A stretch of DNA of 64,000 nucleotides. It comes from Propionispora vibrioides (GTDB lineage Bacteria > Bacillota > Negativicutes > Propionisporales > Propionisporaceae). Below the pieces are notes generated by a model. That model was not told where the DNA came from and ran no database searches. It saw only the letters and a list, made by a program, of their open reading frames with translations. The number at the start of each line of letters is the position of its first letter. Position 1 is the stretch's first letter. Positions 1 through 64,000 of this stretch are shown piece after piece. The position numbers were made by a program, and so were the translations under genes. The stretch covers positions 1 through 64,000 of the forward strand of contig NZ_FODY01000019.1 of the NCBI RefSeq assembly GCF_900110485.1. Reading direction: 5' to 3'.

Positions 1-273
1 TGAGAGAAAACTTCGTAGCAGCTCATTTTCCATTTGCAGACGTTTTATGGTTTGTTCCTGCGTTTTCGACTTTTCTGTAGGTCGTCCCTTGGGTAGCGGC
101 GCCGCATGGCGAAGTTCCACCTCCTTGCGCAGACCGCACCAGCTTTGGATGGCATATCGACTGATTCCATATTGTCTGCTTAATTCGCGTATGCTAATCC
201 CTCTACGATACCCCTGGACTACTATCTCTTTCATCTCCTGGCCATACCGTAACATCCCTTTCTTCCCTGACAT
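1..273 (-). CDS. IS3-family transposase OrfA (partial, runs off window start)
   Basis: The 91 visible residues are the N-terminal part of an IS3-type OrfA, the small DNA-binding half of a two-frame transposase. The start MSGKKGMLRYG is followed by a helix-turn-helix segment (SIRELSRQYGISRYAIQSW, about residues 25-45), a basic linker (LPKGRPTEKSKTQEQ) and the start of a leucine-zipper-like coiled coil (IKRLQMENELLRSFL). The reading frame is still open at base 1, so the gene continues outside the window and OrfB cannot be seen. GGAGG (complement of 281-285) precedes the ATG by 7 nt, but it lies inside a 19-bp hairpin stem. The family is clear from the HTH plus coiled-coil layout; the exact IS is not. 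Confidence 0.75.
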   Translation of the reverse strand, partial: MSGKKGMLRYGQEMKEIVVQGYRRGISIRELSRQYGISRYAIQSWCGLRKEVELRHAAPLPKGRPTEKSKTQEQTIKRLQMENELLRSFLS

Positions 274-320
274 GACAAAGCCTCCAGTCGTAATTCTATC
301 CTACGACTGGAGGCTTTGTC
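274..320 (-). promoter_or_regulatory. Hairpin sequestering the transposase ribosome binding site
   Basis: Bases 274-292 and 302-320 form a perfect 19-bp inverted repeat (gacaaagcctccagtcgta / its complement) with a 9-nt loop. It abuts the orfA start codon, and the GGAGG of orfA is inside the stem. In RNA reading leftward this would hide the RBS. Known insertion sequences use such structures to stop expression from outside promoters; here that role is inferred. Confidence 0.6.
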
Positions 321-390
321 TTTCAATGTCCGTTTTTCCTGCTCCGGTTCACAGTCGGCCAAGCTTTTTTATTTTAGAATTGACAGCCAT

Positions 391-1554
391 TTAGCCGATA
401 GCAGTTGTGGGTGCTTTTTTCACACGGGGGGAAGGGATACTGCCGGTCAGCAAGCGTCCAAGCCAGGGAAGATGAGTACTGAGCCTTTGAGTAAATAGGC
501 TAAGCAAAAGACTAAGCAGCAAGGTAGCCAGATAAAAGAGAATAGTGGCCTTGGCCGTAAACAAATAGCCGGCATGATTCATATAGTAGGAGAGGCAGTA
601 CATGACAAAAGGATGGACCAGGTAAATGAAATAGGAATGTTTTCCTAATGAATTCAGCAGGGCGGAAATAGCTGCCGGCCAGTGCTCTTTGCTGAAAATC
701 ATGAACCAGAAGAAAGTAGAGGAAACGGTATATAAAACACCAATGGGACCTAATTGATGATTGGTGCAGACCGCTTCTTCCGGAGTGTAGCCTTTGGCGA
801 ACAGCAGGTAGTAATAGTATAGCATGATAGCTCCGAGGGTAATAGCAAAGAAAGCGGTTACGTACCGGCGCTGATAGGTCAATATCGTTTTGAATGAGTC
901 AAAGCGGAGTGCACAGACAGCTCCCAGAATGAAAATAAAGAAATAGTGGGCAATCCAATAATTCATCCGATAATCGACCAAATCGTGAAATAGCGTACCG
1001 GTGGGAGGCGGGACCAGCAAATAGCTGGAGTAATAATTAAATAGAATTTGCAAGGCCAATGCAATTAGTAAATTGGTAAGGGGATTCTTTAAAATATAAC
1101 GCAGCAGAATCCGCCATAAAGGCATCAAGGCATAAAACCATAGTAATAAGACCAGAAAGTATAGTTGGTAAGAGGCTAGGCCGAAGAATAAATATTTAAG
1201 CAGCACAGGGATTGACCACACGGCAAGGTTGTGGCTGATGACTGAAATATAAACAAGATAAAGCAGTGACCAGATCAGGTAAGGGATACCGACGGTCTTA
1301 AGTCTTTTTTTCATGAAAGCCGTATAATTTAAAGGTGCGGTCAGATCTTTTTGGTGTAAAAACAGACCGAAAGCAGAAACAAAAAAGAAAATGGGGACAC
1401 TAAACCGCGAGGCAATCTCCAATAAACCGAATAGATGGATGTTGACATGAGGATTACTTAAAGAATAGGCTCCCGTGTGGATACCGATCACTCCGAGCAT
1501 GGAAATGCCGCGAATATATTCAAGTGCGGGAATTCGTTGAGTGGACATATACAA
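391..1554 (-). CDS. Acyltransferase family 3 membrane protein
   Basis: 387-residue integral membrane protein of the acyltransferase-3 (OafA/NodX-like) family, whose members O-acetylate or O-acylate surface sugars. The N-terminal signature PALEYIRGISMLGVIGIHTG carries the conserved Arg and His of the family. About ten hydrophobic segments follow, with FFVSAFGLFL near residue 55 and YFIYLVHPFVMY near 310 as typical family motifs. AGGAGG lies 6 nt before the chosen ATG; a second ATG two codons on is also possible. The gene stands alone and runs towards the IS remnant. The acylated substrate cannot be told from sequence. Confidence 0.85.
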   Translation of the reverse strand: MYMSTQRIPALEYIRGISMLGVIGIHTGAYSLSNPHVNIHLFGLLEIASRFSVPIFFFVSAFGLFLHQKDLTAPLNYTAFMKKRLKTVGIPYLIWSLLYLVYISVISHNLAVWSIPVLLKYLFFGLASYQLYFLVLLLWFYALMPLWRILLRYILKNPLTNLLIALALQILFNYYSSYLLVPPPTGTLFHDLVDYRMNYWIAHYFFIFILGAVCALRFDSFKTILTYQRRYVTAFFAITLGAIMLYYYYLLFAKGYTPEEAVCTNHQLGPIGVLYTVSSTFFWFMIFSKEHWPAAISALLNSLGKHSYFIYLVHPFVMYCLSYYMNHAGYLFTAKATILFYLATLLLSLLLSLFTQRLSTHLPWLGRLLTGSIPSPRVKKAPTTAIG

Positions 1555-1722
1555 TACCTCCTATGCGGGCAGTCCTGTAACGATATATAATTTTAACAGA
1601 TTTCTCTGTAAAATCAAAGAAGTAAAGAAATGTCTAATTTATAGCAAGAAATGCGCCACTCTTTTTGTATAATGTTACAAAAAACAGGCGATATCTTAAT
1701 ATTGCGAATTTTAATCAAAGTA

Positions 1723-1751
1723 TTGTCAAGGTTTTCGATATATGTTATAGT
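1723..1751 (+). promoter_or_regulatory. Extended -10 sigma-A type promoter of the mop-nif leader
   Basis: TTGTCA (1723-1728), a 17-nt spacer and TATAGT (1746-1751), with TG one base before the -10 hexamer. This is close to the housekeeping consensus. No sigma-54 (GG-N10-GC) element was seen here. Transcription would start near 1758 and immediately meet two terminator hairpins. Confidence 0.7.
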
Positions 1752-1790
1752 CTAATTAAATTAAAAATGGTTCAGAAAACTAAGCAAAGT

Positions 1791-1826
1791 GGCTTATAAA
1801 CAGAAATGTTTATAAGCCTTTTTTTG
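1791..1826 (+). terminator. Leader terminator hairpin 1 (copy 1)
   Basis: GGCTTATAAAC (1791-1801), six-base loop AGAAAT, GTTTATAAGCC (1808-1818), then seven T. It is a perfect 11-bp stem with the features of an intrinsic terminator, about 35 nt downstream of the expected transcript start, hence an attenuator rather than an end-of-gene terminator. Confidence 0.75.
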
Positions 1827-1886
1827 TTAGTTTATGTATAGTTCTTGCCTATTTTATAAAATCATATGCTTTATGATGAACAAGCA

Positions 1887-1932
1887 AAGAGGCTTGTGGA
1901 TATAGTGTTGTCCACGAGCCTCTTCTGTTTTT
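1887..1932 (+). terminator. Leader terminator hairpin 2 (copy 1)
   Basis: AAGAGGCTTGTGGA (1887-1900) pairs with TCCACGAGCCTCTT (1911-1924), 14 bp with one wobble, followed by ctgttttt. Its copy-2 counterpart keeps the pairing with extra G-U pairs, so the structure is conserved while bases changed. Confidence 0.75.
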
Positions 1933-2005
1933 CGGCAAGATCGGTGACATGAGCCATAAACATTCTCTTTATTCAGGATTTCAAGCAAAAAAGGAGTGGA
2001 TGTCT

Positions 2006-2209
2006 ATGAAAATTAGCGGAAGAAACAAATTGCCAGCAACGGTGAAGGAAATTATCAAAGGTTCTGTTATGGCTAAAGTGGTTATGGATTATCAGGGAGT
2101 CGAGTTAGTGGCTGCCATCACGGTTGATTCAGTTGAAGATTTGAAGCTGGTTGTTGGCGATAACGTGACCGCTTTGATTAAAGCAACTGAAATGATGGTT
2201 ATTAAATAG
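2006..2209 (+). CDS. mop: Molbindin-type molybdate-binding protein Mop
   Basis: 67-residue single-domain protein of the TOBE/Mop family, matching the usual ~68-residue length of molbindins, which bind molybdate as oligomers in the cytoplasm. The sequence begins MKISGRNKLPATVKEI and contains GSVMAKVVMDYQGVELVAAIT and a C-terminal VGDNVTALIKATEMMVIK, the typical Mop pattern. The start is set at 2006 because GGAG at 1993-1996 is 9 nt upstream; an in-frame start further up would lie inside the leader. As the first gene after the leader and before nifH, it probably buffers molybdenum for FeMo-cofactor synthesis. Confidence 0.85.
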   Translation: MKISGRNKLPATVKEIIKGSVMAKVVMDYQGVELVAAITVDSVEDLKLVVGDNVTALIKATEMMVIK

Positions 2210-2261
2210 AGCTGATTCTTTTAAGGGGGTGAGTCCTAAAGCTAAGGTGATAAAAAAGAAA

Positions 2262-2292
2262 CCTTCATAAATATTTGCGGTATTTATGAAGG
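2262..2292 (+). promoter_or_regulatory. Intercistronic hairpin between mop and nifH
   Basis: CCTTCATAAATA (2262-2273) and TATTTATGAAGG (2281-2292) form a perfect 12-bp stem with a 7-nt loop. No T-run follows on the + strand, so it is not a good forward terminator. It could mark an mRNA processing or stabilising site at the 5' side of nifH. A -10-like TATAAT lies at 2343-2348 without a clear -35. Confidence 0.5.
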
Positions 2293-2412
2293 CAGAACAA
2301 TCCGAGTCCATTGTGCATGGATTCAGTTACTCTTTTAAATATTATAATGCACAACATTTTCTTTTTCAAGTCGAAAGTTGAAGTGAAAAATAATCGATTG
2401 ATATGGAGGTAA

Positions 2413-3237
<825 letters not shown>

Positions 3238-3275
3238 TGAAAGAAATAGCTTAATAGTAGAGGAGAAGATAATCT

Positions 3276-3602
3276 ATGTTATTAGTTAGAGCTATCGTAA
3301 GACCGGAAAAAAAGGACGAAGTCTTGTATGAGCTTTCCACAGCCGGCTTCCATGCCGCTACGGTATTTGATGTTGTAGGTCGCGGCAAGCAAAAGGGAAT
3401 TAAAGTTGGTGGTATCGTGTATGATGAAATTCCCAAGGTTATGATTATGACTGCCGTACGTGATGAGGATAGAGACGATGTGATCAGTGTCATCCTGCGA
3501 GTTGCTAAAACCGGTGAAAATGGAACTTTCGGCGATGGGAAAATATTCATATCTCCGATAGAGGAAGCCTATACGGTATCGACTGGCAAAAAAGGCTTAT
3601 AG
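3276..3602 (+). CDS. nifI1: PII-like nitrogenase regulator NifI1
   Basis: 108-residue GlnB/PII-superfamily protein (start MLLVRAIVRPEKKDEVLYEL). It keeps the PII T-loop entry (VVGRGKQKG) and the C-terminal FGDGKIFISPIEEAYTVSTG segment. Its position directly after nifH and before nifI2-nifD is the hallmark of NifI1. In methanogens NifI1 and NifI2 form a complex that switches nitrogenase off when ammonium is present and is relieved by 2-oxoglutarate. That mechanism is family knowledge and is not visible here. RBS GGAGA precedes the ATG. Confidence 0.93.
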   Translation: MLLVRAIVRPEKKDEVLYELSTAGFHAATVFDVVGRGKQKGIKVGGIVYDEIPKVMIMTAVRDEDRDDVISVILRVAKTGENGTFGDGKIFISPIEEAYTVSTGKKGL

Positions 3603-3614
3603 GAGGTATTGGGA

Positions 3615-4025
3615 ATGAAAGAGATCATCGCAATTGTGCGCATGAATAAAACCAATGCGACGAAAAAAGCACTGATTGAAGCCGGTGCGGCAGGTTTCAC
3701 TGCTACCAAGGTAGTTGGCCGCGGGAAAATGGTTGTGGATACCTCTACGATTGAAGATCGCAAAAGAGAATTGCTATCTATGACGAGTGAGGAAGACCGG
3801 GCAAATGCCGAAGTATTAATTGAAAGTTTTTTGAACGGTGCCCGATTGTTCCCGCGACGGATGTTTAATATCATGGCCCATGACCAAGATGTATCTAACA
3901 TTGTAGAAGCAATTACGGTTGCCAATAGGACCGATAATCATGTTGGTGACGGAAAAATATTTGTCTTACCTTTAGGTGATGTTGTTCGTGTGCGTACCGG
4001 AGAAACCGGAGACGAGGCTATTTAA
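3615..4025 (+). CDS. nifI2: PII-like nitrogenase regulator NifI2
   Basis: 136-residue PII-family protein, longer than canonical PII because of an extended T-loop region (about residues 42-90, DTSTIEDRKRELLSMTSEEDR onwards), which is the NifI2 type. The C-terminal VGDGKIFVLPLGDVVRVRTGE is the PII core end. AGGAGG at 3601-3606 is 8 nt before ATG 3615, which decides the start over a TTG two codons earlier. It partners NifI1 and lies 23 bp before nifD. Confidence 0.93.
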   Translation: MKEIIAIVRMNKTNATKKALIEAGAAGFTATKVVGRGKMVVDTSTIEDRKRELLSMTSEEDRANAEVLIESFLNGARLFPRRMFNIMAHDQDVSNIVEAITVANRTDNHVGDGKIFVLPLGDVVRVRTGETGDEAI

Positions 4026-4048
4026 GTAAGGTAAAAGGGGGGAGAAGC

Positions 4049-5662
4049 ATGGCAGTTACCGAGAAAGATTTGCAAGAACTATTTGAAAAGATGCCGAGTA
4101 AAGTGCAAAAAAACCGGCGTAAACATATTTTGATTAAAAATGGTGAAATCGAAAATCCGGAAATTGAAGCGAATACCCGTACTATTCCCGGTATTATTAC
4201 CAACCGCGGCTGTGCTTATGCCGGTTGTAAGGGTGTTGTTCTAGGTCCTATTAAAGATATGGTTCATATTACCCATGGGCCGATTGGCTGTGCCTATTAT
4301 ACCTGGGGCACCCGCCGCAATAAAGCGAAACGGGAGGATCATATTAAAAATTTCGTTAACTACTCTTTTTCTACCGATATGCAGGAAAGTGATATTGTGT
4401 TTGGCGGGGAGAAAAAATTGACCGCTATGATTGATGAAGTGGTAGAAATTTTACAGCCTAAGGCCATTACCATTTCCGCTACCTGCCCGGTAGGGTTAAT
4501 TGGTGACGATATCAATGCCGTAGCCAGAGAGGCGCAGAAACGTCATGGCATACAGGTCCTGGCTTTTAGCTGTGAAGGATATAAAGGGGTCAGTCAGTCG
4601 GCGGGACATCATATTGCCAATAACAGCTTTGTGGAGCATGTTATCGGCAAAGGTGAGCAGGAGGAAGCACCGGCAAAGTTTTCGATAAACCTCTTAGGCG
4701 AATACAACATTGGCGGCGATGGCTGGGAAGTGGAACGTATCCTTAAGGATATCGGTTATCATGTTGTGTCGGTGATGACTGGCGACGGTTCCTGGGAACA
4801 GATGCGCAATGCACATGTAGCAGAACTCAATCTGGTGCAATGCCATCGGTCCATTAACTACATTGCGGAAAAAATCGAGACTAAATATGGAACTCCCTGG
4901 CTTAAAGTTAATTTTGTAGGCATTGAGTCAACAATAAAGAGCCTTCGTGATATGGCGCTGTATTTTGATGATGCAGAACTCACTGCCAGGACGGAAGCCG
5001 TTATTGCCCGTGAAGTGGCTCGTGTACAGCCGATTATTGATCAATACGCCAAATTGTGTCAGAATAAAACCGCTTTTTGCTTTGTTGGCGGTTCGCGGGG
5101 GCATCACTTCCAAGGATTGTTCCGTGAATTAGGCATCGAAACCATCTTGGCCGGTTATGAATTCGCTCACCGTGACGACTATGAAGGCCGCGACGTCATT
5201 CCTAGTATTAAACCCGATGCCGACAGCAAGAATATTCCGGATCTTCATGTAGAAGCAGATCCGAAGCGGTTCCGGCTGAAAATGTCGCCGGAAAAGCTGG
5301 CCGAGCTTAAGCAACGGATTCCTTTAAGCGATTACCCGGGAATGAATGTCGATATGAGAGAAGGCCATATCATTGTCGATGATTTGAATCATTTTGAAAC
5401 AGAAGAATTTATCAAATTGCTGAAACCGGATATTTTTTCTTCCGGTATCAAGGATAAGTATGTAGTTCAAAAGATGGGTATACCGGCAAAACAACTGCAT
5501 TCCTATGACTATAGCGGTCCTTATGCCGGATTTAACGGTGCGGTGAATTTTGCCCGTGACGTTAGCATGGGTTTTGCTTCACCGACCTGGAACTTTATCA
5601 CTCCACCCTGGAAAAACAGTCCGGCTTTGTCGGGGGAAATGAATGAAGGAGGCGACAAATAA
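4049..5662 (+). CDS. nifD: Nitrogenase molybdenum-iron protein alpha chain NifD
   Basis: 537-residue MoFe protein alpha subunit. The P-cluster cysteines are Cys55 (NRGCAYAGC), Cys81 (GPIGCAYYTW) and Cys146 (TCPVGLIGDDI). The FeMo-cofactor ligands are Cys265 (VQCHRSINY) and His484 (LHSYDYSGPYAGFNG). It is about 50 residues longer than proteobacterial NifD because of an insertion around residues 385-435, as known from Clostridium pasteurianum. Paired with nifK one base downstream. GGGGGGAG precedes the ATG. Presence of His484 and the Mo-type neighbours argue against a vanadium or iron-only enzyme. Confidence 0.97.
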   Translation: MAVTEKDLQELFEKMPSKVQKNRRKHILIKNGEIENPEIEANTRTIPGIITNRGCAYAGCKGVVLGPIKDMVHITHGPIGCAYYTWGTRRNKAKREDHIKNFVNYSFSTDMQESDIVFGGEKKLTAMIDEVVEILQPKAITISATCPVGLIGDDINAVAREAQKRHGIQVLAFSCEGYKGVSQSAGHHIANNSFVEHVIGKGEQEEAPAKFSINLLGEYNIGGDGWEVERILKDIGYHVVSVMTGDGSWEQMRNAHVAELNLVQCHRSINYIAEKIETKYGTPWLKVNFVGIESTIKSLRDMALYFDDAELTARTEAVIAREVARVQPIIDQYAKLCQNKTAFCFVGGSRGHHFQGLFRELGIETILAGYEFAHRDDYEGRDVIPSIKPDADSKNIPDLHVEADPKRFRLKMSPEKLAELKQRIPLSDYPGMNVDMREGHIIVDDLNHFETEEFIKLLKPDIFSSGIKDKYVVQKMGIPAKQLHSYDYSGPYAGFNGAVNFARDVSMGFASPTWNFITPPWKNSPALSGEMNEGGDK

Positions 5663-5663
5663 G

Positions 5664-7052
5664 ATGCTTGATTATACACCGAAAGAAATAAAACAACGTC
5701 CAAGCGGCGCCGTCATCAATCCCGCCAAGACCTGTCAACCTATTGGCGCTATGTACGCAGCGCTTGGCATAAAGGGCTGTTTGCCTCACAGCCATGGGTC
5801 GCAAGGGTGCTGCTCCTTTCACCGGATGCATTTAACCAGGCATTTCCGTGATCCCATCATGGCGTCTACTAGTAGCTTTACCGAAGGGGCTTCTGTTTTT
5901 GGCGGCGGTGCCAACTTAAAAACAGCCATAAAAAATGTTTTCACCTTATATAATCCGGATGTCATGGCGGTCCATACTACCTGTCTGTCTGAAACGATTG
6001 GCGACGATATTCCTACGATTATCAAACAATCGGAAATTCCGGAGGGGAAAGTGGTATTCCATGCCAATACGCCAAGCTATCAGGGATCTCATATTACCGG
6101 CTTTTCCAATATGACGAAAGCCATGGTTATTTACTTTGCACAAGCCTCGGAAGGCCTTAAAAAGGAACAGATAAATATTATTCCCGGCTTTGTTAATCCC
6201 GGTGATATGCGTGAGATTAAAAGGATCGTAAAAGCTATGCAGCTTAAATTCATTATGTTTCCTGATACATCAGGTGTAGTAGATTCACCGATGACGGGTA
6301 AATTTGAAATGTACCCCAAGGGCGGCGTTACCCTGGAAGAATTAAAAGATGCCGGAAACTCAAAAGCAACCCTGGCGCTAGGCCGGTTTGCTTCTCAGGA
6401 TGCGGCGGATCAACTGGAGAAGAAATGTAAAGTACCGGCAGTTTCTTTAAAAACTCCAATTGGTGTAAAAGCTACGGATGATTTTCTTATGGCATTACGG
6501 TCTGCTTTTGCTGCGGAAATTCCTTATGAGCTGGAAGAAGAACGCGGGCAGCTCGTTGATATCATGACCGATACGCATTTCCATTTCCATGGTAAAAAAG
6601 TTGCCGTTTTTGGTGATCCTGATGTTGTTACAGGTCTGACCGAATTCCTGCTGAGTCTGGGTATGCTGCCTGTGCATGTGTTGACCGGTACGCCGGCCGG
6701 CGCCTTAGGTTCCGGATTGGCCGGTTTTGAAAATGAAATCCAGGGTATGCTGAAAGCAGCAGGGGTGAAGGCTAATGTGAAAGCACCAGGTGATTTGTTT
6801 GAACTCCATCAATGGATTAAGAATGAACCTGTCGATTTGCTCATTGGCAATACCTATGGCAAGTATATTGCCCGCGCTGAAGATATTCCTTTTGTACGCA
6901 TCGGTTTTCCCATTTTAGACCGCAGTGTTCATTCCTATCTGCCGATTGTCGGCTATCGCGGGGCCATGCGGATTGTGGAAATGATCAGCGGCGCTTTACT
7001 GGACCGAGCCGACCGGGATGCGGCTGACGAGGATTTTGAATTGGTTATGTAA
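5664..7052 (+). CDS. nifK: Nitrogenase molybdenum-iron protein beta chain NifK
   Basis: 462-residue beta subunit of the MoFe protein. P-cluster cysteines are Cys24 (KTCQPIGAMYAALG), Cys49 (HGSQGCCSF) and Cys107 (TTCLSETIGDDI). It lacks the ~50-residue N-terminal extension of proteobacterial NifK, complementary to the insertion in NifD, as in the clostridial type. The ATG at 5664 is preceded by GGAGG inside the end of nifD, so the two genes are translationally coupled; an ATG seven codons upstream overlaps nifD and lacks an RBS. Confidence 0.97.
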   Translation: MLDYTPKEIKQRPSGAVINPAKTCQPIGAMYAALGIKGCLPHSHGSQGCCSFHRMHLTRHFRDPIMASTSSFTEGASVFGGGANLKTAIKNVFTLYNPDVMAVHTTCLSETIGDDIPTIIKQSEIPEGKVVFHANTPSYQGSHITGFSNMTKAMVIYFAQASEGLKKEQINIIPGFVNPGDMREIKRIVKAMQLKFIMFPDTSGVVDSPMTGKFEMYPKGGVTLEELKDAGNSKATLALGRFASQDAADQLEKKCKVPAVSLKTPIGVKATDDFLMALRSAFAAEIPYELEEERGQLVDIMTDTHFHFHGKKVAVFGDPDVVTGLTEFLLSLGMLPVHVLTGTPAGALGSGLAGFENEIQGMLKAAGVKANVKAPGDLFELHQWIKNEPVDLLIGNTYGKYIARAEDIPFVRIGFPILDRSVHSYLPIVGYRGAMRIVEMISGALLDRADRDAADEDFELVM

Positions 7053-7062
7053 TAGCTGTAAT

Positions 7063-7101
7063 CTATGGGTACAGGGGAAACTTGCTTTCCTGTACTCATA
7101 G
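7063..7101 (+). promoter_or_regulatory. Intercistronic hairpin between nifK and nifE
   Basis: CTATGGGTACAGG (7063-7075) pairs with CCTGTACTCATAG (7089-7101), 13 bp with one wobble and a 13-nt loop. There is no T-run. It separates structural genes nifHDK from cofactor-assembly genes nifENB and may protect or partly terminate the upstream mRNA, which would let structural proteins be made in excess. That role is inferred from position. Confidence 0.5.
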
Positions 7102-7137
7102 ACTATCAGGCGAATAGCAACGGAAAGGATGTGACAG

Positions 7138-8484
7138 ATGGTGAGTGAGGCGGCCGTTATACGCGACAGGGAAGATTTTATAACAATTAAAGGAAAACAA
7201 AAAAAACAGCTTGCTTGTGATGCCGACAGTATCGCGGGCTGTGTCAGCCAGCGGGCCTGTGTATATTGCGGAGCCAGAGTAGTCCTTAATCCGATTACTG
7301 ATGCAATCCATCTGGTGCATGGTCCAATCGGCTGTGCCAGTTATACCTGGGATATCCGTGGCAGTCTTAGTAGTGGCGAGGATCTGTATCGCAATAGCTT
7401 TTCCACCGATTTAAAAGAACAGGACGTTATCTTTGGCGGTGAAAAAAAGCTGGCAGCCGCGATTGATGAGCTGATTGCTAAGCATAAGTCGGCCAAACTG
7501 GTTATAGTATACTCTACTTGTATCGTAGGCGTCATTGGTGACGATTTGGAGGCTGTCTGCAAAGCGGCAGCCCAAAGGCACAATATTGAAGTTATTCCCG
7601 TGCAGTCCAGTGGTTTTATCGGCAACAAAGCGGCAGGTTACCGTGCCGCCGGAGAAGCTCTGTTGCGTTTAATTCATCCTGGTGATGTCAAACTGGCAAA
7701 ACAGGAAAAAACGATTAATTATCTGGGTGACTTTAATTTGGCCGGTGAAGCCTGGATTATTAGAAAATATCTGGAAGAAATTGGTGTCAAATTAAATGTG
7801 GTATTTACCGGTGATTCGAACTATGAAGATCTGAAAAAGGCAACCGGTGCTTCTCTAAACATCATTCAATGTGCCGGTTCGATGCATTATCTGGCTGCTA
7901 AGATCGAAGAACTCTATCAAATTCCTTATCTGAACGTTTCATTTTTAGGATTGGAGGATACGGCAGATTCACTACGCCGGATTGCCCAAGCCTTTCATGA
8001 TCCCGCTATGCTGGAGAGGGCCGAACGCCTAATAGCCAGAGAACTGGCAGTGGTTAAGCCTCAGATAGATAGTTATCGAGGCAAACTGGCCGGAAAGAAG
8101 GCGGCAGTCTATGTCGGCGGCGGTTTCAAGGCGATTTCATTAATTAAACAGTTTCGTGAAATCGGCATGGAAGTAGTCATGATCGGGACACAGACAGGGC
8201 GAAAAGAAGAGTATGAAACAATTGACAAGCTGGTTCAACAAGGTACGGTTATTTTAGATGATGCAAATCCTGCCGAACTGGAACGGTTTATGGTTGAGCA
8301 GGAAGCAGACTTACTGGTTGGCGGTGTGAAGGAAAGGCCGTTGGCCTATAAGCTAGGTAAGGCTTTTGTTGATCATAATCATGACCGTAAGCATCCGTTA
8401 AGCGGTTTTGTCGGAGCCGTGAATTTTGCTGCGGAAGTTTATTCCACCGTATGTTCGCCGGTCTGGAAATACATTAAAGCATAG
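7138..8484 (+). CDS. nifE: FeMo-cofactor scaffold protein NifE
   Basis: 448-residue NifD-like scaffold subunit. With NifN it receives NifB-co and matures it to FeMo-co. Conserved cysteines appear as ACVYCGARVVLNP (near residue 40), GPIGCASYTW and STCIVGVIGDDLE, matching the P-cluster-like positions. The cofactor-site histidine of NifD is absent from the C-terminal SGFVGAVNFAAEVYSTV region, which separates it from NifD. GGAAAGGATG precedes the ATG. Confidence 0.94.
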   Translation: MVSEAAVIRDREDFITIKGKQKKQLACDADSIAGCVSQRACVYCGARVVLNPITDAIHLVHGPIGCASYTWDIRGSLSSGEDLYRNSFSTDLKEQDVIFGGEKKLAAAIDELIAKHKSAKLVIVYSTCIVGVIGDDLEAVCKAAAQRHNIEVIPVQSSGFIGNKAAGYRAAGEALLRLIHPGDVKLAKQEKTINYLGDFNLAGEAWIIRKYLEEIGVKLNVVFTGDSNYEDLKKATGASLNIIQCAGSMHYLAAKIEELYQIPYLNVSFLGLEDTADSLRRIAQAFHDPAMLERAERLIARELAVVKPQIDSYRGKLAGKKAAVYVGGGFKAISLIKQFREIGMEVVMIGTQTGRKEEYETIDKLVQQGTVILDDANPAELERFMVEQEADLLVGGVKERPLAYKLGKAFVDHNHDRKHPLSGFVGAVNFAAEVYSTVCSPVWKYIKA

Positions 8485-8499
8485 CAAGGAGGGAAACAG

Positions 8500-9894
8500 A
8501 TGACAATTGCACGAAATGTAAATGAGAATCCATGCAATATGTGTATGCCCATGGGTGGTATTATTCCGTTTAAGGGAATAGAAAACGCCATGGTTATTAT
8601 ACATGGCTCTCAAGGGTGCAGTACCTATATGCGCCGGCATATTGCCGAACATTTTAATGAACCGGTGGATGTAGGCTCTTCCTCGCTAAATGAAAAGGGT
8701 ACGGTATACGGTGGCGAAAAAAACTTAACACAGGCTTTGGATAATATTATCCGAGTATATCAGCCTAAACTTATCGGTGTGCTTACTACCTGCTTGTCCG
8801 AAACGATTGGTGAAGATATTGAGCGAATTACAGCCGAATACCAACTGACAAAAGACCGGGAGGAACTGGCCATTGTTGCCGTACCCACACCGGGTTATGG
8901 CGGATCGCATACGGAAGGTTACCTTCTTGCCTTAAAAAAAATCGTAATGAAGCTGGCGAAAAAAACGGCCAGAAAACATAATAAGGTTAATATTATCGTG
9001 CCGCATATCAGTAGTGCCGATGTCCGGGAGATAAAAAGGATTTTGCAAATGATGGATATTCAGTATACGCTGTTTCCTGATGTTTCCGATACACTGGACA
9101 GACCATTGGCCAAACCGTATACGAAAATACCGGCAGGTGGAACTCCCCTTGCTGAAATAGAAGCAATGCCGGGAGCTATTGCAACCATACAACTTGGTGT
9201 TACGATGGATGATGAGCTATCACCGGGAAAATATCTGGAAGAAGAGTTTGGTGTCCCTCTGTATAATGTGCCGATTCCGATTGGTCTGGAGAACACAGAC
9301 CGGTTTATGACAGCTTTAGGTCAAATCACCAATCACTCCTACTTACCGCCAAACATAGAAGCGGAACGGGGGAGATTGCTGGACGCTATGGTGGATTCAC
9401 ATAAATATAATTTTCAGGGGCGCAGCGTAATTTTTGGTGAACCGGAGTTGGTATACGCTGTGAGTAAAATTTGTTTTGAAAATGGAGTATTTCCTGTTGT
9501 GATTGGCACCGGCAGCCGCAATAACAAGTTTGCGGAACTAATAGAAAAGGACAGGGCAGAAGTCGATGCACCGCCAGTTATTGTATTGTCTGCCACTGAT
9601 TTCGTAACACTCCGCCGTGAGGCTAAGAACGCAGGAGCCAACATTGCCATTGGACACTCAGATGGAAGATACATTGAAGAACATGAAAAAATTCCGTTGG
9701 TAAGATTGGGCTTTCCCATTCATGACCGTGTAGGGGGGCAACGACTTTTGTCAGTTGGTTATACGGGAACGGCTATGTTCTTAGACCGGATCACCAATAC
9801 TCTGCTGGCAGAAAAACGCCGTTCTTATAGAAAGTCCATGTATGAAAACTTTTATCAGGGTTTGGAGCAGCCACTGGCCTGCGATATGAATTGA
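8500..9894 (+). CDS. nifN: FeMo-cofactor scaffold protein NifN
   Basis: 464-residue NifK-like partner of NifE. N-terminal ENPCNMCMPMGGIIPFKGI and HGSQGCSTYMRRH match the scaffold beta subunit, followed by TTCLSETIGEDIERI. It starts 15 bp after nifE with GGAGGG as RBS. In C. pasteurianum nifN is fused to nifB; here the two are separate, with nifB beginning 10 bp after the nifN stop. Confidence 0.94.
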   Translation: MTIARNVNENPCNMCMPMGGIIPFKGIENAMVIIHGSQGCSTYMRRHIAEHFNEPVDVGSSSLNEKGTVYGGEKNLTQALDNIIRVYQPKLIGVLTTCLSETIGEDIERITAEYQLTKDREELAIVAVPTPGYGGSHTEGYLLALKKIVMKLAKKTARKHNKVNIIVPHISSADVREIKRILQMMDIQYTLFPDVSDTLDRPLAKPYTKIPAGGTPLAEIEAMPGAIATIQLGVTMDDELSPGKYLEEEFGVPLYNVPIPIGLENTDRFMTALGQITNHSYLPPNIEAERGRLLDAMVDSHKYNFQGRSVIFGEPELVYAVSKICFENGVFPVVIGTGSRNNKFAELIEKDRAEVDAPPVIVLSATDFVTLRREAKNAGANIAIGHSDGRYIEEHEKIPLVRLGFPIHDRVGGQRLLSVGYTGTAMFLDRITNTLLAEKRRSYRKSMYENFYQGLEQPLACDMN

Positions 9895-9904
9895 GGTGAG
9901 AAAG

Positions 9905-11182
9905 ATGTCTTGCAAATGTTCAGACGAAAATAGTAATTCCGAAATCTTACAGCAAAAAACACAACAACATCCCTGCTATTCTGCCGGTGCACATCGTAGA
10001 TACGCCCGTATGCATATACCGGTAGCTCCGGCCTGTAATATCAGCTGTAATTACTGTAACCGGAAGTTTGATTGTGTTAATGAGAGCCGGCCGGGAGTGA
10101 CAAGCGAGATTCTTTCTCCGGAAGCCGCAAAAGAGAAATTCTTAATGGTAAAAGAAAAAATTGAAAACGTAACGGTTGTCGGGATTGCCGGACCGGGGGA
10201 TGCTCTGGCCAACTGGCCGGCAGTAAGGAAGAGCATTGCACTGATCAAAGCGGTTTCGCCGGAAACTACCTTTTGCTTGTCGACCAATGGCTTGATGCTG
10301 CCCGAGTACGCTGAAGAAATAGTAAGCAGTGGTGTTCGTCATGTAACGGTAACGGTTAACTGTTTGGAGCCTGAAATTGGAGCTAAGATTTATAAATCGG
10401 TAACTTATCAAGGTGAAACGTACAGCGGAGAAACCGGTGCAAGGTTATTAATCGGCAACCAATTGGCAGGCGTGGAATACTTGGCGAAGCAAGGTGTGCT
10501 GGTCAAGATCAATATTGTCATGATCAAAGGGATAAACGATCAGCATATTCCCCTGATAGTGAAAAAAGTAAAAGAATTAGGCGCCTTTATTACCAATATT
10601 ATGCCCTTGATTCCAGCGCCAGGTAGTGTTTTTGAAACCTACTCGCAAACAAGCATGAAAGACATTAATGAAATGCGTAATCTATGTCAGTTGGATATTC
10701 AGCAGATGAGACACTGTCAGCAATGTCGGGCTGACGCGATTGGCCTTCTCAAAGAAGACCGGTCTACGGAATTCCGCACCTGTCAATCGGAAGTCGGTTC
10801 CGAGGTAAATGAGCTTGTTCCTGAAACTAAACTGTTCAAAATTGCCGTGACCTCCAAGCACGGCAAACTAGTCGATCTTCACTTTGGCCATGCCACGGAG
10901 TTTTTAATTTTTGAAGGTGACGGTTCTGTTTTTAAACAGACTGAGGTTAGAAAGTCAGCTAAATATTGTTTAGGCATGGAAGAATGTGACGAAGAAATGG
11001 CAAGACGGAAAATGATTATTCAAGCCATTGCCGACTGTGATGCGGTACTGACTATGCGTATTGGCTATAATGCGCAAGCGATGTTGAAAGAGCATGGAAT
11101 TGACAGTATTGAATATTGCTATACAGTGGAAAGCGGTTTGAAATTTGCGGTTGAACAACTTACCTTAAAAAAAGTGATATAA
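9905..11182 (+). CDS. nifB: NifB, radical SAM FeMo-co core synthase with NifX-like tail
   Basis: 425-residue two-domain protein. The N-terminal radical SAM domain has the cluster motif PACNISCNYCNRKFDC (Cys44, Cys48, Cys51) and builds NifB-co from two 4Fe-4S clusters and a methyl from SAM. The last ~125 residues (from about KLFKIAVTSKHGKLVDLHFGH) are a NifX/NafY-type cofactor-binding domain, common in anaerobes and also in proteobacterial NifB. GAGGT at 9893-9897 supports ATG 9905 rather than an in-frame GTG three codons earlier. Confidence 0.96.
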   Translation: MSCKCSDENSNSEILQQKTQQHPCYSAGAHRRYARMHIPVAPACNISCNYCNRKFDCVNESRPGVTSEILSPEAAKEKFLMVKEKIENVTVVGIAGPGDALANWPAVRKSIALIKAVSPETTFCLSTNGLMLPEYAEEIVSSGVRHVTVTVNCLEPEIGAKIYKSVTYQGETYSGETGARLLIGNQLAGVEYLAKQGVLVKINIVMIKGINDQHIPLIVKKVKELGAFITNIMPLIPAPGSVFETYSQTSMKDINEMRNLCQLDIQQMRHCQQCRADAIGLLKEDRSTEFRTCQSEVGSEVNELVPETKLFKIAVTSKHGKLVDLHFGHATEFLIFEGDGSVFKQTEVRKSAKYCLGMEECDEEMARRKMIIQAIADCDAVLTMRIGYNAQAMLKEHGIDSIEYCYTVESGLKFAVEQLTLKKVI

Positions 11183-11202
11183 ATCAATGATGGAGGATGA
11201 AC

Positions 11203-11511
11203 ATGAACAAACCTAAACGCCATATATTTGTCTGTACCAGCTCGCGGATGACCGGACCGGCAAAAGGGTTTTGCCTGACAAAGGATGCGGTTGGTGTAGT
11301 AGAAGCCTTTATGGAAGAAATCAGGGACCGGGATCTTAGTGGTGAAGTGTTTATTTCCAATACAGGTTGTTTTGGTATCTGCGAACAGGGAACGATTGTC
11401 GTTGTCTATCCTGACAATGTATGGTATGGTTCGGTTACGCCTGACGATGTAGAGGAAATTATGGATGAGCATATTGAGGGCGACTCGATTGTGCAGCGTT
11501 TGGCGCTATAA
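11203..11511 (+). CDS. Thioredoxin-fold 2Fe-2S ferredoxin
   Basis: 102-residue protein with four cysteines in the pattern FVCTSSRMTGPAKGFC and SNTGCFGICEQG, typical of the thioredoxin-like 2Fe-2S ferredoxins (Shethna protein I / C. pasteurianum type) often found beside nif genes. It is a probable electron carrier for, or protector of, nitrogenase; the partner is not shown by sequence. GGAGG lies 6 nt before ATG 11203, preferred over the ATG two codons earlier that touches the RBS. Confidence 0.88.
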   Translation: MNKPKRHIFVCTSSRMTGPAKGFCLTKDAVGVVEAFMEEIRDRDLSGEVFISNTGCFGICEQGTIVVVYPDNVWYGSVTPDDVEEIMDEHIEGDSIVQRLAL

Positions 11512-11538
11512 GGAAGTTAGTTTAAGGAGGCGAATTTG

Positions 11539-12162
11539 ATGGCTAAGGAAATTGCCGTACTGGTCAACGAGCGGCAGGTAACGGCAGGAATTAATGAACC
11601 GGGAATTTTAGTAGTTTATGCCAAAGAAAATACAGTATGGACTCCCGTCCGTCAAATGTCGGTCTCTTTTGATTACGGGCAAGGGTTAGTCGGGTTGCGA
11701 AAAAAAATGACAGAACTGATTGCCTTTTTGCAGCAATGTAAAACTTTTATTGCCTTAGCCGTACAGGGTGTTCCTTACTTTGAACTGGAAAAGGCTCAGG
11801 TTAATGTGTGGGAGATTGAGGGAAAACCGGAAAGCTTTCTGGATGAAGTCTGGGAGCGGGAACGGGAGTTGGCCACGCAAAAAATTACGGTAGTTAAGCC
11901 CAGTGTGGAGTCCTTCATTGAAGAACCTTCCTGCGGACATTATTTTGTAAACTTAACAAAAGTCCAGCAGAATAATGCCGGCGTTACCTCCAAACAAGTA
12001 CTATTGCCGCTGCTGCGTAAAGGAAAGTTTGAGACTATTGGTATACAGTGTAAACATATTCCCCCCTGGCTGGAAGCCGAACTGATGGAAAAAAAGCTGA
12101 ATTATACGGTGGAACGTATTAATGCCAATGAGGTGAAAGTAAATATTAGCAGCAGAGGCTGA
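11539..12162 (+). CDS. anfO: AnfO-family nitrogenase accessory protein
   Basis: 207-residue protein resembling AnfO, first known from the iron-only nitrogenase operon anfHDGKOR. Recognisable segments are the start KEIAVLVNERQ, TELIAFLQQCKTFIALAVQGVPYFELEKAQVNVWEIEGKPESFLDEV (about residues 55-105, the family core) and a C-terminal LLPLLRKGKFETIGIQCKHIPPWLEAEL. No anfG or second nitrogenase is in the window, so it serves a molybdenum nif cluster here. Its function is unknown, although a role in electron delivery or cofactor handling has been considered. Start from AAGGAGG 8 nt before ATG. The family call is from memory of conserved wording. Confidence 0.72.
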   Translation: MAKEIAVLVNERQVTAGINEPGILVVYAKENTVWTPVRQMSVSFDYGQGLVGLRKKMTELIAFLQQCKTFIALAVQGVPYFELEKAQVNVWEIEGKPESFLDEVWERERELATQKITVVKPSVESFIEEPSCGHYFVNLTKVQQNNAGVTSKQVLLPLLRKGKFETIGIQCKHIPPWLEAELMEKKLNYTVERINANEVKVNISSRG

Positions 12163-12182
12163 TTTTGAATTTTATCAGGGTA

Positions 12183-12211
12183 TTGTCAAGAGTTTCGATA
12201 TATGTTATAGT
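12183..12211 (+). promoter_or_regulatory. Extended -10 promoter of the nifV leader
   Basis: TTGTCA, 17 nt, TATAGT with TG one base upstream of the -10, identical hexamers and spacing to the mop-nif leader. The bases just downstream (ctaattaaatt) are also identical in both copies and might be an operator. Confidence 0.7.
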
Positions 12212-12251
12212 CTAATTAAATTGAAAATTATTTGGGGAAACTAAGCAAAGT

Positions 12252-12284
12252 GGCTTATAAACATCAACGTTTGTAAGTCTTTTT
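12252..12284 (+). terminator. Leader terminator hairpin 1 (copy 2)
   Basis: GGCTTATAAAC, loop ATCAAC, GTTTGTAAGTC (12269-12279), then TTTTTCTG. Two bases of the right arm differ from copy 1 but form G-U pairs, so the stem survives. The six-base loop length is kept while its sequence changes. Confidence 0.7.
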
Positions 12285-12344
12285 CTGTTAATTTATGTAT
12301 AATGCCTGTATGGTTATAAAGTCATATGCTTTATATAAGCAAGC

Positions 12345-12390
12345 AAAGAGGCTTGTGGATAATGTATTATCCATGAGTCTCTTTTGCTTT
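12345..12390 (+). terminator. Leader terminator hairpin 2 (copy 2)
   Basis: An 18-bp stem with three wobbles (12345-12362 with 12367-12384), tetraloop TGTA, followed by a T-rich run tgcttttt. It corresponds to hairpin 2 of copy 1 and could extend further by pairing AAGC with GCTT. Confidence 0.72.
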
Positions 12391-12667
12391 TTGGTAGCCA
12401 TCGTTACAAACAGATGCTGCCCCTGGTGCTCCCACCAATCTTGAAACTAGAAATTGCTGACGATCAACATTCCGCATCCTTCGTTGTCGTCAGTCGGCAT
12501 ACTGGCGATATGTCTTTTGCCTCCGTACCGGCTGACCAAATTCTGCCTCGCTATCGGCTTCTTATTTCAAAGTTGGTAAAGTACTAGCTTATAAGCCAGG
12601 GCTGAAATTCTGATCCAATTAAGTGAAATTTTAATTGTCAGGATTTTCGGTAATTGGAGTGATAGTT
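12391..12667 (+). other. Gap between leader copy 2 and nifV-omega; possible gene remnant
   Basis: An open frame from ATG 12414 to 12587 (57 codons, no RBS) contains LEIADDQHSASFVVVSRHTGDMSFASVP, which faintly recalls the end of FlaG-type flagellar proteins. It is most likely a decayed fragment or chance. TTGTCAGGATTTTCGG near 12635 echoes the leader -35 region but has no -10. The RBS of nifV-omega is at 12656-12659. Confidence 0.25.
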
Positions 12668-13738
12668 GTGAATAAACCTGTCATTTACATGGACCAAACA
12701 GTTAATGAGGGGCTGAGAAGAAATATACGATCTGCTAACTTGCAATTGATGCTTAAAGCGATAAAAGAGTTGCAGGTTGGTTATATTGATGTTGTCGTTT
12801 CCGATTGGGAGAAAAGCGGGCTTCGCTCTTGCAACATGGCAAACTATTTTTTTCGTGGCAATATAAGACCTAATATGCATGAATTATATAAAGCCTATCA
12901 CTTGGGGTTTGATAAAATTAGTATTTTTTGCCCCCATGTGTCACGAAAAAGCAACAGTAAAAAATTGTATCCCTTATTAGAGGCCGCCACACGGCTTAAT
13001 CTGGATATTTTTCTGCACATTGAAAATGCGGCGCAGATTTCTGCGGTTGATATAGATTTTTATCTTAAATTATTGGTTAAATTCAATATAAAGTCGTTCA
13101 TTTATGGTGATAAAGAAGGCCGGCTTGACTCTTTTCAGGTTTATGAGGCTTTGAACTATATGGCAAAAGTTATTCCCTGCTCTTTGGAGTTTCATGGGCA
13201 TAATATGTATGGCATGGCTACCTCGAATGCTTTAGCAGCAATCAGAGCCGGTGTTGGAAGGATTGCTACAGCGATTGGTGGGGTGGGGGAACGTGGGCAC
13301 GCTGCAATGGAAGAAGTCCTTCTGGGCAGCAAGCATTTACTTAAAAAAACTGTCGATATTGATGCGTCCTTGGCAAGCAATTGTGCTCATATTCTGGCTT
13401 GCATGGGGCTTAAAGTCCCGGTTAATAAAGCAATTATCGGCACCGGCATCTTTACCCATGAATCCGGTTTGCATGTCGATGGTGTTGTGAAAGATCCTTC
13501 CTTATATGAAGCTTTTTCGCCGGAGGAAGTTGGCTTGATACGAAAACTGGTTATTGGCAAACACTCAGGTTCCGTATCTTTACGAGTCAAACTCCAACAG
13601 ATGAATATTCAGGCAACCGACGAAGAAATCAGGGCATTGCTGCCTAAAATACGAAAACTTGCCGTGTTGCAAAAAGGAAATTTGGGGGAAGAGCAAATCA
13701 GAAAAATCTACGATACGGAACTCGCGCGAGATCAATGA
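12668..13738 (+). CDS. nifV-omega: Homocitrate synthase omega subunit (degenerate barrel plus C-terminal domain)
   Basis: 356-residue protein of the isopropylmalate/homocitrate synthase family. It has the TIM-barrel outline (LEFHGHNMYGMATSNA) and the full C-terminal part with GTGIFTHESGLHVDG and LVIGKHSG. The N-terminal catalytic motif, DTTLRDGEQ in active enzymes, reads MDQTVNEGLRRN, so the key Arg-Asp pair is lost. This is the omega half of a split NifV as described in C. pasteurianum, in the same omega-alpha order. GTG start at 12668 is supported by GGAG 8 nt upstream. Needs nifV-alpha for activity (inferred). Confidence 0.85.
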   Translation: MNKPVIYMDQTVNEGLRRNIRSANLQLMLKAIKELQVGYIDVVVSDWEKSGLRSCNMANYFFRGNIRPNMHELYKAYHLGFDKISIFCPHVSRKSNSKKLYPLLEAATRLNLDIFLHIENAAQISAVDIDFYLKLLVKFNIKSFIYGDKEGRLDSFQVYEALNYMAKVIPCSLEFHGHNMYGMATSNALAAIRAGVGRIATAIGGVGERGHAAMEEVLLGSKHLLKKTVDIDASLASNCAHILACMGLKVPVNKAIIGTGIFTHESGLHVDGVVKDPSLYEAFSPEEVGLIRKLVIGKHSGSVSLRVKLQQMNIQATDEEIRALLPKIRKLAVLQKGNLGEEQIRKIYDTELARDQ

Positions 13739-13757
13739 AGGGAGAGGTGAGGAACTA

Positions 13758-14639
13758 ATGACGCAGACAGTGGAATTTGTGGACACAACACTTAGAGATG
13801 GAGAGCAGGCAGCAGGCGTTGCATTTTCCATAAAGGAGAAAGTTCTGATTGCGCGGGCACTGGATCAGGCCGGCATTAGCTGGATTGAAGCCGGAACTCC
13901 GGCCATGGGAGAAGAAGAGCAAGAGGCAATGCGGGCCATTTTATCTGCTCGTTTGAAAGCAACAGTGTTTTCTTGGAACAGGGCAAGAAGAGAAGATATA
14001 TTAGCATCGGTTCAATGCGGCTTTTCTTTTGTCCATATTTCAGTACCTGTATCGGATTTTCATATTTACAACAAATTGAAAAAAAACCGGGATTGGATTA
14101 TACTGCAATTAAAAGATATGATTCGTTTTGCCAGGAGCTTTGGCTGTACGGTATTTGTCGGAGCCGAAGATGCTTCCAGGGCTGACCGGGAATTTTTTCT
14201 ACAAGTTGCTCATACAGCGGCAAAATGGGGAGCTAAGCGGATTCGGTTTGCCGATACAGTCGGATGTCTGGAACCGTTTACTACTTTTTCTGTGCTAAAG
14301 GAATTGAATGCTTCCTGTCCATTGCCGATAGAATTTCATGCCCACAATGATTTTGGGCTGGCAACGGCAAATACGGTAGCAGCCTGCAAAGCAGGAGTGC
14401 AATATGTGAGCACTACTATTGCCGGCATTGGTGAGCGGGCAGGTAATGCTGCACTGGAAGAAATAGTTGCCGCTTTGGCCGTATTTGGAAACACGGCTCC
14501 TTTCATCAGGACTAAAGCCAGTAATCGCCTGGCAATGATGGTTTCACCTTATAGTTTTCCCTATAAACCGGTCATTGGCAGTCAAATGAAGGGTTTGAAA
14601 TATGAGAAATACGTAAGTAAAAAAAGAGACGCCGGATAA
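13758..14639 (+). CDS. nifV-alpha: Homocitrate synthase alpha subunit (catalytic barrel only)
   Basis: 293-residue catalytic half of a split homocitrate synthase, which condenses acetyl-CoA with 2-oxoglutarate to give the organic ligand of FeMo-co. It has the intact [11 protein letters not shown] motif at residues 7-17 and the metal-binding [15 protein letters not shown], then ends shortly after the barrel, lacking the C-terminal domain present in the omega protein. Start at 13758 with GAGGTGAGG upstream, 19 bp after omega. Together the two proteins provide one complete enzyme. Confidence 0.87.
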
Positions 14640-14664
14640 TAAGGCAGAAGAGGCGGGAAGAGTG

Positions 14665-15123
14665 ATGGAGTTATTAGCACCAGGAAGCGTTGCGCCGGAC
14701 TTTTCTTTATTGGCTTCAAATGGTCAGCAGGTAAGTTTACGGCAATGGCTGGGAAAAAGTGTTGTTTTGTACTTTTATCCCAAAGATAATACGCCGGGAT
14801 GTACGCAGGAAGCTTGTGAGTTTCGGGATGCACAGAGTCAACTTGAAGCAAAACAGGCGATTATTTTAGGTGTTAGCCGTGATCCTATAACAGCTCATAC
14901 TAAGTTTATCGGTAAATTCAATTTGCCTTTTTTGCTATTGAGCGATCCGGATGGCGTTGTTGCAGGGCAGTACGGCGTGTGGAAGGAAAAAAACATGTAT
15001 GGCAAAAAGGTTATGGGCATAGAGCGCTCAACGTTCATTATTGACCCGCAAGGCGTTATTTCTCATGTTTTTCGCAAAGTTAAGGTAGCTGGACATATTG
15101 AACAGGTGTTAAAGTTGCTTTGA
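14665..15123 (+). CDS. bcp: Thiol peroxidase Bcp (AhpC/TSA peroxiredoxin)
   Basis: 152-residue cytoplasmic peroxiredoxin. YPKDNTPGCTQEACEFRD gives the peroxidatic Cys46 and a resolving Cys51, the typical atypical 2-Cys Bcp pattern; GIERSTFIIDPQGVI is the conserved late segment. It reduces peroxides using thioredoxin. Its position right after nifV suggests protection of oxygen-sensitive enzymes, but it may be coincidental. The start at ATG 14665 follows GGCGGGAAGAG. Confidence 0.92.
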   Translation: MELLAPGSVAPDFSLLASNGQQVSLRQWLGKSVVLYFYPKDNTPGCTQEACEFRDAQSQLEAKQAIILGVSRDPITAHTKFIGKFNLPFLLLSDPDGVVAGQYGVWKEKNMYGKKVMGIERSTFIIDPQGVISHVFRKVKVAGHIEQVLKLL

Positions 15124-15132
15124 GTGTAAAAT

Positions 15133-15168
15133 AAAAAGTAGGGGCGCGATGTGCACCCCTACTTTTTA
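15133..15168. terminator. Bidirectional terminator between convergent bcp and 15166-15510
   Basis: AAAAAGTAGGGG (15133-15144) and CCCCTACTTTTT (15156-15167) form a 12-bp stem with A and T runs on both sides, fit to stop transcription from either direction. Confidence 0.85.
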
Positions 15169-15510
15169 CAGTTTAATTCCGATAAAATCGCCCGAAGCGA
15201 AAGGATTGTTTTCTATTAATTGCTCAGGCAAAATATCAAAATGCTTAAAAAACTTCTTTGCACCGACATAAGCGCCTTTGGTTGCATAACGGATAGGAAA
15301 GGAATTGACGTTTTGTTCGCCTAGGGGGAGCAAGCCCACCGTACGAGTTTCCTGATCATAGCCTATCATGCAGAATGGACTGTTGTTTAACAGTTCCGTT
15401 GCAAGTTTATTAAAAACAATGCGGCCATTGGGCCTTAATTCAATTCTGGGCTCGATTAATTTTGATGATCGTTCTTTATGCGGTTCAAACAGGGTAAATG
15501 AATATTCCAT
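15166..15510 (-). CDS. Conserved small protein of unknown function
   Basis: 114 residues, soluble, no recognised domain. It begins MEYSFTLFEPHKERSSKL and contains PRIELRPNGRIVFNKLATELL and a glycine-containing C-terminus. GGAG precedes the ATG on the minus strand. It faces bcp and shares the bidirectional terminator; the stop codon touches the terminator stem. Good RBS and codon use suggest a real gene. Confidence 0.65.
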   Translation of the reverse strand: MEYSFTLFEPHKERSSKLIEPRIELRPNGRIVFNKLATELLNNSPFCMIGYDQETRTVGLLPLGEQNVNSFPIRYATKGAYVGAKKFFKHFDILPEQLIENNPFASGDFIGIKL

Positions 15511-15672
15511 AATGACACTCCTTACTTTTATTAATATGTATTTAATAAAAGTATGCTCAAAATATTAATTTTATAAACAATCTTTTAAATTAATTTTATG
15601 TTTTTTTATAAGTAGGCTATAATACAAATATAGAAAATAGAAAAATATTAACTGGTCACAGGAGGTTATAAA

Positions 15673-16008
15673 ATGAATCAGCAGCTCTGGTTATATTTTC
15701 TGGTAGTTATCCTGGGTGGAGCGATTGCCAAAGAATTGTTTGTAAATCCGTTTATGCTTGTTGTAATTGATTTGGCAATTTTATTGATCCTTTATTTGAT
15801 ATTATCCCGCTATCCCTTTGTGGATATAAAAAAGAGCATGTATTTCTTATCTTTTTTGACGTTTATCACCATATTGATGGATCTTAATATTGTACCGGGG
15901 ATTCTTGGCTATATCATTATTTTGGGATTGCTGCTATGGATGATTTTCAGGCGAGACAGTGGAAATGGACCGAAACGGCCGCCGCTGCGCCATAAATGGC
16001 ATAAATAA
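15673..16008 (+). CDS. Small integral membrane protein
   Basis: 111 residues with three to four hydrophobic segments (about 7-22, 27-46, 58-75 and 76-92) and a basic tail rich in Arg, Pro and His (GPKRPPLRHKWHK). AGGAGG precedes the ATG. TATAAT at 15618-15623 is a plausible -10. A 19-bp inverted repeat overlaps the stop codon. No family recognised. Confidence 0.6.
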   Translation: MNQQLWLYFLVVILGGAIAKELFVNPFMLVVIDLAILLILYLILSRYPFVDIKKSMYFLSFLTFITILMDLNIVPGILGYIIILGLLLWMIFRRDSGNGPKRPPLRHKWHK

Positions 16009-16045
16009 TCATGGCTGCACTCATCGTGCAGCCATGATTATTTAT
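16001..16045 (+). terminator. Hairpin overlapping the stop of the 15673 gene
   Basis: A perfect 19-bp inverted repeat (16001-16019 and 16027-16045) with a 7-nt loop; the A/T-rich base (ATAAATAATC / GATTATTTAT) supplies U residues in the 3' arm. It contains the TAA of the upstream gene and probably acts as terminator. Confidence 0.6.
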
Positions 16046-16074
16046 GCAAAACTGAAGGGAAAGGAGCTGGGATT

Positions 16075-16587
16075 TTGAAAAATCACCGATTAACCCGAGC
16101 GGCCTTATTGTTGGCTTTAACGTTGCTATTTCAATCTTTGCGGCTATTGATTCCCATTCCTGCAGTTGCCACCACGTTTATTATCGGCAGCCTGGTCAAT
16201 GCCTGTCTTTTACTTGCCGCATATTTTTCAGGCTTCGGTCCTGCGTTCGCGATTGCGGTCCTGGCCCCTGTTGTCGCTTATTTTCAGCAAATGCTGTTTG
16301 TGCCGATCTTCATTATTCCTGTTGCTTTAGGAAATATAATCTATATCAGTCTGTCTTTGTTTTTAATCAAGAGGAAAAACGGCGGAATAGGTATTGTGGT
16401 TGCCGCGTCTACTAAAGCCGTTTTTATGTTTGGTTCATGTACCTGGCTGGCTGCGTGGCTGATCTTACCGGAGAAAGTTGCCGCAGGGCTGCTTTTTGTA
16501 ATGAGCTGGCCGCAAGCGGTCACCGGGATTGCCGGTGGGTGGATCGCATATAGTGCGGGGAAACGCCTAGGGGCATTTAGGCGTTAG
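16075..16587 (+). CDS. ECF-transporter S-component-like membrane protein
   Basis: 170 residues, five to six hydrophobic helices, with N-terminal LTRAALLLALTLLFQSLRLLIPIPA, a form seen in substrate-capture (S) components of energy-coupling-factor transporters. The substrate cannot be assigned and no ECF ATPase is nearby. TTG start, supported by AAGGAG 8 nt upstream. Lies 19 bp from the convergent YgjP-like gene. Confidence 0.55.
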   Translation: MKNHRLTRAALLLALTLLFQSLRLLIPIPAVATTFIIGSLVNACLLLAAYFSGFGPAFAIAVLAPVVAYFQQMLFVPIFIIPVALGNIIYISLSLFLIKRKNGGIGIVVAASTKAVFMFGSCTWLAAWLILPEKVAAGLLFVMSWPQAVTGIAGGWIAYSAGKRLGAFRR

Positions 16588-16605
16588 GAAATATAAATCA
16601 GTTCC

Positions 16606-17328
16606 TTAGAGGATTCTGCTTAATAGTGGGCCGTTTTTCTTCAGCCAATTTCGCTCTTGACGGTAAGTTGGCGAGAACTTTTCCACCAGGGACCAGAACT
16701 TATGAGAATGATTAGGCTCGAGGAAATGACATAGCTCATGAATGACCAAGTAATCCATTACACTGGGAGGTGCCATTATAATCCGCCAGTTATAACTGAC
16801 CGTGCCGGAGGAAGAGCAACTGCCCCAGCGGGTTTTTTGATCTTTGATGGAAATGCGTTTGGGGCAGACTTTAAGTTTGGCGGACCAACAAGATGTTCTA
16901 TGGGCCAGCTGCCGGGCAGCTGCATGTCCATACCATTTCCTTAGTTGAGTGGCTATGTATTCTGGTGAGACTGACTGATCCGGTAATGCAATTACTATCT
17001 CCTGGCCGCTAATATAAACCGGTAGAATCGTATTGTTATAAGAAAAACGGAGCTGAAAGATTTCGCCTTGATAGAGGAGAGCAGCACCGTTCTGGATATG
17101 CTGATTAACCGGAATAGCGGATAATGCGGTCAATTGTGCGATGCGGGATAAAATCCATTTGCTTTTTTGCACTACTATTTTTTCGATAGTAGCCAGTTGG
17201 CAGCCTAAAGGAGCTACTATATCTAAAGAGTTGCTATTTGTCAGTTTAAGCTGTACCGTTTTGCGTTTTTTTTGATAGGTGATATGGCAAAGGAATGTCC
17301 TGTCTTCGAGCGTGATTGTTTTATCCAT
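16606..17328 (-). CDS. YgjP-like zinc metallopeptidase domain protein
   Basis: 240 residues. The signature HELCHFLEPNHSHKFW near residue 205 is the HExxH zinc site of the YgjP/SprT-like (DUF45) family, with the preceding KTRWGSCSSSGTVSYNWRIIMAP also highly typical. Probable soluble metal-dependent hydrolase; physiological substrate unknown. Monocistronic on the minus strand. Confidence 0.85.
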   Translation of the reverse strand: MDKTITLEDRTFLCHITYQKKRKTVQLKLTNSNSLDIVAPLGCQLATIEKIVVQKSKWILSRIAQLTALSAIPVNQHIQNGAALLYQGEIFQLRFSYNNTILPVYISGQEIVIALPDQSVSPEYIATQLRKWYGHAAARQLAHRTSCWSAKLKVCPKRISIKDQKTRWGSCSSSGTVSYNWRIIMAPPSVMDYLVIHELCHFLEPNHSHKFWSLVEKFSPTYRQERNWLKKNGPLLSRIL

Positions 17329-17515
17329 AATATCTCCTGTGATTTTATCGTAGGGTACCGAGTCTGAGGAGCTTTTATAATAGAGTTTTGCGTTAATGCG
17401 TTAAATCCTGCTGACGATGATTAATAAGTTGGACGCTGGTGAAGGGGATTTTTTTGATAAGTTGAATATATACACCATGATCCTAGATAATAAGCTGTAA
17501 ATGGGGAAGGTTTTA

Positions 17516-17791
17516 ATGAAACAAGAAAAACATATCTTAGCCGAAAATGATGATCTTTTCTTGGTAAAACGGGTTATTCAATATGAGACAGGTTTTGAAC
17601 CGGGACTTGAACTGGTTGGGGTACGATATGAATTTTGGAATGCCCAATATAAAGATAAGTATGAGCGGGATATCATTGAAGAGCCGGTAGCTGGAAAGAT
17701 TGTGCGCTATTGCCAGCTATATGCGCAATGCACTGATGAGGAGATGCTGGAGCTTTTTTCTAAAAAATCTGCAGCTATAAAGCGTGAATAA
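17516..17791 (+). CDS. Hypothetical small acidic protein
   Basis: 91 residues (MKQEKHILAENDDLFLVKRV start), soluble, charged, no motif recognised. Tyr- and Glu-rich centre (YEFWNAQYKDKYERDIIEEP). GGGGAAGG precedes the chosen ATG; an ATG five codons upstream lacks an RBS. Followed by a terminator at 17851-17885. Confidence 0.5.
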   Translation: MKQEKHILAENDDLFLVKRVIQYETGFEPGLELVGVRYEFWNAQYKDKYERDIIEEPVAGKIVRYCQLYAQCTDEEMLELFSKKSAAIKRE

Positions 17792-17850
17792 ACATTCTTG
17801 GGATTATAGCAATTAAGAAACTTATCGTTCTTTTATTTGCCTGGTGTGGA

Positions 17851-17885
17851 CTGACGTTGCTCTCGCAGCCGGCGTCAGTTTTGTT
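17851..17885 (+). terminator. Terminator after the 17516 gene
   Basis: CTGACGTTG (17851-17859) pairs with CGGCGTCAG (17870-17878) through one or two G-U pairs, followed by TTTTGTTATTT. Confidence 0.6.
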
Positions 17886-17914
17886 ATTTGGTAGCTAAAT
17901 AAAACAGAAGTTCT

Positions 17915-17943
17915 TTGACAGACTGCCAGGATTGTCTTATAAT
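17915..17943 (+). promoter_or_regulatory. Consensus promoter of dinB
   Basis: TTGACA (17915-17920), exactly 17 nt, TATAAT (17938-17943): a perfect consensus that would need repression, consistent with the LexA box immediately downstream. Confidence 0.8.
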
Positions 17944-17949
17944 AAAATG

Positions 17950-17963
17950 CGAACGTATGTTCT
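17950..17963 (+). promoter_or_regulatory. LexA (SOS) box upstream of dinB
   Basis: CGAACGTATGTTCT matches the Firmicute LexA operator CGAAC-N4-GTTCG at all but the last base. It overlaps the expected transcription start, so LexA would block a consensus promoter until DNA damage. Confidence 0.8.
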
Positions 17964-17981
17964 TGGGAGGAGTGATGGAAC

Positions 17982-19133
17982 ATGACGCAGCAACGCTGGA
18001 TTATTCATGCTGATATGGACGCTTTTTATGCTTCGGTTGAACAGCGGGATCATCCTGAATATCAGGGAAAACCGGTTATTGTGGGCGGAAAAAGCAATCG
18101 TGGTGTTGTGGCGGCTGCCTCCTATGAAGCAAGGCAATATGGCGTACACTCAGCTATGCCTATCATGGAGGCCAAACGACGTTGTCCGCAGGGAATTTAT
18201 GTCGTTCCCCAAATTAGTAAATACGCTGAAATTTCGGCCCGGATTGTTCATATTTTCGCGGATTTTTCACCGCGGATTGAAACACTGGCCTTGGATGAAG
18301 CTTTTTTAGATGTTACCGGTATGGAATTACTATATGGGGATGTCATGCACATTGCCCGGCAAATCAAAAGCAGGGTGTATGCCGAGTTGGGGCTGATCGT
18401 ATCGGTCGGTGTCGCTGTCAACAAATTTTTGGCCAAGTTGGCATCAGCTCACCGGAAGCCTGATGGGCTGGTGATCATTCGCCCGGGAGAAGAACTGGAT
18501 TTTCTTGCACCGTTGCCGGTAAGCCGGTTATGGGGCGTAGGGGAGGTTACTGAAAAAAAGCTGAAGCTTCTTCAAGTCGACTCGGTGGGTAAATTAAGAC
18601 AAATTGATCCCTATACGCTGGAACGCACTCTGGGTAAAGCTGCGATAGAGCTATACAATTTAGCATGGGGCCGGGATGAACGGCCGGTTATACCTGACCG
18701 TGAGGCAAAGTCGATAGGAAATGAAGATACTTTTGAAACGGATATTGAACAACCTGACGAAATTAGGACAAAGCTGCTCGATTTGGCGGAACGAGTCGGT
18801 TGGCGGGTTAGAAAAGAGGGCTTAGCCGGTAAAACGATTACCTTAAAGGTTCGATTTTCTTCTTTTCGTACCATTACCCGTAGTGTAACGTTACAAGACC
18901 CGGTAGCTTTGGATGAAGTTATCTATGAGATTGCATTACAATTAATGGACAAAATTATTGTTAAGGAAGGGATTCGCCTTCTGGGCGTGTCTGTGTCCAA
19001 TTTCAGCCAGCGGTCAACCCAACTATGCCTGTTTAATGAAGTTACGGAAAAACGTGAAAAAATAGCTTCTACCATGGATGAATTGAAAGAGCGGTTCGGG
19101 ACGGAGATTGTAAAACGTGGCCGGCTGTTTTAG
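17982..19133 (+). CDS. dinB: DNA polymerase IV (Y family)
   Basis: 383-residue translesion polymerase. Palm motifs HADMDAFYASVEQRD (residues 8-22) and LALDEAFLDVTG hold the catalytic acidic residues; VGVAVNKFLAKLAS and the HhH-like LWGVGEVTEKKLKLL follow. The C-terminal little-finger domain ends without a clear beta-clamp QxxLF box apart from STQLCLFNE (QLCLF), which fits the clamp-binding motif. Controlled by the LexA box upstream. Confidence 0.95.
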   Translation: MTQQRWIIHADMDAFYASVEQRDHPEYQGKPVIVGGKSNRGVVAAASYEARQYGVHSAMPIMEAKRRCPQGIYVVPQISKYAEISARIVHIFADFSPRIETLALDEAFLDVTGMELLYGDVMHIARQIKSRVYAELGLIVSVGVAVNKFLAKLASAHRKPDGLVIIRPGEELDFLAPLPVSRLWGVGEVTEKKLKLLQVDSVGKLRQIDPYTLERTLGKAAIELYNLAWGRDERPVIPDREAKSIGNEDTFETDIEQPDEIRTKLLDLAERVGWRVRKEGLAGKTITLKVRFSSFRTITRSVTLQDPVALDEVIYEIALQLMDKIIVKEGIRLLGVSVSNFSQRSTQLCLFNEVTEKREKIASTMDELKERFGTEIVKRGRLF

Positions 19134-19145
19134 GCATTTTGAGGC

Positions 19146-19370
19146 TTAGCCTGGGTTTAGTATAAGAAACGATGAAGCTATTATAGCTAATAATAGGATA
19201 ATATAAACAAAGGAAGCAAGCAGCATTTTCCAGGGAGTCTGCGTACGAAATCCTGGCAATTTGCGCCAGTTGGGTAAAGGTTGTTCCGGGTCAAGTGCAA
19301 AGCTATGACCACAGCACGGGCAAACAGAAAATTCGAAGTAACTGACTGTACCACAAACAGGGCACTTCAT
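19146..19370 (-). CDS. Zinc-ribbon membrane-anchored small protein
   Basis: 74 residues: an N-terminal zinc ribbon with two CxxC pairs (MKCPVCGTVSYFEFSVCPCCGHSF) followed by one C-terminal membrane segment (MLLASFVYIILLLAIIASSFL). Start ATG at 19370 has AAGGAGG 8 nt upstream. Convergent with dinB. Function unknown. Confidence 0.65.
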   Translation of the reverse strand: MKCPVCGTVSYFEFSVCPCCGHSFALDPEQPLPNWRKLPGFRTQTPWKMLLASFVYIILLLAIIASSFLILNPG

Positions 19371-19385
19371 ACACAAAGCCTCCTT

Positions 19386-19536
19386 TTAGTACCTTGTATC
19401 ACCTAAATACACGGATAATCTTTTTCCGTCCCCTTTGTTGCCGAAGCCTTACATATGTCCGATATGTAAGGCTCCACTTTGTGAATGAAAAAATCTTTAC
19501 AATCTTATCCTAACTTTAAGTGATGCGAGATACTAG
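19386..19536. repeat. Palindromic CTAG-ended element M1 (MITE-like)
   Basis: A 151-bp imperfect palindrome. The left end TTAGTACCTTGTATCACCT matches the reverse complement of the right end (CTAGTATCTCGCATCACTT), and the centre is GCCTTACATAT-gtccg-ATATGTAAGGC. The same core (CTTACATA, GATATG) lies at the centre of two elements at 35.8-36.0 kb. No open reading frame. Confidence 0.55.
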
Positions 19537-19611
19537 TGATAAATAGTTGTTGATTATAAAAGTTTTCCCGCCAGCCATTTTTCTAATCTTGCAAGAATAT
19601 GTATGAATAAC

Positions 19612-19646
19612 AAAAAAAGAGCTTTACGGCATTTCGTAAAGCTCTT
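19612..19646 (-). terminator. Terminator of tRNA-Arg (minus strand)
   Basis: AAGAGCTTTACG and CGTAAAGCTCTT (19617-19628, 19635-19646) form a 12-bp stem; on the minus strand it is followed by seven T. Confidence 0.85.
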
Positions 19647-19656
19647 AATAATCCTA

Positions 19657-19733
19657 TGGCGACCCCGGCAGGATTCGAACCTGCGACCTTTTGATTCGTA
19701 GTCAAACGCTCTATCCAGCTGAGCTACGGAGTC
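19657..19733 (-). tRNA. tRNA-Arg (ACG)
   Basis: 77-nt cloverleaf on the minus strand with acceptor GACTCCG/CGGGGTC, anticodon loop CTACGAA (anticodon ACG) and encoded CCA. Followed by a strong terminator. Confidence 0.95.
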
Positions 19734-19826
19734 AGTGATCAGCTACTTATATAGTATAATCTTTTTAAGTAAACTTGTCAATATAAATAATTGCAAATTG
19801 CCTAACCCCTAGCATAACCGTAAACA

Positions 19827-20513
19827 TTAAGAGCTCTTTTCCTTAGCAAAGGAGAATAAATGAGAAACAGTCACAATTTGAAAGCCTTGATTTTTTAATT
19901 CTTTCGTCAGCCGTTTTATTGCTGCCAGTGATTGATCCGTAGTTATTGTAACGTTAATGATGTCGCCTGAAACAATGTGGCGCATGATTCCTGAAGGAGA
20001 ATCCTTTCCCTTTTCCGGCCAGCCTGCTTCGTTGATCCCACGGATTATTCTCAGTTCAGGATTATACGCGTTTACTGCTTCTAAAACCGTATTTCCATAA
20101 TAATGACAGGGTGGTTTCATGAGCAATGATTTTCCGGCCACTTGGCGTAACGTGGTATCGGCAATTACTATTTCTTTACGTATATCTTCTTCCCGCAATT
20201 CACCCCAGTATTGCCGCTTTACTCCGTAAATACCAAATTCATGCCCTTGTTTGACAGCCTTTTTGATCAATATTTTATTCTGAGCAATAATCTGTGACGG
20301 GTAAAAGAAGCTAAGCCGGACATTTTCCTGTTGGCAAAAATCGAGAATTTGATTCAGCTTTTCGGCATTATCTGCCCCTTCTATTGTTAGAGCAACTATG
20401 CTTTTAGATACTCGCATATGATCAATAGGAATGACTGCTGCGATACAAACATTAGAATGTAAGGCAATTAGAAAGAAAAATATAATACTGCCAATATATA
20501 AGTGTTTTTTCAC
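19827..20513 (-). CDS. Secreted degenerate polysaccharide deacetylase
   Basis: 228 residues with an N-terminal signal peptide (VKKHLYIGSIIFFFLIALHSNVCIAA). The fold matches NodB-type polysaccharide deacetylases, with KQGHEFGIYGV and KPPCHYYGNTVLEAV in place of the metal-binding and FRPPYG motifs. The catalytic TFDDGP reads ALTIEGAD, so the essential aspartates are missing and the enzyme is probably inactive or altered. GTG start at 20513 with GGAGG 7 nt upstream; an ATG 20 codons earlier would bury the signal peptide. Function unknown. Confidence 0.7.
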   Translation of the reverse strand: MKKHLYIGSIIFFFLIALHSNVCIAAVIPIDHMRVSKSIVALTIEGADNAEKLNQILDFCQQENVRLSFFYPSQIIAQNKILIKKAVKQGHEFGIYGVKRQYWGELREEDIRKEIVIADTTLRQVAGKSLLMKPPCHYYGNTVLEAVNAYNPELRIIRGINEAGWPEKGKDSPSGIMRHIVSGDIINVTITTDQSLAAIKRLTKELKNQGFQIVTVSHLFSFAKEKSS

Positions 20514-20615
20514 GAGTTTAACCTCCGTAAACAGTGTCTCAATTTTAGTATTTCCAAGTCTGGCCCCGGACATACATTGATTAACATAAAAGAAAAAAAT
20601 ACATTGTTAAGGAGC

Positions 20616-20644
20616 TTGACAATCTTTTAGCTCAATGATAATAT
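20616..20644 (+). promoter_or_regulatory. Promoter of tRNA-Leu (CAA)
   Basis: TTGACA, 17 nt, TAATAT (20639-20644), about 33 bp before the tRNA. Confidence 0.75.
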
Positions 20645-20677
20645 ATTTACTGTACTAAGGAAGTGAATATTGCTTAT

Positions 20678-20765
20678 GCCGAAGTGGCGGAATTGGCAGA
20701 CGCACTTGACTCAAAATCAAGCGTAGTAGCCCTACGTGCCGGTTCGAGTCCGGCCTTCGGCACCA
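20678..20765 (+). tRNA. tRNA-Leu (CAA)
   Basis: 88-nt class II tRNA with a long variable arm, acceptor GCCGAAG/CTTCGGC, anticodon loop CTCAAAA (anticodon CAA) and encoded CCA. Confidence 0.95.
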
Positions 20766-20775
20766 GAAAATCAAA

Positions 20776-20810
20776 CCTTTCAAGGGTTAATCTTGAAAGG
20801 TTTTTTTATT
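20776..20810 (+). terminator. Terminator of tRNA-Leu (CAA)
   Basis: CCTTTCAAG (20776-20784) and CTTGAAAGG (20792-20800) followed by seven T. Confidence 0.85.
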
Positions 20811-21058
20811 TTTCATTTGCCAGCCAATCGTTTAAGCCTCTGACGGCAGAGAACAATGGACTACGGGGATTTTGAAAGAATGAATGCGAATAATACAGAC
20901 CAACATTGCTTGGGAAGTAACGTTAGTTTTTATAAGAGAATTGCTTCTGATCGGAATAAATTGGAAATCGTCTTATTTGAGCAAGAACTATTAAGACTGA
21001 ATGCCTAAGATAAATTGGGAGAGAGGTGGAAGGGGTATGCATTATTGCTCCAAGGTGA

Positions 21059-21355
21059 AAGATTCGCTTAACTTTACTCTTAGCGGCCGGGGCAAAAGGT
21101 AAACGATTTGCTTTACCAAATAGTGAGATACTGATCCATCAGCCGTCCATTTGGGGAGGGCTTCAAGGACAAGCTACGGATATAAAAATACATAGTGATT
21201 GGCTGGAGAAGACAAAAGAAAAATTAAATGAAATATATAGCCGGCTTACAGGTCAAACTATTGATAAAGTGAGAGCAGACATGGAGCGGGATTATTACAT
21301 GACGGCCGAAGAAGCTAAAAATTACGGGCTTGTTGATAAAATCTTACTCTGTTAG
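21059..21355 (+). pseudogene. clpP C-terminal fragment
   Basis: The frame from 21059 to the TAG at 21353-21355 has no start codon and reads [20 protein letters not shown], then [15 protein letters not shown] and [16 protein letters not shown], the hallmark C-terminal half of ClpP protease including the HQP region. The catalytic Ser segment (GQAASMGA) upstream is missing and a TGA blocks the frame at 21056. It lies between tRNA genes, a usual place for integration and decay. About 100 codons of a ~195-codon gene remain. The 20813-21058 stretch before it shows nothing recognisable. Confidence 0.8.
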
Positions 21356-21488
21356 CAGTGAAAACCTGTATGTGCATGCTGTGAAGCCGTCGAATAGAAG
21401 GCATAAGTTGATCTTTAGTCATCGTTGACGGGTGTCGTTTAAACTGTATTGAATAGCCTGTTGTTTGATGCAGAGCAAGACAAAAAGA

Positions 21489-21517
21489 TTGACGAAATAT
21501 GTTTCGGGTGATATAAT
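21489..21517 (+). promoter_or_regulatory. Promoter of the His-Gln-Lys-Leu tRNA operon
   Basis: TTGACG (21489-21494), 17 nt, TATAAT (21512-21517), 42 bp before tRNA-His. Confidence 0.8.
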
Positions 21518-21558
21518 TAACTTCGTTGTTAGAGGAGTAAGCCTCTACAAGGTAATAT

Positions 21559-21635
21559 GGTGGCTGTGGTGAAGCGGTTAACACGCCGGATTGTGGCTCC
21601 GGTATTCGAGGGTTCGAGACCCTCCAGTCACCCCA
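21559..21635 (+). tRNA. tRNA-His (GTG)
   Basis: Acceptor GTGGCTG/CAGTCAC with the extra G-1 opposite discriminator C that is specific to tRNA-His; anticodon loop TTGTGGC (GTG); CCA encoded. Confidence 0.95.
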
Positions 21636-21643
21636 TAAAATTT

Positions 21644-21719
21644 TGGGGCGTAGCCAAGTTGGTAAGGCACGGGACTTTGACTCCCGCATGCGTTGGTTCG
21701 AGTCCAGCCGCCCCAGCCA
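21644..21719 (+). tRNA. tRNA-Gln (TTG)
   Basis: 76 nt, acceptor TGGGGCG/CGCCCCA, anticodon loop CTTTGAC (TTG), CCA encoded. Confidence 0.95.
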
Positions 21720-21722
21720 TGT

Positions 21723-21798
21723 GATCCACTAGCTCAGTCGGTAGAGCACCTGACTTTTAATCAGGGTGTCCCGCGTTCGAGTCGCGGGTGGATCACCA
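21723..21798 (+). tRNA. tRNA-Lys (TTT)
   Basis: 76 nt, acceptor GATCCAC/GTGGATC, anticodon loop CTTTTAA (TTT), CCA encoded. Confidence 0.95.
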
Positions 21799-21815
21799 TT
21801 TATTTAATTTAATAT

Positions 21816-21898
21816 GCGGGAGTGGCGGAATTGGCAGACGCACCAGACTTAGGATCTGGCGGGTGACCGTGGGGGTTCAAGTCCCTTCTCCCGCACCA
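21816..21898 (+). tRNA. tRNA-Leu (TAG)
   Basis: 83-nt class II tRNA, acceptor GCGGGAG/CTCCCGC, anticodon loop CTTAGGA (TAG), CCA encoded. Confidence 0.95.
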
Positions 21899-21936
21899 AT
21901 AATATCATAAAATGGATTTTAATTGCATTGTAGGTA

Positions 21937-21967
21937 ACGTACGGAGATTTCCGTGCGTTTTTTTATT
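21937..21967 (+). terminator. Terminator of the tRNA operon
   Basis: ACGTACGGA and TCCGTGCGT pair (9 bp, one G-U) and are followed by a run of seven or more T. Confidence 0.75.
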
Positions 21968-22097
21968 TTTCATGACTAACGGTAGTTGTTAATCTTGGTA
22001 GGTTTTAAACGGCGATAGGATAAGTCTAGCTTGGAGTTTCAATTCCGTATTGGCGCTTCTTATTCAAAATAAAAAGGATTCACAGAAAAAGCAGAGG

Positions 22098-22143
22098 TTA
22101 TTCATGAGTCGTTCATAGGCAATTCATAATACTTGATTATACT
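22098..22143 (+). promoter_or_regulatory. Response-regulator box A and promoter of the tandem-repeat protein gene
   Basis: Three TTCAT half-sites start at 22101, 22112 and 22123 (11-bp period); -10 TATACT starts at 22138, 15 bp after the third half-site starts. There is no good -35, as expected for an activator-dependent promoter. The geometry is shared with five other promoters in this island. Confidence 0.75.
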
Positions 22144-22296
22144 AGCAGTAAGGAAGCAGGCGCGGAAATGCTAGAGTGTTGTATAAATGGTTATTTTTCG
22201 CTTGGATGCTATAAAGCGGCTTCTTCCTTATAGGGACTGTATGAAAGAATGCATAGGATAGGCCCTGCTAATAACAAAATAAGGAGCGGAAAAACA

Positions 22297-22929
22297 ATGA
22301 AAAAAAAGGTAGTAATGGGAGCTACATTACTTATCAGTCTGGCATTGGCGGGTGTGGTTTCAGCGAATCCGGCATCTTTGCCAGATTTAGACCAAATTAG
22401 GCCGGACAAGGTCAGTGTGATTAATGCTGATTTGGAGAAAACTGTGGTTCGACCAGGCTATATCAAGGTAATCGATCATAATTCTACGAGTTATAGCAAA
22501 CGGGAGTTGAGTGGTCATACGGTGGAAAGCTGGATAAAAAACGGAGTCGCTTATACGGCGGTGGATGGAGTGACCACCAAAGAGAGTGCGATTAATGCCG
22601 ATTTGGAGAGAGTTGTTGCTCGACCAGGCTATATCAAGGTAATCGATCATAATCCTACGAGTTATAGCAAACGGGAGTTGAGTGGTCATACGGTGGAAAG
22701 CTGGATAAAAAATGGAGTCGCTTATACGGCGGTGGATGGAGTGACCACCAAAGAGAGTGCGATTAATGCCGATTTGGAGAGAGTTGTTGCTCGACCAGGC
22801 TATATCAAGGTAATCGATCATAATCCTACGAGTTATAGCAAACGGGAGTTGAGTGGTCATACGGTGGAAAGTTGGATAAAAGATGGGGTCGCTTATACGG
22901 TGTTGGATCGAAGTACGGTGAAGGAGTAA
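22297..22929 (+). CDS. Secreted protein with three 57-residue tandem repeats
   Basis: 210 residues: signal peptide (MKKKVVMGATLLISLALAGVVSAN), short linker, then three copies of a 57-residue unit containing INADLE, VVRPGYIKVIDHN, SYSKRELSGHTVESWIK and GVAYTAVDG. Units start at bases 22420, 22591 and 22762 and are nearly identical in DNA, with unit 1 the most divergent. AAGGAG lies upstream of the ATG at 22297. No known family recognised; each unit is mixed alpha/beta in character and lacks Cys, Met or His clusters apart from one His pair. Controlled by box A, so likely a member of the envelope/metal regulon. Confidence 0.75.
   Translation: MKKKVVMGATLLISLALAGVVSANPASLPDLDQIRPDKVSVINADLEKTVVRPGYIKVIDHNSTSYSKRELSGHTVESWIKNGVAYTAVDGVTTKESAINADLERVVARPGYIKVIDHNPTSYSKRELSGHTVESWIKNGVAYTAVDGVTTKESAINADLERVVARPGYIKVIDHNPTSYSKRELSGHTVESWIKDGVAYTVLDRSTVKE
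22420..22929 (+). repeat. 171-bp direct tandem repeats (three units)
   Basis: Units at 22420-22590, 22591-22761 and 22762-22929 (last cut by the stop). The period is exactly 171 bp and units 2 and 3 differ at few positions, which points to recent duplication or gene conversion. Confidence 0.9.
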
Positions 22930-23050
22930 ATTAAATCATATGGTAGCCGGATTTGTTCAAAAGAACCTGGAATTTTACTTCCAGGTTCTTTTTTGCTTTA
23001 TAACATTGCCGCGAATTCAATATACCAGAGTTTATAAAAAATAGAGGTTT

Positions 23051-23093
23051 TTCAAGAGTTCTTCATAGCTTCTTCACAATAGACTGGTATGAT
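23051..23093 (+). promoter_or_regulatory. Response-regulator box B and promoter of the 23189-25481 operon
   Basis: Half-sites TTCAA, TTCAT, TTCAC start at 23051, 23062 and 23073; -10 TATGAT starts at 23088, again 15 bp after the last half-site starts. Confidence 0.75.
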
Positions 23094-23188
23094 GAGAACA
23101 GAGTTGATCCAGAGAATGAGCCTGGATAAGGGACGAAGCGGCTTTACGGTCAGGTCCATATGCAGGACTGATAAGGAGGTGAGCTGCG

Positions 23189-23458
23189 ATGAAGTGCTGC
23201 AAACCGGAAAAAAGAAAAGACGATAAAAAGATAGAGCAAGCGCATAGCTATGGTGGGAAAATAAAGCATATGCTGTTGATGCTGGCCTATTGTCTGGCGC
23301 CGCTGGCCATGTTATTGTTTTTACAACAAAACGGTAATACTGGAGCCGCTGGATATTTGGTGCTGTTGCTTTGTCCGATCATGCATCTGTTTATGATGGG
23401 TGGTATGGGGCATAAACAGCATGTGGTATCTGATAAAAAAGAGGTAGGTAAATTGTAA
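23189..23458 (+). CDS. Small membrane protein, DUF2933-like
   Basis: 89 residues. Cys pair at the N-terminus (MKCCKPEKRK), then two hydrophobic segments (MLLMLAYCLAPLAMLLFL and GYLVLLLCPIMHLFMMGGMGH). The CPIMHLFMMGGMGH end resembles the DUF2933 family, often found with copper and heavy-metal genes. Cys, Met and His in and around the membrane suggest metal contact (inference). AAGGAGGTGA is the RBS. First gene of a probable operon with the Met-rich protein, lgt and the methyltransferase. Confidence 0.65.
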   Translation: MKCCKPEKRKDDKKIEQAHSYGGKIKHMLLMLAYCLAPLAMLLFLQQNGNTGAAGYLVLLLCPIMHLFMMGGMGHKQHVVSDKKEVGKL

Positions 23459-23509
23459 TAAAAAAGATCAGAGATGAGACAGAACAACAATATTATGAGG
23501 AGGATACTA

Positions 23510-23890
23510 ATGTTTAAAAATATAAATGGTTGGATGATTGGCGCTTTGGTGGTCGTGACAACACTAGGACTGGCTTTTGGGGCTACTTCGTTAGGCAAGG
23601 CGTCTGCGCAAGGTGTGGGGACGGTGCAAAAGGAGCAGTTGGACAATAAGAAGTCAGACATGATGGCGAATTCACCGGACATGCAAAAACAGTGTAAAGC
23701 CAAGATGAAGGATGTAGATCTTGATCATACCGGAGCGGCTGCACAGTCCGGAGAGGCAAAAAAAAGTCCGGATATGATGAAGTCGCCGGCCATGCAGCAG
23801 CACCGCCAGTCCATGATGAAAGAATCAGGAGACACTAATAAGGAAAAAACAACGGCTAACGATATTGCAGCAGGGGGAGATCGAACATAA
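23510..23890 (+). CDS. Secreted or anchored Met-rich protein (possible copper/silver binder)
   Basis: 126 residues: N-terminal membrane or signal segment (MIGALVVVTTLGLAFGATSL), then a hydrophilic, methionine-rich region with DMMANSPDM, CKAKMKD, SPDMMKSPAMQQH and QSMMKES. Met-rich periplasmic proteins of this style bind Cu(I) or Ag(I). GAGGAGG supports ATG 23510 over an upstream ATG. Located in the box B operon near the Cus-type pump. Followed by a hairpin (23914-23944). Confidence 0.6.
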   Translation: MFKNINGWMIGALVVVTTLGLAFGATSLGKASAQGVGTVQKEQLDNKKSDMMANSPDMQKQCKAKMKDVDLDHTGAAAQSGEAKKSPDMMKSPAMQQHRQSMMKESGDTNKEKTTANDIAAGGDRT

Positions 23891-23913
23891 CGCACATTAT
23901 TCTCTGGAGCGGG

Positions 23914-23984
23914 GATGCCTAGTATCCATACGGTGCTAGGCATCTATGCTTATTAAGTAAGTCATGTCGGTTTACTTAATAAGC
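23914..23984 (+). promoter_or_regulatory. Two hairpins between the Met-rich gene and lgt
   Basis: GATGCCTAG/CTAGGCATC (23914-23922, 23936-23944) and a perfect 13-bp stem GCTTATTAAGTAA/TTACTTAATAAGC (23948-23960, 23972-23984). Neither has a T-run. They may limit read-through or stabilise mRNA ends; the second could also be an operator. Confidence 0.4.
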
Positions 23985-24016
23985 TGCAATGAAATTATAC
24001 GGAGGGCGGTGAAGTT

Positions 24017-24802
24017 ATGCATCCCATTTTATTTAGTATTGGTGATTTTCAGATTCACATCTGGGGCCTGCTGGTCGCGTCGGGGATTTTTGCCGGTTTA
24101 TGGCTGGCTGACAAACTAGCGCATGGGTCGGAGTTTGCAACCTGTATATTGCAGGAATACGTCTTATATGGCATTTTTACCGGACTATTGGGAGCGAGAA
24201 TCTGGGAGGTTGTATTTTCCTGGAGTGATTATGCTGCCACCCCGCTACGTGCCCTTTTATTTTGGCAAGGTGGCCTGTCCATTCAGGGAGCGGTGGCTGC
24301 TAATGTGGTGCTGGCCTGGTGGTATTTCCGGCGGAAAGGTTTGTCGTTTCGCCGTTTTGCCGATATTGCAGCGCCGGGATTGATCTTAGGTCAGGCGATT
24401 GGCCGTTTTGGTTGTTTTTTCAATGGTGATGCCTACGGAAAACCAACGGATGCCTGGTATGGGGTGGTTTATCAGCCGGGTACACCGGCTTTCCAGGCTT
24501 GGGGTACTACACCTCTTGTACCGGCTGAGCTAATGGAAGCCGGTTTGGATCTGGTTATATTAGCCATACTATTGCGCGTATTTCACCGGAAAGAATTTGA
24601 AGGTCAGGTTGTGCTGGCTTACTTTATTCTCTATTCGCTGGCTCGGTTCGGACTGGAGTTTTTCCGCACCGACAGTTTGATGATTGGTGGGTTTAAGGCG
24701 GCCCAAGTGACCGCGCTCGTTACTGCTCTGGTAACGGCGCTTCTTTGGCTGTGGCAGCGGCGGCCGGTGCGGAAAGAACGTTTGGTGGGCGGGCGAATCT
24801 AA
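24017..24802 (+). CDS. lgt: Prolipoprotein diacylglyceryl transferase (accessory copy)
   Basis: 261-residue, seven-helix enzyme that moves diacylglycerol onto the lipobox Cys of prolipoproteins. Diagnostic segments: IHIWGLLVASGIFAGLW, WQGGLSIQGAVAAN, the signature GQAIGRFGCFFNGDAYGKPT and the late ARFGLEFFRTD. GGAGGGCGGTGAAG is the RBS. Its place in a regulated accessory operon, away from the usual lgt context, suggests a specialised second copy, perhaps for lipoproteins such as the one at 34594. Confidence 0.9.
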   Translation: MHPILFSIGDFQIHIWGLLVASGIFAGLWLADKLAHGSEFATCILQEYVLYGIFTGLLGARIWEVVFSWSDYAATPLRALLFWQGGLSIQGAVAANVVLAWWYFRRKGLSFRRFADIAAPGLILGQAIGRFGCFFNGDAYGKPTDAWYGVVYQPGTPAFQAWGTTPLVPAELMEAGLDLVILAILLRVFHRKEFEGQVVLAYFILYSLARFGLEFFRTDSLMIGGFKAAQVTALVTALVTALLWLWQRRPVRKERLVGGRI

Positions 24803-24824
24803 AAGTAATAGGGAGGAAATAAAG

Positions 24825-25481
24825 ATGGAACATAACTGGGGTTATGGCTTATGGTCTTTGGTGTTGATTAATTCGCTGGTGTTTATTATCTTTGCCTTTA
24901 GCTTTACTCGGCCACGGTCCTGGACCGACTGGCGGACCTTTGGCACTTTCGCGGCATTTATCGTGGCCTTGTTTACGGAGATGTATGGATTTCCGCTGAC
25001 GATTTATCTATTATCAGGCTGGCTTGGCAATTACTTGCCCGGCAATGCGCTGTTCGGACATAATGCCGGGCATTTGTGGTATACAGTCCTGGGAATGAGC
25101 GGCGACCCTCATCAAAACCCGATTCATACGATTAGTGAATGGCTCATCTGGGGAGGTTTAATCTTTTTGGCTGTGACCTGGCGCTATCTGTATCGCGCTC
25201 AGCAGGAGCATGTTTTAGCGACTACCGGTCCGTATGCTGTGATACGTCATCCTCAATATGCAGCATTTATTGTCATTATGAGCGGTTTTCTGCTCCAGTG
25301 GCCAACGCTCCTTACTTTGCTTATGTTTCCTATTCTGGTTCGTATGTATATTCATCTGGCCCGGTTGGAGGAAAGGGAAGCCCGAGCAAGCTTTGGCGGG
25401 GATTACGAACGGTATGCGACGGCTACACCCGGCTTTCTCCCGCGGTTAAACCGGAAGAAAACCGCGACACATGAAAAGTAA
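24825..25481 (+). CDS. Isoprenylcysteine-methyltransferase-like membrane enzyme
   Basis: 218 residues with about five membrane segments. The conserved SAM-binding C-terminal part of the ICMT/PEMT family is seen as TTGPYAVIRHPQYAAFIVIM and EEREARASFGGDYERYATATPGFLPRL. Likely a methyltransferase acting on a lipid or membrane substrate; bacteria lack prenylated CaaX proteins, so the true substrate is unknown. 22 bp after lgt, in the same operon. Confidence 0.75.
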   Translation: MEHNWGYGLWSLVLINSLVFIIFAFSFTRPRSWTDWRTFGTFAAFIVALFTEMYGFPLTIYLLSGWLGNYLPGNALFGHNAGHLWYTVLGMSGDPHQNPIHTISEWLIWGGLIFLAVTWRYLYRAQQEHVLATTGPYAVIRHPQYAAFIVIMSGFLLQWPTLLTLLMFPILVRMYIHLARLEEREARASFGGDYERYATATPGFLPRLNRKKTATHEK

Positions 25482-25540
25482 ACCGGATATATATGCCATT
25501 CTATCAAATCCTAAAGTTGATGTAAGAGATCTTGTATTAG

Positions 25541-25582
25541 TAGGAGTAGCCGGATACCGATTTGGCAGCCGGTTACTCCTAA
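25541..25582 (+). terminator. Hairpin ending the box B operon
   Basis: GGAGTAGCCGG (25543-25553) pairs with CCGGTTACTCC (25569-25579); no clear T-run follows, so termination strength is uncertain. Confidence 0.45.
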
Positions 25583-25595
25583 ATCTCATAAGTTC

Positions 25596-25638
25596 TTCAA
25601 AACTTCTTCATAGCTTTTTCACATTAGTTTAGTATACT
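25596..25638 (+). promoter_or_regulatory. Response-regulator box C and promoter of the 25700 gene
   Basis: TTCAA, TTCAT, TTCAC start at 25596, 25607, 25618; -10 TATACT starts at 25633, 15 bp later. An imperfect fourth half-site (CTCAT) lies 11 bp upstream. Confidence 0.75.
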
Positions 25639-25699
25639 AAGCAACAAGATCATGATATTCAGGAAATATATATGGTAATTACATAAGGAGAGAACGAGA

Positions 25700-25891
25700 A
25701 TGAATAAAAGATTGCCCCGGATTTTTTTGTCCGGTATATTGGCTGCCTTCATAATTGGTACAGCTATCAATCCTGCAGCTACCCCTGTATTTGCCACAGA
25801 ACAGACGTCAGGACAGGATCAGCAAAATTCGCCGGTGGATGCTCCCCAGAGTGAGCAAAATATTCATGCCGGTCATCATGCAACGAGCTAA
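25700..25891 (+). CDS. Small secreted protein with His tail
   Basis: 63 residues: signal peptide (MNKRLPRIFLSGILAAFIIGTAINPAATPVFA), leaving about 30 residues rich in Gln, Ser and Asp and ending NIHAGHHATS. The HAGHH tail recalls the His-rich end of the CusB-like protein and the lipoprotein in this island. AAGGAGAG is the RBS. It has its own regulated promoter (box C) and terminator. Confidence 0.6.
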   Translation: MNKRLPRIFLSGILAAFIIGTAINPAATPVFATEQTSGQDQQNSPVDAPQSEQNIHAGHHATS

Positions 25892-25910
25892 GATTGTAAC
25901 CAGAAAAGGC

Positions 25911-25939
25911 AGCCCTTCAGGTAAGGGTTGTTTTTTCTT
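25911..25939 (+). terminator. Terminator of the 25700 gene
   Basis: CAGCCCTT and AAGGGTTG form a short stem followed by TTTTTTCTTC. Confidence 0.7.
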
Positions 25940-26057
25940 CTGCTTATACATATAACTTAATTCTGGCAAATTAGACAAGTTCGGTTGTATTTTCTGAAGA
26001 ATAGTAAGGTTATGCTTTGATCGTAAAAACGACCGATGTTTTAAATTACATATATTA

Positions 26058-26100
26058 TTCATAGTTTCTTCAATACTTCTTCATAATGGCCTTGTATACT
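26058..26100 (+). promoter_or_regulatory. Response-regulator box D and promoter of the two-component operon
   Basis: TTCAT, TTCAA, TTCAT start at 26058, 26069, 26080; -10 TATACT starts at 26095, 15 bp later. This suggests the response regulator activates its own operon. Confidence 0.75.
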
Positions 26101-26184
26101 GATGGAGAGTGTAATGCAGAGAACGAACTAGGATGATCCCGGGGAACTAAAAAAGATGACTGCTGTTTTGAAAGGAGGGCTTTT

Positions 26185-26880
26185 ATGGCTCCCGATTTTG
26201 TATTGATTGTCGATGATGATGCAAAGCTTGCCAAGCTGCTAACAACGTATTTTGAAAAAGCAGGATTTCTAACTGAGGTGGCTACCGACGGCTTGAATGC
26301 ATTGCAAATCGTACGGCAGCGCAAGCCGGATATTATTGTACTGGATTTAATGCTGCCCGGCCTGGATGGCTGGGAAGTATGTCGGAAAATCCGGCGAGAC
26401 AACGACACTCCTATTATCATGCTTACCGCCCGGGATGATGAAAGCGATCGGCTGGTAGGATTAGAAATCGGCGCTGATGATTATGTGACTAAACCTTTCA
26501 GCCCGAAGGAAGTAGTAGCCCGGGCCAGGGTAATTCTTAGGCGGACCCGTAAGGAAGTCGTGCAACATGAACCCGTTCAAATTAGTAATTTAACGATTGA
26601 TTTCGAACGTTACCGGGTGGAGCGTAACGGTAAAACCATTGAATTAACGCCAACAGAATTTAAAATATTAGGTATTTTGGCCACTAATGTCGATAAGGTA
26701 TTTAGTCGGCTGCAAATTGTGGAACAAACTCAAGGGTATACCTTTGACGGTTATGAGCGGACTATTGATGCACACATTAAGAACTTACGACGCAAACTGG
26801 AAGAGAATCCCAAAGAGCCGCAATATATTCAAACTGTTTATGGAATAGGTTATAAATTCGCCGGTGATGTTGGTGATTAA
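26185..26880 (+). CDS. OmpR-family response regulator
   Basis: 231 residues. Receiver domain (1-120) with acidic pocket Asp10-Asp11-Asp12, phospho-acceptor Asp54 in LDLMLPG, Thr81 and Lys103 (TKPF). Winged-helix DNA-binding domain (about 135-228) with LTPTEFKILGILA, YERTIDAHIKNLRRKLEENP and VYGIGYKFAG. OmpR-type regulators bind direct repeats about 11 bp apart, which matches the boxes A-F around this gene. AAAGGAGGG is the RBS. Its start is 84 bp downstream of the box D -10. Confidence 0.95.
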   Translation: MAPDFVLIVDDDAKLAKLLTTYFEKAGFLTEVATDGLNALQIVRQRKPDIIVLDLMLPGLDGWEVCRKIRRDNDTPIIMLTARDDESDRLVGLEIGADDYVTKPFSPKEVVARARVILRRTRKEVVQHEPVQISNLTIDFERYRVERNGKTIELTPTEFKILGILATNVDKVFSRLQIVEQTQGYTFDGYERTIDAHIKNLRRKLEENPKEPQYIQTVYGIGYKFAGDVGD

Positions 26881-26881
26881 A

Positions 26882-28042
26882 ATGAACAGTATTATTACGC
26901 GAATTACGGGATTGATGTTTTTGACAGTGGTATTGACGGTATTTTTGCTCATCTATCTGACCAACCAGCAAATGACACAACTTTTTCAGGAATACCTGGT
27001 GGTACAACATATGGAGGCGGTTCGGGGAACTATGCTGCTTCTAAATGAGCCGGATGAAAGTATTATCATGGGACCATTGGAGCATACCTTTTTGGCCTCT
27101 GTTCATACATCGCTCATTTGGGTGGGGATGAGTATTTTAGCAGCAGGGCTCCTGGCGAGTTATATCCTGGCCCGCAGCATTACTGTTCCACTGCGTAATC
27201 TTAGCCGGGCCGCTGAACAAATTGCCCAAGGTAATTATGAGCAAAATGTACCGATAGAGACCCGGGATGAGGTTGGCTATTTGGCTGGCATTTTCAACCG
27301 TATGTCTGAGGCATTAAGAGTCAATACAAAATTACGCCAACAGTTGCTAGCCAATATTGCCCATGAGCTTAAGACGCCGTTGGCGGTTATCCAGGGACAT
27401 TTGGAAGGTATGGTTGATGGGGTGATTGAACCGAGTAAGGAACAGCTCGGTTCACTGCATGAAGAGGCTATTCATTTGAATCGACTGATAAAAGATCTCA
27501 GGGATTTATCGTTGGCCGAAGTTCGTCAATTGGCACTTGAAAAGTACCCGACCAATATTAACCCTATTGTCACCCGGGCGGTTATCCTACTCAAGCCTCT
27601 GGCCGATGTCAAACATATCCGGATTACCTCTATATTAGCCGATTGTCTGCCGGAAGTGGTGGTGGATAGCGACCGGATGAGTCAGGTGTTTTACAATCTT
27701 CTGGTGAATGCTATCCGTTATTCACCGGAACAAGGAGAGATTCAGGTTACTACCAGGCTCGTGATGAAGGAAAAAGATCGTTGGTTGCAGGTGGCGGTTG
27801 CCGACCATGGCTCCGGGATTGCCTCGGAGGATATGCCGTATCTTTTTGATCATTTTTACCGGGGTGATAAGTCAAGGGATCGTAAAAGCGGCGGGTCCGG
27901 ATTGGGACTCGCCATTGTAAAACAGTTGGTGGAAAACCATGGCGGCAAAGTGACGGTGAAAAGTGAATTAGGAGAAGGTAGTGTTTTTCAAGTACTGATA
28001 CCTATAGAAACAGATTTGACACATTCAGCGGAAACGCAGTGA
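26882..28042 (+). CDS. Sensor histidine kinase, partner of the 26185 regulator
   Basis: 386 residues: first membrane helix (about 9-26), a short extracytoplasmic segment (27-76), second helix (about 77-97), HAMP (98-150), HisKA with His161 in LANIAHELKTPLAVIQGHLE, and HATPase with FYNLLVNAIRYSP, DHGSGIASEDMPYLFDHFYRG and GSGLGLAIVKQL. The ~50-residue sensor loop is small and includes Met, Glu and His residues, so direct metal sensing is possible but unproven. Start 2 bp after the regulator stop; an earlier in-frame ATG overlaps the regulator. Confidence 0.92.
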   Translation: MNSIITRITGLMFLTVVLTVFLLIYLTNQQMTQLFQEYLVVQHMEAVRGTMLLLNEPDESIIMGPLEHTFLASVHTSLIWVGMSILAAGLLASYILARSITVPLRNLSRAAEQIAQGNYEQNVPIETRDEVGYLAGIFNRMSEALRVNTKLRQQLLANIAHELKTPLAVIQGHLEGMVDGVIEPSKEQLGSLHEEAIHLNRLIKDLRDLSLAEVRQLALEKYPTNINPIVTRAVILLKPLADVKHIRITSILADCLPEVVVDSDRMSQVFYNLLVNAIRYSPEQGEIQVTTRLVMKEKDRWLQVAVADHGSGIASEDMPYLFDHFYRGDKSRDRKSGGSGLGLAIVKQLVENHGGKVTVKSELGEGSVFQVLIPIETDLTHSAETQ

Positions 28043-28057
28043 TGATTCTTGAAACAT

Positions 28058-28214
28058 CTAGTACCTTGTCAGTCAGTAGGGGAATGGCGAGGCTGTTTTT
28101 CGCAACGTGAGGTGAAGGAAGGCGGCAGACCATTAGTATGCTAACTGACGACAACGAAGCGGTGCGGAAAATAGACCGCCCGTATTCACTGGACTAAGCC
28201 TGACAAGGGACTAG
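28058..28214. repeat. Palindromic CTAG-ended element M2 (MITE-like)
   Basis: A 157-bp element with inverted ends CTAGTACCTTGTCAG and CTGACAAGGGACTAG. Read on the minus strand its inside (CCGCACCGCTTCGTTGTCGTC, then GCATAC, then GTTGCGAAAAACAG) follows the layout of element M4 (TTCGCACTGCTGCGTTGTCGTC, CTTACATA, ATTGCAAAAAAATC). No coding capacity. It sits between the kinase stop and its terminator. Confidence 0.6.
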
Positions 28215-28217
28215 TGA

Positions 28218-28251
28218 GGGGACGCAGATAAGCTGCGTCTCATTTTTTTTT
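28218..28251 (+). terminator. Terminator after the two-component operon
   Basis: GACGCAG (28221-28227) and CTGCGTC (28233-28239) followed by a long T-run. Confidence 0.85.
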
Positions 28252-28319
28252 ATTTGCGTTATCCGCCTTGGTGTCCAATTTTAAGAAAACTGCCAGACCA
28301 ACTAAAAAAGCATTACTTC

Positions 28320-28362
28320 TTCATGACATGTTCATTACATCTTCACACCATGCGGGTATGAT
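28320..28362 (+). promoter_or_regulatory. Response-regulator box E and promoter of the 28-residue peptide
   Basis: TTCAT, TTCAT, TTCAC start at 28320, 28331, 28342; -10 TATGAT starts at 28357, 15 bp later. Confidence 0.75.
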
Positions 28363-28393
28363 TACGGCATGTATTAGAAGGGGGAAGAGAATC

Positions 28394-28480
28394 ATGTGGC
28401 TGTTATTTTTTGTGCAATTGTTTGCATTAGGAATCATTATTCGTTATATTGTCATTCTTCGGGAGGAGGAACGTTCTTGA
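28394..28480 (+). CDS. 28-residue single-helix membrane peptide
   Basis: MWLLFFVQLFALGIIIRYI followed by VILREEERS: one hydrophobic helix and a charged, cytoplasmic-looking tail. GAAGGGGGAAGAGA precedes ATG 28394. A longer in-frame reading from 28268 would start upstream of the box E promoter and is rejected. Such short single-helix proteins often bind and tune membrane pumps or kinases (KdpF-like size). Having its own regulated promoter argues that it is expressed. Confidence 0.6.
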   Translation: MWLLFFVQLFALGIIIRYIVILREEERS

Positions 28481-28544
28481 ACTCCTCTATCAATGAACTG
28501 TCTTATGTAAAGAAGCCTTCCGATAGTTTTAGAACGAAGCAAAA

Positions 28545-28598
28545 TTCATAAGTTCTTCAATATCCCTTCATAACTTATTCATACGAAACTTGTATAGT
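28545..28598 (+). promoter_or_regulatory. Response-regulator box F and promoter of the tolC-cusBA operon
   Basis: Four half-sites, TTCAT, TTCAA, TTCAT, TTCAT, start at 28545, 28556, 28567, 28578 (11-bp period); -10 TATAGT starts at 28593, 15 bp after the last. It is the only box with four clean half-sites. Confidence 0.78.
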
Positions 28599-28683
28599 TG
28601 AGTAGTAAGTCATTTAGGGACGATAGCTTCTAACCGAGCAATTATGTTGAACTAATTTTAGATCGCAGAAAAAAGGAGGCACT

Positions 28684-29982
28684 ATGGACAAACGAAAATG
28701 GGCAACCGGGAAGAGGTTGGTGCTGATAACCCTCATGACCGTATTGGCAAATACCCCGGTTTTGGCAGCAGAACAGCAGGAAATATTGACCCTACAGCAG
28801 ATAGTGGATACGGCGGTCAAAAATAATCCGGCTGTTATGGAAAGCCAGAAGCGCTGGGAAGAAAAACAGGCACGTATTGCACTGGCTAAAGCCTGGCCTA
28901 ACCCTCAGCTTGGCATTATGAAAGATGATATTCCCAAAAACAGCCTCAATCCCTTTGACGCTATGATGACCGAATATACGTTTACTCAGGACATCATGAA
29001 TCCGGCAAAATTAAAAGCGATGGGGAAAATGGCCAGCAGTGATGCAGGGATGGCCGAAGCCAATTATCGAGACAAGCAAATGGAGGTTTACTCCACAGCG
29101 AAATCCGCCTATTATGACCTGCTTTATGCCGATAAGGCACTGGAAATCGGCAAAGAAAATCAGCAATTGATGGGCCAATTGGTACAAATTGCCCAGGTGA
29201 ATTATTCAACCGGGATGGTACCTTTACAAGATACGCTCCGGGCTCAGACTGAGTTTTCCACAATGACTACGGATTTATTAAATATGGCATCTATGGCGGC
29301 GGTAGCTAAAGCCAAGGTGAATACTATTCTTGGCCGTTCAGCCGATACGCTGTTTGCGGTACAGGAAGAGTTTAGTGCACCGCCACCCAATTTTGATTTA
29401 GCTGCATTGCAAAAAGAGGCGCAAACCAATAAACCGGCGGTTGTGAGCATGGAACGGCAACTGGCTATGGCAAAGAACGGTGTGGAGCTGGCTAATAAAC
29501 AAAGCTTGCCCGATTACCAGTTGAGTATTGGCTATAAAGACAGAAAACAGACAATGATGGATACGCAACCCGACACCTGGAAGATGGAATTTATGGTCAT
29601 GCTGCCGTTGTGGCAGAGTAAAAACAAGGCAGAAGTCAGATCGGCCGAGGCAAGTCTGGATACTGCCCAGGCATCCTTGGCTACCATGAAAAATATGACT
29701 GACCTGGATTTACAAATGGCCTTGACCGAAGCTCAATCGGCTTGGCGTCAAATTGATCTGTATAAAAACACGGTGATTCCGCAGGCTGAACAAACCTATC
29801 AGGCCGGAGTGGTAAGCTATACCAATGGCAAGGTCGATTTTATGGCAGTTTTGGATAGCCTGAACGCCCTGCGCAACGCGAAATTAGATTACTATAAAGC
29901 CCGCGTGGATTATGAAAAAGCAGTGGCTAATTTGGAGAAAGCAGTAGGGAAACCCTTGTTTACCAGTGAGGCACAGCCATAA
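28684..29982 (+). CDS. TolC-family outer-membrane efflux channel
   Basis: 432 residues with a signal peptide ending VLAAEQQ. The long alpha-helical repeats of the OEP family are visible twice (about 40-220 and 235-425), with NPQLGIMKDDIP in the first repeat and typical Ala/Gln/Leu heptads. It forms the outer-membrane duct for the RND pump encoded next. Its presence shows a diderm envelope. AAAGGAGG is the RBS; 25 bp before the cusB-like gene. Confidence 0.92.
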   Translation: MDKRKWATGKRLVLITLMTVLANTPVLAAEQQEILTLQQIVDTAVKNNPAVMESQKRWEEKQARIALAKAWPNPQLGIMKDDIPKNSLNPFDAMMTEYTFTQDIMNPAKLKAMGKMASSDAGMAEANYRDKQMEVYSTAKSAYYDLLYADKALEIGKENQQLMGQLVQIAQVNYSTGMVPLQDTLRAQTEFSTMTTDLLNMASMAAVAKAKVNTILGRSADTLFAVQEEFSAPPPNFDLAALQKEAQTNKPAVVSMERQLAMAKNGVELANKQSLPDYQLSIGYKDRKQTMMDTQPDTWKMEFMVMLPLWQSKNKAEVRSAEASLDTAQASLATMKNMTDLDLQMALTEAQSAWRQIDLYKNTVIPQAEQTYQAGVVSYTNGKVDFMAVLDSLNALRNAKLDYYKARVDYEKAVANLEKAVGKPLFTSEAQP

Positions 29983-30007
29983 AGGTAATAGGAAATGGAG
30001 GGACAGC

Positions 30008-31270
30008 ATGATAGAAAAATTTCGATCCAAAAAGAAAATCATCATGGGCGTAACTGCCGGTGTGTTGGTTGTCGGTGGAGTTGGCTATTATTATACCGCG
30101 CAGCATAATCAACCGGCAGCAGCAGGGCATGCGGGACATCAAATGTCCGGGCCGGTCATGGCTATGGGTGATACGGTGACATTAGACGCAAAAGCCCGTC
30201 AACTGGTCGGGCTGCAGACAGCACAAGCTGTTACTAAGCCGCTAAACAAGGAGATAAAGACTACCGGCAAGATTGCTATGAACGAGGATGGAAAAACCTA
30301 TATTACGTCCCGGGTTGAGGGCCGGGTCGACGAGCTGTATGTAACTGCGGAAGGGGAGACAATCGCTCCCGGCCAGGCTATTGCCGCCGTATACAGTCCA
30401 ACTTATATTGCCGCTCAGGAAGAGTATTTGCTGACCCTGGAGAGTGTACAGAAACTGCAAAATGCCGGCAAGGATGTTGTCCAGATTAACAACCGTCTGC
30501 GGGAAGCGGCCCGGCGTAAACTACAACTATTAAATGTTGCAGATGAAGATATTGCTCACCTTGAACATACTCGCCAGACCAAGGACCATATGACAATCTA
30601 TGCCCAGTTCGGCGGGACGGTATTGGAAAAACAATTACTGCCGGGTGCGTACATTATGCCTGGTGATAAACTATACAGTTTATCGGATTTATCCACTGTA
30701 TGGCTATATGCTGACATTTACGAAAAGGACATCGCCAGCATTACTCCCGGCCAACAGGTGGTGGTAACGAGTGGAGCCTATCCGGGAGAAACATTTACCG
30801 GTCAAGTGACCTTTATTAATCCGGTGCTTGATGATGCGACCCGGACTGTTAAGGTACGGATCGCAATGGCCAATCCTTCAGGAAAATTAAAACCCAATAT
30901 GTTTGTGAATGCCACTTTGCAAATCCCATTAGGAGATAGTCTGGTCATTCCGGAATCGGCTATTTTGGATACCGGCAGCCGCAAAATTGTCTTTGTAGCC
31001 CAAAGTGAAGACACTTTTGTTAAACGGGATGTAGTTACCGGGCAGTCGGCGGATGGCTATGTTCAAATCCTGTCCGGACTGCAACCGGGAGAAACCGTAG
31101 TTACCGCAGCTACCTTCCTTATTGATTCTCAAACCAAACTGGGCAGTTTTGGCAGTCATGCCGGCCACGGTGGCGGAGGGGCCGCAAGCGCACCTGCGGC
31201 AACAGGCGATCAGGGCAGTGGTGAATCACCGGCTGCCGGGGGCGAACACAGCGGCCATAGCGGTCATTAA
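30008..31270 (+). CDS. cusB: RND periplasmic adaptor, CusB-like
   Basis: 420 residues. N-terminal membrane anchor (IIMGVTAGVLVVGGVGYYY), barrel-sandwich lipoyl-like halves (GRVDELYVTAEGETIAPGQAIAAVYSP and the matching GGTVLEKQLLPGAYIMPGDKLYSL), an alpha-hairpin between them, then beta-barrel and membrane-proximal domains. A His-rich stretch follows the anchor (AGHAGHQMSG), and the C-terminus ends in Gly/His-rich GGEHSGHSGH, fitting metal handling. GGAGG precedes ATG 30008. Confidence 0.9.
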   Translation: MIEKFRSKKKIIMGVTAGVLVVGGVGYYYTAQHNQPAAAGHAGHQMSGPVMAMGDTVTLDAKARQLVGLQTAQAVTKPLNKEIKTTGKIAMNEDGKTYITSRVEGRVDELYVTAEGETIAPGQAIAAVYSPTYIAAQEEYLLTLESVQKLQNAGKDVVQINNRLREAARRKLQLLNVADEDIAHLEHTRQTKDHMTIYAQFGGTVLEKQLLPGAYIMPGDKLYSLSDLSTVWLYADIYEKDIASITPGQQVVVTSGAYPGETFTGQVTFINPVLDDATRTVKVRIAMANPSGKLKPNMFVNATLQIPLGDSLVIPESAILDTGSRKIVFVAQSEDTFVKRDVVTGQSADGYVQILSGLQPGETVVTAATFLIDSQTKLGSFGSHAGHGGGGAASAPAATGDQGSGESPAAGGEHSGHSGH

Positions 31271-31281
31271 GGAGGATCAGC

Positions 31282-34200
31282 ATGCTCAATCAATTAATCG
31301 AGTTTTCCTTGAAAAACCGCGTGATTGTTTTAGTATTAACCGCGTTGGTTATTGTCTGGGGAGTTTTTACCGTACGGGATACTCCTATCGATGCCTTTCC
31401 TGATCTGAGCGAAAATCAGGTTCTTGTTTCGGCCGACTGGATGGGACGGGGACCGCAGGAAATTCAGGACCAGGTTACCTATCCCTTGGAGACAGCCTTG
31501 CGTGGTCTGCCTAACGTAAAAGAAGTACGTTCGGCTTCTTCTTTCGGGATGTCGCTGATTACTGTTATTTTTGAGGATGGAGTGGAACCTTATTTTGCCC
31601 GCCAGGTGGTAAATGAGAAGGTACAGCAGGCTATTCCTCAACTGCCGCGCGGTGTTCAGCCAACACTGGGCCCGGTCAGTACGCCAATGGGCCAGGTATT
31701 TATGTATACAGTGGAAAGCGACCGCCACAACTTAGCCGATTTACGAACGGTAGAGGATTTTACCATCAAGCAGCAGCTCAGCGCCGTACCCGGTGTAGCC
31801 GAAGTGGCCAGCATTGGCGGCTATGTCATGCAGTATCAGGTCAACCTTGACCCGCAGCTTATGCAAAGCTACCGGGTGACGTTTAATCAGGTATTCGGGG
31901 CACTGGGGGCTAATAACGCCAATATTGGCGCCAAGGTTGTAGAGCAAAACGGCCAGGAATTCATTATTCGTGGTCTGGGTTTAATTGAATCGATTGATGA
32001 TATTAAAAACATTGTGATCACCCAAAACAATAATGTACCTATTTATATCAAAGATGTGGCCAGTGTGGCGGCCGGTCCGGATTTTCGCCGCGGGGTACTG
32101 ACAAAGTCCGGCTATGAGGCGGCCGGCGGCATTGTCATTCAGCGTATGGGCGAAAATACTCTTAATGTTATCGATCAAGTGAAAGCTAAAATCGCCGAGA
32201 TTCAGCCAACTTTACCAGAAGGAATGAGGATCGTTCCTTTTTATGACCAAACCGATTTGGTGAAAAAAGCGGTCAATACGCTAACCCGGGCACTTATTGA
32301 AGAGTTTATTCTGGTTTCTATCATTGTAGTTCTTTTTTTAGGCAATGTCCGGTCCAGCTTGATTGTTACCAGCGCCATCCCGATTGGTATTTTAATTGCA
32401 TTGATTGCTATGAAGCAAATTCATTTGTCAGCCAATTTGATGTCTCTTGGCGGGATTGCTATCGGCATTGGAGTTATGACGGATGCGGCTATCGTTATGG
32501 TAGAAAATATCTTCCGGCATTTGGCCGAGGATCGCGGACGGCGCAATATCATTGAAGTAACGCTGGAAGCCGCGAAAGAAGTAGCCGCACCCATTTTCTT
32601 TTCCATAACAATTATTATTGTCACCTTCCTGCCGGTCTTTACCATGACCGGTACCGAGGGTAAAATGTACACGCCGATGGCCTGGGCAAAGTCCTTTGCT
32701 ATGAGCGGATCGCTGCTGCTGGCCTTTACGCTGGTACCGGTATTGTGCACCTTGCTGCTTAAGGGTAAGATCCAGGAAAAGGATACCTGGATTGTTGCCA
32801 AAATGCATCAGTGGTATGAGCCGGTTTTAAAAGCTGTGATGAAGTATTATAAAACTACCATTACGGCCGCTATTGCTGTTATGATTGCCGGATTTTCCTT
32901 GCTGCCGCTTTTAGGAACAACCTTTATGCCGGCCTTGGATGAAGGAACATTTCTGGTGATGCCGACCATGCTGCCCAGTGTATCTTTGTCCGAAGCCCTG
33001 GAAGCAGCCAAAACCATGGATAAAGTCATCATGGACATTCCTGAAGTCGATATGTCGGTGGGAAAAGTCGGCCGGGCGGAATCGGCTATGGATCCGGCTC
33101 CCATCAGCATGATTGAGACCATCGTGACCTTAAAGCCCAAGGCAGAGTGGCGGCCTGGTGTAACCAAAGACACCATCGAACAGGAAATGATGGCCAGACT
33201 TGCCAACATTCCCGGTCTTAATTTAGCCTTTACTCAGCCGATTGCCGGCCGGTTATCAATGTTGACTACCGGGGTACGTACCGAATTAGGCATTAAACTG
33301 TATGGGGAAGACCTAGCCGTATTGCAGCAAAAAGCGTTTGATATTGAAAAAGCCTTGGCAACGGTACCGGGCGTCAGCGACCTTCTGGCGGAACGGGTTT
33401 TTGGTGCCTCTTATCTGGAGATTCAGGTTAACCGGGAAAAAGCGGCCCGTTATGGTTTGAACATTGCTGATGTCGAAGATGCCGTGGAACTGGCAGTCGG
33501 AGGTAAAAGTGCCACCACTACCATCGAAGGGCGTAAGCGTTTCAACGTGCTGGTGCGCTATAACCGGGAAAACCGCGAAAGCATTGACGCTATGCAAAAT
33601 ATTCTGATCCCGGTAACCGGCAGTGGGGCGGGTGTAACGGCAAATGCCGGCGTTGGGATGGGCGGCATGGGCGGTGGTGGTGCGACCGCGGCGGCGAAGC
33701 CGGTCAGCGGAGCCTATATACCGCTAGGGGAAGTTGCCCAATTTCAAGTGGTTGACGGACCATCAATGATCAGCAGCGAAAACGGAGTCTACCGGATGAT
33801 TGTACAGATGAATACCCGGGGACGGGACGTGGTTAGCTTTGTGAATGAAGCCAATAAGGTTATTAAAGAAAAGGTGGATTTGCCTCCCGGTTATTCTATG
33901 AAATGGACCGGACAGTATGAAAATCAGCAACGGGCTAAAGACCGCCTGGCTATTGTAGTTCCGGCAGTTGTGGTACTCACCTTCTTTTTGCTTTACATGA
34001 GCTTTAAGTCGGTCAGCGATGCTTTCCTTATCTTAATGAATATTCCTTTCTCTTTGGTCGGTGGTATTGTGGCGATGTATCTGACCAATACCTATCTGAC
34101 GGTAGCGGCGGCAGTCGGGTTTATTGCCCTCTTTGGAATTGCCGTGCAAAACGGGGTAATTATGGTGACGTATATAAAACACCTGAGAGATCAACGGTCT

Positions 34201-34470
34201 TTGGAAGAAGCAATTATGGAAGGAGCGTTTACCCGTTTGCGGCCGGTCATGATTACTGCGCTTGTCGCCAGCTTAGGCTTGTTTCCACTTATCTTTGCAA
34301 CTGGTACGGGCGCCGAGGTGCAACGGCCGATGGCTACGGTTGTTGTCGGCGGACTGGTTACCTCCACAATTTTGACACTGATTGTACTGCCTTGTATATA
34401 TCTGGTCTGGCATCGGTGGCTTGAGCGGAAAAAACCAACTGTAACCGGAGACTTTCATACGGTAGAGTAA
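31282..34470 (+). CDS. cusA: Heavy-metal RND efflux pump, CusA/CzcA family
   Basis: 1062 residues, 12 membrane helices and two large periplasmic loops. DTPIDAFPDLSENQVLV, the proton-relay helix GIAIGIGVMTDAAIVMVENI and AESAMDPAPISMIETIVTLKP are diagnostic of the heavy-metal branch; the last resembles the Cu/Ag (CusA) subgroup, so monovalent cations are favoured over Zn/Co/Cd. Around residue 780 there is an inserted Gly/Met-rich stretch (GVGMGGMGGGGATAAA). GGAGG RBS, 11 bp after the adaptor. Confidence 0.93.
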   Translation: MLNQLIEFSLKNRVIVLVLTALVIVWGVFTVRDTPIDAFPDLSENQVLVSADWMGRGPQEIQDQVTYPLETALRGLPNVKEVRSASSFGMSLITVIFEDGVEPYFARQVVNEKVQQAIPQLPRGVQPTLGPVSTPMGQVFMYTVESDRHNLADLRTVEDFTIKQQLSAVPGVAEVASIGGYVMQYQVNLDPQLMQSYRVTFNQVFGALGANNANIGAKVVEQNGQEFIIRGLGLIESIDDIKNIVITQNNNVPIYIKDVASVAAGPDFRRGVLTKSGYEAAGGIVIQRMGENTLNVIDQVKAKIAEIQPTLPEGMRIVPFYDQTDLVKKAVNTLTRALIEEFILVSIIVVLFLGNVRSSLIVTSAIPIGILIALIAMKQIHLSANLMSLGGIAIGIGVMTDAAIVMVENIFRHLAEDRGRRNIIEVTLEAAKEVAAPIFFSITIIIVTFLPVFTMTGTEGKMYTPMAWAKSFAMSGSLLLAFTLVPVLCTLLLKGKIQEKDTWIVAKMHQWYEPVLKAVMKYYKTTITAAIAVMIAGFSLLPLLGTTFMPALDEGTFLVMPTMLPSVSLSEALEAAKTMDKVIMDIPEVDMSVGKVGRAESAMDPAPISMIETIVTLKPKAEWRPGVTKDTIEQEMMARLANIPGLNLAFTQPIAGRLSMLTTGVRTELGIKLYGEDLAVLQQKAFDIEKALATVPGVSDLLAERVFGASYLEIQVNREKAARYGLNIADVEDAVELAVGGKSATTTIEGRKRFNVLVRYNRENRESIDAMQNILIPVTGSGAGVTANAGVGMGGMGGGGATAAAKPVSGAYIPLGEVAQFQVVDGPSMISSENGVYRMIVQMNTRGRDVVSFVNEANKVIKEKVDLPPGYSMKWTGQYENQQRAKDRLAIVVPAVVVLTFFLLYMSFKSVSDAFLILMNIPFSLVGGIVAMYLTNTYLTVAAAVGFIALFGIAVQNGVIMVTYIKHLRDQRSLEEAIMEGAFTRLRPVMITALVASLGLFPLIFATGTGAEVQRPMATVVVGGLVTSTILTLIVLPCIYLVWHRWLERKKPTVTGDFHTVE

Positions 34471-34506
34471 ACTGACCGATAATCAAATCGGTTACCTGAA
34501 AAAACG

Positions 34507-34531
34507 GTGGTGGGGCATCCTGCCCTACCAC
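34507..34531 (+). promoter_or_regulatory. Hairpin after cusA
   Basis: TGGTGGGGCA and TGCCCTACCA pair around a 3-nt loop; no T-run follows. Possible mRNA-end stabiliser or weak terminator before the lipoprotein gene. Confidence 0.45.
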
Positions 34532-34593
34532 AAAAGCAGTAATAAGCTAAAAATGAAATATAAATCTATTAAGCTATTGGAGGGTATTTAATT

Positions 34594-35052
34594 ATGAAAA
34601 AAACTAAAGTATTATTTGGCATTGTGGCTATTGTCGCAGGGATGGCTCTAATCGCAGGCTGCGGTTCTAGTGAAAAACCGGCGGCTCAGACTCCTGCGGC
34701 GCAGGAACAGGCGACCGGCCATCAGGGACATAGCGCGACAATGCCTAAGGAAGATCCCATGCCTATCATGAAGGATATGGACAAAGCGTTGCAAGACGTA
34801 GTAAAGCAAGTGAAGGGCGGCCAAATGATGGATGCCCAAAAGAGCGCGGCACAGCTCGTGAGTACAGTGGACAAAGTTCTTCCCCATATGATGGATGACG
34901 GTCTGGAAGATCATTTGCGTAAAACAGCAAAAGACATTAAAGACAGCGTAAATTCGGGAAAAACGGATCCGAGTGCTCTTGAAGGTAAAGTCAAAGACAT
35001 GCAGGCTATTATGAAAGAGACTACAACGCATCTGCAAAGCATGAATCACTAG
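34594..35052 (+). CDS. His/Met-containing lipoprotein
   Basis: 152 residues with lipoprotein signal (lipobox LIAGC, Cys near residue 23). After a flexible Ala/Gln-rich linker with HQGHSATM come mostly helical sequences with Met and His (PMPIMKDMDKAL, MMDAQKS, VLPHMMDDGLEDHL). Possible periplasmic metal-binding or sensor lipoprotein linked to the pump. It needs Lgt for maturation, and an extra lgt is in the same island. GGAGGG RBS. Family not recognised. Confidence 0.7.
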   Translation: MKKTKVLFGIVAIVAGMALIAGCGSSEKPAAQTPAAQEQATGHQGHSATMPKEDPMPIMKDMDKALQDVVKQVKGGQMMDAQKSAAQLVSTVDKVLPHMMDDGLEDHLRKTAKDIKDSVNSGKTDPSALEGKVKDMQAIMKETTTHLQSMNH

Positions 35053-35076
35053 AAAAGCCTATAGGAGGAGCGGCTG

Positions 35077-35628
35077 ATGAAAAAATGCCTGACAATCCTA
35101 TTTGCCGGATTGCTGTTTAGTAGTGTCACCGGAGTTCAAGCCGCTCCGGTTTCCGGGTATAATCAGTTTGTAGCGTCTCTGGATTCTATCTTGGAGGTGT
35201 CGATGCCGGTAGCTGACGAACAGCTTATCGCAGCCCGGTTGCCGGTCCAACCTAATGGACAGGCGGCCAGGGTCCTGGTGATCGCTGGCAATATGCTGGG
35301 GCAACCGGTAGTATGGGGTGGAGCTTCGCCATCCCAGGGCTTTGACTGCTCCGGTTTAGTCCAGTATGTATACCGGCAGGCTGGTATTAATCTGCCTCGC
35401 ACTGCCGACCTACAGTTTTTAGTTGGGCGGACGGTCTTGCCGGCAGCTCTGCAGCCAGGTGACCTCATCTACTTTACTACCTATGAGCCGGGGGCATCTC
35501 ATGTAGGGATCTATATCGGTGACAGTAAGTTTATTCACACATCTTTTTCTAAAGGCGTAGTGGCCATTGGAGACATGCGGGACAATTATTTCGTCCAACG
35601 GTATTACGGAGCCAAACGGGTTTTGTGA
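35077..35628 (+). CDS. NlpC/P60 cell-wall peptidase
   Basis: 183 residues with a signal peptide (AGLLFSSVTGVQAAP). The C-terminal NlpC/P60 domain has catalytic Cys91 in GFDCSGLVQYVYRQAG and His142 in GASHVGIYIGDSKFIH. It likely cleaves peptidoglycan stem peptides. The preceding ~65 residues are not a known wall-binding domain. AGGAGGAG RBS. It ends the tolC-cusBA-lipoprotein group, suggesting wall remodelling to fit the pump. Confidence 0.88.
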   Translation: MKKCLTILFAGLLFSSVTGVQAAPVSGYNQFVASLDSILEVSMPVADEQLIAARLPVQPNGQAARVLVIAGNMLGQPVVWGGASPSQGFDCSGLVQYVYRQAGINLPRTADLQFLVGRTVLPAALQPGDLIYFTTYEPGASHVGIYIGDSKFIHTSFSKGVVAIGDMRDNYFVQRYYGAKRVL

Positions 35629-35637
35629 CCTTACAAG

Positions 35638-35668
35638 AAAAGCTTCCAGGCTATCCTGGAAGCTTTTT
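35638..35668 (+). terminator. Terminator after the NlpC/P60 gene
   Basis: AAAAGCTTCCAGG, loop CTAT, CCTGGAAGCTTTTT: a perfect 13-bp stem ending in T. Confidence 0.9.
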
Positions 35669-35757
35669 GCATGAATATTCATTGTATACGGCTAGGCGTG
35701 TCTTCAAGCTAACAGAATGACCCATGGCACAAAAAGTGCAGTCAGGAAGCGTTTTAG

Positions 35758-35899
35758 CTAGTGGTCTGTAGACCCCGATTCTATAGTCCGCCCTGCTTGT
35801 CGTCGGCTTACATATTCCTGATATGCGCGCCTTTTTCGTCTCGCAGGACAAAAATCTCTCGCAATTCATCCTTTAACCTTAGAGTTTACAGACTACTAG
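35758..35899. repeat. Palindromic CTAG-ended element M3 (MITE-like)
   Basis: 142 bp. Ends CTAGTGGTCTGTAGAC and GTTTACAGACTACTAG are inverted copies with two mismatches. The centre has CCTGCTTGTCGTCGGCTTAC, ATATTCCTGATATGCGCGCC and GTCTCGCAGG. It shares its last CTAG (35896-35899) with element M4. Confidence 0.6.
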
Positions 35900-36060
35900 T
35901 GTCTTGACTAAGTTAAATCTTAGGTTAGACAGCATATCTTTTTTCGCACTGCTGCGTTGTCGTCGCCTTACATAATCCCGATATGCGCGCCTCCTCCGCA
36001 TTGCATTGCAAAAAAATCTATACTGCCTAATCCTAATTCACAACTTTGGCAAGACACTAG
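35896..36060. repeat. Palindromic CTAG-ended element M4 (MITE-like)
   Basis: 165 bp. The first ~60 bases and the last ~60 bases are inverted copies at most positions, beginning ACTAGTGTCTTG on both sides. The centre is TTGTCGTCGCCTTACATAA, TCCCGATATGCGCGCCTCC. No open frame. It could fold as a long hairpin in RNA or single-stranded DNA. Confidence 0.65.
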
Positions 36061-36186
36061 TTTGAAGACATGCCCTGGTGATAATATCTAAAAGTAAGTG
36101 AGTAAGCAGATGGAAAGATGAATTTCATACACATTACTAATGGACAAAGCATATAATATTACATAACGTGGATAGGAGGGAAGGCT

Positions 36187-36366
36187 ATGGAATGGGGCGG
36201 AAGTTGGAATTGGATTTGGATTATTCTGGGTATGGTAATTTTGGCGATATTGCTGGGATTGCCCATATTGTTGCTTATCGGTTTTGCGTTAGGAATGGCT
36301 TTTGACTCCTACTGGAAAAAATTATTAGCGGAATTTGACTTTAACTTTGGTGATACTCCTGCTTGA
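36187..36366 (+). CDS. 59-residue small membrane protein
   Basis: MEWGGSWNWIWIILGMVILA onwards: Trp-rich N-terminus, one long or two short hydrophobic helices (about 9-42), then an acidic-aromatic tail (SYWKKLLAEFDFNFGDTPA). AGGAGGGAAGG is the RBS and TATAAT at about 36150 a possible -10. No family recognised. Likely real because of RBS, start and hydrophobic pattern. Confidence 0.55.
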   Translation: MEWGGSWNWIWIILGMVILAILLGLPILLLIGFALGMAFDSYWKKLLAEFDFNFGDTPA

Positions 36367-36465
36367 TATACGGAAATTTTATAGGCATCAATAAAGCTTT
36401 TTGGCATAGAATAATAGAGTGGTAGATTTTTTATTAAAGGAGTGTGGCTTGAGGTGTTAATCCAT

Positions 36466-36561
36466 ATGCCCTGTAATTGTGTTGTTGTCTTCAACCAATT
36501 TGGCGTAGGAAAGTGCGCGGGTTGCGGTAAAGAGATTAATGTAAAAATATCCAATAAATAA
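36466..36561 (+). CDS. 31-residue Cys-rich mini-protein (zinc-knuckle like)
   Basis: MPCNCVVVFNQFGVGKCAGC followed by GKEINVKISNK: two Cys pairs (CNC and CAGC) that could bind one zinc. GAGGTG lies about 9 nt before the ATG; a GTG three codons upstream is also possible. Its stop is inside a very strong terminator, which supports a real short transcript. Confidence 0.45.
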   Translation: MPCNCVVVFNQFGVGKCAGCGKEINVKISNK

Positions 36562-36599
36562 AAAGTCATTTACCTTTGGTAAATGACTTTTTATTTATT
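36553..36599 (+). terminator. 22-bp terminator after the 31-residue gene
   Basis: 36553-36574 and 36578-36599 are perfect inverted copies with a TTT loop; A-run and T-run at the base make it active in both directions. Confidence 0.85.
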
Positions 36600-36747
36600 G
36601 AGATATTTAATGATGGAATTTATTTCCTGGAAATAAATTGAAATAAGATAAACGAAGAGTATAATTTGTTTTTGGCCGGCCAAAATAAAAAGCAGTGTCA
36701 GTAGAATACGCTGTTAATGATAAAGATAACAAAGTGGGGTAACGGTT

Positions 36748-36933
36748 ATGTCTTATACCAGCAAAGTATATCATTTCTGGCAGGAAAGAAACATTGACAG
36801 TAAGGTCTATGTGAAACTTCCTACGATGATAAAAAAAGCAACGCAAATTAGTGGCGATACAATGATAAAGCAACAAATCGGAGTAGACGGTTCTTTGGAC
36901 AACGACAGGCAGGAAGGTATGGAATATGACTAG
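36748..36933 (+). CDS. Hypothetical 61-residue protein
   Basis: Starts MSYTSKVYHFWQERNIDSKVYVKLPTM; the first half is basic, the second acidic. No motif recognised and the RBS (GGGGTAACGG) is weak. It could be a small real gene or chance. The 36934-37128 stretch after it holds only a hairpin (GCCAGCC/GGCTGGC near 36955-36990) and nothing else clear. Confidence 0.35.
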   Translation: MSYTSKVYHFWQERNIDSKVYVKLPTMIKKATQISGDTMIKQQIGVDGSLDNDRQEGMEYD

Positions 36934-37128
36934 GGAACCGGTGATTTAATGAGCCAGCCAGCCTGACGAGAGATTTTTTCGGCTGGCAAGGAAGTAAAAC
37001 CGCAGGAATAGTGGTTCCTATTTCAAGGTTTTGCTGACGCAGCCAGATGGGAAAAGATCCGCCAGGATGCGCAATATGAATAAGTCAGTGGTTCCCTAGA
37101 TCCTTTGGCACGTGCAGGAAGATTGCTG

Positions 37129-37157
37129 TTGACCGAGCTATGATTAAGGAGTATAAT
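37129..37157 (+). promoter_or_regulatory. pyr promoter P1
   Basis: TTGACC (37129-37134), 17 nt, TATAAT (37152-37157). The transcript would begin just before the first PyrR element. Confidence 0.7.
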
Positions 37158-37170
37158 AAATAAAACAATA

Positions 37171-37201
37171 CCTTTAAGCTGGTTCTGTGAGACCGGTAAG
37201 G
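37171..37201 (+). promoter_or_regulatory. PyrR-binding RNA element 1
   Basis: Stem CCTT/AAGG and CTGGT/ACCGG with the loop CTGTGA, which fits the PyrR hexaloop rule CNGNGA. It is followed by an intrinsic terminator at 37219-37259. Confidence 0.8.
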
Positions 37202-37218
37202 ATACATGAGAACGTTGA

Positions 37219-37259
37219 TGCCTTTCTGTGTGCTCACATGCAGAAAGGCTTTTGTTTTG
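37219..37259 (+). terminator. pyr attenuator terminator T1
   Basis: GCCTTTCTG (37220-37228) and CAGAAAGGC (37241-37249), extendable inward, followed by TTTTGTTTT. Confidence 0.8.
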
Positions 37260-37260
37260 C

Positions 37261-37290
37261 TTGACAGTCTTTGAGAAAATTTGCTAGTAT
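37261..37290 (+). promoter_or_regulatory. pyr promoter P2 between attenuators
   Basis: TTGACA (37261-37266), 18 nt, TG-C-TAGTAT (37285-37290), an extended -10 promoter directly after terminator T1. It gives a second entry that skips PyrR element 1. Confidence 0.65.
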
Positions 37291-37324
37291 ATATATAAGT
37301 TAATATTGCATAAATAAACAATGA

Positions 37325-37354
37325 CTTTAAACTGGTTCTGTGAAACCGGAAAGG
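37325..37354 (+). promoter_or_regulatory. PyrR-binding RNA element 2
   Basis: CTTTAAACTGGTT, loop CTGTGA (fits CNGNGA), AACCGGAAAGG. No obvious terminator of its own follows before element 3. Confidence 0.75.
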
Positions 37355-37426
37355 CTGTTGCGGAGTTAGTTTAACAGTGTATTGCTAGCAAAGAAGGCTT
37401 ATTTAACCGAAAAATACAAATACTAT

Positions 37427-37457
37427 CCTTTAAGTTAATCCAGAGAGGTTGGCAAGG
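37427..37457 (+). promoter_or_regulatory. PyrR-binding RNA element 3 (anti-antiterminator)
   Basis: CCTTTAAGTTAATC, loop CAGAGA, GGTTGGCAAGG: the closest match to the Bacillus consensus. Its right arm GGCAAGG-ATGTTAAG (37451-37465) is also complementary to CTTAACA (37502-37508) and CCTTGCC (37514-37520), giving the antiterminator. PyrR with UMP would free the terminator at 37511-37539. Confidence 0.88.
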
Positions 37458-37510
37458 ATGTTAAGTGTTTAACTGGTATTTTAGTCATTGCCGGAACTTG
37501 TCTTAACATA

Positions 37511-37539
37511 ACTCCTTGCCGCCTGGGCAGGGAGTTTTT
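37511..37539 (+). terminator. pyr attenuator terminator T3 before pyrB
   Basis: ACTCCTTGCC, loop GCCT, GGGCAGGGAGT followed by T residues. The left arm overlaps the antiterminator pairing described for PyrR element 3. Confidence 0.88.
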
Positions 37540-37563
37540 ACATTCAAGAGGAGGATTGGCGTT

Positions 37564-38526
37564 ATGAGCGTGGCTAGAAGTCAGGTGTCACTGCGGGGAA
37601 AAGATATTTTGGGATTGCAGCATATGACGGTCCCTGAGATTCAATTGGTGCTAAACACGGCGCAAGAGATGAAGGGGATTATCCGGCGCGATATTAAAAA
37701 GGTACCTACTTTGCGAGGAAAATCGATCATAAATCTGTTTTTTGAACCAAGTACCAGAACGAGGACATCCTTTGAACTGGCCGGAAAATACCTGGGGGCT
37801 GATGTAGTGAATATTACTACCAGTGCGAGCAGTGTAGTGAAAGGAGAAAGCCTGCGCGACACCTTAATGACGGTGGAGGCTATGGGCGTCGATATCATTG
37901 TCATGCGTCACGAAGCGGAAGGCGCGGCGCAGTATGCGTCAAAAGCAGTGAGTCCGGTCATCATCAATGCCGGGGATGGAGCCCACGAGCATCCTACCCA
38001 GGGGCTTTTGGATATGTTTACTATCTTGCAAAAAAAGAGCGGGTTTGCCAGTCTGAAAGTGGCGATTGTTGGTGACATTTTGCATAGCCGCGTGGCGCGC
38101 TCTAATATCTGGGGCCTGCAAAAAATGGGCGCTGAAATTCACCTGGCAGGGCCACAGACACTCATGCCGCGGGATATCGAAAAAACCGGAGTCTATGTAC
38201 ATAATCGAGTGGAAGATGCTTTGGAAGGTGCCGATGTTGTTAATATCCTGCGAATTCAGCGGGAACGGCAGCAAAAGGGGCTTTTCCCGTCGGCAAGGGA
38301 ATATGCCCGGATTTTTGGGATCAACAAAGACCGGCTGGCTTTAGCCAAACCGGATGCCCTCGTTATGCATCCGGGACCGATGAACAGGGGACTGGAAATT
38401 GCGCCTGATGTGGCGTACAGTGAGCAGTCGGCAATTCAGGAGCAGGTTCAAAATGGACTGGCTGTGAGAATGGCGCTGTTGTTTCTGGTATTGATGGGAG
38501 GGAAAGAGATTGAAGCTATTAATTAA
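37564..38526 (+). CDS. pyrB: Aspartate carbamoyltransferase catalytic subunit
   Basis: 320 residues. Carbamoyl-phosphate site [15 protein letters not shown] and second motif [11 protein letters not shown]; late [11 protein letters not shown]. It makes carbamoyl-aspartate, the first committed step of UMP synthesis. The start at 37564 is set by GGAGG 9 nt upstream, after the attenuator; an in-frame start at 37516 would lie in the terminator. First gene of pyrBC-carAB-pyrKDFE; no pyrI or pyrR adjoining. Confidence 0.97.
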
Positions 38527-39799
38527 AGGTGGCAGAATTATCAACCCGGCCAAAGATTTTGATGCCATAGGCGATATATTGATCGAAAATGAGAAGATCA
38601 TTCAAATCGGCAGCGATATCAACGTGACGGATGCTGAGGTTTTTCCGGCTGTGGGTTTGGTTGTTGCTCCGGGATTTGTTGATATGCATGTACATTTGCG
38701 GGAACCGGGACTGGAGGCGAAGGAGGACATTGCTTCCGGAACACGGGCAGCCGCTGCCGGGGGGATTACTACGATAGCCTGTATGCCGAACACGAAGCCG
38801 GTTATCGATAATGCCATTCTGGTGGCCGGAATCGCGCAACGGGCCCAACTCGAAGGGGTCGTGCATGTGAAGGTGATCGGAGCCTTGAGTAAAGGGCAGG
38901 AAGGCAAGGAACTGGCTGAAATAGGCGATATGCTGCTAAGCGGTGCGGTTGCTATTTCGGACGACGGTCATTGTGTGGAAAGTGCCAAATTGTTGAAAAC
39001 AGGTCTGGAATATACGGGCATGTTTGATAAAGCAATCATCTCTCATGCCGAGGATGAAACGCTGGTGAATGAGGGGCACATGCACGAAGGGGCAGTATCG
39101 GCTATGCTGGGAATTAAGGGACGCCCTTCAGTAGCTGAGGATATTGCTGTGGCCAGGGATATTATGCTGGCTGAATACACCGGTTCACGAATTCATATCG
39201 CCCATATCAGTTCCCAAGGCGCAGTGGAACTGGTTAGACAGGCTAAATCGCGCGGTATTAAGGTCACTGCCGAGGTGACACCGCAGCATCTGGCCTTGAC
39301 CGATGAGGTGGTTGCGGATTTTGATTCCGCAGCAAAGGTGAATCCCCCCCTGCGATCAAATGAGCATAGGGAAGCGCTGATTGCCGGGCTTAAAGACGGT
39401 ACCATTGATGCCATTGCCACAGACCATGCGCCGCATGCCTTTGAGGAAAAGGATCGTGAGTTCCGGTTTGCGCCCAGCGGATTTGCCGGTTTGGAAACAT
39501 CCATAGGCGTTGTGCTTTCGACCTTGTATCATGGCGGACTGTTCACCCTGCCGGAGATTGTTGCACGAATGTCAGCCAATCCTGCCCGAATACTGGGGAT
39601 TGAAGCCGGTGTATTGGGGGAAGGAAAACTGGCCGATATTACCATTATCAATCCAGATTTAGAATGGACCGTTGACAGCCGGAAGTTTTATACCAGAGGA
39701 AAATTGACTCCTTTTGAGGGAAGACAGCTAAAAGGGAAAGCGGTGGCTACTATCGTTAAAGGCAAGATGATTATGCAGAATGGTGAGGTGTTGGAATGA
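38510..39799 (+). CDS. pyrC: Dihydroorotase
   Basis: 429-residue amidohydrolase of the class I type. Metal ligands in [40 protein letters not shown] and the catalytic [15 protein letters not shown] start supported by GGGAGG; overlaps pyrB by 17 bp, so translation is coupled. It closes carbamoyl-aspartate to dihydroorotate. Confidence 0.96.
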
Positions 39800-40860
39800 A
39801 CGGGAAGTTGATCCTGGAAGACGGCAGTATTTTTTATGGGCACTTATTACATGATATGGTGACTACCGGTGAAGTAGTCTTTAATACAGGCATGACGGGG
39901 TATCAGGAAATTTTAACAGACCCTTCTTATTGTGGGCAGATTGTGACGCTGACCTATCCGTTGGTTGGCAATTACGGTGTGGCTGATATTTTTGAACAGG
40001 CCAGGCAGTCCTATGTACGCGGGTTTGTTATTAGTGAACTCTGTGAGGTTCCCAGCAATTGCTTGATGGAGAAAACGTTGGGAGATTACTTGGTTTCACG
40101 GAAAATCCCCTGTATTTATGGCGTAGATACACGGGCGATTACAAAACGTATCCGTTCTCACGGGACCATGAAAGGAGTTATTGCGCCGCTGACGGCGACG
40201 GAGGATGAAGTGGCGGAACTGCTGGCGCAGCCGTTAACCCGTGACGTTGTCCAAGAGGTGACTACCCGGGAAGTTTATACGATTGCCGGCAGTGGGCCGA
40301 AAGTCGTTGTCATGGACTTTGGGATTAAACGCAATATCTTAAATTCGTTGCATCATATTGGCTGCGATCTGGTGGTCGTGCCGGCGGATACACCGGTAGA
40401 AGCGATCATGGAGCTGCAGCCGGAGGGTGTGTTTCTGTCCAACGGCCCGGGCGACCCGAAGGATGTGCCTGAGGCGATCGAAACAGTAAAAGCGTTACTG
40501 GACAAAAAGCCGATGTTTGGTATTTGTCTGGGACACCAGTTGCTGGCGCTTGCCCTTGGCGCCGATACGTATAAGCTGAAATTCGGCCACCGGGGCTCCA
40601 ACCAGCCGGTTAAAAATCTGGCAATGAACCGGGTGCATATTACCTCGCAAAATCATGGGTATGCAGTAGATGAAGCATCTTTATCGGATAAGGACGTAAT
40701 CATTACGCATCGTGCAGTAAATGATGGTACGGTAGAGGGGATGAGGCATAGGAGTCTGCCGGTATTCTCGGTACAATATCATCCAGAGGCAGCTCCTGGA
40801 CCGGATGATAACACATACCTGTTTGATGAATTTTTGACGCTGCTGAACGGAGGAAAATAA
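39796..40860 (+). CDS. carA: Carbamoyl-phosphate synthase small subunit
   Basis: 354 residues, glutamine amidotransferase. Class I triad Cys in [15 protein letters not shown], plus His and Glu in [13 protein letters not shown]-terminal domain begins [20 protein letters not shown] overlap with pyrC. In the pyr operon, so probably the pyrimidine-dedicated enzyme. Confidence 0.97.
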
Positions 40861-40861
40861 T

Positions 40862-43800
40862 ATGCCGAAGAAAACAAACTTACGTAAAGTATTGGTGATT
40901 GGGTCCGGACCAATCATTATCGGCCAGGCGGCTGAATTCGATTATGCCGGCACACAGGCTTGCCGGGCTTTGAAAGAGGAAGGCCTGGAGGTTGTACTGG
41001 TCAATAGCAATCCGGCTACGATCATGACTGATGCCAATATTGCCGACCGCGTGTATATTGAACCGCTTACGCCTGAATTTGTGGAAGAAGTCATTGCCAA
41101 GGAACGCCCCGACGGTGTACTGGCAACGCTGGGCGGTCAGGCCGGCTTGAATCTGGCGGTAAAACTGGCCGAACGGGGTGTGCTGGAAAAATATAAAGCC
41201 GAGCTGTTGGGGACATCACTGGAAGCGATCAAAAAGGCGGAAGACCGGGAATTGTTTAAATTGACGATGCAAAAGATCGGCGAGCCCATCCCGGAAAGTA
41301 CGATTGTGGAAGACATAGAGAGCGCCCAAGCCTTTGCCGATCAAATCGGTTTTCCGATTATTGTGCGTCCCGCTTATACTCTGGGGGGAACCGGTGGCGG
41401 GATTGTAAACAACACGGAAGAACTGGTTGATGTAGTAAACCGTGGTTTGAAGTACAGTATGATTGGTCAAGTGTTGATTGAACGCAGTGTGGCCGGCTGG
41501 AAGGAAATTGAGTACGAAGTCATGCGGGATGCTGCCAACAACTGCATTACCGTTTGTAATATGGAAAACTTTGATCCGGTGGGCATTCATACCGGTGACA
41601 GTATCGTTGTTGCACCTACGCAAACCTTAACCGACCATGAATATCAAATGCTGCGCAGTGCATCACTCCGGATTATCCGTGAACTGGGTATCGAAGGCGG
41701 CTGCAATGCACAGTACGCCCTGGACCCTAACAGCAGCCGCTATTATGTCATTGAGGTCAATCCCCGGGTCAGTCGGTCCAGCGCCCTGGCTTCTAAGGCT
41801 ACGGGATATCCGATTGCCAAAGTGGCTACTAAGATTGCGATAGGCTATCATTTGGATGAAATTCAAAATGCGGTAACCCAGAAGACGATGGCCTGCTTTG
41901 AGCCTACCCTGGATTACCTGGTGGTTAAATTCCCGAGATGGCCCTTTGACAAGTTTATTTTCGCCGACCGAATTCTGGGGACCCAGATGAAAGCCACCGG
42001 TGAGGTTATGTCCATCGACCGGACCTTTGAGGCGGCTTTACTGAAAGCGATCCGTTCGCTGGAAATCGGACTGCATCATGTCGGCATTCCCGAACTGGCA
42101 AAGTTGTCAACCGAAGAGATACATGCTAATTTGAGCAAAGCCAATGATGAACGGTTGTTTGTGGTGGCGGAAGCGCTGCGGCGTGGGATCGGCGTGGATG
42201 AGATTCATCGGATTACCGGGATTGACGAGTTTTTCCTGCAAAAAATACTGAATATCGTCCAAATGGAAACACGTCTGAAAGAAGAGGTCTTGGCGCCGGA
42301 ACTAATACTGAAAGCCAAAAAGATGGGCTTTGCTGATAAAACGATTGGCGGGATTAGACAGCAGCCAATTGATGAAATCAGAAAGCTGCGCAAAAGTCAG
42401 CAGATTGTTCCCTGCTACAAAATGGTGGATACCTGCGCGGCGGAATTTGAAGCGGTGACTCCCTATTACTATTCCACCTACGCCCAGGAGGATGAGGTCA
42501 GCATCACCGACCGGCGCAAAATCATTGTGCTGGGGTCCGGTCCGATCCGCATCGGACAGGGCGTAGAGTTTGATTATTGCTCGGTTCACTCTGTGTGGGC
42601 TTTACGGGAAATGGGCATTGAATCCATTATCATTAATAACAACCCGGAAACGGTAAGCACCGACTTTGATACGTCGGACAGACTGTATTTCGAACCGCTT
42701 ACCCCGGAGGATGTATTAAATATTATCGATAAAGAGGAACCGGAAGGCGTTATTGTGCAGTTTGGTGGTCAAACCGCCATTAATCTGGCCGAACCGCTGG
42801 CCAAGGCCGGCGTTAAAATCATGGGCACCAGCGTGGAAGACATCGACCGGGCCGAAGACCGGGAAAAATTTGACGAGGTACTTGAGCAAAGCGGCATACC
42901 GCGTCCGAAAGGAACTACCGTTACCAATACGGAAGATGCCATAACCGCTGCGGCAGAGATTGAGTATCCTGTAGTCGTTCGTCCGTCCTATGTACTGGGA
43001 GGACGCGCGATGGAAATTGTCTATAACGAAACCGAGCTTAGAGATTATATGGGCCGGGCGGTTAAAGCTTCGCCGGAGCATCCGGTGCTGGTAGACCGTT
43101 ATATGCAGGGGACGGAAGTGGAAGTAGATGCGATTTCCGACGGAACCGATGTCTTTATCCCGGGCATCATGGAGCATGTGGAGCGGGCAGGTGTTCACTC
43201 CGGCGATAGCATTGCCGTATATCCGACCCAAACCTTGTCGAAAAAGGTGCTGGCTACGGTTGTTAACTATACGCAGCGTCTGGCCAGAAGCCTGCGGGTT
43301 AAGGGACTTATCAATATTCAGTATGTAGTGGTTGATGAAGAGGTTTATGTGATTGAGGTAAACCCGCGCTCCAGCCGCACCATTCCTTTTCTAAGCAAGG
43401 TAACGGATATACCGATGGTTAACGTGGCTACAAGAGTGGCGATGGGGGCGACCTTGGCTTCCCTTGGCTATCAATCGGGCTTACTGCCGGCTAAACCCTA
43501 TACGGCCGTGAAGGCTCCCGTATTCTCCTTTGCCAAGATGCAGCAGGTAGATATCTCGCTGGGGCCGGAAATGAAGTCCACCGGTGAAGTTATGGGTACT
43601 GATTATCACTATGCCAGAGCGCTGTATAAGGCAATTGTGGCTGCCGGTATGAATATTCCTGAGTATGGGACCATTCTGTTCACAGTGGCTGACAAGGACA
43701 AACAGGAAGCCGGCGAACTGGCTAGAGGCTTTGCCGAATTGGGCTACAAACTGGTTTCTACGGCCGGAACGGCGAAGTATCTACAATCACTGGGGCTAGC

Positions 43801-44083
43801 GGTGGACACGGTGCAAAAAGTGCATGAACATTCAGCCGATATCATTCAGATGATCAAAACAGGAAAAATCAACATGGTGGTCAACACGATCACTCATGGC
43901 AAACAGCAGCAAAGCGACGGTTTTAAAATTCGCCGGGCAACAGTAGAGCATGCGATTCCTTGTCTGACTTCGATCGATACAGCACAGGAAGTACTGGAGG
44001 TGCTGGGCTTTATGCGGGAACGCCGGCTGATCTACGCGTTAGCTTTACAGGATTATGTGGGCGGAGGCGATGATCTTGCCTAA
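40862..44083 (+). CDS. carB: Carbamoyl-phosphate synthase large subunit
   Basis: 1073 residues with duplicated ATP-grasp halves ([22 protein letters not shown] at the start and [21 protein letters not shown] near residue 555) and the C-terminal regulatory domain with [13 protein letters not shown]. Full usual length. Starts 1 bp after the carA stop. Confidence 0.98.
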
Positions 44084-44843
44084 ACTGATAGTGAAGGCGA
44101 CGGTTGTCAGGCATACTAACCTAACCAGTCAGGTAAAACAGTTAGTTCTCCAGGCACCGGACATTGCCGAACAAACCGTACCGGGGCAGTTTGTGCATAT
44201 ACGGGTGGCGGATTGCTACGAACCGCTGCTCAGACGTCCGATCAGTATTTCCAATGTGGACCGGGCTAATGGAACGATCTATCTGATCTATCGTGTTGTC
44301 GGGAGAGGCACGCAGCTCCTGGCCCGTTTGAAACCCGGTGATCTGCTCAATTGCATGGGGCCATTGGGCAACGGCTTTACTTTACAAGGGGAACGGCCGT
44401 TGCTGGTTGGTGGAGGCATGGGGCTGGCGCCATTGGTTTATCTGGCGGCTACCCTGTGTCCTAATCCGGTAACGGTGCTTATGGGCGGCCGGACAGAACA
44501 GGAGATGTTTTGGACCGGTATCTTCAAAAGCTTGTGCGAAAACCTTCATATTACCACCGACGACGGCAGTCTGGGACAGCGCGGCATAACACTGGATTTA
44601 TTGCCGGAACTGCTGAAAAGTAAGTCCTTCGATATGATCTATACCTGTGGGCCAAGCCGGATGATGGCCGGTGTGGTAAACTATGCCGCGACCTACGAAA
44701 TTCCCTGCCAGGTCTCGCTGGAGGAATATATGGCCTGCGGTGTCGGGGCCTGCCTGTCCTGCACCTGTGAAGCCACGAACGGTCCCAGAAAGAAGACCTG
44801 TACGGAAGGTCCTGTTTTCTGGTCGGGGGAGGTTGTTCTATGA
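44070..44843 (+). CDS. pyrK: Dihydroorotate dehydrogenase electron-transfer subunit
   Basis: 257 residues. FAD domain with [13 protein letters not shown] domain with [15 protein letters not shown], and a C-terminal 2Fe-2S site [18 protein letters not shown] then [10 protein letters not shown]. It couples PyrD to NAD+. ATG 44070 follows GGCGGAGG within the end of carB (14-bp overlap). Confidence 0.95.
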
Positions 44844-45763
44844 GCAAGCCTGAGCATATGTTACAAACTGAAGTGGCCGGAATAAGGATGAAGAATCCGG
44901 TAATGGCTGCATCAGGCACCTTTGGTTTTGGGGTAGAGTACCGGGAATTTCTTGATTTAAACCAAATCGGTGCCATTGTGGTCAAAGGTACAACTTTGAA
45001 GCCACGGGCCGGCAATTGCGGCCGGCGGATTGCGGAGACGCCGGCAGGGATGCTTAACGCAATCGGGTTGGAGAATCCCGGGGTGGAAGCATTAATTGAT
45101 AATATTTTACCAACGCTGCGAGAGTATGATGTTCCGGTGCTTGTCAATATTTCCGGCAATACGGTGGAAGAATACGGCGAGTTGGCTAAACGCCTGGATA
45201 AAACAGGCATTGCCGGTATTGAGATTAATATATCCTGTCCCAATGTAAAAGAGGGGGGGATTGCGTTCGGAACAAACTGTGACAGTGCAGCGTCTGTAGT
45301 AAAAACTGTGAAGGCGAATACGGCTTTGCCGGTTATAACCAAGTTGTCACCCAATGTCACCGATATTGTGGCTATGGCGTTGGCTGTAGAGGCCGCCGGT
45401 TCCGATGCTATCTCGCTAATCAATACTCTGGTGGGGATGGCGGTGGATATTCATAGCTGGCGTCCTGTACTGGGCAATGTAGTGGGCGGCCTTTCCGGGC
45501 CGGCAGTCAAACCGGTGGCACTTCGGATGGTCTGGCAAGTTTGTCAGGCGGTAAAGATTCCGGTCATTGGCATGGGCGGTATCATGACGGCGGAGGACGC
45601 CATTGAGTTTATGCTTGCCGGGGCTAGTGCCGTCATGGTGGGAACGGCAAATTTTGTTGATCCGCAGACGATAGAAAAAGTGGTAACCGGACTGGAAGAA
45701 TATGTAGTGAAACGTGATTTGAGCTGCATACAGGATGTTGTGGGAAAACTGAAGGTAAACTAA
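44840..45763 (+). CDS. pyrD: Dihydroorotate dehydrogenase B catalytic subunit
   Basis: 307-residue FMN barrel. [26 protein letters not shown] and catalytic Cys in [12 protein letters not shown] define the class 1B NAD-linked enzyme, which needs PyrK. ATGA overlap with pyrK. Ends [11 protein letters not shown]. Confidence 0.96.
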
Positions 45764-45785
45764 CCGGTAGGGGAGTGACGCGCCA

Positions 45786-46502
45786 TTGGCGGGAGATAAG
45801 CGATTAATCGTGGCACTGGATGTGCCGGATATGGGCCAGGCCAGAAATTTGGTAGAAAAACTGGGTGATTCCGTAAGCTATTATAAAGTGGGAATGGAGC
45901 TTTACTACAGTACCGGCAGAGAGGTTATTGCCTATTTGCGCAGTCTGAATAAAGACGTATTCCTGGACTTAAAGCTGCACGACATACCAAACACGGTGGC
46001 GCAGAGCCTGAGGGTACTAACCGAACTTGGCGCTTCCATGCTGAATATTCACGCTTCCGGCGGCTTGGCTATGATGAAGGCAGCCAGCCAGGCAGTGGCG
46101 AATAAGGCGGATCAGTTGGGAATTTCCCGGCCTGCGTTAATTGCCGTTACCGTATTGACCAGTATCGATGCTGCAGACTGGGCTAATTTGCGGCATGATA
46201 TGAGTATTAAAGAGCATGTTGTACATTTGGCAAAACTGGCACAGTCTGCCGGAATTGACGGTGTGGTCGCTTCACCACAGGAAGCGGAAGCCATCCGTGC
46301 AGCTTGTGGCGAGAAGTTCATCATCGTAACTCCGGGGGTTAGACCGCAGGGCGCGGCTATCAACGATCAGAGCCGGATTGCTACACCGCTGGAGGCCTTG
46401 AAAAAAGGCGCCCACCATCTGGTTATAGGGCGTCCCATTACGGCAGCTGCTGATCCACGGACTGCTGCTCTGGAAATTCGAAAAGAGATGGAGGCTGTCT
46501 AA
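45786..46502 (+). CDS. pyrF: Orotidine 5'-phosphate decarboxylase
   Basis: 238 residues. LIVALDVPDMGQA, catalytic KDVFLDLKLHDIPNTV and late ITPGVRPQGA-type region (IVTPGVRPQG). TTG start after GGGGAG. Last step to UMP. It belongs to the same superfamily as hexulose-phosphate synthase, but the DxKxxD pattern with LKLHDIPNTV is that of PyrF. Confidence 0.96.
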   Translation: MAGDKRLIVALDVPDMGQARNLVEKLGDSVSYYKVGMELYYSTGREVIAYLRSLNKDVFLDLKLHDIPNTVAQSLRVLTELGASMLNIHASGGLAMMKAASQAVANKADQLGISRPALIAVTVLTSIDAADWANLRHDMSIKEHVVHLAKLAQSAGIDGVVASPQEAEAIRAACGEKFIIVTPGVRPQGAAINDQSRIATPLEALKKGAHHLVIGRPITAAADPRTAALEIRKEMEAV

Positions 46503-46503
46503 G

Positions 46504-47076
46504 ATGAATGAAGCAGAGGTAAGACAGTTATTTGTTGATTCAGGGGCTATTATGGAAGGGCACTTTTTACTGACCTCCGGCTTACATAGCCCTTTGTATG
46601 TAGAAAAATTTCAAGTCTTGCAATATCCGGAATATACGGCGAAACTGTGCGCCGCGCTGGCGGCAAGATTTGTGAATGATCATATCGGACTGGTTGTCGG
46701 ACCGGTAACGGGCGGCATTTTATTGGCCCATGAGGTCGGGAAAAACTTGGGGACCCGGGCTATTTTTACGGAAAGAGAAAATGGGAATATGACACTTCGC
46801 CGGGGGTTTACCATCAAACCAGGTGAACGTGTGCTTATTGTGGAAGATATCGTAACCACCGGCGGTTCGGTGGATGAAGTTATTTCTGTAGTTCGTCAGC
46901 AGGGCGGCATACCGGCAGCAGTCGGTATGCTGGTTGACAGAAGCGGTGGCAAGGTGGATTTTGGGATACCGTCGCAGGCCCTGCTGCATCTGACAGTGGA
47001 CACCTATACGACGGAACAATGTCCTCTTTGTGCGGCGGGAAAACCCTTTACCAAAAGGGGAAGCCGCAAATTGTAA
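46504..47076 (+). CDS. pyrE: Orotate phosphoribosyltransferase
   Basis: 190 residues. PRPP loop VLIVEDIVTTGGSVDEVI and LTSGLHSPLYVEKFQVLQYP. The C-terminus has CPLCAAGKPFTKRGS with a Cys pair, as in many Firmicute PyrE. Starts 1 bp after pyrF; ends the operon. Confidence 0.96.
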   Translation: MNEAEVRQLFVDSGAIMEGHFLLTSGLHSPLYVEKFQVLQYPEYTAKLCAALAARFVNDHIGLVVGPVTGGILLAHEVGKNLGTRAIFTERENGNMTLRRGFTIKPGERVLIVEDIVTTGGSVDEVISVVRQQGGIPAAVGMLVDRSGGKVDFGIPSQALLHLTVDTYTTEQCPLCAAGKPFTKRGSRKL

Positions 47077-47080
47077 GGAT

Positions 47081-47130
47081 AAATTGTCCTCCCTGGTATA
47101 GTTGAAATAGCAGAGAGGACAATTTAGTTT
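47081..47130 (+). terminator. Terminator of the pyr operon
   Basis: AAATTGTCCTC (47081-47091) and GAGGACAATTT (47115-47125) with a long loop, then agttt. Confidence 0.65.
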
Positions 47131-47138
47131 AAAGAGGA

Positions 47139-47167
47139 TTGAGTTTTTTTCCAGCATATGATATGAT
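47139..47167 (+). promoter_or_regulatory. Promoter of tRNA-Asp (first copy)
   Basis: TTGAGT (47139-47144), 17 nt, TATGAT (47162-47167). Confidence 0.6.
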
Positions 47168-47195
47168 GAGTATTGCAGTTGTTACAACTGTGCTT

Positions 47196-47271
47196 GGCCC
47201 GGTGGTGTAGTGGTTAACATGCCGCCCTGTCACGGCGGAGATCGAGGGTTCAAGTCCCTTCCGGGTCGCCA
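47196..47271 (+). tRNA. tRNA-Asp (GTC), copy 1
   Basis: 76 nt, acceptor GGCCCGG/CCGGGTC, anticodon loop CTGTCAC (GTC), CCA encoded. Identical to the tRNA at 63498-63573. Confidence 0.95.
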
Positions 47272-47308
47272 CGCTATCATTTCTAATAATTTAAACAAAA
47301 AAACATGC

Positions 47309-47337
47309 TTGACATAATTAAAACAATATAGTAAAAT
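47309..47337 (+). promoter_or_regulatory. Promoter of the tRNA-Gly/tRNA-Trp pair
   Basis: TTGACA (47309-47314), 17 nt, TAAAAT (47332-47337), 28 bp before tRNA-Gly. Confidence 0.75.
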
Positions 47338-47364
47338 TATATGCGTGGTAAGGAAATAAAACCT

Positions 47365-47439
47365 GCGGAAGTAGCTCAGTGGTAGAGCATCGCCTTGCCA
47401 AGGCGAGGGTCGCGAGTTCGAATCTCGTTTTCCGCTCCA
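47365..47439 (+). tRNA. tRNA-Gly (GCC), copy 1
   Basis: 75 nt, 5' GCGGAAG with 3' TTTCCGC, anticodon loop TTGCCAA (GCC), CCA encoded. Identical to 63666-63740. Confidence 0.95.
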
Positions 47440-47444
47440 TATCT

Positions 47445-47520
47445 AGGGGTATAGCTCAATTGGTAGAGTAGCGGTCTCCAAAACCGTTGGTTGAGGGTTC
47501 AAGTCCTTCTGCCCCTGCCA
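47445..47520 (+). tRNA. tRNA-Trp (CCA)
   Basis: 76 nt, acceptor AGGGGTA/TGCCCCT, anticodon loop CTCCAAA (CCA), CCA end encoded. Confidence 0.95.
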
Positions 47521-47531
47521 GAAAACACAAG

Positions 47532-47565
47532 GCTCTCAGCGATTTGCTGAGAGCTATTTAATTTC
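47532..47565 (+). terminator. Terminator after tRNA-Trp
   Basis: GCTCTCAGC (47532-47540), loop GATTT, GCTGAGAGC (47546-47554), then tatttaattt. Confidence 0.75.
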
Positions 47566-47612
47566 ATGGGGCAAATAATGGGGTAATCTTTCGTTATTAG
47601 TTCCAAGTTGTG

Positions 47613-47643
47613 GATTGCGAGTTCGAATCTCGTTGTCCGTTCC
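47613..47643 (+). pseudogene. 3' tRNA fragment (tRNA-Gly-like remnant)
   Basis: GATTGCGAGTTCGAATCTCG then TTGTCCGTTCCA reproduces the T-arm, acceptor 3' strand and CCA of the nearby tRNA-Gly (GCGAGTTCGAATCTCGTTTT then CCGCTCCA) with few changes, but no 5' half precedes it. Such 3' ends are typical leftovers of integration at tRNA genes or partial duplication. Confidence 0.65.
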
Positions 47644-47694
47644 AGTAACACTAAAGCCTTCTAGCAAATCGCTAGAAGGCTTTAGTGTTACTGG
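47642..47694 (+). terminator. 24-bp perfect hairpin after the tRNA fragment
   Basis: 47642-47665 and 47671-47694 are perfect inverted copies (CCAGTAACACTAAAGCC outer part) with loop AAATC. It begins in the CCA of the tRNA remnant. No T-run follows. The loop is complementary to the loop (GATTT) of the hairpin at 47532-47554. Confidence 0.6.
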
Positions 47695-47766
47695 GGGAGT
47701 ATCTATGCAGCAATATCGGGGTTTGTATCCTCTGTTATACGAGCATTTTATGGTTATATCATTAAA

Positions 47767-48624
47767 TTATTTAATGAAGTCTTGGGTCACATACACTTTG
47801 CCCTGACTGTCATAAGCCACACCAATACCGACTGTAGTGTAATTGGAGTTTAATATATTTGCCCGATGGCCTGAACTATTCATGAAAGCAGTTTCAGCAG
47901 CCTCAACACTAGTATTCTCTGCAATATTTTCACCTGCCGCGGTATAAGAGATGCCGGCTGCTTTTAAACGGTCAGTAACTGTTTTTCCATCGGGATTGGT
48001 ATGTGAAAAGAAGCTGCGGGTGACCATATCTTGTGAGTGGCTCCGTGCTACTGCGGTTAATGCGGAACTTACTTTTAAATCCGCCAAACCGTTTGCTTTT
48101 CGATCGGCATTCATAAGCTGGACAGCCTGCTGTTCAGCAGCGCTGACAGAGGTCGTTGCTGTTGACGTTCCTGTCGTTCCGGACGAACTTCCGCTATTGG
48201 TTTTAGGACTAACAGCACTTGGAGAATTGTTTTTCGAGTCGTTTACTTTGGTAACGGAGCTAATGTTCCATTGCGTTTTATTGTTATTCAATTGCAAAAC
48301 AACATTATAAATACTATGTTGGTGATTAACTGAAACAATTGCCTGTGTAGCCGATTTCTTGACCAAGGAGAATGTATCTGTTTTGGCATTGAAACCCAGC
48401 TTATTGGCCGAAGCTTTCACTACCTGCAGCGGATCCTGCGCGACGCTGCTCGCGGTTTGGTTTTGGCTGCTTTGTATTACGGAATTACTTGTTTTTGCCG
48501 TATTATAAAAAATTTGCTGTTGTGAATTGGCTGCATAGACCGGTAATGTTGATGCCGTCATCATGTATAATCCCAAAGTTGTACTCAATAATCCAAGGGT
48601 TACATTGTGGTGCAAGTTCTTCAA
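47767..48624 (-). CDS. Secreted CAP-domain (SCP-like) protein
   Basis: 285 residues. Signal peptide (MKNLHHNVTLGLLSTTLGLYMMTASTLPVYA), an N-terminal region with a small mixed domain (about 60-135), a Ser/Thr/Gly-rich linker (TNSGSSSGTTGTSTATTSVS), and a C-terminal CAP domain (about 170-285) with LMNADRKANGLADLKVSSAL, RSHSQDMVTRSFFSHTNPDG and SGHRANILNSNYTTVGIGVAY. It resembles YkwD-type proteins. TTG start at 48624 with GGAGG 8 nt upstream; an ATG five codons earlier overlaps that RBS. Confidence 0.85.
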   Translation of the reverse strand: MKNLHHNVTLGLLSTTLGLYMMTASTLPVYAANSQQQIFYNTAKTSNSVIQSSQNQTASSVAQDPLQVVKASANKLGFNAKTDTFSLVKKSATQAIVSVNHQHSIYNVVLQLNNNKTQWNISSVTKVNDSKNNSPSAVSPKTNSGSSSGTTGTSTATTSVSAAEQQAVQLMNADRKANGLADLKVSSALTAVARSHSQDMVTRSFFSHTNPDGKTVTDRLKAAGISYTAAGENIAENTSVEAAETAFMNSSGHRANILNSNYTTVGIGVAYDSQGKVYVTQDFIK

Positions 48625-49102
48625 TATAGTCGCCTCCATATTAAATATTATAAGAAATACGTGGACAGCATTTCTTATGTTCCTACAATACAGGTTAATT
48701 CTTAAAAACTTCTTAATAAGCATGGTGAAATATTTGGTAGTTGCTTTTTTGCGGAAAACCTTACAGAATTCTGCAGAGGTTTTCGATATGGCTAGATACA
48801 AAATTTCTATATTATAATTTTAGTCTTCCAAATGCTGCTTTTCCAGACTACAGTATGGCAAGACCGTGAAACCATTCATTTCAAACAGTTAGCAATTCTC
48901 TACACCTTGGCTTTGATTTGGGTTGGTTTGCCGGGACGATCGATTTATTGGGTGTGTTCCTTTCTTACCTGTTTCAGGCAGGAAATTTACGTTGAACGAG
49001 GAATAACTCTGTGTATTTTCAAATCGTACTAGCCTTGTTTAGCATATTGAGCATGGTGTGCTGGTGAATTTATAAATAATGAAAAAGGGCGGTAGAAAGT
49101 TT
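48625..49102. other. 478-bp gap between divergent CAP and DeoR genes
   Basis: Holds the promoters for both genes; no hexamer pair stands out. A weak, partly coding-looking stretch (LHLGFDLGWFAGTIDLLGVF in one frame, about 48895-48980, no start) may be a gene remnant. No terminator or repeat was seen. Confidence 0.3.
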
Positions 49103-49849
49103 ATGCTGAAGGAAGAACGACAGAAGCAGCTATTGAATGTGCTGTACGCTGAAGGCAAAGTCATGGTAGATGATTTGTCTGCAAAATTTAGCACATCGCG
49201 CGATACGATTCGGCGGGATTTGAATGAGCTGGAGGAGCAGGGGATTCTAAAACGTGTCTATGGTGGCGCTATCCCGCAAAAGATGATTGCGCCGAGTTTT
49301 GATGGCAAGAAGAATGTGGAAACGGATGAAAAATATCTAATTGCCCAAAGAGCGTTAAGTCTACTCAAGCCGGATTCGCTTATTGCAATTGACGGCGGTA
49401 CAACAAATGTCCTTTTTGCTTCACTTATGCCGCTTTCTACCTCCTTGCGCGTGGTAACGAACAGTTTTCCGGTTGTGGAAGAGCTTAGAAAACGACCGCG
49501 GATTGAAGTCATTTTTTTGGGTGGACGTTATAATAAAGATTCTTATACGACGGTAGGCGAAACGGCCTTGCGGCAATTGGAAGATTATCATTTTGACCAG
49601 TGCTTTTTAGGGGTTTATGCCTTAGATAGCAAGGTTGGTGCCTCTGTGCCACATCCGTACGAAGATGAGGCGGCAGTTAAGCAACTAATGGTGGCGAACA
49701 GCGCAGAAGTTAATCTCATGTGTGCTGCTTCGAAGCTTAGACGCATTTCTAACTATGTTATTTGTCCGTTAGAGTCAATAGACCGTATTATCTGTGGACA
49801 TTCTGTGGAACAAAAAATAAGGCAGGAATTTCAAAATAAGATTTATTAA
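49103..49849 (+). CDS. DeoR-family sugar-phosphate-responsive repressor
   Basis: 248 residues. N-terminal HTH with DDLSAKFSTSRDTIRRDLNELEEQGILKRVYGGA (about 15-50), the DeoR signature, and a C-terminal sugar-phosphate sensor domain with IAIDGGTTNVLFASLM and FLGGRYNKDSYTTVGETA. Likely controls the downstream sugar cluster in response to a phosphorylated intermediate. Start at 49103 by homology in length; an ATG eight codons earlier has no RBS. A terminator follows at 49900-49933. Confidence 0.9.
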   Translation: MLKEERQKQLLNVLYAEGKVMVDDLSAKFSTSRDTIRRDLNELEEQGILKRVYGGAIPQKMIAPSFDGKKNVETDEKYLIAQRALSLLKPDSLIAIDGGTTNVLFASLMPLSTSLRVVTNSFPVVEELRKRPRIEVIFLGGRYNKDSYTTVGETALRQLEDYHFDQCFLGVYALDSKVGASVPHPYEDEAAVKQLMVANSAEVNLMCAASKLRRISNYVICPLESIDRIICGHSVEQKIRQEFQNKIY

Positions 49850-49899
49850 GCAAAACGATGTATTTTTAAAATTAAGCAGTACTTTATGCATGATGCAAG

Positions 49900-49933
49900 C
49901 CTCGCAGTTTATGTGAGGTTTTCTTTTTTTTTT
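49900..49933 (+). terminator. Terminator after deoR-type gene
   Basis: CCTCGCA (49900-49906) and TGTGAGG (49912-49918) followed by TTTTCTTTTTTTTT. Confidence 0.85.
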
Positions 49934-50123
49934 GAGGGATGTGGAGAGGCATAAGCTGGTCAGATCTTCTGATTCAGTCGTATATTTTGTCATCCATAGT
50001 AAAAAATGATGTACACCTTTACAAACATGCATAAACAAGCATAACTTGTGCTTGATATGCAATATTCAGAAAACTATAATACAAATATGGACTTGATAAA
50101 GAAGTTGTGAAGGGAGAGATCTT

Positions 50124-51212
50124 ATGAAAGTGAATATAAAAAAAGACGAATGTTGTTTGCGCGTTGGCATTTTAGGGTGTGGTATTATTTGCCAGGCAGC
50201 GCATTTAATTGGCAGTAGTAAAGCGCGGAATATCCATCTTCAGGCTATCTGTGATGTGGCTGAAGATTTACGAAATAAAATAGCTGGGATATATGAGCCT
50301 GACAGCGTTTATGCTGACTATGCGGACATGCTAAAAGATCCGGATATTGATGCTGTTATTATCGGTATTGGCGATCAGTTCCATGTACCTTGTGCAAAGC
50401 AGGCTATCCAAGCCGGTAAGCATACATTTATCGAAAAGCCAATGGGAGTATCAATCGAGGAATGTGAGGAACTCTGCAAGATGGCCGAAGAAAAAGGTTT
50501 GCTGCTGCAAATCGGTCATATGAAGCGTTATGATGAAGGGCTACAGTTTGCCAAAAAATTCAAAGAAGAAAAATTGGGGAAAATTACGACTTACAAAGGC
50601 TGGTACTGCGACAGTGTAGGGCGATATACACTCACTGATAATGTTATGCCGATTCTTTATACCAGCGAAGCGATGAAGAAGCCGAAAGGAAATCCGAAGG
50701 CCAAGCTCGATCACTATTATTTACTTGGTCATGGCAGCCATTTGTTTGATACGGCGCTATATATCATGGGCGATATTGACAAGGTTGCTGCCCGTTATGC
50801 ACATCATGAAAACCAGCATTCCTGGCTTATTGACTGCGATTTCGCCGACGGATCGATTGGTAATTTAAATCTTATTGTAGCCATTGCTCAACAATGGCAT
50901 GAAGGTTCGGAGATTTACGGTACGGGAGGTACGATTTTCACCAAAACCTACAATCCATGGGAATTCCGGTCTTCACGCGTGGAGTGTTATGACCGTGCGA
51001 CTGATACCAGCGTGATTCCGGCGGCTTATGACGGTCAATTCTATCGTCGTGAACTGGAAGGTTTTGCGGATAGTATTTTGAACGGTAAGCCGTGTACAGG
51101 CGCAACGGCTTATGAAGGCATGCAGGTTATGCGTGCGCTTATTGCAACCTATCAATCTATCCAGGAAAATGGCAAGTGGATTGTTTTAAAAGATGCCAAG
51201 GGAGGTTTGTAA
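50124..51212 (+). CDS. Gfo/Idh/MocA-family sugar dehydrogenase
   Basis: 362 residues. Rossmann start RVGILGCGIICQAAHLIG (residues 13-30) binds NAD(P); the family motif EKPMGVSIEECEEL carries the catalytic Lys; C-terminal alpha/beta domain follows with HYYLLGHGSHLFDTALYIMGD, placing a His near the active site. Such enzymes oxidise a ring carbon, often C3, of free or phosphorylated sugars or inositols. First gene of the catabolic run; the next gene starts 1 bp after its stop. Confidence 0.88.
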   Translation: MKVNIKKDECCLRVGILGCGIICQAAHLIGSSKARNIHLQAICDVAEDLRNKIAGIYEPDSVYADYADMLKDPDIDAVIIGIGDQFHVPCAKQAIQAGKHTFIEKPMGVSIEECEELCKMAEEKGLLLQIGHMKRYDEGLQFAKKFKEEKLGKITTYKGWYCDSVGRYTLTDNVMPILYTSEAMKKPKGNPKAKLDHYYLLGHGSHLFDTALYIMGDIDKVAARYAHHENQHSWLIDCDFADGSIGNLNLIVAIAQQWHEGSEIYGTGGTIFTKTYNPWEFRSSRVECYDRATDTSVIPAAYDGQFYRRELEGFADSILNGKPCTGATAYEGMQVMRALIATYQSIQENGKWIVLKDAKGGL

Positions 51213-51213
51213 G

Positions 51214-52047
51214 ATGGAACTTGGTATTTTCTCCCGCACCTATGAGGTGCAGAATATAAAGGAAATTTATAATCGTATGAAAACACACGCATTGCGTATC
51301 ACTCAATTTAACTTATCCTCGGCTGGTTTACCGACTTTGCCAGAGAAGCTGGATGAACAGAAAATAATGGAGATCAAAGAGCTTTCCAGGCAGTATGGTA
51401 TTCAGCTTGTGGCTTTATCAGGGACTTTTAATATGATTTCGCCGGACGAATCCATCCGTCAACAAAGCTGTAAGCAATTTGAAACACAATGTAAAATAGC
51501 TAAATTGCTGGATATTCCGATTGTCACTCTGTGTACCGGGTCAAGAAATCCAGACAGTCAGTGGCATTGGCATGATGATAACCGTAAACCGGAAGCTTGG
51601 GACGACCTCAGACGCTCTACCGAAACAATTCTGCGCTATGCGGAGGATAACGGTATTATACTTGGCGTGGAACCGGAAGTCAGTAATGTAGTATGTACGC
51701 CGAAGCTTGCACGTAAATATCTTGACGAAACAGGCAGCGAACATTTGAAAATTGTTATGGATGGGGCAAATCTGTTCCGGCTTAGCCAGGTTAGTGAAAT
51801 GGAACACGTGCTGCGTGAAGCTTTTATATTATTAGGCAAGGATATTGTCCTTGCACATGCCAAAGATTTTTCCGTAGATAAAAATCTATCTTTCGTACCT
51901 GCTGGCAAAGGAATACTGGATTTTAAACTATACCTGCAGCTCTTGAAACAGACTGGCTATGACGGACCCATCGTTATGCACGGTTTATCTGAAGATCAGG
52001 TGCCGGACAGTCGAGATTTTTTGAAAGGAGTTTTGGCCTATGTCTGA
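51214..52047 (+). CDS. TIM-barrel sugar epimerase/isomerase-like protein
   Basis: 277 residues of the AP-endonuclease-2 / xylose-isomerase-like barrel. The metal-binding residues appear in LGVEPEVSN (Glu), KIVMDGANLF (Asp), VLAHAKDF (His/Asp) and PIVMHGLSEDQVP. Family members epimerise or isomerise keto-sugars or hydrolyse 3-keto-glycosides, and are often paired with Gfo/Idh/MocA dehydrogenases as here. GAGG precedes ATG 51214; overlaps the hydrolase gene by 8 bp. Confidence 0.82.
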   Translation: MELGIFSRTYEVQNIKEIYNRMKTHALRITQFNLSSAGLPTLPEKLDEQKIMEIKELSRQYGIQLVALSGTFNMISPDESIRQQSCKQFETQCKIAKLLDIPIVTLCTGSRNPDSQWHWHDDNRKPEAWDDLRRSTETILRYAEDNGIILGVEPEVSNVVCTPKLARKYLDETGSEHLKIVMDGANLFRLSQVSEMEHVLREAFILLGKDIVLAHAKDFSVDKNLSFVPAGKGILDFKLYLQLLKQTGYDGPIVMHGLSEDQVPDSRDFLKGVLAYV

Positions 52048-52822
52048 GTTTAGGCATAATGGATTGCGGTTTCATTATGAGGTATCTGGCGAGGGCAACC
52101 CGTTGGTATTTTTGCACGGCCTGGGAGGCAGCATGGTACAGATAAAAAAAATCTATGAACCTATCAGTGGTGTGCAGCTTATCAATATGGACCAACAGGG
52201 GCACGGCGAGAGCGATATAGATTTAGAAACCTTGTCATTTGACAGTATGGGCGATGATGTGATTGCGCTCTTAGAGCATCTAGGATTGCAGCAGGTTTAT
52301 TTAGCCGGCATTTCCATGGGGGCGGCAGTGAGCTTGAATATTGCCACCCGCTATCCTCAGCGTGTGAAAAAGCTCTTATTGATTCGTAATGCCTGGACCA
52401 ATGAGGCGCAACCGGACGAGGTACAGCAGATTTTTAAGGATTGTGCGATGGCTCTAAAGGACAATGACATCGAAAAATTCTATGCAACCGATAGTTACAA
52501 GAAAATTTTTCGGTTATCAGCCTATACAACCAATGCATTTACCAATTATTTCAAGGATCCAGTGTCGGTAAGAAACTATAAAAAGTATCTGATATTGCCT
52601 AATAAGGTGCCTATCCCTTCGCTTGCTGTATTAAAAAAACTCAGAATGCCGGTCATGATTATTGCCAATGACAATGATCTGGCGCATCCTATCGCTTATA
52701 GCCGGTATCTGCACGAACACATTTCGGGAGCAGTTTACTATGAGATTGTAGATAAGGATAAAGATGCCGTTGGGCATCGGGAGGCTGTGAATTTCTATTT
52801 GCAGAAGCTTCTGTCTGAATAA
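52040..52822 (+). CDS. Alpha/beta hydrolase
   Basis: 260 residues. Oxyanion segment VFLHGLGGSMVQ, nucleophile elbow LAGISMGAAVSL (Ser in GISMG), acid in IIANDNDLAHP and His in DAVGHREAVN. A lactonase or esterase role is plausible because the neighbouring dehydrogenase could yield a lactone, but this is inference. Third gene of the tightly packed set. Confidence 0.85.
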   Translation: MSEFRHNGLRFHYEVSGEGNPLVFLHGLGGSMVQIKKIYEPISGVQLINMDQQGHGESDIDLETLSFDSMGDDVIALLEHLGLQQVYLAGISMGAAVSLNIATRYPQRVKKLLLIRNAWTNEAQPDEVQQIFKDCAMALKDNDIEKFYATDSYKKIFRLSAYTTNAFTNYFKDPVSVRNYKKYLILPNKVPIPSLAVLKKLRMPVMIIANDNDLAHPIAYSRYLHEHISGAVYYEIVDKDKDAVGHREAVNFYLQKLLSE

Positions 52823-52901
52823 GTGTTTTTCGGAGATCATTAGTTTAAGTGGTGGAAGACTATATGAAGGTAGCGGACAATAGGGTGATTTTTATAATTT
52901 G

Positions 52902-52917
52902 ACGAAAAAAATTTCGT
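52902..52917. promoter_or_regulatory. Putative operator ACGAAAAAAATTTCGT upstream of the PTS gene
   Basis: A 16-bp palindrome nearly repeated at 55215-55230 (ACGAAATAAATTTCTT) upstream of hxlB. Candidate binding site for the RpiR- or DeoR-type regulator of the cluster. A separate perfect palindrome CTTGTGATCACAAG lies at 52994-53007 before the PTS gene. Confidence 0.5.
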
Positions 52918-53077
52918 TACTATTTTAATAGAGAAAAATATTACAATGTACTGCGCAAAGAAAATTTTCTTTTTAAAATATTAAGAAACAAAACTTGTGA
53001 TCACAAGGTGAATTGGGTATGTCCTTATCCTGGATTTTTAAAAAATTGAATTGTTCCCTAAAGAAAGGATGAGAAAA

Positions 53078-55132
53078 TTGTTTAAATCATTTTTCATGAA
53101 ATTCGTAAATAAGATTACGAATATTGGCGGGTCACTACAGACACCCATTGCCATTCTACCGGCAGCAGGTCTTTTATTAGCATTAGGTGTGGTTTTTACT
53201 AATAAGAGCTTCCTGGAAATGATGCCAATGGTAGATACTCCGACAGTCCATCATATATTTTCTGTTGCCCTGCAATGCGGTGCCATTATTTTCGGAAATT
53301 TACCATTAATTTTTGCAGCAGGTGTCGCTATTGGTCTTTGCAATAATGATGGTGTTGCAGCATTATCCGCTATTGTAGCCTATTTAATTATGAATGTAAC
53401 GATTGGCGGACTATTAGGGATTACTCCGGAAATTGTTACAACCTCCCGGGCCTACGTGAATATGCTCGGTATTCCAACCTTACAGACCGGCGTATTAGGT
53501 GGTATTATCATCGGAGTACTCGTATCCAGTATTTATAATCGCTTTTTTGATATCAGATTACCTAAAGCTTTGGAATTTTTCGCCGGGAAAAGAAGCGTGC
53601 CAATTATTTCAGCATTTAGTGCTTTCTTTGTTGGTGTTATCATGTGCGTTATTTGGCCTCCTATCCAGGAACAAATTGATGCATTATCCCTTTTTCTGCA
53701 GAACAGCAATGGCGCTGTGGCTGGTTTTATGTTCGGCTTTGTCGAGCGCCTTACGATTCCGTTTGGCATGAATCACGTATGGTGGCCGACTTTCTGGTTG
53801 CAAGCCGGTGAATATGTAACTCAGTCCGGTAAGATTGTACATGGCGATCAATTGATTTTCTTTGCCCAACTAGCGGATAATGTGCCCATTACTTCGGGGC
53901 GCTTTATGAACGGTCTGTTTCTCTTAAAAATGTTCTCCATGCCGGCGGTAGCGCTTGCGATGTATCATTGCGCCAAACCAGAAAATAAAGCTAAAGTTGC
54001 AGGGATATTGATGTCAGGTGCGATAACCTCCTTCGTTTGCGGTATTACTGAGCCGTTGGAATTTTGCTTCATCTTTACGGCGCCGCTTCTCTTTTTCGTC
54101 TATGCAATTGTTACCGGTATGGGCTTTGCCGTTATGAATATGATTGGTGTGCATTTGGGGCTGTCATTCTCAGGCGGTTTGCTGGACTATGTATTTTTCA
54201 ATGTTCTGCCCAACCGTACGTCTTGGTGGTTGCTTTTGCCCGTCGGTGTAATCGCTTTTGCCGTTTACTATCTAATGTTTATCTTTGCAATTCGAAAATT
54301 TGACTATAAGACACCGGGCCGTGAGGATGTCGTTGAGGATGAACAGGAAAATGAGCTCGGTGATATTGAGCTCATCAATGGGATAATCAAGGCACTTGGC
54401 GGTGCAGAGAATATCAAACATGTTAATGCCTGCTATTCGCGGTTACGGGTAGATGTTAAGGATACGGCTTGTGTTAGAAAGGATGAGTTTCAACAGCATT
54501 TAAAAGCCTCGGGAGTAAGTATTCTTGGCCAGAACGTCCAGGTTATTTATGGTATGAAGGCTGTAGCGATAAAAGAAGGGGTGCTCGCGATGTTGCGCGG
54601 CCAGACTATTGTTGGCGATAAAATTTCTCGTGTTGAAGGGGATATCAATATCAGTACTGCCCCACGAAAACTGCAGGATATGGTTTCACCCTATGCCGGA
54701 AATATTATGCCGCTTGATCGAGTTCCCGATGAGGTTTTTAGTAAAAAAATGGTTGGTGACGGCTTTGCTATTGAGCTTACGGACAGCAGGGTCGATGCAC
54801 CTGTCAATGCCACAGTTATCAGTATCTTTCCCACAAAGCATGCGATTTCTTTGCTTGATGAAAACCAGAATGAAATCTTACTCCATTTGGGACTGAATAC
54901 AGTCAACCTTAGTGGAGAAGGGTTTGAAATTTTTGTAACGCCCGGTGAAAAGGTAATGGCAGGGCAATTGTTAGCTAAAGTAGATCTTGAAGTACTGCGT
55001 AAAAATAACCTTTCGGCAGTTTCACCGATTATTTTTACTAATATGGATGCGCAGAAACTGCAGGTCTGCAACGTAAAGCAAGGCAAGGTCCTGCGCGGGG
55101 ATAAAAAGTTATTTGCGATTGAAGCTATATAG
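53078..55132 (+). CDS. PTS transporter IICBA, glucose family
   Basis: About 684 residues with domains in the order IIC-IIB-IIA. IIC (about 1-410) has GGSLQTPIAILPAAGLLLALG and the signature SFVCGITEPLEF; IIB (about 430-505) has the phospho-Cys in VNACYSRLRVDV; IIA (about 545-680) has VDAPVNATVISIF and the phospho-His in ILLHLGLNTVNLSGEGFE. It imports and phosphorylates a glucose-type hexose, amino sugar or glucoside. The loop HVWWPTFWLQAGEY differs from typical PtsG. The start is uncertain: TTG 53078 with AAGGATGAG upstream is chosen, ATG 53069 or 53096 are alternatives. Confidence 0.9.
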   Translation: MFKSFFMKFVNKITNIGGSLQTPIAILPAAGLLLALGVVFTNKSFLEMMPMVDTPTVHHIFSVALQCGAIIFGNLPLIFAAGVAIGLCNNDGVAALSAIVAYLIMNVTIGGLLGITPEIVTTSRAYVNMLGIPTLQTGVLGGIIIGVLVSSIYNRFFDIRLPKALEFFAGKRSVPIISAFSAFFVGVIMCVIWPPIQEQIDALSLFLQNSNGAVAGFMFGFVERLTIPFGMNHVWWPTFWLQAGEYVTQSGKIVHGDQLIFFAQLADNVPITSGRFMNGLFLLKMFSMPAVALAMYHCAKPENKAKVAGILMSGAITSFVCGITEPLEFCFIFTAPLLFFVYAIVTGMGFAVMNMIGVHLGLSFSGGLLDYVFFNVLPNRTSWWLLLPVGVIAFAVYYLMFIFAIRKFDYKTPGREDVVEDEQENELGDIELINGIIKALGGAENIKHVNACYSRLRVDVKDTACVRKDEFQQHLKASGVSILGQNVQVIYGMKAVAIKEGVLAMLRGQTIVGDKISRVEGDINISTAPRKLQDMVSPYAGNIMPLDRVPDEVFSKKMVGDGFAIELTDSRVDAPVNATVISIFPTKHAISLLDENQNEILLHLGLNTVNLSGEGFEIFVTPGEKVMAGQLLAKVDLEVLRKNNLSAVSPIIFTNMDAQKLQVCNVKQGKVLRGDKKLFAIEAI

Positions 55133-55173
55133 TCAAGACTTTATTCCAGGATGTATAGAGACATCGGATTATG

Positions 55174-55203
55174 AAAAGAGGAATAGGGCTATTCCTCTTT
55201 TTA
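55174..55203 (+). terminator. Terminator after the PTS gene
   Basis: AAAAGAGGAATAG and CTATTCCTCTTTT with a 2-base gap, ending in T residues. Confidence 0.85.
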
Positions 55204-55214
55204 TATAAAACTTT

Positions 55215-55258
55215 ACGAAATAAATTTCTTGTAAAAAATAAAGCGAAAAAAATTACAG
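55215..55258. promoter_or_regulatory. Putative operator pair upstream of hxlB
   Basis: ACGAAATAAATTTCTT (55215-55230) matches the site at 52902 in 14 of 16 bases. A poorer match GCGAAAAAAATTACAG starts at 55243, 28 bp later. Both lie in the short gap before hxlB. Confidence 0.45.
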
Positions 55259-55271
55259 AAGAGGTTAAGTC

Positions 55272-55829
55272 ATGGGAATTCGAAAATATGAGAATATTGT
55301 TTTAGATGAATTGAATACGACGCTAAATCGAATTGATGAAAATGCGGTGGAAGAGGCTATTCGTATCTTGAAACAAGCGAATAAGGTTTTTGTTTTGGGA
55401 TTAGGACGTACTGGTCTTATGGGAAAATCTTTTGCGATGCGTCTCATGCATATGGGTAAAGACGCCTATGTTGTTGGTGAAACAATCACACCGAATTTAG
55501 AAGATGGCGATGTGCTGATCGTAGGCTCGGGCTCAGGTGAAACCAAAGGGCTTGTGCAGATGGCGGAAAAAGCGAAATCCTATCAGGGCAGAGTAATTGC
55601 CCTGACAGCTACACCAAATTCGACTATTACAAGGATTGCCGATGTGAGCATCGTTATCCAAGCGCCGACTAAAAATAAAGATGAAAGTGATTTTGTATCG
55701 GTGCAGCCAATGGCATCTTTGTATGAGCAAAGTATTTTACTGCTCTGTGATTCCATGATTTTAGAACTTATGGACATGGCGGAAGAAAATAATGATGAGA
55801 TGTTTAAGCGGCACTCAAATTTAGAATAA
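55272..55829 (+). CDS. hxlB: 6-phospho-3-hexuloisomerase (SIS domain)
   Basis: 185-residue SIS-domain isomerase, the usual length of HxlB/PHI. VFVLGLGRTGLMGKSFAMRLMHMG, VGETITPNLEDGDVLIVGSGSGET and VIALTATPNSTITRIADV are characteristic. It interconverts D-arabino-3-hexulose 6-phosphate and fructose 6-phosphate. Its usual partner hexulose-6-phosphate synthase is not in the window, so the 3-hexulose phosphate may come from another reaction, or the substrate differs. AGAGG RBS. Confidence 0.85.
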   Translation: MGIRKYENIVLDELNTTLNRIDENAVEEAIRILKQANKVFVLGLGRTGLMGKSFAMRLMHMGKDAYVVGETITPNLEDGDVLIVGSGSGETKGLVQMAEKAKSYQGRVIALTATPNSTITRIADVSIVIQAPTKNKDESDFVSVQPMASLYEQSILLLCDSMILELMDMAEENNDEMFKRHSNLE

Positions 55830-55844
55830 GAGAGGAAACACTGC

Positions 55845-56669
55845 ATGGAACAGTTTGATTTAAAAGAAATAGCCAAGAAAATTAGAATTAATATTATTGA
55901 ATCACTCGTTGAAGCAAAGTCAGGGCATCCAGGCGGTTCGCTATCCTTAGCGGACATCATGGCCGTACTGTATTTCAAAAAAATGAATATAAATCCAGCC
56001 AGCCCCAAGGATGTGAATCGGGACAGACTGGTGCTATCCAAAGGCCATGCCGCGCCGGTATTATATGCGGCCCTAGCTGAAAGGGGTTATTTTCCGAAAG
56101 AAAATCTAAAATTCTTACGCAAATTTGGCGCCATGCTGCAAGGCCATCCCGATATGAAATTAACACCGGGTGTAGATATCTCCACAGGCTCGTTAGGGCA
56201 AGGACTTTCAGCGGCCAATGGTATGGCACTGGCAGCTAAACTGGATAAAAAAGACTATAAAGTGTATGTAATTCTTGGTGATGGAGAATGTCAGGAAGGG
56301 CAGATTTGGGAAGCTGCCATGAGTGCGGCGCATTATAAATTGAATAATGTGATTGCATTTTTGGATCATAATGGTCTCCAGATTGACGGTACAAATGATG
56401 AAGTCATGAGCCTTGGTTCCGTGACTGATAAATTTAAGGCTTTTGGTTGGAATGTCATTATGATTGATGGACATAACCTTGCTGAAATTGAAGCGGCCAT
56501 TGAAGCGGCCTGCCGGAGCCAGGAAAAGCCGACGATGATTGTGGCGAAAACCGTTAAGGGTAAAGGCGTGTCGTTTATGGAAAATCAAGCCGGTTGGCAT
56601 GGCACTGCACCGAACGCGGAAGAAGGCGAAAAGGCCATAAAAGAATTGACAGGAGGAATGGGGCCATGA
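55845..56669 (+). CDS. Transketolase, N-terminal (TPP) subunit
   Basis: 274 residues, the pyrophosphate-binding half: [52 protein letters not shown] and the thiamine diphosphate motif [24 protein letters not shown]. Needs the next gene for a complete active site. 15 bp after hxlB. Confidence 0.95.
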
Positions 56670-57583
56670 ATAAGGCTACTAGAGATGCCTACGGCAGCGC
56701 GTTAAAAAAATTGAAGGATAATGAGCAGGTTGTTGTATTGGAAGCTGATTTAGGTCACGCCACACGGTCATTGAGCTTTAAAGAGGTTTGTCCGGAGCGG
56801 TTTTTCAATATGGGAATTGCTGAGGCAAATATGATTGGCACCGCAGCAGGTCTGGCGACTTGTGGTAAAATTCCCTTTGCAAGTACTTTTGCGATGTTCG
56901 TGACTGGCCGTGCCTATGATCAAGTGCGCAATTCGGTTGCCTATCCGAAGCTGAATGTCAAGATTGTGGGAACCCATGCGGGAATTTCGGTAGGGCCTGA
57001 TGGCGGAACCCATCAATGTATCGAAGATATTTCGCTTATGCGGGGAATTCCGGGCATGACAGTCATCCAGCCAGCGGATGACGTGGAGGCAGAAGCGGCA
57101 ATACTGGCCGCTGCCGGGCATGATGGGCCGGTTTATCTGCGGCTGGGACGAAGCCCGTCGCCAACCATCCACCCAGTGGATTATCAATTTAAAATTGGTA
57201 AGGGAGAAGTTTTGAAAGAGGGCAAAGACGTTACGATTATTGCAACTGGCCTTATGGTTGTGAAAGCTTTGGAAGCTGCTAAAATCTTAGAACAAGAAAA
57301 TATTCATGCAACAGTTATTAACATGAGTACAATTAAGCCGTTAGATAGCGAACTCATTACTCAGGCTGCAGAAGATACTCAAAGAATAGTTACCGTTGAG
57401 GAACATAGCGTGATTGGAGGCTTGGGAAATGCTGTGAGCGAAGTTCTGGTAAAAAATCATTCAGTACGGGTTCAGGTGATTGGCGTGGAAGATTGTTTTG
57501 GTCAGTCCGGAACTGACAAGGAACTTTTTGAGAATTACGGCTTAACGGTTGAAAATATCGTAAAAAGTTGTAAAGCTTTTTGA
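56666..57583 (+). CDS. Transketolase, C-terminal (pyrimidine) subunit
   Basis: 305 residues. PYR domain with catalytic Glu in [42 protein letters not shown], and a C-terminal transketolase domain with [22 protein letters not shown] overlap with the first subunit, so equal synthesis. Split transketolases are common in anaerobes and archaea, and here the pair is dedicated to the sugar cluster. Confidence 0.95.
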
Positions 57584-57590
57584 TGATTTT

Positions 57591-57623
57591 TTCCCCGCCA
57601 CTACGTTGCTGAGTGGTGGGGAA
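57591..57623 (+). terminator. Hairpin after the transketolase genes
   Basis: TTCCCCGCCAC (57591-57601) and GTGGTGGGGAA (57613-57623) pair; the downstream T-run is weak (ttgtat). Confidence 0.55.
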
Positions 57624-57761
57624 TTGTATATGCAGGCTGGTGAGTCCTATTTTGTGGTCAAGGCGTTAAGATAATTGTATAATATGTATAACAGCATTTG
57701 TACAAGTTTTTTACCGATGGTTTCTTCTTAGGAATAAGCTAGCTTAAGGGGGATTAAAATA

Positions 57762-58607
57762 TTGGAAAACTACGCCACAATTATGGCGATCAATAATGCA
57801 TATCCGGATTTATTTGAACAAGAGAGAAAAGTGGCTGAATATATTTTGAAGAATCCGGAAGCTGTTACTAATATGAGTGTTACCGAGCTGGCGGAAAAGA
57901 GTAATGTAAGTGATGCCACGATTATTCGTTTTTCTAAGAAGGTTGGTTTCAAGGGATTTTATCATTTTAAGATTTCTTTAGCTAAAGATATTATTGATCC
58001 GGAAACAAAAATTTCGACTCATATAGATGTTGAAAATATTAAAGCATCAATAGATAATATTTTTTCCTATAAAATTGAAGAAATTAAGAAAACAGCTGAT
58101 GTTATAGATACGACTAGTGTGAAAAATTGTATCGATTTGATCGTTAACTGTGATTCCTTGTATTTTTTTGCGGCAGGTAATTCAAACCCGGTTGCGGTTT
58201 ATGCCGCATATCAATTCTCGCAGGCAGGTATTAAGACGGTTGTCAATATAACGCCGGAAATGCAAATCAATGCGGCTTTTTCTATGGGAGAAAATGATGT
58301 AGCCTTTGGCATATCAAATTCCGGAAGCACCCGTATGATGCTGGATGTGTTTGAAATTACTCAGAAGCGAAAGATAAAGAGCATTTGCATTACAAGCTAT
58401 GCAAAATCACCGCTGGCGCAATTAAGTGACTGTACTTTACATACGGTAATGACAGAAAAGATATTTTTCGAGGCCTTTAGCTCTTCGCGTATGATGCCCA
58501 TGGTTGTCATCGATGCATTGTTACTCTTACTATCCAAGAATAAAACAATTGATGCCTATAAACATAACAGTAACTGTGAGCAATATTTAGCAAAGTATAA
58601 ATATTGA
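57762..58607 (+). CDS. RpiR/MurR-family transcriptional regulator
   Basis: 281 residues. N-terminal HTH_6 domain (MSVTELAEKSNVSDATIIRFSKKVGFKGFYHFKISLAKDI, about 35-75) and C-terminal SIS domain (FFAAGNSNPVAVYAAYQFSQ; FGISNSGSTRMMLDVFEI). RpiR regulators sense phosphosugars. Likely controls the PTS-hxlB-tkt genes, perhaps through the ACGAAA-type palindromes. TTG start with AAGGGGG about 10 nt upstream. Confidence 0.9.
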   Translation: MENYATIMAINNAYPDLFEQERKVAEYILKNPEAVTNMSVTELAEKSNVSDATIIRFSKKVGFKGFYHFKISLAKDIIDPETKISTHIDVENIKASIDNIFSYKIEEIKKTADVIDTTSVKNCIDLIVNCDSLYFFAAGNSNPVAVYAAYQFSQAGIKTVVNITPEMQINAAFSMGENDVAFGISNSGSTRMMLDVFEITQKRKIKSICITSYAKSPLAQLSDCTLHTVMTEKIFFEAFSSSRMMPMVVIDALLLLLSKNKTIDAYKHNSNCEQYLAKYKY

Positions 58608-58781
58608 ATGTGTGCTTATCATTTATCAACTGACACGAGCCGATAAATGTGAGTACTCTCTGCTTATTAAAGTTTTAAGCAAATGTTGTGCGTCTTGTTT
58701 TGGCGTTCTAACGCCTGTAAATAGGATATTCTAAATATCAATCATATAGGCGGATTTAAAACTGTTGTAAGAAGTCGGATT

Positions 58782-58824
58782 TAACAATAACTGTCATAAA
58801 TTTGTCATGCCTTTCCTCTAAAAT
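58782..58824 (+). promoter_or_regulatory. Pho-box-like site and promoter of the 58866 gene
   Basis: TGTCAT at 58792 and 58803 (11 bp apart), with TTAACA just upstream near 58781. -10 TAAAAT starts at 58819, 15 bp after the last GTCAT starts, the same spacing as in boxes A-F. CTGTCATAAATTTGTCAT closely resembles the PhoB box, so a PhoB-like regulator is possible. Confidence 0.5.
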
Positions 58825-58865
58825 CAAAATACGGAGAGTTTAACGAGGAAAGGTGTGCATATTCT

Positions 58866-59336
58866 ATGAAAAACAAGAGAATGCTTTCAGCCTTGGTGGG
58901 GCTGTTTATGATGGGGATGACTACCAGTGCTTTTGCCTGGTCGCCTGAACTGGAGGGAAGCCCCGACGATTTTCATATGGGGAAAAATCAGGGATATTTT
59001 ATTTGGCATGATAATGCGGGACTGCATCTGAGAACAACTACTAAAGGACAGAATCATGTTTACACTGGTGTCCTGCGAACTGATGGCCGGTTTGTTAATG
59101 TCCACGGTGTGCGTTTGGAAAGTGACGACAGATATAAAATTACATCTTTTGGGCATAAGCTGGAGTTTCGCTTTGAAACAATTGGTGCGTCTGATGGAGT
59201 TGATTTCAGGGTTGACGGTGGAGACAAAGTGGATTTTGACTTGTTTGTCGATGGACATAAAATTTCTCCGAAAAAGATTTATGGAGGAGAAAACAACTGG
59301 CATCCTCGTTCCAACAGTTTTAAAATTACTCGCTGA
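58866..59336 (+). CDS. Secreted protein of unknown function
   Basis: 156 residues. Signal peptide (MKNKRMLSALVGLFMMGMTTSAFA), then a beta-rich mature part with repeated His and Asp (YFIWHDNAGLHLRTTTKGQNHVYTGVLRTDGRF, VDFRVDGGDKVDFDLFVDGHK) that looks like a small beta-sandwich. GAGGAAAGG is the RBS. Upstream Pho-box-like control. Strong terminator after it. No family recognised. Confidence 0.7.
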   Translation: MKNKRMLSALVGLFMMGMTTSAFAWSPELEGSPDDFHMGKNQGYFIWHDNAGLHLRTTTKGQNHVYTGVLRTDGRFVNVHGVRLESDDRYKITSFGHKLEFRFETIGASDGVDFRVDGGDKVDFDLFVDGHKISPKKIYGGENNWHPRSNSFKITR

Positions 59337-59345
59337 ATGTGAAGG

Positions 59346-59380
59346 AAGCCCCGGCCTGAAAAGTGCCGGGGCTCCTTTGT
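59346..59380 (+). terminator. Terminator after the 58866 gene
   Basis: AGCCCCGGC and GCCGGGGCT pair around ctgaaaagt and are followed by CCTTTGTGT. Confidence 0.75.
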
Positions 59381-59455
59381 GTACGATTAAACAGGAAGTT
59401 AGTGTAATCAGCAGAAAAATAAAATGTGTTTCTTGTTTGCCGTTTACAGATGATT

Positions 59456-60235
59456 TTATTCATTTCTTTTTAGTACTTCTTCCCGTAACATAGACCAGAC
59501 TGTTTGAAAGATTTGATTGTACTCTGCGGTGGTTCGTATGGCAATGATGTCACGGGGACGGGGTAAGTCGACGGTGATGATTTCTTTTACAGTTCCCGGG
59601 TTGGCGGTCATGATTAAAATGCGGTCACTGAGGCAGATGGCTTCATCCAGGCTGTGTGTAATGAAAACTGTGGTTTTTTGGGTAGTTTCCCAGATGCGCA
59701 GTAGTTCCTCCTGAAGGATGATTCTGTTTTGTTCATCCAATGCGGCAAAGGGCTCATCCATGAGGAGGATTTCCGGATCATTGGCAAAAGCGCGGGCAAC
59801 ACTGACCCGCTGCTTCATTCCGCCGGATAATTGGCTGGGATACGAATTGGTAAATCTGGTTAAGCCAATCATCTCGATGTATCGCTTGGCAATCTGGTCT
59901 CTTTCTTTTTTAGGGATGCCGCGCATTCTTAGCCCATATCCCACGTTATCTAAGACCGTCATCCAAGGAAAGATGGACTGTTCCTGAAAGACCATGGAAT
60001 TGACAGGCCGGTCTTTCTGTGTCGTTGCGATGGTAATACTGCCGGCCGATGCTTCGCTTAATCCGGCTAGAATACGCAATAATGTGGTTTTGCCGCAGCC
60101 ACTGGGGCCTACAATGCAAAAAAATTCGTTTTCCTTAATTTCAACGGATATATCTTGTAATGCAGTGACTGTCCCGGATGGGGCAGGAAAGATTTTGCTG
60201 ACATTTTTTAAAAGTATACGGTTATGGTTATTCAT
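59456..60235 (-). CDS. ABC transporter ATPase, nitrate/sulfonate/taurine type
   Basis: 259 residues. Walker A VGPSGCGKTTLL, Q-loop MVFQEQSIFPWMTVLDNV, signature QLSGGMKQRVSVARAF, Walker B EILLMDEPFAALDEQ and the H-loop (VFITHSLDEAICLSDR). It is closest to the SsuB/TauB/NrtD class. GGAGG supports ATG 60235. Last gene of a minus-strand operon with its permease and binding protein. Confidence 0.92.
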   Translation of the reverse strand: MNNHNRILLKNVSKIFPAPSGTVTALQDISVEIKENEFFCIVGPSGCGKTTLLRILAGLSEASAGSITIATTQKDRPVNSMVFQEQSIFPWMTVLDNVGYGLRMRGIPKKERDQIAKRYIEMIGLTRFTNSYPSQLSGGMKQRVSVARAFANDPEILLMDEPFAALDEQNRIILQEELLRIWETTQKTTVFITHSLDEAICLSDRILIMTANPGTVKEIITVDLPRPRDIIAIRTTAEYNQIFQTVWSMLREEVLKRNE

Positions 60236-60254
60236 ATGGCCGGCCTCCTGCAGA

Positions 60255-61019
60255 CTAAGATTGTTTCCAAGGAAGTGCCAAGCGTTCAATCAGATCCAAT
60301 AACAATGAAAATATATAGCCAAGAATAGAAAGTGTAATTAACGCCGCAAACATTTGCTCGATGTCAAACATATCGTAGGCCCGCCAGATCATCCAGCCGA
60401 TACCTGCCTTAGCTGCAGACAGTTCGGCGGCCACGATTAAAATAAGAGCCATTCCCATTCCTAGTTTTAAACCGGCAAATATAGTAGGCAATGCTCCCGG
60501 TAAGGCTACTGTTAGGTAAAAGTCTTTCCGGCTGGCACCAAAATTCTTTGCTACATCTAAATAGATTTTGTCGATTGTGAGAACCCCCACCATCGTATTA
60601 ATAACTACCAGATAAAAAACTCCGATGGCAATGGTGAAAACCTTGGAGGTTTCCCCTAAGCCGAAAATCAATAGGATTAACGGCATAAGTGCCAGTTTGG
60701 GAATAGGATAGGTAGCACTGATTAACGGCTCAAAAGTTGAACGGACAAATGGTGACAGCCCCATGCTGATACCGATCAGGATGCCCGGAAGTGATCCGGC
60801 AATAAACCCTAAAATAATACGCTGTACGCTGATCCAGGTATTATAGGGCAAGTCTCCGGAAACCAGTAGCGGAATGAAAGCTTGCAAAATGTGGCTTGGA
60901 CTGGAGAACAATCTGGTATCAATCAGACCGGCTCGTGAACTGAGTTCCCATAATAACAGCAAAGTAAAAGGGGACAGTACAGATAACAATTTGAAAAAAT
61001 TTTTTTTGTTATCCCACAT
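60255..61019 (-). CDS. ABC transporter permease, SsuC/TauC type
   Basis: 254 residues, six membrane segments, with the EAA-type loop AKNFGASRKDFYLTVALPGALPTIFAGLKLGMG. Partner of the ATPase 19 bp downstream. Probable import of an anionic or aromatic S- or N-containing solute; the substrate is not determined by sequence. Confidence 0.9.
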   Translation of the reverse strand: MWDNKKNFFKLLSVLSPFTLLLLWELSSRAGLIDTRLFSSPSHILQAFIPLLVSGDLPYNTWISVQRIILGFIAGSLPGILIGISMGLSPFVRSTFEPLISATYPIPKLALMPLILLIFGLGETSKVFTIAIGVFYLVVINTMVGVLTIDKIYLDVAKNFGASRKDFYLTVALPGALPTIFAGLKLGMGMALILIVAAELSAAKAGIGWMIWRAYDMFDIEQMFAALITLSILGYIFSLLLDLIERLALPWKQS

Positions 61020-61060
61020 GATGTAGTTTCCTCTCCAGAAAAGATTGATCGTGCCTTATC

Positions 61061-62140
61061 TTATTGATATTTTCCCAGAATATGTAGTGCGAAATCTACA
61101 TATTGATTGTCAACGGCATCTTCAAACTGAATGTCGGACTTTAATAGATTGTGCTGCCTATACCAGGCAAGATCCATTTCTATTCCTTTGGTACGGACAT
61201 AGCCATCAGGATTTAAGCCGGTAGGAAACATTTTGTCATATAGTTGAGGGTCTTTTACAACAGAATATCGGGAAAGGATGGATACAATCTCAGCTTTATT
61301 CAGATCTTTGAAAAAAGCGTCGTTGTAATCACGCAAGGCTTTGATATAGGCAGTCATAAAGCGATTGGCCACATCGGGGTTTTTCGTCAGGCTGGTACCG
61401 AAAACAAGCAAGGCTGTTTGCGCATCCGGATCATATTCGACAGGATCTTTCCAGGGATCAAGGATGCCTTTTTCTATGCCTTGTACAATAAATGGTTCAA
61501 TGACCATCGCGGCGTCAATGCTCTTGTTGCTCAATGAAACCAGCATGTCGGGAAAGGAGCGAATGACTTGTAAATCAATGTCCTGCGTTGTCAAATTAGC
61601 TTTTTGCAATACCCGGGATAAGGCTATTTCATCCAGGGAGGCCGTACCTACAATTGCTATGCGCTTTCCCTTTAGGTCGCTGTAATCCTTGAGTGAATCA
61701 ACCAGATCTTTGCGAATGACCAAACGGTAATAACCTTTGCCAGGTACATTAATCCCTTTATCGGCCACGATTTTAACCGGGATATCTCTAGACATTGCAT
61801 TAAGTAAACCGGAAGCGCTTACTGTTGCTCCCACATCCAACTGGCCTGCGGCCAGTTGATTGATCATTTCCTGACCGGAATTAAATTGGATAGGTTCAAT
61901 AGTAATACCAAGATCTTTATAGTATCCTTTAGCCATGCCGATTAAGATGCCGGCATCGGAGACTGCTTGTTTCATGCCGACTTTTACCGTTGTTTCTTGT
62001 GCCAGAGGATTGAGACCAGCAGCCCAGGCCGGTGCATTCTTTAGGTGGTTTGAGTTAGTTGCCGGCTGGGAACCGCAGGCGGTAATCAGCAGTATGGCTA
62101 TGAGCAGTATTGCAAGCTTAGCCCACAAAACTTTTCTCAT
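61061..62140 (-). CDS. ABC transporter substrate-binding lipoprotein, SsuA/NMT1 type
   Basis: 359 residues. Lipobox LLITACGSQ (Cys near 22), then a two-lobed NMT1/SsuA-type binding protein: TVKVGMKQAVSDAGILIGMAKGYYKDLGITIEPIQF, GQEMINQLAAGQLDVGATVSASGLL, VIEPFIVQGIEKGI. AGGAGGG precedes the ATG. First gene of the operon, divergent from 62256. Confidence 0.92.
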   Translation of the reverse strand: MRKVLWAKLAILLIAILLITACGSQPATNSNHLKNAPAWAAGLNPLAQETTVKVGMKQAVSDAGILIGMAKGYYKDLGITIEPIQFNSGQEMINQLAAGQLDVGATVSASGLLNAMSRDIPVKIVADKGINVPGKGYYRLVIRKDLVDSLKDYSDLKGKRIAIVGTASLDEIALSRVLQKANLTTQDIDLQVIRSFPDMLVSLSNKSIDAAMVIEPFIVQGIEKGILDPWKDPVEYDPDAQTALLVFGTSLTKNPDVANRFMTAYIKALRDYNDAFFKDLNKAEIVSILSRYSVVKDPQLYDKMFPTGLNPDGYVRTKGIEMDLAWYRQHNLLKSDIQFEDAVDNQYVDFALHILGKYQ

Positions 62141-62255
62141 GACGTAGCCCTCCTTAAACGTTTTGAGTAATCTATAGTATTCTTAAATCGTTTATTTAGC
62201 TACAAGTTTGCAGGTTTTTTCTGCGAAATAACGAATACCAAAGTTGGAGGACGAA

Positions 62256-62918
62256 ATGGAGAAAATAATTGAACAAATAAAAGAGTGGTCTTTTCTTAGT
62301 AAGTTGCCCCAGGAATTGGAAGGATTTGCATTACAACTTATTTCCCGGCAGGATGGGACGAAATATTTTATATTCGCTTATCAAAACGAAAGCCGTCACA
62401 GGAAATTGACGATTTTATATGATGCTGCTACGAAGGACTATTTAGGACGGGTTACCATCGGGTTGACGGAGTTTTGTGATACGACTTTTATTGTAACTAG
62501 TTTAGATGCTCTTGAAAAAATTCTATTGGAGAAACTGCGAATCACACTGCAGCGGATGGCCTGTTTTGATGTCGGTACGGTAGAAAGTATTGTCGTGCAA
62601 AAAAAAATATTAACCTGGCAATATGAACATATTCTGCCTAAACGGATTGCTGATTTTGAGTTGTTTATCGCACCTAATGAGCCTTTAAGAATAATCAACG
62701 GTTCATACATTATCATAGAATATAGTCATTTTGCCACAGAAAGTAATCTTGTTATATACTATAATATTTACAGAGATGAATTTTTTGGGGAAATGCGCAT
62801 CAGCCGTACGCCTCAGATGACAGCTGATTTTGATGCAAGTTCATTGCAGGAACTGGAAGAGAAGTTGGGGAAACGGTTAGTTGCCACGTTGGAAGCTATG
62901 CAACGTCAAATAAGTTAA
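62256..62918 (+). CDS. Hypothetical protein with internal duplication
   Basis: 220 residues in two similar halves (about 1-105 and 115-220). Each has a hydrophobic beta stretch (KYFIFAYQNESRHRKLTILYD and SYIIIEYSHFATESNLVIYYN), GRVTI or GEMRI, and a closing helix (SLDALEKILLEKLRITLQRM and SLQELEEKLGKRLVATLEAM). No known family recognised. GGAGG 5 nt before ATG. Lies upstream of a lone CheY, possibly in the same transcript. Confidence 0.65.
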   Translation: MEKIIEQIKEWSFLSKLPQELEGFALQLISRQDGTKYFIFAYQNESRHRKLTILYDAATKDYLGRVTIGLTEFCDTTFIVTSLDALEKILLEKLRITLQRMACFDVGTVESIVVQKKILTWQYEHILPKRIADFELFIAPNEPLRIINGSYIIIEYSHFATESNLVIYYNIYRDEFFGEMRISRTPQMTADFDASSLQELEEKLGKRLVATLEAMQRQIS

Positions 62919-62978
62919 AGGCCAGAGCTGTAATTTTCTTACTTCGGATGAATACATCTAGATAAGGCGGGGTTTAAT

Positions 62979-63350
62979 ATGGCAAGGATATTAGTTTGTG
63001 ATGATTCGGCTTTTATGCGCATGATGTTAAAACGGCAATTAACGGAAGACGGGCACGAAATTGTCGGGGAAGCTGGTGACGGAAAGCAAGCAATTGAAAT
63101 GTATTTTAAAGTTAGACCGGATATAACGACCATGGACATAACCATGCCAGGGTTGGATGGCATACAGGCTGTCAAGCATATACACGAGGAAGACCCGCTG
63201 GCTAAAATTATTATGGTAACAGCATTGGGACAGCGAGCGATTATCACTGATGCGCTGAAAGCCGGGGCATCGGACTTTATCATAAAACCATTTGAACCGG
63301 AACAGGTAAGAGTAACAATAAATAAGATATTAGCTGAACTAAAAAAATAA
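62979..63350 (+). CDS. Stand-alone CheY-like receiver
   Basis: 123 residues, receiver domain only. Acidic pair in VCDDSAFMRMMLKRQL, phospho-acceptor Asp53 (TMDITMPGLDG), Thr in MVTALGQ and Lys in IKPFEPEQV. This is the CheY subtype. No chemotaxis genes adjoin; it may act with a distant kinase. Weak RBS (AAGGCGGGG). Confidence 0.9.
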   Translation: MARILVCDDSAFMRMMLKRQLTEDGHEIVGEAGDGKQAIEMYFKVRPDITTMDITMPGLDGIQAVKHIHEEDPLAKIIMVTALGQRAIITDALKAGASDFIIKPFEPEQVRVTINKILAELKK

Positions 63351-63447
63351 TACCAATAATCATGTTGACATAGTATAGAGTAAATGATAAAATATCATTC
63401 GTGGCAATAAGTTAGTATATGACAGGCTGTTGTGAAAAAAATAAGCA

Positions 63448-63476
63448 TTGACATCATATTAGTGTTGTTGTATACT
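63448..63476 (+). promoter_or_regulatory. Promoter of the tRNA cluster Asp-Phe-Gly-Cys-Leu
   Basis: TTGACA (63448-63453), 17 nt, TATACT (63471-63476). Confidence 0.8.
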
Positions 63477-63497
63477 AGATTATGCGGTTTGAAGTAC

Positions 63498-63573
63498 GGC
63501 CCGGTGGTGTAGTGGTTAACATGCCGCCCTGTCACGGCGGAGATCGAGGGTTCAAGTCCCTTCCGGGTCGCCA
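63498..63573 (+). tRNA. tRNA-Asp (GTC), copy 2
   Basis: 76 nt, identical to 47196-47271; anticodon loop CTGTCAC. Confidence 0.95.
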
Positions 63574-63583
63574 TTTGCTCAAC

Positions 63584-63659
<76 letters not shown>

Positions 63660-63665
63660 TATTAT

Positions 63666-63740
63666 GCGGAAGTAGCTCAGTGGTAGAGCATCGCCTTGCC
63701 AAGGCGAGGGTCGCGAGTTCGAATCTCGTTTTCCGCTCCA
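63666..63740 (+). tRNA. tRNA-Gly (GCC), copy 2
   Basis: 75 nt, identical to 47365-47439; anticodon loop TTGCCAA. Confidence 0.95.
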
Positions 63741-63747
63741 TTTATTC

Positions 63748-63822
<75 letters not shown>

Positions 63823-63872
63823 ATTATTATTTTTGTATAGGAAATGTATATTTAATTATCTTGGATTATTCT

Positions 63873-63961
63873 GCGAGTGTGGCGGAATCGGCAGACGCAA
63901 CGGACTTAAAATCCGTCGGGACTTAACTCCCGTACCAGTTCAAGTCTGGTCACTCGCACCA
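63873..63961 (+). tRNA. tRNA-Leu (TAA)
   Basis: 89-nt class II tRNA, acceptor GCGAGTG/CACTCGC, anticodon loop CTTAAAA (TAA), CCA encoded. Confidence 0.95.
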
Positions 63962-63969
63962 AAGCTAAC

Positions 63970-64000
63970 AAACTGTTCTATTGAAAATAGAACAGTTTTT
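63970..64000 (+). terminator. Terminator of the last tRNA cluster
   Basis: AAACTGTTCTATT, loop GAA, AATAGAACAGTTT, ending in T at the window edge. Confidence 0.85.

Follow-up and report, generated by a model that had tools for sequence, protein, structure and literature searches.

A putative exported protein of three 57-residue units in a predicted copper/silver regulon of Propionispora vibrioides

In the CusRS/CusCBA system of Escherichia coli, an RND pump with a Cu(I) methionine triad is placed under two-component control together with co-regulated accessory envelope proteins, and the site of the regulator CusR is a palindrome. PcoE, SilE, and CusF are small exported proteins that are induced along with copper efflux and bind copper via methionine/histidine-rich motifs or a defined metal site. 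The locus of Propionispora vibrioides described here resembles the E. coli system in its pump, its mode of control, and its accessory envelope proteins, whereas its regulator is PhoB/BaeR-like with three TTCAT direct repeats, and its regulon also includes DUF2933, Lgt, and ICMT genes and the gene for a new repeat protein. Like PcoE, SilE, and CusF, the repeat protein is small, predicted to be exported, and apparently part of a copper efflux regulon; unlike them, it lacks methionine and cysteine in its mature part, and its sequence is not detectably similar to that of any solved structure. Genes for DUF2933 and ICMT proteins accompany copper ATPases in Alteromonas and other bacteria, according to the accessible part of a published account (PMC8478169); the locus likewise holds DUF2933 and ICMT-type genes together in a copper cluster, whereas that part of the account makes no mention of the repeat protein, which was not found outside its class in the genomes sampled.

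The window, i.e., the whole stretch of DNA analysed, comprised 64,000 nucleotides. TRF detected a 171-bp tandem array at 22414–22908 with 2.9 copies, 95% matches, and a score of 892; the only other tandem array in the window scored 56. The ORF that carries it encodes a signal peptide that a short linker joins to three in-frame 57-aa units, with base identities of 162/171 (units 1 and 2) and 148/153 (units 2 and 3). The initial annotation had described the ORF as three near-identical 171-bp units encoding a secreted protein, and TRF, the unit identities, and the translation confirmed the former, while the predicted signal peptide supported the latter at the sequence level. The features of the gene and its promoter are listed below.

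22101–22127, forward strand: regulon box, three direct repeats of TTCAT at an 11-bp period (TTCATGAGTCGTTCATAGGCAATTCAT), from the genome scan and the promoters of 10 relatives
22138–22143, forward strand: −10 hexamer TATACT, beginning 15 bp downstream of the first base of the last TTCAT
22281–22286, forward strand: Shine-Dalgarno sequence AAGGAG, from the sequence
22297–22929, forward strand: ORF of the predicted exported three-unit protein, 210 aa (translation; dN/dS ~0.19)
22297–22365, forward strand: predicted signal peptide MKKKVVMGATLLISLALAGVVSA, ending in VSA, with cleavage before N24 placed by eye
22414–22584, forward strand: unit 1 (TRF register), 162/171 bases as in unit 2
22585–22755, forward strand: unit 2 (TRF register), from TRF and base comparison
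22756–22926, forward strand: unit 3, 148/153 bases as in unit 2, followed by C-terminal divergence
22959–22992, forward strand: intrinsic terminator, a 14-pair stem with a T-rich tail after it

The start of the gene was placed at 22297 rather than at an alternative in-frame ATG upstream (22249), based on the Shine-Dalgarno sequence and the fit of the signal peptide. The signal peptide has no lipobox cysteine, and the N-terminal MKK and the cleavage region were conserved in the family alignment. Since a second terminator lies on the 5' side (21936–21959), the gene is flanked by terminators and is probably monocistronic. The dN/dS of ~0.19 in orthologous pairs reflects purifying selection, indicating that the ORF encodes a real protein. 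An antisense ORF (22387–22860) was rejected as a gene and regarded as a by-product of the repeat.

The promoter of the repeat gene carries a regulon box, as had been proposed. The box has the architecture (TTCAT-N6)x3, and the sequence at 22101–22127 was the only exact match to it in the 4.43-Mb genome. When mismatches were allowed, far more boxes were observed in the 64-kb window than in its shuffles. The full promoter element, with at most 2 mismatches, matched seven times genome-wide, six times in the window and once in front of a DUF6803 gene (C3:186998); a reversed control pattern gave 0 matches in this genome. The 15-bp spacing from the last TTCAT to the −10 hexamer was common to the six window promoters and to all 10 boxed promoters of homologs. 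The other elements in the window, and the pump genes, are as follows.

23051–23093, forward strand: same promoter element, upstream of DUF2933, 138-aa, Lgt, and ICMT genes (23189–25481; Pfam)
25596–25638, forward strand: same promoter element, upstream of a 63-aa ORF (25700–25891)
26058–26100, forward strand: same promoter element, upstream of response regulator (26185–26880) and kinase (26864–28042) genes
28320–28362, forward strand: promoter element, the first of two before cusC
28556–28598, forward strand: promoter element, the second of two before cusC
28684–34470, forward strand: CusC, CusB, and CusA genes (TIGR00914; alignment to CusA structures)

The box also precedes 10 relatives of the repeat gene. 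Together with the window gene, this gave 11 promoters, of which 9 matched with at most 2 mismatches and all 11 with at most 3, against backgrounds of 0.1% and 1.2%, respectively, of 250-bp stretches produced by simple base shuffles. Approximately 30 matches to the element were found on one 208-kb contig of Sporomusa acidovorans (G311, contig C20), which suggests a very large copper regulon in that species. The leader of the window gene (22144–22296) is ~150 nt long, and the distance from the box to the start codon is 169 bp, compared with 46–67 bp in the relatives. Rfam gave no RNA match in 21900–29000 and the long 5' leader folded no better than its shuffles (z −0.28); thus, no riboswitch is claimed.

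The response regulator and the kinase downstream of the third element in the list of neighbours are presumed to form an autoregulated controller. Judging from the neighbourhood, this regulator would bind the TTCAT box, and the signal sensed by the kinase would be copper or silver, in line with its cus neighbours. In family scores, the pair was closest to BaeRS, below the cut-off. Orthologs or close paralogs of the regulator were present in 9/9 genomes searched, all nine of which had boxes. A second response regulator of the P. vibrioides genome (G000:C10:67629–68315) is 69% identical to the window regulator, and no full promoter element with at most 2 mismatches was found on its contig. The pump is of CusA type: CusA scored 1157.7 bits against TIGR00914 (cut-off, 701.45), and its closest solved relative was E. 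coli CusA. In the structure-sequence alignment, methionine occupies E. coli positions 573, 623, and 672, the Cu(I) methionine triad of that pump. A lipoprotein-like ORF (34594–35052) and an NlpC/P60 gene (35077–35628) follow cusA, and such genes also adjoin cusCBA in several relatives. Genes for cusCBA, CopA/CopZ-like proteins, or multicopper oxidases are found beside relatives of the repeat gene, as is the same regulator/kinase pair. Based on the CusA triad, these copper-gene neighbours, and the company that DUF2933 and ICMT genes keep with copper ATPases elsewhere, the TTCAT regulon is, by its gene content, a copper/silver regulon. The metal/envelope regulon to which the gene had been assigned could accordingly be sharpened to copper/silver by the shared element and the triad.

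Of 380 genomes of the same class, 19 yielded relatives of the repeat gene in profile searches, Sporomusa and Selenomonas among them, and a 398-genome sample of the phylum Bacillota yielded none outside the class. Named members occur in Sporomusa malonica, S. acidovorans, and the Selenomonas ruminantium plasmid pSRC1. The three-unit protein falls within the family as we define it (the DxNPTxY module), i.e., a signal peptide followed by 1–3 units with conserved D/N/P/Y/K/E/T/D/G; across 47 units, the (nearly) invariant positions were D19, N21, P22, Y25, K27, E36, T46, D49, and G50 in unit numbering. By genome search, the gene is lacking in two congeneric species and in another member of the family, all of which still have the regulator and boxes; it is therefore accessory. 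One single-unit relative (G304:C25:35556–35734, minus strand; L064/L070) has its frame broken inside the unit, and may be a pseudogene or the result of an error in sequencing. The sequence had been called unfamiliar, and this description held: all matches in Pfam, NCBIfam, and PHROGs were below the curated cut-off or spurious, and a PDB sequence search gave no credible match, leaving no well-studied domain among the matches in these four databases. The accessible part of the literature on copper in Pelosinus and Sporomusa contained no report of the repeat protein or the TTCAT box. Two AlphaFold predictions (13 whole proteins; 48 units) gave an all-beta meander of low confidence, with mean pLDDT values of 44.9 and 58.5, and Foldseek searches with these low-confidence models returned no significant match (best E value, 0.0075). 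Kinship with MelC1, the caddie that transfers copper to tyrosinase, which was among the top Foldseek matches of the unit model, was considered and rejected, given E values of 1.4 and worse, an rmsd of >9, a low-confidence model, and no sequence or Pfam match.

The near-identity of the units had been taken as a sign of recent expansion with a possibly variable repeat number, an interpretation that comparison with the relatives did not support. Among the genes with a copper box, 10, including the window gene, consist of three units and one of two; the single-unit genes (~100 aa) are a separate type. Relatives in several families usually have three units. In one genus with genomes of ~5 Mb, the units grouped by position across species in the unit tree, which places the triplication before the divergence of those species. 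In the Sporomusa-type genes, unit 3 grouped by position and units 1 and 2 were mixed, and the three units of the window gene grouped together with one single-unit protein; the tree was built from few alignment columns, and many of its forks are weak. Given that three units are usual and that they group by position in one subgroup, we attribute the near-identity either to homogenisation of an array that was already present or to independent triplication; it gives no indication that the repeat number varies.

The mature protein (186 residues) contains no methionine, no cysteine, and six histidines, two per unit (DHN and GH). The repeated methionine/histidine motifs of the PcoE/SilE type are absent, and the PDB contained no sequence match of note to CusF or other copper chaperone structures. 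Across 47 units, the first histidine was kept in 32, often being replaced by arginine, and the GH histidine in 37; one or both histidines are missing from several units of Sporomusa. The suggested metal binding was not borne out by this composition, and soft-metal chelation is unlikely to be the core function, given the lack of cysteine and methionine and the variable histidine columns. We consider it unlikely that the protein is a copper sink or chaperone whose six histidines, arranged in three sites, bind Cu(II)/Cu(I) in the periplasm and pass it on either to CusCBA or to a multicopper oxidase; membership of the regulon, the cus neighbourhood, and the two histidines per unit, the GH one in particular, would fit such a role, whereas the residues missing from the mature chain, the incomplete conservation of the first histidine, and the retention of the same module in relatives without a copper promoter argue against it.

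These relatives place the module in other settings. HxlR-type regulators adjoin four box-less genes of the family, two of them with three units and two with a single unit, with HxlR-family (PF01638) genes next to box-less copies at L076 7012–7674, L084 6979–7299, and L088 6936–7358. At L076, an Fe-S nitroreductase gene lies downstream. Among named models, one of the HxlR-type regulators came closest to the redox regulators RrpA/RrpB, below the cut-off. The Selenomonas copy belongs to a gene cluster encoding flavodoxins as well as aldo/keto reductases, and three relatives have an RseC/MucC-type gene next to the repeat gene (L072 8937–9359; L074 7901–8371, called by its sequence; and L077 7683–8102). 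All of these neighbours would suit a general envelope protein against redox or electrophile stress that was recruited by copper regulation, copper being one of several inducers, although most multi-unit members have the copper box and cus neighbours, and we regard this explanation as rather improbable. Single-unit relatives with a signal peptide were also found in structural-gene cassettes of prophages (L123–L127; genomes G062, G063, and G067), for instance at L123 6001–6276 (IMGVR_UViG_3300013830_000349), between a tape measure gene (phrog_12798) and a Dit gene (phrog_33), and, at L127, following the portal and head genes. None of the phage records in INPHARED matched a unit, and IMG/VR contigs did. 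By their context, these relatives appear to be exported phage morons, and together with the box-less HxlR-linked copies they indicate that the module is probably not copper-specific. It is very unlikely that the modules serve adhesion or phage interaction, binding a surface glycan or blocking phage adsorption under incidental copper control as the morons might suggest, since the copies in prophages are only distantly related (41% identity to a unit) and the multi-unit copies go with copper genes across several families.

We favour, with modest confidence, an envelope-protective binding or chaperone-like protein; its non-chelating action on the envelope is proposed on account of the missing cysteine and methionine and the use of relatives, without the copper promoter, beside HxlR regulators and by prophages. 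Under this proposal, a rise of copper or silver in the periplasm would lead the kinase to phosphorylate the PhoB/BaeR-type regulator, which would bind the three TTCAT repeats beside a weak −35 region and recruit RNA polymerase. The repeat gene would be switched on together with CusCBA, DUF2933/Lgt/ICMT, and DUF6803, and the three-unit protein, periplasmic or on the surface, might bind and shield some component of the envelope or envelope proteins that are misfolding, which is the least certain step. The three-module architecture would be fixed and its copies kept alike in this lineage. Overall, we give about even credence to an exported accessory protein of the copper/silver regulon with a non-chelating envelope role and a fixed three-module array.

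More broadly, and only tentatively, the 57-residue unit may represent a new exported envelope module restricted to one class of double-membraned Bacillota, used three at a time to counter copper stress and controlled by a TTCAT regulon absent from the literature searched, with other copies under HxlR control and single ones borne by phages, which would imply one shared envelope target. What the module binds would be a testable question, as the same unit occurs in prophages and beside redox-type regulators. The family would add an uncharacterised exported protein to bacterial copper defence, and the promoter code would allow the copper regulon of Sporomusa-like bacteria to be read from the genome, such that other unknown copper genes could be listed directly from the ~30 matches on a single Sporomusa contig.
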